Positions 1-37,671 of a stretch of 37,671 bases of DNA are shown piece by piece. The stretch is taken from NCBI RefSeq assembly GCF_016282985.1, contig NZ_JAEELZ010000059.1, positions 1 to 37,671 on the forward strand. The letters are read 5' to 3'. The position numbers and the translations under genes were made by a program. The notes under the pieces are model-generated. The model had not been told where the DNA came from. It was given only the letters and a program-made list of their open reading frames with translations, and did not search any database. The DNA comes from Methanosphaera sp. (GTDB lineage Archaea > Methanobacteriota > Methanobacteria > Methanobacteriales > Methanobacteriaceae). Within the stretch, counting starts at the first letter, position 1; the number at the start of each line of letters is the position of its first letter.

Positions 1-116
1 AATAAATTATTACTTATTGTATAGTTAATAATTATTTGATAATAGTATTTAAATATTTTGATAAAAAGTATTACTTTTCACACTTTATTCATATGATTTC
101 TACAGAGCCTTAAAAT

Positions 117-150
117 AAAAAAAAAATTGTAGAATAACTATTTATTCTAC
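117..150 (-). terminator. Hairpin plus U-tract terminator of the Ig-repeat adhesin
   Basis: A perfect 9-bp stem (129-137 with 142-150, 4-nt loop) is followed on the minus strand by AA and a run of ten T (A10 at 117-126 on the plus strand). The last codons GTA GAA TAA form the 5' arm, so the stop codon lies inside the hairpin. It resembles a bacterial intrinsic terminator. Confidence 0.6.
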
Positions 151-3100
151 TTTTAAAATGCTGTTTGTTGTTGCATGATAATATCCACTGTTTTCTCCTG
201 CTTGGATTAATAAATCATACAATCCCTTATTTAAGTTTTCGGGTAACTTATATTCATAGTCTATTCTACCATCGCTTACATTCAGGTCTGTAATACTTTT
301 TCCACCAATTTTTATATTTACTTTGGTTGTTTTGTTAATCAGTCGATTTTCTTGGTCTAATATTTTTGCTTGAATTCTGATTGTTCCATTTCTTTTAGCA
401 GTTATGTTGCTTGTTTCAATGTGTTTGTAATTTCTGGTAATTATTAGGTCAACTGTTGTTGTGTTATGTATGTATCTTCTTGAATCTCCAACAATGATTG
501 TTAAGTTATATTTTCCGGAACCTATGTTATCTGATAACTGATAATTGAAGTCAATTTTTCCGTTTGTAATGTTTTCTTCAATAATTGTTTTGTTGTTGAT
601 CTTTATGGCTGTTTTGATAATTCCTGTTGCTATTTTGTTGGCATCCAGTACTTTTGCTTTAATGTTGATTACAGAGTATGCCGGAGCATTGATGTTATTT
701 GTCACTATGTTTAGAGGGCTTGCTTTAATTGTTAATTTTCCATCCCATCTTGAGGAGCTGTATATTCCGTTTTCTCCGTAAATGATTGTAATATTGTAAT
801 CTTTTGCTGAATAATCATTAATGTATGCGTATACTAAATGGCCATTTGTTACATTGAGGTTTTCTAATGTGACTTCATTTATTTTTATACAAGCTTTTGA
901 AGTACCTTTCACGTAATCTCTGGTAATTCGATCAAATATCCTTGCTTCTATTATAATTTTTTCTCCATTTTTGGATAGGATGTTTTGTGAAGTAATATAT
1001 GTGTTTCTTGAATTTAAGTTTAATGTGATTGTTTTTTCAGCTTGGTGGTAGTAGGGAGTTTCCTGGGATTTTATTGTAATGTTGTAGTAGTCATTTGTAT
1101 ATTTTTCATTTAATGTAAGTTTATACTCCATATAACCGTTGATGAATTTTCCTTGATATACTGTTTTATTGTTTATTTTAACTATTCCTGTTATGTTTTC
1201 ATGGATTGTTTCTTTGTTAAGGGTTAATGTGGCATTGAGGGTTATTGTCTCATATTTATTTGAACGTATTGTATTTGGTGCTGTAATGTAAGGGGAATCC
1301 TTTGTAACTGTTAACTTGATTGTTCTTGTTGCATTTTTGTAATATCTGCTTTGTGGAATTTCAATTGTGATGTTTGATGTTCCTTCAGGAGTTTTTTGAT
1401 CTAGGTTGTATTCATAATTCAGTTTGCCTGCAACAAATTCAAGTGTAATACTTTCATTTAATATTTTTATTGTGGCATTTGTGGTTAAATTGATTGGATT
1501 TCCATTGTAGTCATTTAATCCGGCATTTATTTGAATTAGTCTTCCTGGAGTAGTTTTGATTGTGTTGTTTGTTGTGATATATATTGTTTTACGATTCATT
1601 TGGAAGTTTATATTTGTTGAATTTTCTGAATTTCTATATAATCTTGTTCCAATGTACTCTGTTTTTAATAGATATTCTTTTTCTTCCATATCTTTCATGT
1701 CATATAATATGTTTGCCTGATTATTTTCAACGTTTACTGTAGCTATTAAGGTATCATTTATGTAAAATTTAATGATTCCCTCATTTATATCCGAATATCC
1801 TGTTGAATATACATAACTTGTAATGTTAAGTACGTTTTCGTTGTTGATGAAATTAGAAATTCTGGTGCTTGTGTTATATTTTTCCGGCGTTAGGTTAATG
1901 GATAAATTAGCATCATCATATTTATCTGAATTTTTATATTTTAATTCGATATTATACTCATTGTCTGCAGGATACTCTTCAGGTAAAGTTATCATGGTAT
2001 TGTTGCCCGTTACACTTGTGGTGGAAATTAATGTTCCATTAACATAGAGTTCAAGTTCTCCATCATCAACTGTGTTGTTGTATGAATACGTTCTTATGTT
2101 AAGTACAATGTTTCCTTCATCATTCAGGGTGTAATTTTTCAGTGATAATGAATTTGAGTATCTGATAATAGTTAAAATTGCATCTGCATGGCTGTTTTCA
2201 TATTTTTGACTTCCATAGTAAAGAACTTTTATGTTATGTTCTCCATATTCTATTGAATCGGGAATTAAATAGTTTTCTATAACTGTATTGTTGTTTAATA
2301 TTACTGTTTTGATACTTTCATCATCTAATAAAAATTCGATGATTCCATCATTTGTTTCATCAATGTGATTGTAGACATATGCTCTTAAATTAATTATTTG
2401 ATTTTTATGTGCCGTAATATTGTAGGTATATGTGGTAGTTGCAATTTCTTTGATATTTAATGTTGTTTGATAAAAGCTATCTGTATAAACATCACTATCA
2501 ACATATTCTATGTATACGGAATAATTTCCACTTAAATAATTATTGGTGTCAATAACAACATCTACATTTTCATCGGATACTTCAATTTGATCTACAAATA
2601 CTTCATCAACGTAAACATTTATCCTCCCATCATTTACTAATTTTTCACTATAGAAGGTTAATCTCTGATTTATTATGGAGGATTTATATGCAGATAAGTA
2701 TGGTAAATAAATATTCAAATTGGATTTTTCTACATATATCAATTTGTTGAGTAATGCATCTGAATAATATTCGTCTCCGATGTATTCTAATCTCAATACT
2801 TCTTCGTTATATTTTTTATCTAATGTGAATTCAACATCATAATCCTCTATTTCTATACTGGCAATCTTCCCTTTATCATCATACACATTTAATGTTCCGA
2901 AATCAAGATCTTCCTGATTTTTTCCCACAATGTTTAAGTTAACAACTATGCTGTTTTCGCTGTTGAAATGTATATTGATGTTTTTTATTTCACTTTCAAC
3001 CTTGTTGATTTTTAATGTTGAAGTTGTTTGGTTATTGGCATAATTTAGGCTTGCACTATAACTAACCAATAATTCATAAGTTCCAGGTACATAGCTGTCA

Positions 3101-3522
3101 GTTCTTAAAGAATAACTTGCTGCAGAATTAGACAGATTCTTTGCACCAACTAATCGTTCATTTATGTAAAAGGATAAAACACCTTCATCAACTTCTGGTG
3201 TAGTCACTACATTAATGTCTGCAACATTTCCATAATCACATTCAATGTTCTCCACGGTTAATGTTATGTCCTTAAGTTCGTTGTCTCCTTTGCTACGTTT
3301 CTTGTCATTTGTTTTAATGATATTTTTTGTCTTTGTTTTATCGACAATATTTTTCTCTTCAATTTTATCAATATTGGCCTCATTATTTGCATGTTTTTGT
3401 TCAAATGAATCTGTTTGGTTATTTTCATCTAAACTTGCTGCATTGGCTGAATTGCTGCCTATTATTAGCACTAATATTGCTAAAGCTAAGAGACAATACA
3501 TTATTTTGTTTGATTTTAACAA
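142..3522 (-). CDS. Adhesin-like secreted protein with ~11 Ig-like repeats
   Basis: Large secreted surface protein (1126 aa), probably an adhesin of the kind expanded in gut Methanobacteriales. A signal peptide covers residues 1-29 (hydrophobic core CLLALAILVLIIG, cleavage near SANA). A polar, charged linker follows to about residue 83. The rest is roughly eleven beta-sandwich repeats of 90-100 residues. About six N-terminal units share a pattern of a GxIxFYINDxxI strand and a late YxLxxxYxGSxxY strand. Five C-terminal units (from about residue 655) share IKINxxxI, NGxIxYxYxL and a YNxTI strand. Many NxT/NxS sequons are present. No C-terminal membrane helix or sorting signal is visible, so the mode of cell attachment is unclear. 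The start is TTG at 3522, with AGGAG at 3532-3536 nine bases upstream. The exact ligand cannot be predicted. Confidence is high for a repeat-containing secreted protein and low for a specific function. Confidence 0.85.
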   Translation of the reverse strand: MLKSNKIMYCLLALAILVLIIGSNSANAASLDENNQTDSFEQKHANNEANIDKIEEKNIVDKTKTKNIIKTNDKKRSKGDNELKDITLTVENIECDYGNVADINVVTTPEVDEGVLSFYINERLVGAKNLSNSAASYSLRTDSYVPGTYELLVSYSASLNYANNQTTSTLKINKVESEIKNINIHFNSENSIVVNLNIVGKNQEDLDFGTLNVYDDKGKIASIEIEDYDVEFTLDKKYNEEVLRLEYIGDEYYSDALLNKLIYVEKSNLNIYLPYLSAYKSSIINQRLTFYSEKLVNDGRINVYVDEVFVDQIEVSDENVDVVIDTNNYLSGNYSVYIEYVDSDVYTDSFYQTTLNIKEIATTTYTYNITAHKNQIINLRAYVYNHIDETNDGIIEFLLDDESIKTVILNNNTVIENYLIPDSIEYGEHNIKVLYYGSQKYENSHADAILTIIRYSNSLSLKNYTLNDEGNIVLNIRTYSYNNTVDDGELELYVNGTLISTTSVTGNNTMITLPEEYPADNEYNIELKYKNSDKYDDANLSINLTPEKYNTSTRISNFINNENVLNITSYVYSTGYSDINEGIIKFYINDTLIATVNVENNQANILYDMKDMEEKEYLLKTEYIGTRLYRNSENSTNINFQMNRKTIYITTNNTIKTTPGRLIQINAGLNDYNGNPINLTTNATIKILNESITLEFVAGKLNYEYNLDQKTPEGTSNITIEIPQSRYYKNATRTIKLTVTKDSPYITAPNTIRSNKYETITLNATLTLNKETIHENITGIVKINNKTVYQGKFINGYMEYKLTLNEKYTNDYYNITIKSQETPYYHQAEKTITLNLNSRNTYITSQNILSKNGEKIIIEARIFDRITRDYVKGTSKACIKINEVTLENLNVTNGHLVYAYINDYSAKDYNITIIYGENGIYSSSRWDGKLTIKASPLNIVTNNINAPAYSVINIKAKVLDANKIATGIIKTAIKINNKTIIEENITNGKIDFNYQLSDNIGSGKYNLTIIVGDSRRYIHNTTTVDLIITRNYKHIETSNITAKRNGTIRIQAKILDQENRLINKTTKVNIKIGGKSITDLNVSDGRIDYEYKLPENLNKGLYDLLIQAGENSGYYHATTNSILKVE

Positions 3523-3756
3523 TTTTTTTATCTCCTATCTTCTAGTTAAGAGGTAAATAATTATTTTAAAACGTTATAAATGAATTCTATTGGAATTTTT
3601 TTTTAATAATTTTTACCTCTCAAATATTGATATGTTTGAAGGTTAAAAGTTAGTCTAAAATTATATGGTAAGAATAAAATATTATAAAAAATATAATCTT
3701 TAATGTATAAAAAACATAAAAAATAAAAAAACATTATTTTAATAAGGATTGATATT

Positions 3757-4248
3757 ATGGAAATTAAAGAAAAAAGAATTCCAGAACAAAAAGTGGCATA
3801 TGTTCCACATACAGATAGTTTCAGTAAATTGCCCGAATTTATTGAAGAAGTTGGAGAATTAATTGCTGAAAATAATTTAGAAGCGGTGGGTTATCCTTAC
3901 GGATCCTATGATAATGATTTGGAAGAATATGCTGAGAATCATCAAATTTTTGAAGTTGGAATGCCTATCAAATCATTTGATATGGGTGGAAAACCTGCAG
4001 GTAGATTGGGAAAATTAGGTCTTAAGGAAGTAACAAGTCATACTGTTTTATCAGCTATACATAAAGGATCTCATAAAAATTTCAATGAATCAATAAAAGA
4101 AATGGTAAATTATGCTATAGAAAATCAATATGATATTGTTGGTCCAATTACAGAAATATATCTTCCAGCCGCTCCAGGAACTGCAGTTGAAGATACAAAA
4201 ACAGAGATTCAATTACCTGTAATTTATATGGGTCCAAAAAGAGATTAA
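3757..4248 (+). CDS. GyrI-like / effector-binding domain protein
   Basis: 163-residue cytoplasmic protein whose whole length resembles the GyrI-like (AraC-type effector-binding) small-molecule-binding fold. It opens with a strand of the type EIKEKRIPEQKVAYVPHTDS. It has the central YGSYDND segment, an FEVGMPIKSF strand and a C-terminal TEIQLPVIYM strand typical of the duplicated SHS2 architecture. There is no DNA-binding domain, so it is a stand-alone binder and not a transcription factor by itself. It is transcribed alone, divergently from the adhesin and convergently with aIF5A. The start ATG has AAGGA upstream. Family members bind diverse hydrophobic or cationic compounds; the ligand here is unknown. 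Confidence 0.7.
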   Translation: MEIKEKRIPEQKVAYVPHTDSFSKLPEFIEEVGELIAENNLEAVGYPYGSYDNDLEEYAENHQIFEVGMPIKSFDMGGKPAGRLGKLGLKEVTSHTVLSAIHKGSHKNFNESIKEMVNYAIENQYDIVGPITEIYLPAAPGTAVEDTKTEIQLPVIYMGPKRD

Positions 4249-4268
4249 ACCCCTTCCTATTTTTTTTT
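4249..4268 (+). terminator. C-tract/U-tract terminator after the GyrI-like gene
   Basis: Immediately after the TAA stop lies ACCCC (CCCC at 4250-4253), then TTCCTA, then nine T at 4260-4268. No hairpin is visible. The same C-run then T-run arrangement follows several other genes in the window. Confidence 0.5.
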
Positions 4269-4743
4269 AATAATTTATTAATAAGTTTTTCAAAAAAAGT
4301 TATGTAGTATAAATAGAACTTTCAAATCAAATTCTATTAATCATTAGCTATATTTTATAAGCTCAGGATTTATTTGTGTAGATTTAATTCCCTTGTTTTT
4401 AAGAAGAATAATTAAGTATTTAAAATATTAGGAAAAGTTTCAAAAATTCTTTTAAAAATAAAAAAATTTTGAAAGTTTATACTATATATCTTTTTAAAGT
4501 TTTGTAGAGCTTTTCTTAATTAAATTTTAAATACTATATCATTCTCATATAGCTAATTAACTAATTACTTATATGTTCTTCATTATATATAAATCGTTAC
4601 AATTTTTTTCATAATATATAGATAAATATTAATTATTTTAAAATCAGTTTAAAGAGTATTTTTTTAAATATTGGTGGTTAAAAATGTTTTTTTACAGTTA
4701 ATAATTTTAATAAAAAAAGAATTTAAGAATAAAGGTTAAGTAA
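4269..4743. repeat. AT-rich intergenic region with clustered inverted repeats
   Basis: This gap between two converging genes contains no credible gene. It holds several inverted repeats. ATTAGCTATAT (4343-4353) pairs with 4547-4557. AGTATTTAAAAT (4415-4426) pairs with 4524-4535, and GAAAAG (4432-4437) with CTTTTC (4510-4515). TTTCAAAA (4438-4445) pairs with 4467-4474. In addition TAGTATAAA and CTTTCAAA (4305-4313 and 4319-4326) match the reverse complement of 4468-4484. The pairs are mutually exclusive in part, so alternative foldings are possible. It may be an untranslated RNA structure, a decayed small element, or chance in AT-rich DNA. Confidence 0.4.
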
Positions 4744-5142
4744 TTAGTTACCACCTTTGGTTCTCATGATTTTCATGTTTCCCATTGCTTCGATGTATTC
4801 TACTTCTTTACCTTCAACAATTTCATCTTTTAAATCTTCAGGTATAGGTAAATCGATTGTTTCATAGGTTTCTAAGTCCATAAGTTGTACTTCTTCACCC
4901 ATTAAAGCAATAACTTGTCCTACTCTTTTATCAATAATAGGTACATCAACTTTTGCGTTAACTGGTTTTACAAGACTTCTTTTTTGGTTGTCGAATAAAC
5001 CTACTGCTTCAATACGTGCTTTTGCAGCTCCGTGTTTACCAGGTGATGATGTTGAAATACTGATAATTTTTGAAGCTTCTCCATCTAATACTAAGTATTT
5101 TCCTTGTTTTAATGTTTTAATTTCTACTACTTTAGTTGCCAT
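4744..5142 (-). CDS. eif5A: Translation factor aIF5A (hypusine-containing)
   Basis: Archaeal homologue of eIF5A/EF-P, which binds the ribosomal E site and relieves stalling at difficult peptide bonds. The 132-residue length is typical. An N-terminal SH3-like domain carries the modification loop [10 protein letters not shown], in which Lys36 is the expected (deoxy)hypusine site. A C-terminal OB-fold domain follows from about residue 70. The start ATG is preceded on its strand by GAGGG. It is monocistronic and divergent from dnaG across a 435-bp gap. Identification is secure from the loop motif and length. Confidence 0.97.
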
Positions 5143-5577
5143 TAATTTCCCTCAAAATATTTTTATTATATTGTAAATTTTATCCTATTTCATTTATAGG
5201 ACTGTCTTACTTAATTCTGATTAATAAGTAAAAATCATAAAAAAATAAATTGTATCTGTCATACAATTAGCTATGAAATAATTTATGTCTATTCTAATTA
5301 ATATATCTTTCTTTTTAAAATTTTTAGTCAATAATATATAATAGAACATGAATAAATAATAATTGTGTATGATATAACGAAGTGTTATAAAATATGCTTA
5401 TTAAATAATAATAATTTATATTAAAAAGTATGTTGAATTATATAAAAAAATAGGATTCAACGTATTTGATGTCATTTACGATATCATTAATTTATAATAA
5501 TAAAAAAATCAAATGTATTAAAGTTTTTTCATCTCTTCGCTTAAAAAATAGATTATATCTAAAAAAGGCGATTAAAT
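5143..5577. other. Intergenic region between aIF5A and dnaG
   Basis: The region has no gene and should contain the divergent promoters. Visible structures are an 8-bp hairpin (AATTGTAT 5248-5255 with ATACAATT 5261-5268, loop CTGTC) and a 7-bp inverted repeat GTTGAAT (5432-5438) / ATTCAAC (5455-5461). The latter flanks the TATA-like stretch TATATAAAAAAA, a plausible dnaG box A. None of this is proven functional. Confidence 0.3.
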
Positions 5578-6999
5578 ATGACTCATAAAAATGCGAAATA
5601 TCATGATGATGAAGAATATTATTATGTGTTTAAGGATGAAGTTACAACTACAAAATATTTAATACACTCTCAAATTAATGCAAAAGGTTTTGTAGAAAAA
5701 CCTGATGTTGTTGGTGCAATATTTGGACAAACAGAAGGTCTACTAAGCGATAGCCTTGATTTACGAGAATTACAAAAGACTGGTAGAATCGGCAGAATTA
5801 AAGTAGACATGACAAATAAATCAGGTAAAACCAAAGGTGAAGTAATAATTCCATCAAGTTTGGACAGAATAGAAACAACCATTCTTGCAGCATCATTGGA
5901 AACTATTAATAGAGTAGGTCCTTGTGAAGCAAGTTTAAGAGTTACTTCTATTGAAGATGTTCGTGCAGTCAAAAGGCGAACTATTGTAGAAAGAGCTAAA
6001 GAATTATATAAAAATATGATGGAAGAATTTACTCCTGAAAGTTCTAGGATGATAGATGAAGTTAAAGAATCTATTAAAGTACCTGAAATTATAGAATATG
6101 GTGAAGATAATTTACCTGCAGGTCCTAATACTCCTACATCTGATGCAATTCTCATAGTAGAGGGTAGATCTGATGTATTGAACCTACTTAAATACGGTAT
6201 TAAAAATACCATTGCTGTAGAAGGAGTTAATGTACCAAAAACCGTTGCAAAATTAACTAAAGAGAGAACTGTTACAGCATTCCTTGATGGTGATCGTGGA
6301 GGAGATTTAATACTTAAAGAATTACTCCAAATAGGAGATATTGATTATGTAACACGAGCACCTAGAGGTCAAGAAGTAGAATATCTTAACAAAGATCAAG
6401 TTATCTATGCATTAAAGAATAAAACTTCTGTTGATAAAATAACACAACATGCAAATTATAACCATAATCATCACAATTATCATAAAACTACTAGAAAAAA
6501 TGACAACAGACCTGATGTAACGGTCAAATATGAAAAAAAACTAGTGCCTGATGAAAATAAAGATGATGATAAATATTCTGAAGTAACAATAGAATTGAAA
6601 GAACAGCTTGAAAAAGAGATTAAACAATCTGAGCATGATAATTCCGTTCTTAAAAATGAAATTGTAGACGAAAAAGAAGCTGTTGTTGAAGAAGAAAAAA
6701 CAGAAGATAAACCTGTTAAAAAACAGAATAAATATTTAACTTTATTGGATGAAGTTAAAGGTACAAGTAAAGGTAACTTATACGATGAAGAATTCAATGT
6801 TCTTAATCAAGTTAAAGTTGAAAATCTTTATAATGAAATTAAAAACTCAGGAGACAATATAAAAACTGTTGTTTTTGATGGAATTATTAGCCAAAGATTG
6901 GTAGATCTGTCTAAAGAAAAGAATATTGAATGTTTAGTGGCAGTAAAAATGACTGAAGTTGTAAAAAAACCTGAAACCATTAAAATCATAACAAAATAA
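5578..6999 (+). CDS. dnaG: Archaeal DnaG-type primase / exosome subunit
   Basis: Archaeal DnaG (473 aa), which makes RNA primers in vitro and in archaea also associates with the RNA exosome. The central TOPRIM domain is clear. It has ILIVEGRSDV with the conserved Glu195, an AVEGVN turn, and the metal-binding FLDGDRGGD motif (Asp237, Asp239), followed by APRGQEVE. Residues 1-160 form the archaeal N-terminal domain. From about residue 290 there is a His/Asn-rich then strongly charged linker, and a small conserved C-terminal domain ends the protein. There is no bacterial zinc-binding domain or DnaB-interaction domain, as expected for archaea. The ATG follows a GGCGAT stretch. It is followed 50 bp later by xerA on the same strand, with a hairpin in between. 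Confidence 0.96.
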   Translation: MTHKNAKYHDDEEYYYVFKDEVTTTKYLIHSQINAKGFVEKPDVVGAIFGQTEGLLSDSLDLRELQKTGRIGRIKVDMTNKSGKTKGEVIIPSSLDRIETTILAASLETINRVGPCEASLRVTSIEDVRAVKRRTIVERAKELYKNMMEEFTPESSRMIDEVKESIKVPEIIEYGEDNLPAGPNTPTSDAILIVEGRSDVLNLLKYGIKNTIAVEGVNVPKTVAKLTKERTVTAFLDGDRGGDLILKELLQIGDIDYVTRAPRGQEVEYLNKDQVIYALKNKTSVDKITQHANYNHNHHNYHKTTRKNDNRPDVTVKYEKKLVPDENKDDDKYSEVTIELKEQLEKEIKQSEHDNSVLKNEIVDEKEAVVEEEKTEDKPVKKQNKYLTLLDEVKGTSKGNLYDEEFNVLNQVKVENLYNEIKNSGDNIKTVVFDGIISQRLVDLSKEKNIECLVAVKMTEVVKKPETIKIITK

Positions 7000-7000
7000 T

Positions 7001-7027
7001 TAAAGAAGTCTCATTTCTTTATTTTTT
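7001..7027 (+). terminator. Hairpin between dnaG and xerA
   Basis: A 7-bp stem TAAAGAA (7001-7007) / TTCTTTA (7015-7021) with a 7-nt loop begins one base after the dnaG stop and is followed by ATTTTTT-type sequence. It could end dnaG transcripts or attenuate read-through into xerA. Confidence 0.4.
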
Positions 7028-7049
7028 AAATTAATATGGAGGAAATTAT

Positions 7050-8003
7050 ATGTCTGAAGGATATCTTGATGAAATAGATTTTGAAGATCAAATTGAAGAT
7101 TACATTCTGGAAATGGATATACAAAGTTATTCCTCAAATACACTTAAGACATATTCTTCTATTCTCCATAGTTTTTATAACTATTTATTAACAGAAAAAA
7201 AGATTAAAGATGAAAAAGGATTATTACGTTCATTTAAACGATATTTACAACATTTAAAAAGAGATAATGAAGTATCACAAAATTATTTGTATCTTGTTGC
7301 AGTGGTAATTAAAAAATTTTTTTCATTTGCTGAACTATCTATTTCTAATGAAATTAAAGCACCAAAAAGAACAAAATCATTACCAAAATCATTGAATGAA
7401 CAGGAAGTTTATAATCTTATACATGCCAAAGATGATGAATATGATCCTGAAAAATCAAATCCTCAAAATATCTCAAGATTACGTAATAAATTAATTTTAA
7501 CTCTCTTATATTCTACTGGTTTAAGGGTTTCTGAATTGATTAAACTTAAAATAAAGACTATTGATTATGAAGAACGTACCATAAGGGTAAGAGGTAAAGG
7601 AGAAAAAGATAGGATTGTGATTTTTGACAATGCAACTCTTGATTTGATTGAAGAATATCTCGAAAAAAGAGGAGTTGAAAATGAATATTTATTTGTCAAT
7701 CAGAGAAACAATACTTTGACTTCAAGGTATGTTCAGTATATGATTAAAGAATATGCAGAAAAGGCAGGTATCAAAAGAAGGGTAACACCTCATATACTTA
7801 GACATTCTTTTGCAACTCATCTTCTAAAAAACGGTGTGGATATTAGAGCTATTCAACAATTGTTGGGGCATAGTAATTTAAGTACCACACAAATTTATAC
7901 AAGTGTTGATATGCATACGCTTAAAGATGTTTATGATGATGCTTGGTTAAGCAGAGAGCAGAACGTACGCAAAAACAATGAACTTGAAAGTTTCACAGAA
8001 TAA
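7050..8003 (+). CDS. xerA: Tyrosine recombinase, XerA-type
   Basis: Site-specific tyrosine recombinase (317 aa), probably the chromosome-dimer-resolution enzyme XerA. The N-terminal SAM-like core-binding domain spans about residues 10-105. The catalytic domain shows all signature residues: Arg159 in TGLRVSEL, the His248-x2-Arg251 box in [11 protein letters not shown], His274 in LLGHS and the nucleophile Tyr283 in QIYTSV. The size and gene context (beside dnaG, no phage genes) favour a housekeeping Xer over a mobile-element integrase. The ATG has GGAGG upstream. The C-terminal tail after the tyrosine is longer than in XerC/D and highly charged. A complete dif site was not found in the window. 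Confidence 0.92.
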
Positions 8004-8031
8004 TCTACTTTTAGATTATCTTATCTATTTT
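8000..8031 (+). terminator. Hairpin overlapping the xerA stop codon
   Basis: A perfect 8-bp stem ATAATCTA (8000-8007) / TAGATTAT (8012-8019) with loop CTTT includes the TAA stop of xerA. Short T-runs follow at about 8027-8031, and a T9 tract lies at 8069-8077. Confidence 0.45.
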
Positions 8032-8068
8032 TAAATTTTTATTACAAATAATTTTAGAAAAATAGTTC

Positions 8069-8093
8069 TTTTTTTTTAAAAAAATGTGGGGGA
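8069..8093 (-). terminator. C-tract/U-tract terminator of the exchanger gene
   Basis: On the minus strand the TAA stop is followed by T, CCCCC (8088-8092), ACA and seven T (8078-8084). The adjacent T9 on the plus strand (8069-8077) could serve the converging xerA transcript, making this a shared bidirectional end. Confidence 0.45.
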
Positions 8094-9032
8094 TTAGTTT
8101 CTTAGTATTATATAAATCATATAAACTATGAATAATCCGACTAAAATCATACCATCCTTTTTGTTGAAATCATACTTATCATATGCTAATATGTACGTGA
8201 TGATGGTAATTACTATCATGATGACAGTATCGGTAAACATTATTCCTGTGGTTGTAATAGGACTAATTGTATCTGTTAAACCTAAAATAAAAAGTACATT
8301 GAATATGTTACTTCCTATAGCATTACCGATAGCTATGTCTGTTTTTTTATTATATGCTGCAGTTACACTAGTAATTAGTTCAGGTAAACTTGTACCTATG
8401 GAAACTATTGTTAGTCCAACAAGTGTTTCACTCATACCAATACTTAATGCAATATCTTTAGCAGATTCAACAACTAAGTTTCCACCAAGAATTATACCTG
8501 CAATACCAGCAACAATATAAACTACTATTCTTCCTGTTGTTAAATGAACAGTACCTACAGGCATATTGCTACTTTCTTTCTTAGATTTTAATATTAAGTA
8601 AGTAATGTATACAATTATTAATACAAGTAAAATTATCCCTTCAATTCTACTGATTTGGCTACCTGTAAAAATGAATAATAACAGGAGTAAACTACTTCCT
8701 AACAAAACAGGAAAGTCTTGTCGTAAAGATTCCTTTGTAATATTTATTTTATATATTATCGCCGTGACACCTATTACAGCTAAAAGATTGAAAATATTAC
8801 TTCCAATAACATTACTTACTGCAATAGCATTGCTACCTGTAAGTGCTGATGAAACGGAAACTGCTGCTTCAGGAGCACTAGTTCCAAAAGCCACAATGGT
8901 TAATCCAATAATCATTGCAGGTATCTTAAGTTTGGTAGCTAAATCACTTGCTCCATCAACAAAGAAGTCTGCCCCTTTGATAAGAAATACAAATCCAACC
9001 AACAATAAAATTATTGTCAAAATACTCATCAT
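8094..9032 (-). CDS. Na+/Ca2+ antiporter (CaCA family, YrbG-like)
   Basis: Integral membrane cation exchanger of about ten helices (312 aa). It shows the two inverted alpha repeats that form the ion-binding sites. The first runs through GLTIVAFGTSAPE and then SNVIGSNIFN; the second through GLTIVSIGTSLPE and GNAIGSNIFN. These GTSxPE and GSNIFN motifs define the Ca2+/cation antiporter superfamily and contain the Glu residues that coordinate the ion. The start is set at ATG 9032, preceded by AGGAT six bases upstream. A TTG at 9038 lies on top of that Shine-Dalgarno and is less likely. The upstream gene on the same strand ends at 9042, so the two are probably co-transcribed. The ion preferred (Na+ or H+ coupling) cannot be read from sequence. 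Confidence 0.92.
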   Translation of the reverse strand: MMSILTIILLLVGFVFLIKGADFFVDGASDLATKLKIPAMIIGLTIVAFGTSAPEAAVSVSSALTGSNAIAVSNVIGSNIFNLLAVIGVTAIIYKINITKESLRQDFPVLLGSSLLLLLFIFTGSQISRIEGIILLVLIIVYITYLILKSKKESSNMPVGTVHLTTGRIVVYIVAGIAGIILGGNLVVESAKDIALSIGMSETLVGLTIVSIGTSLPELITSVTAAYNKKTDIAIGNAIGSNIFNVLFILGLTDTISPITTTGIMFTDTVIMIVITIITYILAYDKYDFNKKDGMILVGLFIVYMIYIILRN

Positions 9033-9041
9033 TACCAAATC

Positions 9042-10265
9042 CTATTCTTCAAGCTTGTGAAGTTCATCTAATAATATTGGTAAGAATGAACCAATATCTG
9101 TAACGATACTAATTACTTGGGCACTACCTCTATCGGATAATTTTGTTACTGATGCATTACTAATATCTACACATACACTTTTAATTCTAGCAGGGATTAT
9201 GTTTCCAGTTGCAACACTGTGTAAAAGTGTAGCAATCATGATAACCATATCAACATCCTGAACTTCTTCTCTCATTCTTTGTTGAGCTTCCTGTGAATCT
9301 GTTATTACATCAGGTAAAGGTCCATCATCACGAATACTGCCGGCTAAAACATAAGGGGTATCATTTTTAACACATTCATACATTACTCCCTTGGTAAGAA
9401 CACCCTGTTCAACAGCATCTTTAATGCTTCCGGCTTTGTTGATTGTATTGATGGCACGTAAATGGTGTTTGTGACCATGTGCAACAAGTTCACCAGTTTC
9501 AGTTTTCACACCAAGGCTAGTACCATATAATGCATCTTCAATATCGTGTGTTGCAAGTGCATTTCCAGCAAATAACTTATTAACATATCCTTCTTTGATT
9601 AATTGGGCAAGTACTGGTGCACAACCTGTATGAATAACTGCTGGTCCACCGACCACACATACTTTTCCACCTTTGTCTTTTATTTCTTTCATTTCTTTTG
9701 CTACATTGTGGATGATACTATGTGTAGGTTTTTCAGCTGATGCTTCACTATTCATAAATTCAAATGTGTTTTTTCCACGAGATTTTTCTGGTGGAGTAAC
9801 TCTTACACCTTTGTGTCCAACAACAATTTTTTCTCCCTTTTTAATAGAATTGAGTGGTTTACAGGTTGCCGTTTTTTTATCAGTATCTACAACTAACATA
9901 CAGTCCATTTCTATGTTGTCGATGTTTATCCATCGGTTATCATATCTGATTTCAGTAATATAATTTGTTGTTGAATAAAAGTTATCTGGTACGGTTTTAT
10001 CTTTTTCTGATGCTACAAGTTCAACTTCATCTTTTTCTATAAGTTGTGCACCAAGGTCTGTTACCATGTCTAAAATTTGGTCTAAATCTTTTTCATTTTT
10101 TGTTTCAATACGAATTCTTGCTGTACTAATGTCTGTGTTATGTTTTCCTACATTTAGTTCTTCAATTTCATAATCTCCACCTTGATCTATTATGGTGTCC
10201 ATTACTTTTTGAATTGTAAATGAGTCGATTATGTGTCCACTTAGTTTTATTTTTTGAACATACAT
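9042..10265 (-). CDS. Archaeal-type ornithine cyclodeaminase (TIGR00300 / LOR-SDH-domain family)
   Basis: A 407-residue cytosolic protein of the archaeal LOR/SDH-domain family (TIGR00300). Characterised members of this family from methanococci are reported to be ornithine cyclodeaminases, converting ornithine to proline. The N-terminal part (1-100) is an ACT-like LOR/SDH domain beginning [16 protein letters not shown]. The C-terminal part is a Rossmann-type domain with [16 protein letters not shown], a [19 protein letters not shown] segment and [11 protein letters not shown]. The ATG has a perfect AGGAGG eight bases upstream (10274-10279). It lies 9 bp upstream of the exchanger gene. Since pdaD is also in this window, arginine/ornithine metabolism is represented twice. 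Family membership is confident; the exact reaction is inferred from homologues. Confidence 0.8.
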
Positions 10266-10403
10266 TTATTCAACCTCCTAATTCTTTTATTAATTGATTA
10301 TCGTGAAATATGTAACATTATTATATCTCTTAATTATACTATAATTATTTTTTAGTTATTAAAAAGTAGTTGGTTATAAATGGAGAGGAGTTTTGGAGGG
10401 TAA

Positions 10404-11417
10404 TTATAATATACCCATTGCTTTATTAGTTTTTAATATGGATTTTTCACCATCTTCTTCTAATTCTAGCATTGCTCTAATAGCGTCAACATTTTCAGGT
10501 ACTACATCTGATTCCTGGTGGACTGCTTGCATATAGAACAATTCTCCATCTACTACATTAACAGATTCTTTCCATACTGGAATCTCATAGAAATCTCCTC
10601 TGGATCTGCCAAGATCTTTAGCAAATTCCATTAGTTCTGCTGTGGAACCTAGTTTAAGACTTGCATCTACAGGCATTACACGGTGAGCTTTTTCAAATGT
10701 GTCAAGAACATCATCAGTAGATACATCATTTTCTAATTCCACCATGATGTTGTGTGTGTGCATGAGTGTTGTAGGTACTGCAAGTGCCATTGTCATTACA
10801 TCCATTCCTTTGATGATTGTTTGTACATCAGGACCGTGGTGTGAAGGAACGGTAGTTACTGGTTTGATAGCGTTGATTGGTCCTTTTTTAGAATCATTAG
10901 GGTCTGCTGCACGTCTTACCATTACAGCTCTAACTTTTTTAACTCCTGCAAGGTCGTTTACTGGTTTTAATGTACGACATAAACCTGTTGTGTTACATGA
11001 TACAACACGTACATAATCTTTTCCTAAACTTTCTTCATAGTTTGATTCAGCATTGAATGAAGTTCCTACAGGATCATGGTCTTCTCCACCTTCAAATATT
11101 GCTTTTAATCCTAATGGTTTGTAGGTTTCTTCCATGTTCTGAATACCTACTCCTCCTGGGGTACAATCTACAACAAGGTCTAGTTTTTCGAATAGTTCAT
11201 CAGCTGTTCCTGTAACTTTAATTCCAGCTTCTTCAAATTGTTCTTCTCTTTCGGGAACACTAATGTATAAGTCATAACCTCTTTCTACAGCAGCTTTTGC
11301 TTCATAGTCTGGAGTTCTTTTGGTTACTCCTACAATTTTCATGTCATCTTGTGCAGTAACAGCATCTGCTACTCTTTTACCTATAGTTCCGTATCCGTTA
11401 ATTCCAATACCTTTCAT
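10404..11417 (-). CDS. gap: Glyceraldehyde-3-phosphate dehydrogenase, archaeal type II
   Basis: Phosphorylating GAPDH of the archaeal type II class (337 aa), interconverting glyceraldehyde-3-phosphate and 1,3-bisphosphoglycerate, mainly gluconeogenic in methanogens. The Rossmann fold begins at once ([16 protein letters not shown], residues 5-20). The catalytic cysteine is Cys141 in [11 protein letters not shown]. Downstream [18 protein letters not shown] is the class-typical phosphate and S-loop region. Length is as usual. The ATG has AGGA upstream. The gene is monocistronic, with a C/T-rich sequence just after the stop and a long regulatory-looking upstream region shared with cbiM. Confidence 0.96.
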
Positions 11418-11918
11418 ATTAAAACGTCCTACTTAAATGTTCTATGAAATAAATTTTATAATCTAATTCATTTTTAGTATATAAGTATATTTAAGATATA
11501 TAAGTTATTTATAACTTATGATAATTCATGATAAATAGGGGTTATTCTTTTCCATGAAAGCTATATTTTTTTTTTATTTTGTTGATTATCTTGGATAAAA
11601 ACATAAAATTTTTCTATGAAAAAATGTTCATATGTTCTTTTATTCCATCATTATCTGTTTAATTAATTCTTTTTCATACTGTGGGGGGTAAAGTATAACT
11701 CATTCTTTATAATATCAATTTTTTTGAATTAATTATTAATAAAACTTTATTAAAATCATAGGTATACTCATTAGGGTTATATTAAGTATTTATATTGTTA
11801 TTGTTAGATTATTAACTAGAAATAAATAGTTTAATATTTCAAAAAAATGAATATTTTAATCAAGATTATTTTGATTAAGTATGAATACTTAAATTCTTTT
11901 ATAAAATGGAGGCATAAA
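11418..11918. other. Long divergent intergenic region (gap / cbiM)
   Basis: No gene is visible in these roughly 500 bases. The notable structures are a 20-bp perfect palindrome at 11500-11519 near TATA-like stretches of the gap promoter, an isolated G6 run at 11683-11688, and a TATA-like stretch (AAGTATTTATATTG, about 11788-11801) suited to cbiM. No recognisable cobalamin or NiCo riboswitch was found. Confidence 0.3.
11500..11519. promoter_or_regulatory. Perfect palindrome upstream of gap (operator candidate)
   Basis: ATAAGTTAT-TT-ATAACTTAT is a perfect inverted repeat with a 2-nt centre, 83-102 bp upstream of the gap start and overlapping TATA-rich sequence. The size and symmetry suit a dimeric repressor or activator site. 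Confidence 0.35.
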
Positions 11919-12536
11919 ATGCATATACCTGATGGATTGATATCTGATCCCTTACAATTGGGGATATATACCGTAATTTATATTATTTTGTTGGCAATAT
12001 TATTGAACAAATATCGTAAAAATCATACTGAAAAAGACATTCCAGTAATTGCACTCTTTGCAGCAGCTATCCTGATTGTTCAGCTTGTTGAAATTCCATT
12101 GCCTGTGCCTGCATGTGTTCACATTTCATTAATAACAGTAATGGCTCTTTATGATTTGGAAGCAGCACCACTGGTCTATACAATAGTAACTATAGCACAA
12201 TCATTCCTTGGAGAAGGTGGAATAAGTACTTTGGGGATGAACTTATTAAACTTAGCAATTTTAGCACCAATATTTGCATATTATATTTACAAGTTTATAC
12301 AAAGTTATGATAAAAATTTAGCACTTTTTGTATCCGGGTTCGGAACAATAACTTTACTTGGTATAATTGTAAGTTTAGAATATGCTATTGCAGGAACTTA
12401 TCCATTAATGTTTGGATTAACAGTAATTACTCCAATAGAAATGGTGGTTGGGGTAATAGAAGGACTTGTAACAATAGTTGTAATGAATGCGCTCAATAAG
12501 GTAAAACCAGAATTAACACCAGTACTTAACGAATAA
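11919..12536 (+). CDS. cbiM: CbiM, substrate-binding subunit of a Co/Ni ECF transporter
   Basis: Membrane S-component of an energy-coupling-factor transporter for Co2+ (or Ni2+). The 205-residue protein starts MHIPDGLISD, the hallmark N-terminus in which the amino terminus and His2 help bind the metal. About six or seven hydrophobic helices follow, with the conserved PVPACVHIS segment and the SFLGEGGISTLGMNLLN loop. An upstream in-frame ATG at 11847 would add 24 residues in front of this metal-binding terminus, which the family does not allow. The ATG at 11919 has GGAGG at 11908-11912, six bases upstream. CbiQ, CbiO and a normal CbiN are not in the window. The next gene, one base after the stop, is a small exported His-rich protein. 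Confidence 0.92.
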   Translation: MHIPDGLISDPLQLGIYTVIYIILLAILLNKYRKNHTEKDIPVIALFAAAILIVQLVEIPLPVPACVHISLITVMALYDLEAAPLVYTIVTIAQSFLGEGGISTLGMNLLNLAILAPIFAYYIYKFIQSYDKNLALFVSGFGTITLLGIIVSLEYAIAGTYPLMFGLTVITPIEMVVGVIEGLVTIVVMNALNKVKPELTPVLNE

Positions 12537-12546
12537 GGTGAAAATA

Positions 12547-12768
12547 ATGAACATGAAATCTATAATAATGATGGTGTTAATAATATTGGTTGCATTAGTA
12601 GGAGTATCAAATGCATTACACACTTATGAGGAAGGAACCATTACTTTAGAAGAACATCATCATGAAGGTGAAGAACATACTCATGAACATGAAGAAGGTG
12701 AAAAACATACTCATGATCATGAAGAAGATCATCATGAAGAGAGTGAAGAACACAATCATTCAGAGTAA
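12547..12768 (+). CDS. Small exported His/Glu-rich protein, putative metal-binding partner of CbiM
   Basis: A 73-residue protein with an N-terminal hydrophobic signal/anchor segment (IIMMVLIILVALVGV) and possible cleavage at SNA/LHT. Its exposed part has about 14 His and 18 Glu in patterns such as HHHEGEEHTHEHEE and HTHDHEEDHHEE. This is the composition of a Ni/Co/Zn-binding peptide. The ATG at 12547 is preferred over the in-frame GTG at 12538, because GGTGA (12537-12541) is a good Shine-Dalgarno five bases upstream and overlaps that GTG. It starts right behind cbiM, so the two are translationally linked. It lies where cbiN often lies but has only one hydrophobic segment. It may gather metal at the cell surface for CbiM. 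The function is inferred from composition and position only. Confidence 0.75.
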   Translation: MNMKSIIMMVLIILVALVGVSNALHTYEEGTITLEEHHHEGEEHTHEHEEGEKHTHDHEEDHHEESEEHNHSE

Positions 12769-12802
12769 TGTCTTAAATTAGGTATGTGTTAAATTTATTA
12801 TA

Positions 12803-12867
12803 TTTTAATTTGAAAATCAAATTAAAAATAGTCTTTTTCTTAAAGCAAGATTATCTTGCTTTTTTTC
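12803..12867 (+). terminator. Two tandem hairpins ending the cbiM operon
   Basis: The first is a perfect 10-bp stem TTTTAATTTG (12803-12812) / CAAATTAAAA (12818-12827). The second is an 8-9-bp stem AAGCAAGA (12843-12850) / TCTTGCTT (12854-12861) with loop TTA, running directly into a T-run. The second has the form of an intrinsic terminator. Confidence 0.6.
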
Positions 12868-12900
12868 TTATTTTTAAATTATTATTTTAAAATGTTCTGT

Positions 12901-12920
12901 AAAAAAAAGTAAAATGGGGT
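12901..12920 (-). terminator. C-tract/U-tract terminator after the tandem membrane-protein genes
   Basis: On the minus strand the TAA stop is followed by ACCCCATTTTAC and then eight T (A8 at 12901-12908 on the plus strand). The C4 is at 12916-12919. No hairpin is needed to explain it. Confidence 0.45.
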
Positions 12921-13283
12921 TTAGTTTTTAATTTCTTCAGAAACATAGTAACCTATGATTCCACCAATAGCACCTACAATAAGGTATAATACGATTAAAT
13001 AAAATGAGTTACTTAACATGTAAGATACGTAAGCAGAACCATATAATATAAACATAAATCCTACGTTTATTATTGTAGTTATTATTGAACCAATAAATGC
13101 AGTAATTAAACCGGCTACCAATGCTTCGATTTTATCATTATTTTTTATAAAACCCATTAATATTCCTGTAAAGAAAACAAATGGTAAAATACTAGTACTT
13201 AAACCACCAGCAAGATATGTTATTATAATTATAATTACTCCTAAAGGTATGCTTTTACCTTTAAGAACTTGATTAATGTCCAT
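12921..13283 (-). CDS. Small four-helix membrane protein (DUF5518-like), copy 2
   Basis: 120-residue hydrophobic protein with about four membrane segments and a short charged C-terminus (YYVSEEIKN). It begins MDINQVLKGKSIPLGV. The gene directly upstream encodes a protein with the same plan, so the pair is a tandem duplication. Glycines are spaced through the helices (GGLSTSI, GAIGGIIGYY), as in the small DUF5518-type membrane proteins of Methanobacteriales; that assignment is from memory of the family pattern. The ATG has GAGGTTA upstream. Four bases separate it from the upstream stop. The function is unknown. Confidence 0.75.
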   Translation of the reverse strand: MDINQVLKGKSIPLGVIIIIITYLAGGLSTSILPFVFFTGILMGFIKNNDKIEALVAGLITAFIGSIITTIINVGFMFILYGSAYVSYMLSNSFYLIVLYLIVGAIGGIIGYYVSEEIKN

Positions 13284-13287
13284 AGTT

Positions 13288-13668
13288 TTAACCTCTATTG
13301 TCTATTTCTTCCTTTATGTAGAAACCGATAGCACTACCCACACATCCTATGAATGTATAAAATATTATGTAAATCCATGAATATTGGATTACTGCTATGG
13401 CATAAAGGCCACCTTCAGAATAGTATACATTGATTAATGATACTATCATAGTCAGTATTGAACCAATAACAAATGCAAGGAAATTACTAAGTAATACTTC
13501 GTTCATAGTGCCTTTTTTTATTATTCCCCCCACTATTCCTATAAATAATATTGAAGGAATAATAATGGAACTGTCACCTGTTAACAGAGAACAAGCTAAA
13601 ATCATTAATATGATTAAGGCAATACTTTTTCCTTTAATGATATTTTTAATGTTAATATTATCATTCAT
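13288..13668 (-). CDS. Small four-helix membrane protein (DUF5518-like), copy 1
   Basis: 126-residue paralogue of the following gene. It begins MNDNINIKNIIKGKSIALI, sharing the KGKSI motif before the first helix, and ends with GSAIGFYIKEEID, matching the GGIIGYYVSEEI of the second copy. About four membrane segments are predicted by eye. It starts 39 bp after the end of top6A on the same strand, with AGGG next to the ATG, so it may be read through from the topoisomerase operon. The function is unknown, and any link to topology control is only positional. Confidence 0.75.
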   Translation of the reverse strand: MNDNINIKNIIKGKSIALIILMILACSLLTGDSSIIIPSILFIGIVGGIIKKGTMNEVLLSNFLAFVIGSILTMIVSLINVYYSEGGLYAIAVIQYSWIYIIFYTFIGCVGSAIGFYIKEEIDNRG

Positions 13669-13707
13669 CCCTAAAAAAAGTAAGATGTATATGTAATATA
13701 TACATGT

Positions 13708-14781
<1,074 letters not shown>

Positions 14782-14795
14782 ATTAAATCCCTTCC

Positions 14796-16475
14796 TTATT
14801 CGTCATCTTCTACTACTTCATCGTAGTCTTCATACTCTTCATATTCTGTTTTCATTCTTGTTTTAGGATCTTCAGTAATGAGTATTTGCATTGGTTCAAT
14901 TTCCGGTTGTTTAAGACGATGTTTCATATCCATAATTTTTGCTTTGTGTGTAACTTCATCCATGATTTTATCGTATTCAGGAACATCTTTTTCTGCAAGT
15001 AATGCGGATTGTTTTATAACTACTGGAACTAAGTCTTCGAATATTTTTGCTCTCATTTCTTCATTTTTAGCTGCTTTTTTGGTTCTTATGTATTTTTCGA
15101 GTTTTCTTGCAATTTTCATTGTAGCTTGTCTGATTTCTCGAACTATTTCTTCTTCTGGAGCTACACTTTGTTTACCTGTTGATAAGTATGGAACATTTGT
15201 GGAGATAATATTCACAAATACTGAAATTGGTGCATCATCTAAGTTTCTAACACCATATCTTCTCCAGTCAATACTTTTTAATGCTTCTGTGATTGCACAG
15301 CTACCTTGATCGAATGTTAATGGTACACGGTTAGCAAACCTCATTATTTCTGCTTTTTTCTGTTGTCCAACTAAACGTCCTGCTTTTCCACCATATGCAA
15401 TACCTGCTTCTATGATAAATGATACTCCACCACGGTATGCTTGAGGTTTTCTTGTAATCGCGGTTGAAAATTCTGGTAATAATATTTCATTAATACCTTT
15501 TTCAATTTGTTCATCCCCAATCGGTTTGAGACCGCTTGTAGGAGGAGCCATGAATTTCATTTGATCGAATTGTTGTACAACTTGTTCAGCTTCTTTCCAG
15601 GTAATACTTTTTGGACGTTTGTTCATGTCTATACCTGTTGCTTCTTCAAGTTCCTTAATTTTTTTAGAGGATACACGACTTAATGAATCCATTAACAAGT
15701 TTTTAAATCTTTTCTTGTTGGTTGTTTTACAGAGATCTATTATATCATCTGCGGTTACACCTTTAGGGTGTGGTAAAACTTCTTTTGGAAGTGGTGGTAT
15801 TTGTTCTGTTGCTCTTTCGAATGTATATTTACGTCCGGTTGGATCTTTAAATACAATTCTTGCATGAGGATTTCCAATTACGGTACGTCTGATGTATTCG
15901 TAAGCTCCTTGTTCACTCATGGAGTAGGATACGTCTTTAAATTCTATTTCTATACCTGAACCAGTTCTGTCTGTTTCAAATTCTTTTCTGTCAAGGATTA
16001 TACCAGTGTTCTTTTTAACATCAAGTTTTACATCCATTTCAACTCCTTTGAGATTATCTCCATCTCTGTATCTTGATCTTATTTTTACTGGTTGTCCTGT
16101 TGTCATTTGAGAAAGAAGTACACATCCACTACATCCTAAACCTTGTTGTCCTCTTGATTGGATGTTACGGAATTTACTTCCTGCAAACATTTGACAGTAT
16201 ACTTTTGTAATGAAATCTTCAGGGATTCCAGGTCCGTTATCTGCGTGTTTTAATAGGTAATGGTCTTTACCTAATCTTTTAAGTTCTATTGAAATATCTG
16301 GTAGAATTCCTGCTTCTTCACATGCATCGAGACTGTTGGTGATAAGTTCGTGGAATACTATGGTTAAAGATCTTATTTTTCCAGAAAAACCTAACATCTG
16401 TTTATTTCTTTTAAAAAACTCGGATGCAGTTAATTCCTTAAATTCTTCAAATAATTCTGTAGTGTCACGTTCCAA
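14796..16475 (-). CDS. top6B: DNA topoisomerase VI subunit B
   Basis: ATPase subunit of topoisomerase VI (about 559 aa), which dimerises on ATP binding and drives strand passage. The GHKL ATPase motifs are present: [15 protein letters not shown] (N-box), [13 protein letters not shown], and GQQGLGCSG (lid). A helix-2-turn-helix and transducer domain follow, and the C-terminus is a Glu/Asp-rich tail. No ATG exists near the N-terminus. A TTG at 16475 lies ten bases after GGAGG (16486-16490). A TTG at 16484 is only one base from it and adds three residues, so 16475 is preferred. The ATP-binding core begins well inside either version. Confidence 0.96.
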
Positions 16476-16834
16476 GGATTTCAAACCTCCAAATTATTTT
16501 TATTACTACTTGCTTTTATTAGTATTATTCAAGTACGTGTTTTTTATCTCTTATAAAAAGTAGATTTTCATATTATTATTGATGAATACTATATTATTTT
16601 ACTACATTTTTACTTAGTTATCTATATGTAGTAAATTTTTTTTTCATCTTTTATCTATATTATACTATATGTAAAAAGTATAATATAAAACATTGTATAT
16701 ACCCAACATTATAAAAAAATAGCAATTTTGGGGGGTCTTGATAACTATTCATGAAGGGGGTTTTGATAAGTAATATTTTTATAAAAAAATAAAAGTATAT
16801 CTATGATTATATAATGTAAATTATTATCATAGGT
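16476..16834. repeat. Intergenic region with G-run direct repeat upstream of top6B
   Basis: No gene is visible. Two copies of GGGGGTYTTGATAA lie at 16731-16744 and 16756-16769, 25 bp apart; read on the minus strand they are TTATCAARACCCCC. They are striking in such AT-rich DNA. They lie between the end of the small membrane-protein gene and top6B. They could be a tandem regulator site for topoisomerase VI or 3'-end signals of the upstream gene. Confidence 0.4.
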
Positions 16835-17104
16835 TTATTGAATGTCAAGTTTTCCAAAAAATTTTGGAATAGTTTCATTATTATTAATTGCTTTATTACA
16901 AAGATATGTGTCATATAGTATAAGGATTAACCAAACTGCACATACCATATAATAAAATTTTGAGGAAATATTGGCTAATATAATAAATAATATGCCTATA
17001 AAAAATTCAAATAATCCTCTTTTAGTTAATCCTTGATATACATTACCCATTCCCAGGAATAATGATAGGATTAATGCAACAATTAAATTTTTTTCTTCAC
17101 TCAT
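16835..17104 (-). CDS. Small membrane protein, TM2-like
   Basis: 89-residue protein with about three hydrophobic segments. A first helix (LIVALILSLFLGMGNVYQG) is followed by a basic turn TKRG and a second helix (LFEFFIGILFIILA). The third spans MVCAVWLILILYDTYLCNKA. The LG-G-YxG...RG layout recalls TM2-domain proteins. The ATG has GAGGC upstream. It lies between the KH gene and top6B on the same strand. The function is unknown. Confidence 0.65.
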   Translation of the reverse strand: MSEEKNLIVALILSLFLGMGNVYQGLTKRGLFEFFIGILFIILANISSKFYYMVCAVWLILILYDTYLCNKAINNNETIPKFFGKLDIQ

Positions 17105-17213
17105 TTTTTAGCCTCAGTTAAGTTATACTCTTGTTCTTTTTATATATTTTTATTTAGAACTATTAATTATTATCTTAAATGTTAAAAAAATATAAATTTT
17201 AAATTAAAAGAAT

Positions 17214-17235
17214 AAAAAAAAGAGTTTAATGGGGG
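17214..17235 (-). terminator. C-tract/U-tract terminator of the KH-domain gene
   Basis: On the minus strand the TAA stop is followed directly by CCCCC (17231-17235), then ATTAAACTC and eight T (A8 at 17214-17221). It is the clearest example of the C-run/T-run arrangement seen after several genes. Confidence 0.5.
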
Positions 17236-17940
17236 TTATATTATTTCAGGAACTTCTTCATCATCAACTTCTTCATTTTCTTCTTGATCTAATGCTGCTT
17301 GGTTGTAATCTTCTTCAGCATCGGTAAAATCTTCATCAGTATCAAGATCTTCTCTTAAGAATTCTCTTTCATCAGGTACTCCATTAACCATTTCATCAAA
17401 TTCTTTTCTTTTGAGTTTGTCATGCATTTTTTCTAGATATGCATAGACAGTTTTTTGTCTTGAACCTTCAAGAATCATTTCAATAGCTTCTCTTGCCATT
17501 TGTATGTTTTCAATTTTACCAATTAAAGAAACGGTTTTACCATATATGCTTATTTCAACATCAAGCATATCATGCATAATTTGTCTTGTTCTTCCGTTTT
17601 TACCAATAATTCTTCCTTTTTGTCTTACTAAAGCTTTTTTGGATTTACCTACATAATCCTGTAAGTTGATAATTTCTAAAATTAAATCATCATCTTGTAA
17701 TTTTAATGCTAAGTCTGGGTTAAATCCTCTACCAATAGCTTTTATCATGTATCTTGCTTTCCATATTGCTAAAGGATCATCAGTTTCTTCTGTTGAACTA
17801 ATTGCAATGTTTCCTGTTTCACTGTCAATTTTTAATTCTGTTTTAGTTATAATTTCTAGTTGATGTTTGATTTTACCATTTTTACCGATTGTTACTCCAA
17901 CGCGGTCTTTTGGTATTTTTAGATATTCTGTATTTACCAT
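17236..17940 (-). CDS. Twin KH-domain RNA-binding protein (Dim2/Pno1-like)
   Basis: RNA-binding protein (234 aa) related to eukaryotic Dim2/Pno1, which helps mature the small ribosomal subunit. The first KH domain has the GxxG loop GKNG at residues 19-22 within [12 protein letters not shown]. The second has GKNG at 113-116 within [12 protein letters not shown]. The C-terminus (about 195-234) is an Asp/Glu-rich tail. Archaeal Dim2-like proteins commonly neighbour the genes for aIF1A and RIO1 kinase, as here. The ATG has AAGGAG upstream. Its role in 16S 3'-end processing is inferred from family and neighbours. Confidence 0.9.
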
Positions 17941-18315
17941 TATAAAAGCTCCTTAATTGGTGATTATTATTTTAATTTTTTAAAATAAAATATAATTAAT
18001 AATATTTCCTTAAATAAATTGTTTGTTGTTTATATTTATCAATCTTTAATTAAAAAGTTATAAAAAGATTATTCTATTGGTGATGATGATACTTTTTTCG
18101 TATCTTCATATTCTACTATTATTTATTGTTTAAATAATATTTAAAACTTATTATTATTTATATTGCTATTTAATTAATTGTATTTTCTAATATTATTTAG
18201 TTTATATAGTTAATTTTATTTTTTGATTAATAATTTACATAAGAATAAATATTACTTGTAATTAATTAATTTTTTATTAATTTTTTTTTTAAAAAAAGTT
18301 GGAATTAGGGTGAGG
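17941..18315. other. AT-rich intergenic region upstream of the KH gene
   Basis: No supportable gene or RNA was found. It contains the 3' end of the zinc-ribbon transcript and presumably the KH-gene promoter. A T10/A7 palindromic tract lies at 18281-18297. Confidence 0.3.
18291..18315 (-). terminator. Probable terminator of the aIF1A-RIO1-zinc-ribbon operon
   Basis: On the minus strand the TAA stop is followed by CCTCACCCTAATTCCAAC and then seven T (18291-18297), a C-rich segment leading to a T-run. Confidence 0.35.
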
Positions 18316-18528
18316 TTATTTCAAATTTAATTCTTTTTCAAGTCGAACAAAAATAGATCTTTCCTCTTTTTGTTTTAAGATATCTCCTCTAATTTCAGGG
18401 GGTGCTTCTATATCAAACATACAATTAGGACATTTTATGTTTGCTCCACCACAATCATATCCACAATCACAACAACCTGCATCCATATGATCAAATTCAT
18501 GTCCACAAATATCACATTTTATTAGCAT
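18316..18528 (-). CDS. Small Cys-rich zinc-ribbon protein
   Basis: 70-residue protein with eight cysteines. Outer pairs CDIC (Cys5/Cys8) and CPNC (Cys33/Cys36) form a classic zinc ribbon. Between them lies an unusual GCCDCGYDCGG insertion (Cys19, 20, 22, 26) with His10 and His14 nearby, which could bind a second metal. The C-terminal half is charged and helical. The start is the ATG at 18528, with AAGGTGA overlapping the RIO1 stop codon. An in-frame start further upstream would run into the RIO1 gene and lacks a Shine-Dalgarno. It is co-transcribed with RIO1. The exact family is not recognised; a role in translation or ribosome assembly is only suggested by context. Confidence 0.8.
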   Translation of the reverse strand: MLIKCDICGHEFDHMDAGCCDCGYDCGGANIKCPNCMFDIEAPPEIRGDILKQKEERSIFVRLEKELNLK

Positions 18529-18538
18529 ACTTTTCACC

Positions 18539-19285
18539 TTAATCTTTTTTAATAATTCTTTCCTTAATATAATCAAAAGTTAAATCCAAATTAAATTTTT
18601 TACTATCATAAACTATATTTTCAATATCTCTATCTAATAATTGCATACTGGCCGGATGACTAGTAAGAGTTGCCTGAGACACGTCAATAATGTAGGGATG
18701 TCCATAAGAATATAAAATATTATATCTTGATAAGTCACCATGGACTAGTTGTGCTTGATTATAGGAAACATCCATGAAATTTATTATCTCTTCAAATACT
18801 TCTTCTGCATTATCAATTTTAATTTTGCTCAGTGGAGGTGCTGCACTAGCATCTTCTTCGGAATGTTCCAAATATTCCATAACCAAAACATTTTCATTAG
18901 CAGTATAGGGTTCAGGAACATTTAAATCTAAATTATATAATCGACTTAAATTCTTAAATTCTTTCTGAGTCCATGCTGTGATAATCTGTCGGGTATTGTT
19001 TCCATGACTCTTAAAACGCGGATCTCCTGCAATGTATTCCTTAATTTTCTTAAAATCTAATGTGACAACTCTATAAATTTTTACTGCTACTTCGTTATCA
19101 TCATCATCAATACCAAGAAATACATTTGCTTCTTTTCCAGTACTGATTACACCATTTAAACTTTGGAGGTATCCCTGTTTAGCAAGTTTGTATAACACTT
19201 GTAATGTTTTATTATCAAATACCTCACTAGAAACTTGTTTGTCTTCGACACTTTTTAGTCTTTTAGTTTCTTCCAGTTTTCTCAT
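18539..19285 (-). CDS. rio1: RIO1-type atypical serine protein kinase
   Basis: Atypical kinase/ATPase of the RIO1 family, involved in maturation of the small ribosomal subunit. It has the nucleotide loop STGKEA (residues 48-53 of the ATG version), the invariant VAVKIYR lysine, the catalytic HGDLSRYN (Asp184) and the metal-binding IIDVSQ (Asp201). An N-terminal winged-helix part precedes the kinase domain. The coordinates use the first ATG (248 aa), which has no Shine-Dalgarno. The frame stays open upstream to a CTG at 19321 that lies seven bases from a perfect AGGAGG (19329-19334). That start would add 12 residues and is probably the real one. The upstream gene's TAG stop overlaps that AGGAGG, suggesting translational coupling. 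Confidence 0.94.
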   Translation of the reverse strand: MRKLEETKRLKSVEDKQVSSEVFDNKTLQVLYKLAKQGYLQSLNGVISTGKEANVFLGIDDDDNEVAVKIYRVVTLDFKKIKEYIAGDPRFKSHGNNTRQIITAWTQKEFKNLSRLYNLDLNVPEPYTANENVLVMEYLEHSEEDASAAPPLSKIKIDNAEEVFEEIINFMDVSYNQAQLVHGDLSRYNILYSYGHPYIIDVSQATLTSHPASMQLLDRDIENIVYDSKKFNLDLTFDYIKERIIKKD

Positions 19286-19332
19286 TTGATTATCTGCATC
19301 TTGATAATGTTTTTCTTTCAGACTTAATCCTC

Positions 19333-20277
19333 CTAATATTTTTTACTAATTTTTAGAAGTATTCTTGAAACTATGTATAGCACAGGTAGTTCAATTAAAG
19401 GTCCAATTACTAAGGCTATGGCAATTAGTTCATTATGGGGAAATGAACGTATAGCTATTGCTAATGCTAAGGGGGAATTACGTGCTAATGTAGTAAGGGT
19501 TAAACTTGCATAATTTTCATAACTGAACTTATTTTTTCTAGCAACAATATAATCAACACAAAAGTTAACTATAAAAAAGATTATTATTGGTATAAATAAT
19601 AGTCCTATTGAATTCAAATTATTAAATAAACTGGTTGCTTCTGTATTGAATAATCCAAAAATTGCTATACATAAGAATATACTTTGTAAATTACTAAATA
19701 CTGATGTTATCTTATCTTTAATAGGTTTGTTTTTAAATATATATTTTACTATTGATGATGCTATAAAGGGTATTACGATGAATGTTATTATACTATTTAT
19801 TAAATCTATTAACTCAATACTATTTGAGCTTGAAAAGAATATTAATAGGTATATTGGGAGTAATACTAATTGAATAATTAAATTAATGGGTAATATTGAT
19901 AAACTTAAAGCTACATTTCCTTTACTCATCTTTGTAAATATCAAATACCAATCTGTACAAGGTGTTAATATTAACATAACAAATCCTATAAACAAATCAA
20001 CGTAGCCGTTTAGAAACAGATTTCCTAGGAAATATCCGAATAAGGGAGTCCATATGAAATTAATTAACAAACTTATGCTTGTGAATTTGATATTTGAGAA
20101 ACTATTTTTGATATCTGAAAATGGAGTATCAAGAAATAGTGCAAATAACATTAATGCTAAAAAAATAGTGATGAGTGATGGACTAATCTGTTGTAGAAAG
20201 GACACATTATTTAAAATTAAACCCAATATTATGGATCCAAAAATTAATATGGGTTCAAATTTCTCCAGTAAGTCCAT
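19333..20277 (-). CDS. ACR3/SBF-superfamily membrane transporter
   Basis: Integral membrane protein (314 aa, about ten helices) of the bile acid/Na+ symporter (SBF)-arsenite efflux (ACR3) superfamily. The signature is MLILTPCTDWYLIFTKMSKGN around residues 100-120. Its PCT cysteine corresponds to the conserved cysteine of arsenite exporters, but the DWYL that follows differs from the usual ACR3 sequence. LARNSPLALAIAI in the C-terminal half matches the family's second conserved crossing region. Arsenite export is possible, but another anion or organic acid cannot be excluded. It sits inside the aIF1A-RIO1 translation operon, 27 bp after aIF1A, where a transporter is unexpected. Confidence 0.8.
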   Translation of the reverse strand: MDLLEKFEPILIFGSIILGLILNNVSFLQQISPSLITIFLALMLFALFLDTPFSDIKNSFSNIKFTSISLLINFIWTPLFGYFLGNLFLNGYVDLFIGFVMLILTPCTDWYLIFTKMSKGNVALSLSILPINLIIQLVLLPIYLLIFFSSSNSIELIDLINSIITFIVIPFIASSIVKYIFKNKPIKDKITSVFSNLQSIFLCIAIFGLFNTEATSLFNNLNSIGLLFIPIIIFFIVNFCVDYIVARKNKFSYENYASLTLTTLARNSPLALAIAIRSFPHNELIAIALVIGPLIELPVLYIVSRILLKISKKY

Positions 20278-20304
20278 ATCATCCAGTCCGGTGGTTATTA
20301 TCTA

Positions 20305-20643
20305 TTATATTTTTAAGAATCCTCTTCTTTCAAGGTAATTTGCTTCGGTACGTGTGTATCTCCAAATGACGTCTGCTTTTTCATTACTTTGGAAATCCCA
20401 TGGTTTAACAAGAACAACGTCTCCTTCACGTATCCAAATACGTTTTTTCATTTTTCCTGGAATACGACATAACCTGATATTTTTGTCATTACATCTAACT
20501 TTGAGTTTTCCATGTCCTAAAATTTGTTCGACAACTCCTGGAATTTCTCCTTTACGTGGACTTCTTACACGAATACTTTGTTCTCCACCTTGTTGGTTGT
20601 TGTTATTATTATTCTTATTTTTATTGTTATTTGCTTTTTTCAA
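20305..20643 (-). CDS. eif1A: Translation initiation factor aIF1A
   Basis: Archaeal IF1A (112 aa), which binds the A site of the small ribosomal subunit and assists start-codon selection. The S1-like OB fold runs from about residue 22: IRVRSPRKGEIPGVVEQILG, then KLKVRCNDKNIRLCRIPGKMKKRIWIREGD, and ends with VIWRYT. The basic N-terminal tail is replaced in part by a poly-Asn stretch (NNNKNKNNNNNN). The start is TTG at 20643, with GGAGG nine bases upstream (20653-20657). It is the first gene of the operon that continues with the ACR3-like transporter, RIO1 and the zinc ribbon. Confidence 0.95.
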   Translation of the reverse strand: MKKANNNKNKNNNNNNQQGGEQSIRVRSPRKGEIPGVVEQILGHGKLKVRCNDKNIRLCRIPGKMKKRIWIREGDVVLVKPWDFQSNEKADVIWRYTRTEANYLERRGFLKI

Positions 20644-20814
20644 GATAATTAGCCTCCGATTTTATTCCAATTATAAATATGAATCCTGATAGTATGTATG
20701 AGTTAAAATTTATTCTCTGCAATTAATAATACATTATTATGTACTATATATGTATTTTTAAGTATATATTAATATTGTTAAAATAAGTGTATTGAAGGGG
20801 GTTAAATGTAAGAA

Positions 20815-21411
20815 TTATCCTACTTTATTAATTTTAATTAAGGATTTAATAGGTACATTGTTTATTTCATTTATTCCTTTTTTATCTACTAAGACGGTTA
20901 CTGCTACTGGTTTTGCACCTTGTGTCTTACATACTTTTATAGCATCAATTACAGTATTACCACTAGTTATAACGTCATCTACAATAACAACATTTTTATT
21001 TTTGATATTTGCAAAGTTATTACTTATTGCACCCTGTGCTGATTCGTTTTTCATATGTTTGATTGGGTGGAATACTGATAATTCAGCATCTAAAAGTTCT
21101 GCCATAATTGTTGCGAATGGTACACCACTTACACTTATACCTACAACTACGTCTATGTCCGTATCTTCAATAGCTAAATCTGCTAATGCACTTGAAATAA
21201 ATTGCATTCTGGCAGATGATGAACCAATAGTTCTCCAATTAATTGCAAAGTCATCCGGTTTTTGTTTTTGTTTGGTTTTGGATACATTTGTCATTTGCAT
21301 ACTTAACCATTGTGCTGTGTCTTTGGATATGTTTAATTCATCAGCAATTTCACCGGTTGTCAATCCTTTATTTTTAAGTTCTGTTGCTTTTTCGATTAAT
21401 ATAGAATTCAT
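20815..21411 (-). CDS. gfcR: PyrE-like phosphoribosyltransferase-domain regulator (GfcR type)
   Basis: 198-residue protein with an N-terminal helix-turn-helix (about residues 8-40, GLTTGEIADELNISKDTAQW) fused to an orotate-phosphoribosyltransferase-like domain. The PRPP-binding motif VVIVDDVITSGNT is at 141-153. Haloarchaeal GfcR, of the same architecture, activates glycolytic genes. Methanogen members are usually annotated as PyrE-like or as GfcR, and their role is unsettled. Because of the HTH, a regulator sensing a phosphoribosylated or sugar-phosphate ligand is more likely than the pyrimidine enzyme. The ATG has GGTGG upstream. It is the last gene of hemC-oxidoreductase-gfcR, with a 12-bp gap to the oxidoreductase. 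Confidence 0.85.
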   Translation of the reverse strand: MNSILIEKATELKNKGLTTGEIADELNISKDTAQWLSMQMTNVSKTKQKQKPDDFAINWRTIGSSSARMQFISSALADLAIEDTDIDVVVGISVSGVPFATIMAELLDAELSVFHPIKHMKNESAQGAISNNFANIKNKNVVIVDDVITSGNTVIDAIKVCKTQGAKPVAVTVLVDKKGINEINNVPIKSLIKINKVG

Positions 21412-21423
21412 TATTATCCCACC

Positions 21424-22377
21424 TTATTCAAATTCAATGAGTTTTTTCTCTTTTGATGATCTCATAGCGGCATCAACAATTTTCAATGCTTCAAATCCAT
21501 CTTGTCCAGATACTTCTGGTGATGTTTTATTTTGAACCGCATTAACAAATGATCTTAATTCTTCTTTCAATGGTTCTTTGTTTTCCACTTTAACTTCTTC
21601 AACTTTGTTGTTTTCTTTATATACTGTAACAGTTTGTTCTCCATAATCTACTGAAATTATTCCATCAACACCAGTAATGTTTAATTGTCTTTTTTTGTAT
21701 GGTGTTAACCAATTAGTTTCAAGAATTGTTAAAACATCATTGTCATATTTAGTCATAATTTCAGCATGATCTTCAAATTCACAGTTTTTAAGATTACTGC
21801 TCATATTGGCATATACAGTATTTGCTTTACCTTCAAATAAGTAGTTGAATATATCAATATCGTGAATTGCAAGATCAATTGCTACTCCGACATCTCTTAT
21901 ACGTGGAGGGTACGGACCTAAACGTTTTGCATTTGCTGTTACAACTTCTCCAATTTCACCATTATCAATTAATTGTTTTGCTACTCTAACTGCTGGATTA
22001 AATCTTTCAACGTGACCTGTAGCTAAAAGTACTCCTGCATCATTTGCTGCATCAATCATTTCCTGAGCTTCATCAAGTTTTGATGCTATAGGTTTTTCAA
22101 CAAGAACATTTTTTCCTGCTTCAATGGCGCTCATAACTACATCATGGTGAAATACTGTAGGTACACAAATATTAACGGCTTCTAAATCATCTAACTGGAG
22201 AATATTATCAAAATCAACATAACCTACTGTGTTAAATTCTTTTGATACAGAATCTAATGTACCTCTAACCATATCTGATATTGCTAATAAATGTGCATTT
22301 TCTAGTTCGGAGTATATTCGCACATGGTTGTATCCCATTGCTCCCACTCCTATAACTCCAACGTTTGTTTTAGTCAT
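21424..22377 (-). CDS. Gfo/Idh/MocA family oxidoreductase
   Basis: NAD(P)-dependent sugar-type dehydrogenase (317 aa). The N-terminal Rossmann fold begins GVIGVGAMGYNH (residues 7-18), and the family hallmark EKPIA is at 94-98. The second domain carries GHVERFNPAV and the conserved DLAIHDIDIFNYLF, whose histidine region lies by the active site. The sequence style (VERFNPAV, GPYPPRIRDVGV) resembles archaeal UDP-N-acetylglucosamine 3-dehydrogenases, so a nucleotide-sugar substrate is a reasonable guess, not a certainty. The ATG overlaps the hemC stop (ATGA), indicating tight coupling to hemC. Confidence 0.88.
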   Translation of the reverse strand: MTKTNVGVIGVGAMGYNHVRIYSELENAHLLAISDMVRGTLDSVSKEFNTVGYVDFDNILQLDDLEAVNICVPTVFHHDVVMSAIEAGKNVLVEKPIASKLDEAQEMIDAANDAGVLLATGHVERFNPAVRVAKQLIDNGEIGEVVTANAKRLGPYPPRIRDVGVAIDLAIHDIDIFNYLFEGKANTVYANMSSNLKNCEFEDHAEIMTKYDNDVLTILETNWLTPYKKRQLNITGVDGIISVDYGEQTVTVYKENNKVEEVKVENKEPLKEELRSFVNAVQNKTSPEVSGQDGFEALKIVDAAMRSSKEKKLIEFE

Positions 22378-23246
22378 AATGCTTCCTCTCTCAATCTTTC
22401 TCCGATGGATTTTGCAGCTACAATAGCATTATCTTTTTTAGCAGTTTCATTAATGTCTGCTAATATTTTTCCGTCAGGACTTAATAATTCACAGTGTATA
22501 TTAATATCATTTCCTTTTACTTTAGATACTATTCCTACAGGCCATTGACATCCTACTTGTAATGTTTCAAGTATGGCTTTTTCACATAATGCTTCAATTC
22601 TTGTGTTGTCATCATTCAGTTTACTTACTACATCAAAGTATTCTGAATCCTTATGTGTCATAACTGCTAATGCACCTTGACCTGCTGGAGGAACAATATA
22701 TGTTTCATCGAAGATTTCTTTAACATGTTCTTGTAATCCAAGTCTATTAATACCTGCAAGAGCCATAATTGTGGCATCATATTCTCCATCTTCTACTTTT
22801 CTTATTCTGGTATCAATGTTTCCACGAATTGGTTTGGTAACAATATTTTTTTCGTGTAATTTACAAAAAGCTTCTCTTCTTACACTACTAGTACCTAATG
22901 TTGCACCATCCGGTAATTCATCCCATGAATAATTTGAAATTAACACTTCATTAACAGCTTCTCTTTTGGGAATGGCAGTTATTGTAAGTTGGTCATTTAA
23001 TTCACTTGGAAGATCCTTGAAACTGTGTACAGCAAAATCAATGTCTCCTTCGATAAGCGCTGTATCTAATTCTTTTGTGAATATTCCTTTTGCATCAATA
23101 TTATATAATTGTGAATCTTTAATCTTGTCGCCTGTTGTTTTAATGATTTTAGTTTCTATTTTTTCACCAATAATTTCTTCCAGTGAGTCAACAACAGTTT
23201 GAGTTTGAGTAGTGGCTAATTTACTACCTCTAGTACCAACTATCAA
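22374..23246 (-). CDS. hemC: Hydroxymethylbilane synthase (porphobilinogen deaminase)
   Basis: Joins four porphobilinogen units into hydroxymethylbilane, the precursor of all tetrapyrroles including F430 and corrinoids. The 290-residue protein starts MIVGTRGSKLATTQT, the standard N-terminus. It has the HSFKDLP substrate loop, LGTSSVRREA, and the cofactor cysteine Cys233 in LQVGCQWPVG, which carries the dipyrromethane. It starts at TTG 23246 with AGGAGG at 23255-23260, eight bases upstream; the nearby ATG is out of frame. It leads a three-gene unit. The gene for the F430 synthetase lies about 240 bp upstream on the same strand. Confidence 0.96.
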   Translation of the reverse strand: MIVGTRGSKLATTQTQTVVDSLEEIIGEKIETKIIKTTGDKIKDSQLYNIDAKGIFTKELDTALIEGDIDFAVHSFKDLPSELNDQLTITAIPKREAVNEVLISNYSWDELPDGATLGTSSVRREAFCKLHEKNIVTKPIRGNIDTRIRKVEDGEYDATIMALAGINRLGLQEHVKEIFDETYIVPPAGQGALAVMTHKDSEYFDVVSKLNDDNTRIEALCEKAILETLQVGCQWPVGIVSKVKGNDINIHCELLSPDGKILADINETAKKDNAIVAAKSIGERLREEAL

Positions 23247-23304
23247 TTAACATACCTCCTATTCAAAGTATCTAATCTAAAAAAAAATGATATCGTTAAT
23301 CTTC

Positions 23305-23326
23305 TTGTTATTAGATATAAATTCTT
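23305..23326 (-). promoter_or_regulatory. Candidate archaeal promoter of hemC
   Basis: On the minus strand AAAGAA followed by TTTATATC resembles a BRE/TATA pair about 65-75 bases upstream of the hemC start. The assignment is by eye only. Confidence 0.3.
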
Positions 23327-23483
23327 TCTTTATTTTACTCTGTGATTATTAAATATTTTTATACTCTTTATTTATATTTGTTTAAAAGCATTAATATAGT
23401 TTATATAATTATAGCTTTTTAGATAATATTTATTTAAATAAAGATTGTTTTAAAATCTAACAACTTTAAATTTTAGAAAATCA

Positions 23484-24821
23484 TCATGTTTTGTATAGTG
23501 TGTCCTTTATGTTAGAGTTATATTCACTTCTGTAAATTATTTGGATTATCATTTTATCCGTTTTTTTAATGCAGTATTCAACTGCTTCGTTAAGCTTATT
23601 GAAATATGTGTATGATTTATTTAATCTATTTATAAGATTATACCCTAATTTTCCTGTGAAGATTATTTTTTTAGGTTTAATGTTTTTAAGATATTCATAT
23701 AATTTTTCTTCATCAATTTCTTCACAAGTAATTCCATAATCACCACCAATAATTAATAAGTAATCTTCACTATATTTTGTTATGTTGTCGACACATTTTT
23801 TTATAGATGTAGTATTCAGTCCCGGATTTATGTCTTCAATTATCAGTTTATCATTTATAAACTTGTAAGAATTTCTTCCTTCAATATTGGCTGATGATTT
23901 TAAATTGGATATTATGTCTTTGATATTTATTTTAAGAATTAAACCAACACTGATTGCGAATAATAGATTTGTAATATAAAAATCACTTAATGCAAAATGA
24001 GTTATATTGTATTTTTTATCAAAATATGTCATGTCAAAGCTTGTGTTTTTTATATCATATTTGACATTACATGAATAAATATCGGCATTTTCATTATCAA
24101 AACTTAAAGTGATAACATTTTTATGGACATTATAAAAAGTTTGATAACTGCTGTACTCACATATTGTATGTTTTGAAGTAAATACAGACTCTTTTGCAAT
24201 TGAGGCACAACTGGAATCTTTGGCTATGGGATAATCTTCTAAAATGTTTGTTAAAATGTTGATATATCCATTAGGTACAACTCCTAATGAAACTTCAAAA
24301 ATACAATAATCCAGTTCATTGAAAATTTTTTCTTCTTTAGCTTTATTTATGGCCGTTATGATGCTGGCCGGAGTAATACTAAGTTTTTTCATCAAAGTTT
24401 TATTGTTATATGTTAATTTATCACTAGTTAAAATAAGGGTATTATAATTGCTTAAAACATGTTTTAATAACGTTGTAACAGTGGTTTTTCCTTTAACGCC
24501 TGTTACTTGTATGATTTTGGTTTTTATATTAATTTTCTTTAGTAAGTAGCCAACAAATTCATGATGAGTATAATCCGTTTTAATTACTGGTGGCATATGT
24601 ACAGGATTAATTTTTATAAAAGAGTCTTCATGTTCCTGTATTTCTTTTAATGACAAAAATTTTACATTAAACTTTTTTCCCAGTTCATTTTTTTTATTTT
24701 CTGAAAGTTTATTGTAAATATCATAAAAAAATAAGTTGTTATGAGTGTACTTAGAATATTCTTCTAGTAATATGAGACCGCCATGATTTGCATCACTGAT
24801 TAAAATATTTTTTTTATTCAT
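23484..24821 (-). CDS. cfbE: Mur-ligase-family protein, probable coenzyme F430 synthetase
   Basis: ATP-dependent ligase of the Mur family (445 aa). The P-loop TGVKGKTTVTTLL is at residues 107-119. A central ligase domain and a C-terminal Rossmann-like domain (YLLIIGGDYGI) follow. The N-terminal SDANHGGLILLEEY and the PPVIKTDYTHHEFVGYLL segment fit CfbE, the enzyme that converts seco-F430 to F430, better than the pseudomurein peptide ligases. Proximity to hemC supports this. It remains a family-level inference. The start is ATG 24821, eight bases after AGGAG; the in-frame GTG at 24830 overlaps that site. It follows NAD kinase by 20 bp. Confidence 0.75.
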   Translation of the reverse strand: MNKKNILISDANHGGLILLEEYSKYTHNNLFFYDIYNKLSENKKNELGKKFNVKFLSLKEIQEHEDSFIKINPVHMPPVIKTDYTHHEFVGYLLKKINIKTKIIQVTGVKGKTTVTTLLKHVLSNYNTLILTSDKLTYNNKTLMKKLSITPASIITAINKAKEEKIFNELDYCIFEVSLGVVPNGYINILTNILEDYPIAKDSSCASIAKESVFTSKHTICEYSSYQTFYNVHKNVITLSFDNENADIYSCNVKYDIKNTSFDMTYFDKKYNITHFALSDFYITNLLFAISVGLILKINIKDIISNLKSSANIEGRNSYKFINDKLIIEDINPGLNTTSIKKCVDNITKYSEDYLLIIGGDYGITCEEIDEEKLYEYLKNIKPKKIIFTGKLGYNLINRLNKSYTYFNKLNEAVEYCIKKTDKMIIQIIYRSEYNSNIKDTLYKT

Positions 24822-24841
24822 CAAGTACACTCCTATTTTTT

Positions 24842-25669
24842 TTAATCCATTGTTAATTTTTTATTTACACTTTCATAGAAGTTTTTTCTAAATCTGACAA
24901 AATATGCTACAACATCGGATTTTCTAAGTTTAATTTCTTCCATATAACCATATTCTTTGTTATTTACACCATCAAGTACTGCAAGACCTTTTTTATCTTT
25001 ATTTAAAAATTTTACGGTAATGTTTGTATCTGCAGGAACAATTTTTGGTCGGGTATTTAGTTTAAATGGACATATAGGTATGATTATTGCAGCATCTACT
25101 CTTGGATCTACAATAGGGCCTCCTGCACTCATTGCATATGCTGTAGAACCACTTGGTGTGGAAACAATTAATCCATCAGCACGAACATTATCCACTATTT
25201 CTTCATCAACAACAATTTGTAAATCTAACATTTTACCTGGTTGGCTGGTCATAATAACTAATTCATTAAGAACAGTTTTCCACTCATCATCACAGTAAAC
25301 ATCCAATTGTAAACGTTCTTCAATGAAAAAATTATAGCTAAGCAGTTCATCTAAACATTCAAAAATGTCTTCTGGTTCAACTTCTGTAAGAAAACCAACA
25401 GTTCCCATATTAATGCTTAAAATAGGAATTTTTTTGGGAGACAATACTTGTTGGGCTTTAAGGACAGTACCATCCCCACCAACACATATGACAAAATCGG
25501 ATGTCATATCATTAACTGGTGTAAGAAACTTACGAAATTCTGTAAGTTTTTCTGTAACGTTGGTATCTATTTCCACTTCAACTTTATTTTCAAGTAGATA
25601 ATTAATTATGCTTCGATCTAATTCCAATGCATCTTCTTTATCAGTACGTGAAACAATTCCAATTTTCAA
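24842..25669 (-). CDS. nadK: NAD kinase
   Basis: Phosphorylates NAD (and often NADH) to NADP(H). The 275-residue protein shows the signature GGDGT (residues 64-68) in ICVGGDGTVL, the NMGTVGFLTE motif, and the STPSGSTAYAMSAGGPIV region that binds the nicotinamide nucleotide. TTG at 25669 is chosen as the start: GGTGA (25675-25679) is five bases upstream, and the protein then begins MKIGIVSRTD as family members do. A GTG at 25678 overlaps this Shine-Dalgarno. It starts 12 bp after the IMPase-type gene. In some methanogens these two activities are fused in one protein, so the pairing supports a joint role in NADP balance. Confidence 0.95.
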   Translation of the reverse strand: MKIGIVSRTDKEDALELDRSIINYLLENKVEVEIDTNVTEKLTEFRKFLTPVNDMTSDFVICVGGDGTVLKAQQVLSPKKIPILSINMGTVGFLTEVEPEDIFECLDELLSYNFFIEERLQLDVYCDDEWKTVLNELVIMTSQPGKMLDLQIVVDEEIVDNVRADGLIVSTPSGSTAYAMSAGGPIVDPRVDAAIIIPICPFKLNTRPKIVPADTNITVKFLNKDKKGLAVLDGVNNKEYGYMEEIKLRKSDVVAYFVRFRKNFYESVNKKLTMD

Positions 25670-25681
25670 GGATTTCACCTC

Positions 25682-26512
25682 TTATTCTAATAATCTGATA
25701 ATCTCTTCTTGTAATTTTTGATTTGTTGTAGCTACTATTGTGGTTTTTTCAAGTAAATCTATTTGACTGGAGAGAACATTAGAGTTAATGTCTGTAATGT
25801 ATCCTCCGGCTTCTTTAATAATTAATTGACTTGCAGCAATATCCAATACTCTAACTGCTTGGGTATCTAGGAAAACATCATAAATACCTTCTGCAACAAA
25901 ACACATTTCAACGGCAATAGCTCCCATGATTCGCATACGTCTAACATGAGAATAAATATTATTCATATCACATTTTGAACGGTAAAGATATGTGCTTAAA
26001 GTGGCTTTTTTTGCTTCTTCAACATTAGAAACATGAATTGGTTTAGAATTTTTACAAGCATATTTGTCTTTCACTGCTAAATATGTATCACCGGTTGGAA
26101 AATTCTTTACAAATGCAACTTCAATATCCTCTAAAGTTATATCTTCCAAAGATTTGTTTTTCTCTGTTGATGCAATTGCAATTGAGATACCATAACATGG
26201 AAGATTTTTCATTGCATTGGTTGTTCCATCTAATGGATCCATAATTAATACAGCTTCTGCTTGATTATTTCCAAGTTTTATAGTACCTATCTCTTCACTA
26301 ATAACGATCAATGATTTTCCAGTACTTTTTAATACTTCTATGGCAGCATTTTCCGCATATTCATCAATTTTATGGGTGGGAGTTCCATCTGCTCCTATTT
26401 TTGTAATGCTTGTAACATGGGGGTCTTCTCTAGCAAAATCTATGGATTGCTCTACTTTTTCAGCTATTTTGGGACATAAATCTAACCAAAATTTTATTTC
26501 TTCATCATTCAT
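25682..26512 (-). CDS. Inositol monophosphatase / fructose-bisphosphatase family phosphatase
   Basis: Mg2+-dependent, Li+-sensitive-type phosphatase (276 aa). The metal-binding motifs are ISEE (Glu73-Glu74) and MDPLDGTTNA (92-97 DPLDGT). The third site appears as RVLDIAASQLIIKEAGG near the C-terminus. Archaeal members hydrolyse inositol-1-phosphate, fructose-1,6-bisphosphate and sometimes NADP. Its place directly before nadK makes NADP phosphatase activity worth considering. The start is ATG 26512; a GTG at 26518 adds two residues, and neither has a strong ribosome-binding site. It lies 110 bp after lon on the same strand. Confidence 0.92.
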   Translation of the reverse strand: MNDEEIKFWLDLCPKIAEKVEQSIDFAREDPHVTSITKIGADGTPTHKIDEYAENAAIEVLKSTGKSLIVISEEIGTIKLGNNQAEAVLIMDPLDGTTNAMKNLPCYGISIAIASTEKNKSLEDITLEDIEVAFVKNFPTGDTYLAVKDKYACKNSKPIHVSNVEEAKKATLSTYLYRSKCDMNNIYSHVRRMRIMGAIAVEMCFVAEGIYDVFLDTQAVRVLDIAASQLIIKEAGGYITDINSNVLSSQIDLLEKTTIVATTNQKLQEEIIRLLE

Positions 26513-26599
26513 TTTCACACGACTACTTCTATTTATGGTTAATATTATTTAGTTTAAACTATTTCAAAATTTTGATGTTGAAAAATTATTTAGAATTTT

Positions 26600-26622
26600 A
26601 AAAAAAGTGTTGGAAAAGGAGA
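26600..26622 (-). terminator. U-tract at the end of lon
   Basis: On the minus strand the TAA stop of lon is followed by TCTCCTTTTCCAACAC and seven T (26600-26606), another C/T-rich stretch before a T-run. Confidence 0.35.
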
Positions 26623-29082
26623 TTATTGTTGGAGGGTAGAAACGTCAATTTTTAAAGTTTCAGGTTTTGGAAGTTTAATATTCAATGCTTCTGTAAGAAC
26701 ATCTTCAATGGTCTTCATAGTTTTAAATGTTAATTCATTTTTAACTTCTTCAGGAACATCGTCCAAATCTTTTAAATTACGTTCTGGTATAAGCACTGTT
26801 TTAATTCCTGAACGATGTGCAGCAATCATTTTTTCTTTAATTCCACCAACCGGTAAAACTTTACCTGTCAATGATATTTCTCCCGTCATTGCCAATGTTG
26901 AACTAACAGGGATTCCTGTAATTAATGAAGCTAAAGTAGTTGTCATAGTTACTCCTGCTGAAGGTCCATCTTTAGGTATTGCTCCTTCAGGAACGTGTAT
27001 GTGAATATCATGTTCATTATAATCAGAATCTTTAAGTAATGATGAAAGTCTTGATTTAATAAGACTTTGTGCTATTTGTGCAGATTCTTTCATTACGTCT
27101 CCAAGTTTACCGGTTAGTTTTAGTTTTCCTTCACCAGGTGTCAGCGCTGCTTCAATATATAGTATGTCTCCACCCACAGGGGTCCATGCCAATCCGGTTA
27201 CAACTCCTGCTGGGTTTTCATCAGGTACTAATTCATAATGTGCTTTTTCATGACCTAATATATCATATAACATATCAGCTGTTACAATGTATGGTAACTT
27301 TACATCATCAACAACAATTTTTTCTGTAGTGTGTCTTGCTATAGCTTCTATTTGGCGTTTAAGATTACGTACTCCTGCTTCTCGGGTGTATTTGTCTATT
27401 AATGTAGTAATCGTTTTTGGCGTAATTATTAGGTCATCTCTTGTTAATCCATGGTCTTCAAAAACTTCATCTATTAAGTGTTCTTGAGCGATGTGTTCTT
27501 TTTCTTGTTTTGTGTAACTGTCCAATTCTATAATTTCTAAACGATCTTGTAATGGTCCTGGAATATCAGATAATGAGTTTGCTGTACCTATGAAGAATAC
27601 ATCAGATAAATCGTATGGAACTTCCAGATAATGGTCACTAAATGAATTATTTTGTTCTGGATCCAATACTTCTAAAAGTGCACTTGTCGGGTTTCCATTG
27701 ATTGATGCAGTCATTTTATCAATTTCATCTAATACAAATACGGGATTGGTTTTTCCAGCTTTTTTCATTCCATTGATTATTCTACCTGGAAGTGCCCCAA
27801 GATATGTTCTGCGATGTCCTCTAATTTCAGATTCATCTTTAACACCACCTAAACTGGCTCTAACATACGGTCTTTCCAAAGCTTCTGCAATACTTCTACC
27901 TAAACTGGTTTTACCAGTACCTGGAGGACCGACTAATAATAAGATAGAACCTTGTTTTTCTTCTTTCATCTTAAGAACGGTTAAATGTTGGATGATTCTT
28001 TCTTTAACTTTTTTAAGTCCATAATGATCTTTGTCTAATTGTTCTTTTGCTTTGTGAATGTCAATTTCAACATCCGTTTCTTTGTGCCAAGGTAAACTTA
28101 AAATAGTATCCAAATAGTTTCTGATTATGTTTTCTTCAGAATTATTTTGTCCTTGCCTTTCTAATTTACGAAGTTCTTCTAAAGCTGCTTTTTCGACTTC
28201 TTCTGGAAGTTCTGCTTCCACAATTTTTTCCCTGTATGTTTTATGGTCATCAGATTCATCAGTCATTCCAAGCTCTTCTTGAATCATTTTCATTTGTTCT
28301 CTTAGAAGGGATTGCTTGTGTGTTTCACTCATTTTTTTATTGAGTTTTTTAGCAATGTCCATTTGAATGAGCATGGCTTCTTTTTGTTCTAAAAGTAATT
28401 GAACAACAGTTAAAGCTCTAAGTTTGGCAGATTTCATTTCAAGAAGTTCTTGTTTCCTTTCCACAGGTACTCTAATATAAGGGAAGACTTCTGCAACTTT
28501 TTCTAATGTATCTAATTTTCCGATAATTTGTTGGGCGTATATTTCAGAATTTGGAATTAAATTGCTTATTGTAAGAACGGCATCATTTATGTTTTTGTTA
28601 ATTGTCAAGGATTCTTCTTCAGTAATATTTGTTTCTTCTTCAATAATTTCATAAATTCCATGATAATAACCATCAGTTTCAGTAATTTCGGATACAAGTA
28701 CTTTGTCTTTAACTTTTAGTTCTAATTGGTATTGTTCAGGTTCTTCTTGTAAGTTTTTGAGCTCTAGTATGACACCAATATCATAAAATTCCACAGTACC
28801 GTTTTCATCTTGAGGTATCTTTTTTGGAGTTAATATTATTCCTTGATTTTCACTGTTTACGGTTTTTAACATATTCTCTGTATGTGGTTTGTCTAATTCT
28901 ATGGTCATGTCTGTGTGAGGTAAAAGAATCGTGTTCGGAATTAATAGTATTGGTAATTCGTTTTCTCTAGGTTTTCTAGGTTCCTGTGTAACGTTTTCTT
29001 TTTTAATATTGGTAATTATTTCATTGTTGGCTCTTAATGATTGTGTGAATGATAATTTTTGTTTGTTGTTTTCATCAGTCAT
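26623..29082 (-). CDS. lon: ATP-dependent Lon protease, bacterial LonA type
   Basis: Soluble AAA+ protease (819 aa) degrading damaged and regulatory proteins. The N-terminal substrate-recognition (LAN) domain begins at about residue 42 (LPILLIPNTILLPHTDM) and is followed by a coiled-coil linker. The AAA+ module has Walker A GPPGTGKTSLG near 383-393 and Walker B VFVLDEIDKM. The protease domain has the catalytic dyad Ser708 (DGPSAGVTM) and Lys751 (GGIKEKMIAAH). The LAN domain and the lack of membrane helices make it LonA. Most archaea have instead the membrane-anchored LonB. Acquisition from bacteria is plausible. An unusually long polar extension (residues 1-40) precedes the LAN domain. The ATG has AAGGACGTGAG upstream. 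Confidence 0.96.
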   Translation of the reverse strand: MTDENNKQKLSFTQSLRANNEIITNIKKENVTQEPRKPRENELPILLIPNTILLPHTDMTIELDKPHTENMLKTVNSENQGIILTPKKIPQDENGTVEFYDIGVILELKNLQEEPEQYQLELKVKDKVLVSEITETDGYYHGIYEIIEEETNITEEESLTINKNINDAVLTISNLIPNSEIYAQQIIGKLDTLEKVAEVFPYIRVPVERKQELLEMKSAKLRALTVVQLLLEQKEAMLIQMDIAKKLNKKMSETHKQSLLREQMKMIQEELGMTDESDDHKTYREKIVEAELPEEVEKAALEELRKLERQGQNNSEENIIRNYLDTILSLPWHKETDVEIDIHKAKEQLDKDHYGLKKVKERIIQHLTVLKMKEEKQGSILLLVGPPGTGKTSLGRSIAEALERPYVRASLGGVKDESEIRGHRRTYLGALPGRIINGMKKAGKTNPVFVLDEIDKMTASINGNPTSALLEVLDPEQNNSFSDHYLEVPYDLSDVFFIGTANSLSDIPGPLQDRLEIIELDSYTKQEKEHIAQEHLIDEVFEDHGLTRDDLIITPKTITTLIDKYTREAGVRNLKRQIEAIARHTTEKIVVDDVKLPYIVTADMLYDILGHEKAHYELVPDENPAGVVTGLAWTPVGGDILYIEAALTPGEGKLKLTGKLGDVMKESAQIAQSLIKSRLSSLLKDSDYNEHDIHIHVPEGAIPKDGPSAGVTMTTTLASLITGIPVSSTLAMTGEISLTGKVLPVGGIKEKMIAAHRSGIKTVLIPERNLKDLDDVPEEVKNELTFKTMKTIEDVLTEALNIKLPKPETLKIDVSTLQQ

Positions 29083-29327
29083 TAACTTCTCACGTCCTTA
29101 TAATTATTTTCCGTTTATTTTAAAATGATTAATTTAGATATTTTATTACCATTTAATATTTTGATTTTTGGTCTAATTTTCTTTATTATTAATATAATTT
29201 ATGTAAAAATAAGATTATATACTTTATTAAATATTATTACCTAAAGTTATTAAAAAACTTCTCAGTATTTAAAGAAGGTATGTTATGTTAAGATAAATTT
29301 ATTTTAATTAGGTTAAAAGCTATGTTA

Positions 29328-29753
29328 TCATATATTTATCAGGATTATGCCAATTAAACATATTACAATACCTGCTAATTGTTTAATTGTGATGCTTTCT
29401 TTGTATAATAGCGCACCTATGAAAATTAAAGCAATTGCTAAACAAGTATTGGCTATTAATGGAGCCGTATTAACTTGCCATCCGACTCTATAAGCAAAAA
29501 GATATCCTGCTTCAAGACCGATTATGGCAATACCTAATCCTATGGAAGCCCAATTAATTTTTCCTAATTCCATTAATACATTTTCTGGTTTAACTATAAA
29601 TATAAAAAATATTCCTGTAATTATTGTTGCAGTTAAGTAAGTTATCATCAATGTACCAAACGCATTAATTCCATGTGGTGTAGATTTAGAAAAGATATGA
29701 TAAAAACAATTTGATGCAACAACTATCATTATAGGTAAAAGCATATCCCACAT
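29328..29753 (-). CDS. Small EamA/DMT-superfamily membrane protein
   Basis: 141-residue protein with about four or five membrane helices, the size of a single EamA-type half. The C-terminal part (LIANTCLAIALIFIGALLYKESITIKQLAGIVICLIGIILI) is the typical DMT closing motif, with KE in the loop and a final GIVLI-type helix. Single-unit members probably work as dimers, like small multidrug transporters; the substrate is unknown. The start is ATG 29753, because GGTGA (29759-29763) lies five bases upstream. The in-frame ATG at 29765 overlaps that site. Monocistronic, and divergent from pdaD. Confidence 0.8.
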   Translation of the reverse strand: MWDMLLPIMIVVASNCFYHIFSKSTPHGINAFGTLMITYLTATIITGIFFIFIVKPENVLMELGKINWASIGLGIAIIGLEAGYLFAYRVGWQVNTAPLIANTCLAIALIFIGALLYKESITIKQLAGIVICLIGIILINI

Positions 29754-29910
29754 CTTTTTCACCATATATTTAATTATTATAATATTATGTATAAGTAAAT
29801 TTCATACTATGTTAAATAGAAGTAGTTGTTATTTATTATTTGATTTAGTGTTAAATTAATTAGTTATAACTTACAAAAATCATATTAACAATTTATTAGG
29901 AGAATATGTA

Positions 29911-30366
29911 ATGAAAGTATCACTTACTAAAGGAGCATCTGAAGGACCAACAAAACTCAATGCTTTTGATAATGCGTTATTGGAGGCAAAAATTGGTAAT
30001 GTTAACTTAATTCCTGTTTCCAGTATGCTTCCACCAAATACGCAACTGGTTGATATGCCTGAGTTAGAGCCGGGTGAAATGACAAATTGTGTACTTTCGC
30101 ATCAATATTCTGATAATCCTGGTGATGAAATATCTGCTGTAATTGCATTTTGTCAAGCTGATGAAATGGGCTGTGTTATAGAGACTAAAGGAGTAAATAA
30201 ACCAATAGATGAACTAAAAAAAGAAGCTAAATTCATGGCAGAATATATGATGGAGAAAAGAGAGTTGGAAATCATTGATTATAAGGAGATTGTTCAAACT
30301 CATACTGTTATTGAAAGGGCTAGTGTTGTAGCCGCATTAGTTTATCATAATCCTAAAAGACATTAA
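29911..30366 (+). CDS. pdaD: Pyruvoyl-dependent arginine decarboxylase
   Basis: Decarboxylates arginine to agmatine, the first step to archaeal polyamines and the source of agmatine for tRNA-Ile agmatidine. The 151-residue proenzyme must cleave itself between Ser37 and Ser38 in IPVSSMLPP, turning Ser38 into the pyruvoyl cofactor of the large subunit. The late-position GEMTNCVLSHQ and IAFCQADEMGC segments fit the family, and the length is typical. The ATG lies after AGGAGA. It is monocistronic and ends in a hairpin shared with hisC. Confidence 0.95.
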   Translation: MKVSLTKGASEGPTKLNAFDNALLEAKIGNVNLIPVSSMLPPNTQLVDMPELEPGEMTNCVLSHQYSDNPGDEISAVIAFCQADEMGCVIETKGVNKPIDELKKEAKFMAEYMMEKRELEIIDYKEIVQTHTVIERASVVAALVYHNPKRH

Positions 30367-30378
30367 AAAGAAGATATT

Positions 30379-30401
30379 TTGGAGATAATATTTTTCTCCA
30401 A
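30379..30401. terminator. Bidirectional hairpin between pdaD and hisC
   Basis: A 7-bp stem TTGGAGA (30379-30385) / TCTCCAA (30395-30401) lies between the converging stop codons. On the minus strand it is followed by a T-rich stretch ending in TTCTTTTT. Confidence 0.45.
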
Positions 30402-30426
30402 GAAGGTTAAGATTAGAAGTTCTTGA

Positions 30427-31527
30427 TTATTCAACTAGTTCTTTTAGAACTTCTATGAATTTTTCATTTTTTGGATGTGTTTCTACACTTATTCTCATAT
30501 AATATTCATCTAAATCCTGGAAACTAGTACAATCCCTGACTATTATTCCATGTTCCATTAATTTTTCTGCTAATTCTGCAGCAGTATATCCACTTTTATG
30601 GAGATCCACCAGCAAATAATTTGATTTGGATTTGTAAATATGCAAATTATTCATGGCATCAATACTTTCATACAGGTATTCACGTTCGGCAATGGATTTT
30701 CTAGTTGATTCTTCAATGAATTCTTTATCTTCTAAAGTTGCTATAACTGCTTTTTGTGAAGGGACTGTTAAACTGAATACTGGTTTAATCCTGTTCATTT
30801 TCTCTAAAAATTCGGGATTACTTAATCCATAACCAATTCTTAAACCAGCTAATCCCAGTACTTTTGAAAAAGTTCTAATAATGAATACGTTTTCATATTT
30901 GTCTAATAGATTAATGTTATTTGTTTCAGCAAATTCCCAGTATGCTTCATCCACTACAACCAATGCATCTGTTGCTTCTATGACTTTAATAATATCTTCT
31001 TGTGGGATAAGGCCTCCGCTAGGATTATTTGGAGTACATAAAAATATTGCTCTGGTTTTATCACTAATATTTTCAAGAACGGAGTTAACATCTAGTTTGT
31101 TTTCTTCAATGTTCCATTTTGCATATACAGGTTTTGCAAACTGTTGTTTGAAAATGTATTCATAATATGTGTATGTTGGCGGGTGTACAATGAATTCATC
31201 TCCAGGTTCTATAACTGTTTTAGCTAGAACATCAAAAAGTTCATCCGCCCCATCTCCACCAACAATTACTTGGTCCGGTCTTACTCCGGCATATTCTGCA
31301 ATTTTTTCTTTAAGATATTCATGATTACTTTCCGGATATCTGTTCATTTCATTTATTGAATTTTTTATTGCGTCATATACGCCAGGTGCTGGACCCCATG
31401 GATTTTCATTAGAACCAAGTTTAATAATATCTTCTTCTTTAATACCATATTTTTCAGCAATTTCTTTTTTACTTCGTCCAGGAACATATGTTTTGTATTC
31501 ATCAATTATACTTCTTGTCTTAACCAT
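30427..31527 (-). CDS. hisC: Histidinol-phosphate aminotransferase
   Basis: PLP-dependent class I/II aminotransferase of histidine biosynthesis, making histidinol phosphate from imidazole-acetol phosphate (366 aa). It has the N-terminal KLGSNENPWGP substrate loop, LCTPNNPSG, DEAYWEFA and the PLP lysine Lys222 in RTFSKVLGLAGLRIGYG. SNYLLVDL and a C-terminal MRISVETHPKN complete the pattern. The length matches the family. It lies six bases after the gamma-carbonic-anhydrase-like gene and is probably co-transcribed with it. Other his genes are not in the window. Confidence 0.94.
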   Translation of the reverse strand: MVKTRSIIDEYKTYVPGRSKKEIAEKYGIKEEDIIKLGSNENPWGPAPGVYDAIKNSINEMNRYPESNHEYLKEKIAEYAGVRPDQVIVGGDGADELFDVLAKTVIEPGDEFIVHPPTYTYYEYIFKQQFAKPVYAKWNIEENKLDVNSVLENISDKTRAIFLCTPNNPSGGLIPQEDIIKVIEATDALVVVDEAYWEFAETNNINLLDKYENVFIIRTFSKVLGLAGLRIGYGLSNPEFLEKMNRIKPVFSLTVPSQKAVIATLEDKEFIEESTRKSIAEREYLYESIDAMNNLHIYKSKSNYLLVDLHKSGYTAAELAEKLMEHGIIVRDCTSFQDLDEYYMRISVETHPKNEKFIEVLKELVE

Positions 31528-31533
31528 ATTAAT

Positions 31534-32001
31534 CTACCCTTCATCAAATGATAATCTGACATATTCATTAGCATTCTTTGTTATGCCTTGAATATCTTCT
31601 TCTGTTAATTCTCTCACAGCTTTGGCCGGACTTCCGATAATTAAAGATTTTTCTGGGAATTCTTTATTTTCAGTTACTAATGCTCCAGCACCTACAAGAG
31701 AATTTTTTCTAATGTGTGCACCATTTAATACAATTGCACCCATTCCAATAATTACATTATCGTCAATAGTACATCCGTGAATTATTGCACCATGTCCGAT
31801 AGAAACGTTTTTACCAATTTTAACAGGTTTACCTTTACTTACATGGACTACACAGTTATCTTGTACATTTGATCTTTCACCAATAGTTATGGGAGCTTCA
31901 TCTCCTCTTACCACAGCGTTATACCAAATTCCAACTTTATCACTTAAAGTTACATCTCCGATAACTTTTGCACCATCATATATTTTTGTTTTATCAGACA
32001 T
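31534..32001 (-). CDS. Gamma-carbonic-anhydrase-like hexapeptide-repeat protein
   Basis: 155-residue left-handed beta-helix protein built of hexapeptide repeats (for example IGKNVSIGHGAIIHG, IDDNVIIGMGAIV). The zinc ligands expected in gamma-class enzymes are present: His53 (NCVVHVS), His70 and His75 (GHGAIIHG), together with Arg32 and Asp34 in VVRGD. It lacks the acidic loop of the active Methanosarcina Cam enzyme, so it is of the CamH/YrdA-like short type. Carbonic anhydrase activity is possible but not assured. The ATG has GTGAT upstream. It is divergent from the radical SAM gene. Confidence 0.88.
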   Translation of the reverse strand: MSDKTKIYDGAKVIGDVTLSDKVGIWYNAVVRGDEAPITIGERSNVQDNCVVHVSKGKPVKIGKNVSIGHGAIIHGCTIDDNVIIGMGAIVLNGAHIRKNSLVGAGALVTENKEFPEKSLIIGSPAKAVRELTEEDIQGITKNANEYVRLSFDEG

Positions 32002-32176
32002 TCTATCACATCTAAATTTATTTTTTTATTGTTTTTTTTTTATTATTTTACAATTTAAGTTTTTAAGTAGAAAATATTTATTTTTTTTTATATCTATTTT
32101 TGGTAATTCTAAAATTTTTAAAATTATTAGTATATGCAAAAACATATATTTATTCAATATTATTTTTTGTGATTAT

Positions 32177-32896
32177 ATGAATATTCAACCAACTTACTCT
32201 TCACTGGATTATCCTGGAAAAATGGCTTTGGTATTATTTACGCCTGGATGTAATCTCAGATGTAAATATTGTCATAATCCACAGTTACTTAAGAATCAGG
32301 AATTAACAAAATGGGATATTGAGGAAATAGAAGAAGAAGTTGAGAATAACATGGATTTTATTGATGCTATTGTCTTAAGTGGTGGTGAACCATTACTTCA
32401 TGTGGATGTAATAAAAAATTTTATTAAACAAGCAAAACAAAATGATTTACTTGTTAAATTGGATACTAATGGATTACATCCTGAAGAAACAAAGGAAATT
32501 TTAAAAGATTTGGATTATGTTGCAATGGACATTAAAGCACCATTAAATAAATATTATAAAATAAGTGATATGTATCCCAATAACGTTGAAGAATTAATCA
32601 CAGAAACTATTGATATAATAATGGATAATAATGTGTATCTGGAATGTAGAACAACATATGTTCCAAAATTATTGGATCCGGAAGATATCAATGAATTAAC
32701 GAGAAATTTAAGATGTGATAGATACACATTGCAACAATTCAGAAATAGGGTTACTTTGGATGCAAGTCTTTCTACATATGAAGAGCCGAATCCCGAATTT
32801 TTAAGGGAAATACTGGAAAATTTAGAATGTCAAATACCTGAAATTCGTCTTAAATCAAGACAATTTGGAAATCAATTAATTAAAAAGAGTAATTAA
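32177..32896 (+). CDS. Radical SAM activase, NrdG2-type (anaerobic RNR activating)
   Basis: Radical SAM protein (239 aa) resembling the activating enzymes of anaerobic ribonucleotide reductase (TIGR02495-type, NrdG2). The N-terminus SSLDYPGKMALVLFTPGCN is typical of these activases. The 4Fe-4S motif is CNLRCKYC (Cys25, Cys29, Cys32), followed by SGGEP (68-72) and DTNG. An in-frame upstream extension to 31889 overlaps the opposite gene and is rejected in favour of ATG 32177, which has GTGAT just upstream. No NrdD reductase is in the window, so the partner is unproven. The next gene starts one base after the stop, implying co-translation with an ASCH-TPR protein. Confidence 0.85.
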   Translation: MNIQPTYSSLDYPGKMALVLFTPGCNLRCKYCHNPQLLKNQELTKWDIEEIEEEVENNMDFIDAIVLSGGEPLLHVDVIKNFIKQAKQNDLLVKLDTNGLHPEETKEILKDLDYVAMDIKAPLNKYYKISDMYPNNVEELITETIDIIMDNNVYLECRTTYVPKLLDPEDINELTRNLRCDRYTLQQFRNRVTLDASLSTYEEPNPEFLREILENLECQIPEIRLKSRQFGNQLIKKSN

Positions 32897-32897
32897 A

Positions 32898-34031
32898 ATG
32901 CCGATTTTATTATTAGGGAATAAGGATATTGATTTAATATCTGGAAAACGGAATATTACCATTAGGAGGTTATGGAAACAACCGTTATATCGTGGGGATA
33001 GGTTGTTTTGTTACTGGAATATTTTATCTAAAGAAAGAGAAAAAATATTCGAAGCAGAGGTAACAAAAGTTAAAATACTTCCATTTAAGGAAATAATATC
33101 AAATTCAGAACTTCCTCATAAATTAGGTTATAAAAATTCCAAAGAATTAGAAAAAGATCTTAAAAAATCTTATCCTAACAATACAAAAGATAATGATGAG
33201 TTTCAAATCTTTGAATTTAAAAAGTTGCATGTTACTCAGTGGGAAGGTTCAGCAATCAATCAAAAAAACATGATAATAAAAAAAGCAGATATTCTCTTTG
33301 ATATGGGAGAATATGAACAATCTTCTCTATGTTATCAAGCCGCTTTGGAATATGATCCGGATGATGCTAATTTGTTAAATAGGATAGGAGATAACTTATC
33401 ACGTTTGGGACAATTTGGGGATGCTATTAAAAATTATAAAAAAGCTATTAAACTGCAACCTGACAATGAATATCTTTATAATAATATAGCATTGGTTTAT
33501 TTAAACAAGGGAGAACCTGATAATGCATTAAAAATGAGTAATGAAGCATTTAAAATCAATCCAAAAAATACAACTATTCTTTATTGGAGAGGAATCATAT
33601 ATGAAATGTTGAATGACTTTGAAGAGGCATTAAAATATTTTGATGAAGTTTTGGAACTGGATGATACTGATCCTGACGTATGGAATGAAAGGGGAACTTT
33701 ACTTAATATGTTAGGAAAAAGTGAAGAAGCTCTAATTTCCTATGATAAATCATTAGAATTATGTTTGGATGATACTAAAGATTCAAATACTTGGGCAAGT
33801 AAAGGAAATACTTTGTTAGGATTACAACGTTATGAAGAAGCTATCGAATGCTATGATAATGCATTAAAAATAGATGATTCGAATCCTATTATTCTGAATA
33901 ATAAAGGGGTGGCATATATGGAGTTGGATGATTTTCAAAGTGCTATTGGATGTTTTACTAAGGTTTTGGTAATGTATCCAAATAATCCTGATGCACAGGT
34001 GTTGCAGGAAGTATGTTTAGAAAATTTATAA
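32898..34031 (+). CDS. ASCH-domain and TPR-repeat fusion protein
   Basis: 377-residue protein. Residues 1-115 look like an ASCH domain (PUA-like fold that binds RNA or nucleotides), with the signature SGKRNITIRR, a YRGDRLFCYW strand, and LGYKNSKELEKDL, the usual late helix. Residues about 120-375 form seven TPR units. The consensus is clear: GEYEQSSLCYQAALEYDPDD, then GDNLSRLGQFGDAIKNYKKA and GNTLLGLQRYEEAIECYDNA. It starts one base after the radical SAM stop, so the two are coupled. A role as an RNA- or nucleotide-binding scaffold for the activase or its target is inference. ASCH-TPR fusion is an unusual arrangement. Confidence 0.82.
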   Translation: MPILLLGNKDIDLISGKRNITIRRLWKQPLYRGDRLFCYWNILSKEREKIFEAEVTKVKILPFKEIISNSELPHKLGYKNSKELEKDLKKSYPNNTKDNDEFQIFEFKKLHVTQWEGSAINQKNMIIKKADILFDMGEYEQSSLCYQAALEYDPDDANLLNRIGDNLSRLGQFGDAIKNYKKAIKLQPDNEYLYNNIALVYLNKGEPDNALKMSNEAFKINPKNTTILYWRGIIYEMLNDFEEALKYFDEVLELDDTDPDVWNERGTLLNMLGKSEEALISYDKSLELCLDDTKDSNTWASKGNTLLGLQRYEEAIECYDNALKIDDSNPIILNNKGVAYMELDDFQSAIGCFTKVLVMYPNNPDAQVLQEVCLENL

Positions 34032-34370
34032 TTCCTGTTGGATAATTTTTCAATTAACTATTTTTTTATTTTTTAATCTTTTTATTTTTTTTTAACAATT
34101 ACATTAATTGTTCTTTTTTTTAATCGATTTTGAATTTTTATATTATTTAAAAAAGGATTCTAACTATTTATTTGACATTTAATGTTTTTTAAATATTTTT
34201 TTTATTCATTTTTGTTGTTTTTTATAGATAATATTTAAATATATTGTAATTATACTAATATTGTTAATAAATGTTCGCTATAAATCTAATTGTTTTGTTG
34301 TTATTTTATTTAAGGATATATATGCTTTTTGAATGTTGATTAACCGTTAAAATTTTTTGGGAGAAAATCT
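34032..34370. other. Intergenic region with terminator T-runs and adhesin promoter
   Basis: No gene is visible. T-runs at about 34061-34094 should end the ASCH-TPR transcript. A TATA-like stretch ATTTAAATATATT at about 34232-34244 would start a 5' leader of roughly 100 bases before the adhesin ATG at 34371. A 22-codon hydrophobic reading frame at 34270-34338 lies in that leader and is probably chance. Confidence 0.35.
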
Positions 34371-37300
34371 ATGAATAAAAATAGTATAGTGCTTTTCTTT
34401 ATAAGTGCATTACTTATTTTATTGGTTGGATTGGGATCATTATCTGCAGAATCATTGGAAAATAATCAAATTTCTGTTGATGATTCAATGATTAATGTAG
34501 GTTCAGATAATCAAGAACAATCCGATTTAATAAAAGTGGAAAAGCAAACATTTACAAATAATGTTAAGGAAGCATCTTCTGCATCAAGTTATGCTGAATT
34601 AAAATCATATGTAGATGATGCAACAGATGCTGAAACTGAAATTATTTTAGAAGAAAAAACTTATGAAGTAGATGAACCGATAGTGTGGGGAACAAGTGAA
34701 ACAGCAAAAACCCTTACAATCGAGGGTAACGGGGCAACAATTGATGGTACTGGTAATTATCAATTTATAACGGTCAATGAAGGATACACACTTAACTTAA
34801 ATAATCTTATAATACAAAACACAGTAGCAGAAAAAGGATCCGCAATATTAAACTACGGTACATTAAATATCAATAATGTTACCTTCAAAGGTAATATTGC
34901 AAAAAAAACAGGTAATATTGCTGCAGGTGCTGCAATATATTCCGAAGGAACAACCTCAGTTAAAGATTCAACATTTAAGAACAATCGTATAATTGATGGG
35001 ATAAATGGGGATGATGGTGCTGCTATCTGTACAAAAGGGCCATTGTATGTATATAACTCTATATTTGATTCAAACATAGGAGAATATACGGATACATCTT
35101 CATCAAGTAATGGAGCTAATGGTGGAGCAATTGGTGTAATAGACAGTACATCAGATTTCATTGTTAACAATTCCACATTTACCAACAATAAAGGTAGACA
35201 TGGTGGAGCAATAAATATTTTTGATGAACAGGGTAGAAATCAAGGAACTAAAAAAATTACCAATTCAACATTTACTGGTAACCAGGCAATCTATGGTGGA
35301 GCTATAGAAGTATACAATGATTTAATCATTGAAGATTCAGTATTCAATGATAATTTTGTGTATGGTGTAGGTTCAAGTAATTTTAACCCAAGAGGTGGTG
35401 CTATTTGTGTTAATAATTTAACACAAACTGGAATTCTTAGTTTAACAATACGAAATACATCATTTGAAAGAAATACGGCTCCTCAAACAGCAATTTCTGG
35501 AAGTACATTGGTTGGTTATGGTGGTGCTATAGATAGTGCTGCTTCGGAAACACTTATAGAAAATTGTACTTTTATAGCTAATTCTGCTAACAAGGGTGGT
35601 GCATATTATTGTCAAGAAAGTAATCGTAATAGGGTTTTACATGCAACCATAAATGATACAACATTTAAATCAAATGTGGCAATGGATGGAGCAGCAATAT
35701 TTGATCAACATAATGGAAATGTTGGTACGGATTCATTAACAATTGATCAATCCGTATTTGAAGAGAATGTTCCTACAAGTACTGCTTACTATGGAATATC
35801 ACTTAATTACGATGATTTAACAATAATAAACACTGAAATAACAGGAGTAAGACCTATTAAAGTATCTACTTCTCAGAGAAGTAGTAAATATGGTAATAAT
35901 GTCACTGTAAATGGATTACATAATGTTACAGGTATTTTTGTAAATAATCCTGTTGTTTCTCCAACAAATTATGAAGAATTGGTTCTCGTTTCAAAAGAAA
36001 TTAACAATGAATATACGGGTGTTGAACTTGTATATATTAATTTGGTGGGTACAAAATATACCGAAACAGAACCTATAGTGTTTGATGATATGCCTTGTAA
36101 CTTAATAATAAATGGAAGTTCAAAAAAAATAGATGCAAATGGTAAACAGTTCTTAACAATCGGTGAAGGAAAAACAGTTACTTTAAGAAATATGACTATT
36201 GCAAATGCTAAAGCCGAAAGTGGTGCAGCAATAATAAACTATGGTTCTTTGAATACTCAAAATAATGTAATCTTTGATAATAATGAAGCATTATACTATG
36301 GTGGAGCAATTTATAGTACTGGAAACTTAAGCGTGAGTACAACAAACTTTACCAATAACAAAGTTACAACTATCACGGATGCAACACTAAATGATTATGG
36401 TGGAGCAGCAATTTGTTCTCTTGGTAAATTAACAGTACAAAGAAGTAATTTTGTTGAAAATGTTGCAGCACATGATGTATCTCCAGATGGCGATGGTGGT
36501 AGTGGTGGAGCAATAAATATACTAAACACAACACAGGATGTAAGTATAACAGCTTCTAATTTTACCAAAAATGATGCTTGTAATGGTGGAGCAATAAGAA
36601 TAGATAACAATGGTAACGAAAACACCAAAAAAATTACAATAGACAATAATAAATTTGATGAAAACACTGCATTGTATGGTGCAGCTATAAACACTTATCA
36701 ACAAGTTAACATCACAAATTCTAAATTTGAAAACAATGATGCTAAAGTATTGGGTGACTTAGTATATACATTAAACGATGTAACAATTAAGGATTCAACT
36801 ATCAGTAGTGATAATTTAGAAAAAATAATCGGTGGAAACGGTAATATTATTGCAACCAATAATGTAGTCAATGATGAAACATTACCTGAAAGACTTATAA
36901 AAACATCAATAACAGTTACACCTATCACACATCTAAATTTGGATGAAGATAACTTAATCAACGCTACCTTAATAGATGCAACTAATGTACCTGTAGTTGG
37001 TAAAGAAGTTAATGTATTAATTAATGGGGAAGTAATTGATACTGGGGAAACAGATGAAAATGGAATTGTATCATACAATTATAAACCAACTGAAGGAACT
37101 ACTGCAACAATTCAATTCACATTTACTCCGGATGATTATTATATTGCAAGTGAAAGTGAAGAAATTGAAGTTGATTTAGTAAGTAGAGAAGATACAGTTA
37201 TTGAATATGTAATAGTCAATGATGTTGAAGGAAAAGTAGTGGTTGATATAAGAGTCTATGAAAAAGAATCTGAAGATTTAATTGTAAATGCTAGAGTAGA

Positions 37301-37671
37301 TCTTACGGGGGATGTTGAAGCTACTGGTGTCAGAACAAATAAATTATATCAGAACACTGAACTGGAAGCAGGTGAACACACAATAACTGCTACATATAAC
37401 GGTCTTGATTATTATTATAAACCATGTACCACGGATATTACTCTAACTGTTATAGAAGATCCATCAGCTCTAATTACTGAGTTGAATGAAACAATTGAAA
37501 ATCAGGCTTCACAGATTAGTGATTTGAATGATACTATTAATGATCAGGCTTCACAGATTAGTGATTTGAATGATACTATTAATGATCAGGCTTCACAGAT
37601 TAGTGATTTGAATGATACTATTAATGATTTAAATGATGCATTGGATGAAGCTAATGATAAAATTGATGATT
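34371..37671 (+). CDS. Large beta-helix adhesin-like surface protein (3' end beyond window)
   Basis: Exported surface protein, at least 1100 residues here, open at the window's right edge. The ATG is preceded by GGGAGA. A signal peptide (FFISALLILLVGLGSLSAES) occupies residues 1-27. From about residue 74 to 840 it is a right-handed beta-helix of the polymorphic-outer-membrane-protein type, with many GGAI and FxxN units (for example NSTFTNNKGRHGGAI). The beta-helix consists of two related modules, about 74-525 and 534-840, each opening with a predicted lead segment and the matching pair AILNYGTLN / AIINYGSLN. An Ig-like domain follows (VNVLINGEVIDTGETDENG), then another sandwich, then a coiled-coil stalk of exact 14-residue repeats. 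Adhesion to host or bacterial glycans is inferred from family only. Confidence 0.88.
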   Translation, partial: MNKNSIVLFFISALLILLVGLGSLSAESLENNQISVDDSMINVGSDNQEQSDLIKVEKQTFTNNVKEASSASSYAELKSYVDDATDAETEIILEEKTYEVDEPIVWGTSETAKTLTIEGNGATIDGTGNYQFITVNEGYTLNLNNLIIQNTVAEKGSAILNYGTLNINNVTFKGNIAKKTGNIAAGAAIYSEGTTSVKDSTFKNNRIIDGINGDDGAAICTKGPLYVYNSIFDSNIGEYTDTSSSSNGANGGAIGVIDSTSDFIVNNSTFTNNKGRHGGAINIFDEQGRNQGTKKITNSTFTGNQAIYGGAIEVYNDLIIEDSVFNDNFVYGVGSSNFNPRGGAICVNNLTQTGILSLTIRNTSFERNTAPQTAISGSTLVGYGGAIDSAASETLIENCTFIANSANKGGAYYCQESNRNRVLHATINDTTFKSNVAMDGAAIFDQHNGNVGTDSLTIDQSVFEENVPTSTAYYGISLNYDDLTIINTEITGVRPIKVSTSQRSSKYGNNVTVNGLHNVTGIFVNNPVVSPTNYEELVLVSKEINNEYTGVELVYINLVGTKYTETEPIVFDDMPCNLIINGSSKKIDANGKQFLTIGEGKTVTLRNMTIANAKAESGAAIINYGSLNTQNNVIFDNNEALYYGGAIYSTGNLSVSTTNFTNNKVTTITDATLNDYGGAAICSLGKLTVQRSNFVENVAAHDVSPDGDGGSGGAINILNTTQDVSITASNFTKNDACNGGAIRIDNNGNENTKKITIDNNKFDENTALYGAAINTYQQVNITNSKFENNDAKVLGDLVYTLNDVTIKDSTISSDNLEKIIGGNGNIIATNNVVNDETLPERLIKTSITVTPITHLNLDEDNLINATLIDATNVPVVGKEVNVLINGEVIDTGETDENGIVSYNYKPTEGTTATIQFTFTPDDYYIASESEEIEVDLVSREDTVIEYVIVNDVEGKVVVDIRVYEKESEDLIVNARVDLTGDVEATGVRTNKLYQNTELEAGEHTITATYNGLDYYYKPCTTDITLTVIEDPSALITELNETIENQASQISDLNDTINDQASQISDLNDTINDQASQISDLNDTINDLNDALDEANDKIDD
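37501..37626 (+). repeat. Three perfect 42-bp tandem repeats encoding a coiled coil
   Basis: Three identical 42-bp units (37501-37542, 37543-37584, 37585-37626) encode QASQISDLNDTIND. Each unit is two heptads with hydrophobic I-L-I core positions, so the repeat builds a parallel coiled-coil stalk. Complete identity at DNA level indicates recent slippage or unequal crossover. Confidence 0.92.

Follow-up and report, generated by a model that had tools for sequence, protein, structure and literature searches.

The window analysed here, a 37,671-nt stretch of a Methanosphaera sp. contig (NZ_JAEELZ010000059.1), carries on its + strand a CbiM/NikM-family gene, cbiM3 (11919-12536; 205 aa), and behind it a gene for a 73-aa one-helix peptide with a His/Glu-rich tail (12547-12768, ATG to stop). 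An earlier note, made from the sequence alone, had described CbiM followed by such a 73-residue peptide, and we confirm this: the PF01891 profile matches CbiM3 with 149 bits (cut-off 23), spanning 1-205 of 205 positions, and the peptide holds 14 His and 18 Glu. The cbiM3 stop codon TAA occupies 12534-12536; as that note had also read, it is directly followed by a Shine-Dalgarno sequence (AGGTGA, 12536-12541, +), which overlaps the end of the TAA, and the peptide gene begins 10 nt past the stop. The pair is isolated, the upstream gene being divergent and the downstream gene convergent, and the transcript probably ends at a hairpin and T run (12842-12866, +). Ahead of cbiM3, we found a degenerate version (11763-11781, +) of the promoter box TATACC(C)YNTATAGGGTTATA seen upstream of other cbiM3 genes, and a TATA-like box TTTATATT (11789-11796, +) whose position behind the promoter box is kept in relatives. 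Altogether, cbiM3 and the peptide gene look like a two-gene unit. Downstream of the TATA box, and still ahead of cbiM3, comes a perfect palindrome, TTAAGTATGAATACTTAA (11875-11892); it is absent in the nearest relative (G015), and AAGTAT/ATACTT-type halves resembling its own are found upstream of nikMN on contig C105. Past the unit, DUF5518-like membrane proteins are encoded as a tandem pair on the - strand (12921-13668), the second of which scores below the Pfam cut-off.

CbiM3 starts with MHIPDG and has sequence relatives of known structure in the PDB, NikM2 (4m58) and CbiM (5x3x). Its AF2 model (pLDDT 82.8) superimposes in Foldseek on 4m58 with a TM-score of 0.80 and on 5x3x_m with 0.79. 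Residues M1, H2 and H68, invariant across all aligned CbiM3, align with M1, H2 and H67 of NikM2, which we take to be its metal (Ni) ligands. The best reading is that CbiM3 is a transition-metal ECF-type S component, going by its family probably for Ni or Co. In CbiM, the substrate is bound by the first two residues and the pocket is outward-facing (PMC6828968). CbiM3 is only 26-34% identical to the other two CbiM of the same genome, which are Ni- and Co-type; this distance, together with the Ni- and Co-type systems already present, the His/Glu tails commonly seen in zinc carriers and the boxes at feoA and a Cd/Zn-type ATPase discussed below, would suit a CbiM3 that has drifted to Zn or Fe(II), with the tail serving that metal and not Ni or Co. 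Such a drift nevertheless seems unlikely to us, given that the three residues lining up with the Ni ligands of NikM2 vary in none of the aligned CbiM3.

In the peptide, all on the + strand, residues 5-24 (12559-12618) form a hydrophobic segment that, from sequence and alignment, would be a signal anchor or a signal peptide, SNA|L being a possible cleavage site. The stem ALHTYEEGTITLEEH (residues 23-37; 12613-12657) is conserved in the alignment of 8 genomes with the pattern AL[HN]xYExxxxTLEEH, in which A23, L24, Y27, E28 and T33-H37 are invariant. The tail (12655-12765) varies in length and order and is constant in make-up, as composition, relatives and constraint indicate. The His and Glu residues are all confined to the last 49 residues, and the peptide would be expected to hold 1.2 His at the window frequency of 1.6% (binomial P ~1e-11). 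With a single N-terminal hydrophobic segment preceded by K4, the tail would lie outside the cell. An alternative upstream start in the ORF listing, GTG at 12538, would give 76 aa; we prefer the 73-aa start because the Shine-Dalgarno sequence and the relatives back it.

The peptide has orthologues in 8 genomes. Its helix and stem show dN/dS values of mostly 0.03-0.4 with many synonymous changes between copies, while the tail changes faster, including by indels, and is His/Glu-rich in 8/8 copies. This pattern argues for a real gene, whose stem is constrained in sequence and whose tail is constrained in make-up. The AT-richness of the genome, the shortness of the ORF and the repetitive tail could have hinted at a chance ORF or a misread frame, but start, frame, stem and make-up are retained in the 8 genomes despite the many synonymous changes; because of this conservation we regard that reading as already refuted and leave it next to no probability.

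The peptide stands where CbiN would be expected, as the earlier note had proposed, since in the class other cbiM genes have cbiN or nikN in this slot; by sequence, it is no CbiN. Indeed, the CbiN profile (PF02553), which gives the genome's own CbiN 97 bits, has no match to the peptide up to E = 1, and the PDGLE NikN profile (PF13190), which gives the genome's own NikN 60 bits, does not match it either. Matches of the peptide in Pfam, NCBIfam and PHROGs were composition-driven and under every cut-off, and we discarded them.

None of cbiN, cbiQ and cbiO is present in the neighbourhood of cbiM3, in line with the earlier note, which had called for a search for cbiQ and cbiO elsewhere in the genome. 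This search located a complete cbiMNQO on contig C74 and a second CbiQ-family gene on C10, with nikMN on C105. As the genome already has a complete cobalt-type and a nickel-type system, the need for both metals, which that note had offered as explanation, does not account for the pair. In this assembly (G000) a NikQ-like gene lies at a contig end (C10:8065-8603, L038), apart from nikMN (C105:11537-12450, L004); in G014 and G006, the NikQ-like gene follows nikMN. G003 and G007, with assemblies of one and two contigs respectively, encode 4 CbiM and 2 CbiQ, and both CbiQ belong to the nikMN and cbiMN operons. CbiM3 is without a dedicated T component, near-closed genomes included, so that it would act alone or borrow one. 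A complete group I ECF system would have its Q and O genes in the same operon or else a T component of its own at another locus; CbiM3 has neither.

The gene after the other cbiM of the class is cbiN, a PDGLE-type nikN or a gene for an exported protein of ~160 aa; of 25 such further CbiM genes, none is followed by a His-rich ORF or carries a His insertion at its N-terminus. The exported ~160-aa protein (SHGVD...) follows a fourth CbiM type (MHLPDGII), found in Methanosphaera and in one genome of another genus (G022), and is thus a CbiM partner other than CbiN; a search with its first 105 aa gave no Pfam match. At the loci of this fourth type (L151, L156-L160), a ~233-aa membrane protein comes next in 5/6.

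Among the 20 Methanosphaera genomes of our sample, 17 have CbiM3, in 18 genes (two in G015). The peptide is present in 8/20 genomes, each time directly behind cbiM3 and starting between -11 and +12 nt relative to its stop. A profile made from its first 44 residues and searched over 151 genomes of the order gave 8 strong matches (E < 1e-21), all 8 adjoining CbiM3, and nothing comparable beyond them, the rest having E 2e-5 or worse and lying mostly within longer frames. A contig scan picked up seven loci from Methanosphaera/Methanobacteriaceae plus a single short match of bacterial origin, and the named loci closest to CbiM3 are Methanosphaera MAGs. The gene pair is restricted to one genus, Methanosphaera. 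The earlier note had made its case depend on the same pairing in related genomes: this stands for 8 Methanosphaera genomes and fails for 10/18 CbiM3 genes, including that of G014, presumably M. stadtmanae.

Three of these peptide-less CbiM3 (those of G009 and G012 and the second of G015) carry in cis an insertion of 30-34 aa with 5-6 His (e.g. GANPFSEVAEHGHEHAHEIIEHSPAGHALF), located between MHIPDGLI and the first helix; in the AlphaFold model of a CbiM3 with such an insert, residues 1-38 have pLDDT < 50, too low to be informative. Neither peptide nor insertion is found for 7/18 CbiM3 genes, and a His-rich device is thus dispensable. Both forms occur together in 0/18 genes, an exclusion that is weak and not significant on its own, as it would arise by chance in ~15% of cases even if the genes were independent. 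In a CbiM3 tree built after dropping the insertion columns, the trans carriers form one clade (support 80/80) and the cis carriers another (88/90), and "His-rich anywhere" versus "none" is a single change. A His-free short stub is present at the insertion site in the trans members G013 and G003. The simplest history would be that the His-rich device arose once and later switched form, two separate gains being a less simple alternative.

CbiMN is a minimal cobalt transporter, in which the loop of CbiN is positioned over the CbiM pocket (PMC7689651). We propose, with about even confidence for and against, that the peptide in trans, or the insertion in cis, captures metal externally for CbiM3 and would act like this loop. 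The N-terminal helix would hold the peptide in the membrane or send it across, displaying the conserved stem and the His/Glu tail outside the cell. The tail would gather divalent metal and enrich it locally around the outward-facing CbiM3 pocket, made of the N-terminal amine, H2 and H68, and the peptide, in contact with CbiM3, would thereby perform the metal-loading job done elsewhere by the extracytoplasmic loop of CbiN. CbiM3 would then transport the metal, presumably inwards, acting alone or sharing the QO module encoded by the two remaining operons. In the sister lineage, a similar segment is fused into CbiM3 itself, close behind MHIPDG (behind residue 8); an insertion beside the metal-liganding N-terminus fits surface capture and handover. 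What counts against the capture device is that the peptide has one helix, CbiN two, and that no profile links them. Conservation is much stronger in the stem than in the tail, as might be expected if the peptide were a structural or assembly partner that meets CbiM3 through its helix and stem, with a loosely kept and dispensable His tail. Yet the His/Glu make-up is retained in 8/8 tails despite indels, and the unrelated cis segment of the sister genes is likewise His-rich, which makes a purely structural role improbable. More tentatively than the capture function, we suggest that the locus encodes a CbiN-free two-part S unit, in which CbiM would be combined with an external His/Glu metal antenna and would work without a dedicated energising module; over evolution, this antenna would have switched between a separate anchored peptide and an in-frame insertion at the N-terminus that binds the metal.

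The upstream region adds to this question. A 24-nt palindromic box, TATACCTATACCCCTATAGGTATA, is present in 2-8 copies per Methanosphaera genome, with no matches for reversed controls, and is a candidate mark of a metal regulon. It neighbours csoR, a Cd/Zn-type P1B ATPase gene, feoA, small one-helix genes and some cbiM3; among the loci of the box survey (L175-L203), sites are found in G014 (C1:1120591, C1:1143759), G008 (C2:62425, C2:83263, C2:83499, C1:1172785) and G000 (C113:86313, C137:8465). A conserved one-helix family of 39-46 aa (FYLHIYExxPIYxP, e.g. L119:2135-2269, - strand), for which there is no Pfam match, is mostly found right behind csoR and the box. The similar L[HN]xYE motif of the peptide led us to compare it with the csoR-linked one-helix proteins of 40-49 aa, and homology was rejected (hhalign probability 2.8%, E 0.016, 12 columns). 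NikR is encoded in 20/20 Methanosphaera genomes. CsoR operators are described as G-tract pseudopalindromes (PMC3902906), and by this analogy CsoR is a plausible, putative reader of the box.

An intact box close to TATACCTATACCCCTATAGGTATA stands upstream of cbiM3 in G014, G008 and G019 only. G014 has exactly two genomic matches at <=3 mismatches, one at cbiM3 and the other at a gene for a small one-helix protein that follows a CsoR/DUF156 repressor, and a box of G008 precedes a Cd/Zn-type P1B ATPase, a type that exports heavy metals. These sites would be in keeping with a metal-excess or stress module, in which the peptide would be a metal-buffering surface sponge and CbiM3 part of a homeostasis regulon, not of starvation uptake. 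This rival has to be reckoned with but is the less probable one in our view: the box upstream of cbiM3 is degenerate in the peptide clade, it is also found at feoA, an iron-uptake gene, in two genomes, CsoR binding to it is something we infer, and no CbiM homologue is known to work other than as an importer. For the uptake reading itself, the sharing of the box between the cbiM3 of some peptide-free relatives and a CsoR-linked regulon counts against plain starvation uptake; the unit may answer to metal excess or to starvation, and we hold a plain uptake role with lower confidence for this reason.

The locus resembles the cobalt transporter CbiMNQO (PF01891 and PF02553), in that one operon encodes CbiM and, at once behind it, a small membrane protein, part of which lies (in the peptide, would lie) outside the cytoplasm. 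It differs in that the peptide has a single hydrophobic segment in place of the two helices of CbiN, a His/Glu tail and no sequence relation to CbiN, and in that cbiM3 is without Q or O, in its operon or dedicated in the genome. NikMN (PDGLE, PF13190) and NikKL illustrate that the partner of CbiM/NikM is replaceable by unrelated extracytoplasmic proteins (PMC2667541); NikN, NikK and NikL, unlike the peptide, have no His/Glu-rich tails and are accompanied by a QO module. In Mycoplasma genitalium, a Fur-controlled His-rich lipoprotein, Hrl, was proposed by the authors to be linked to ECF-dependent nickel uptake (PMC6968530). Hrl and EcfAA'T (MG302-304) thus tie an exported His-rich protein to an ECF metal system, as would be the case here, and may be a partial precedent by analogy: Hrl is a lipoprotein encoded at a separate locus and Fur co-regulated with A and T, with no S component found, whereas the peptide is paired with an S component that has no A and T. 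Low-complexity His segments are also tied to metal transport in RcnA, ZnuA and ZIP carriers, and the cis form would be such a loop; these belong to other transporter families, and here the His segment also exists as a protein encoded by its own gene.

Altogether, the observation of the earlier note is confirmed and its interpretation is partly supported. A CbiM with an exchangeable external partner is a kind already known, of which the His/Glu peptide or insertion appears to be a new variant. For the question of how CbiN or NikN loads metal into CbiM, a minimal natural pair with a simple His/Glu tail in their place, in trans or in cis, would allow a need for a shaped loop and a need for no more than a high local metal concentration to be tested directly against each other. 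The pair would also add a metal-acquisition or metal-stress trait that varies among rumen and gut Methanosphaera species.
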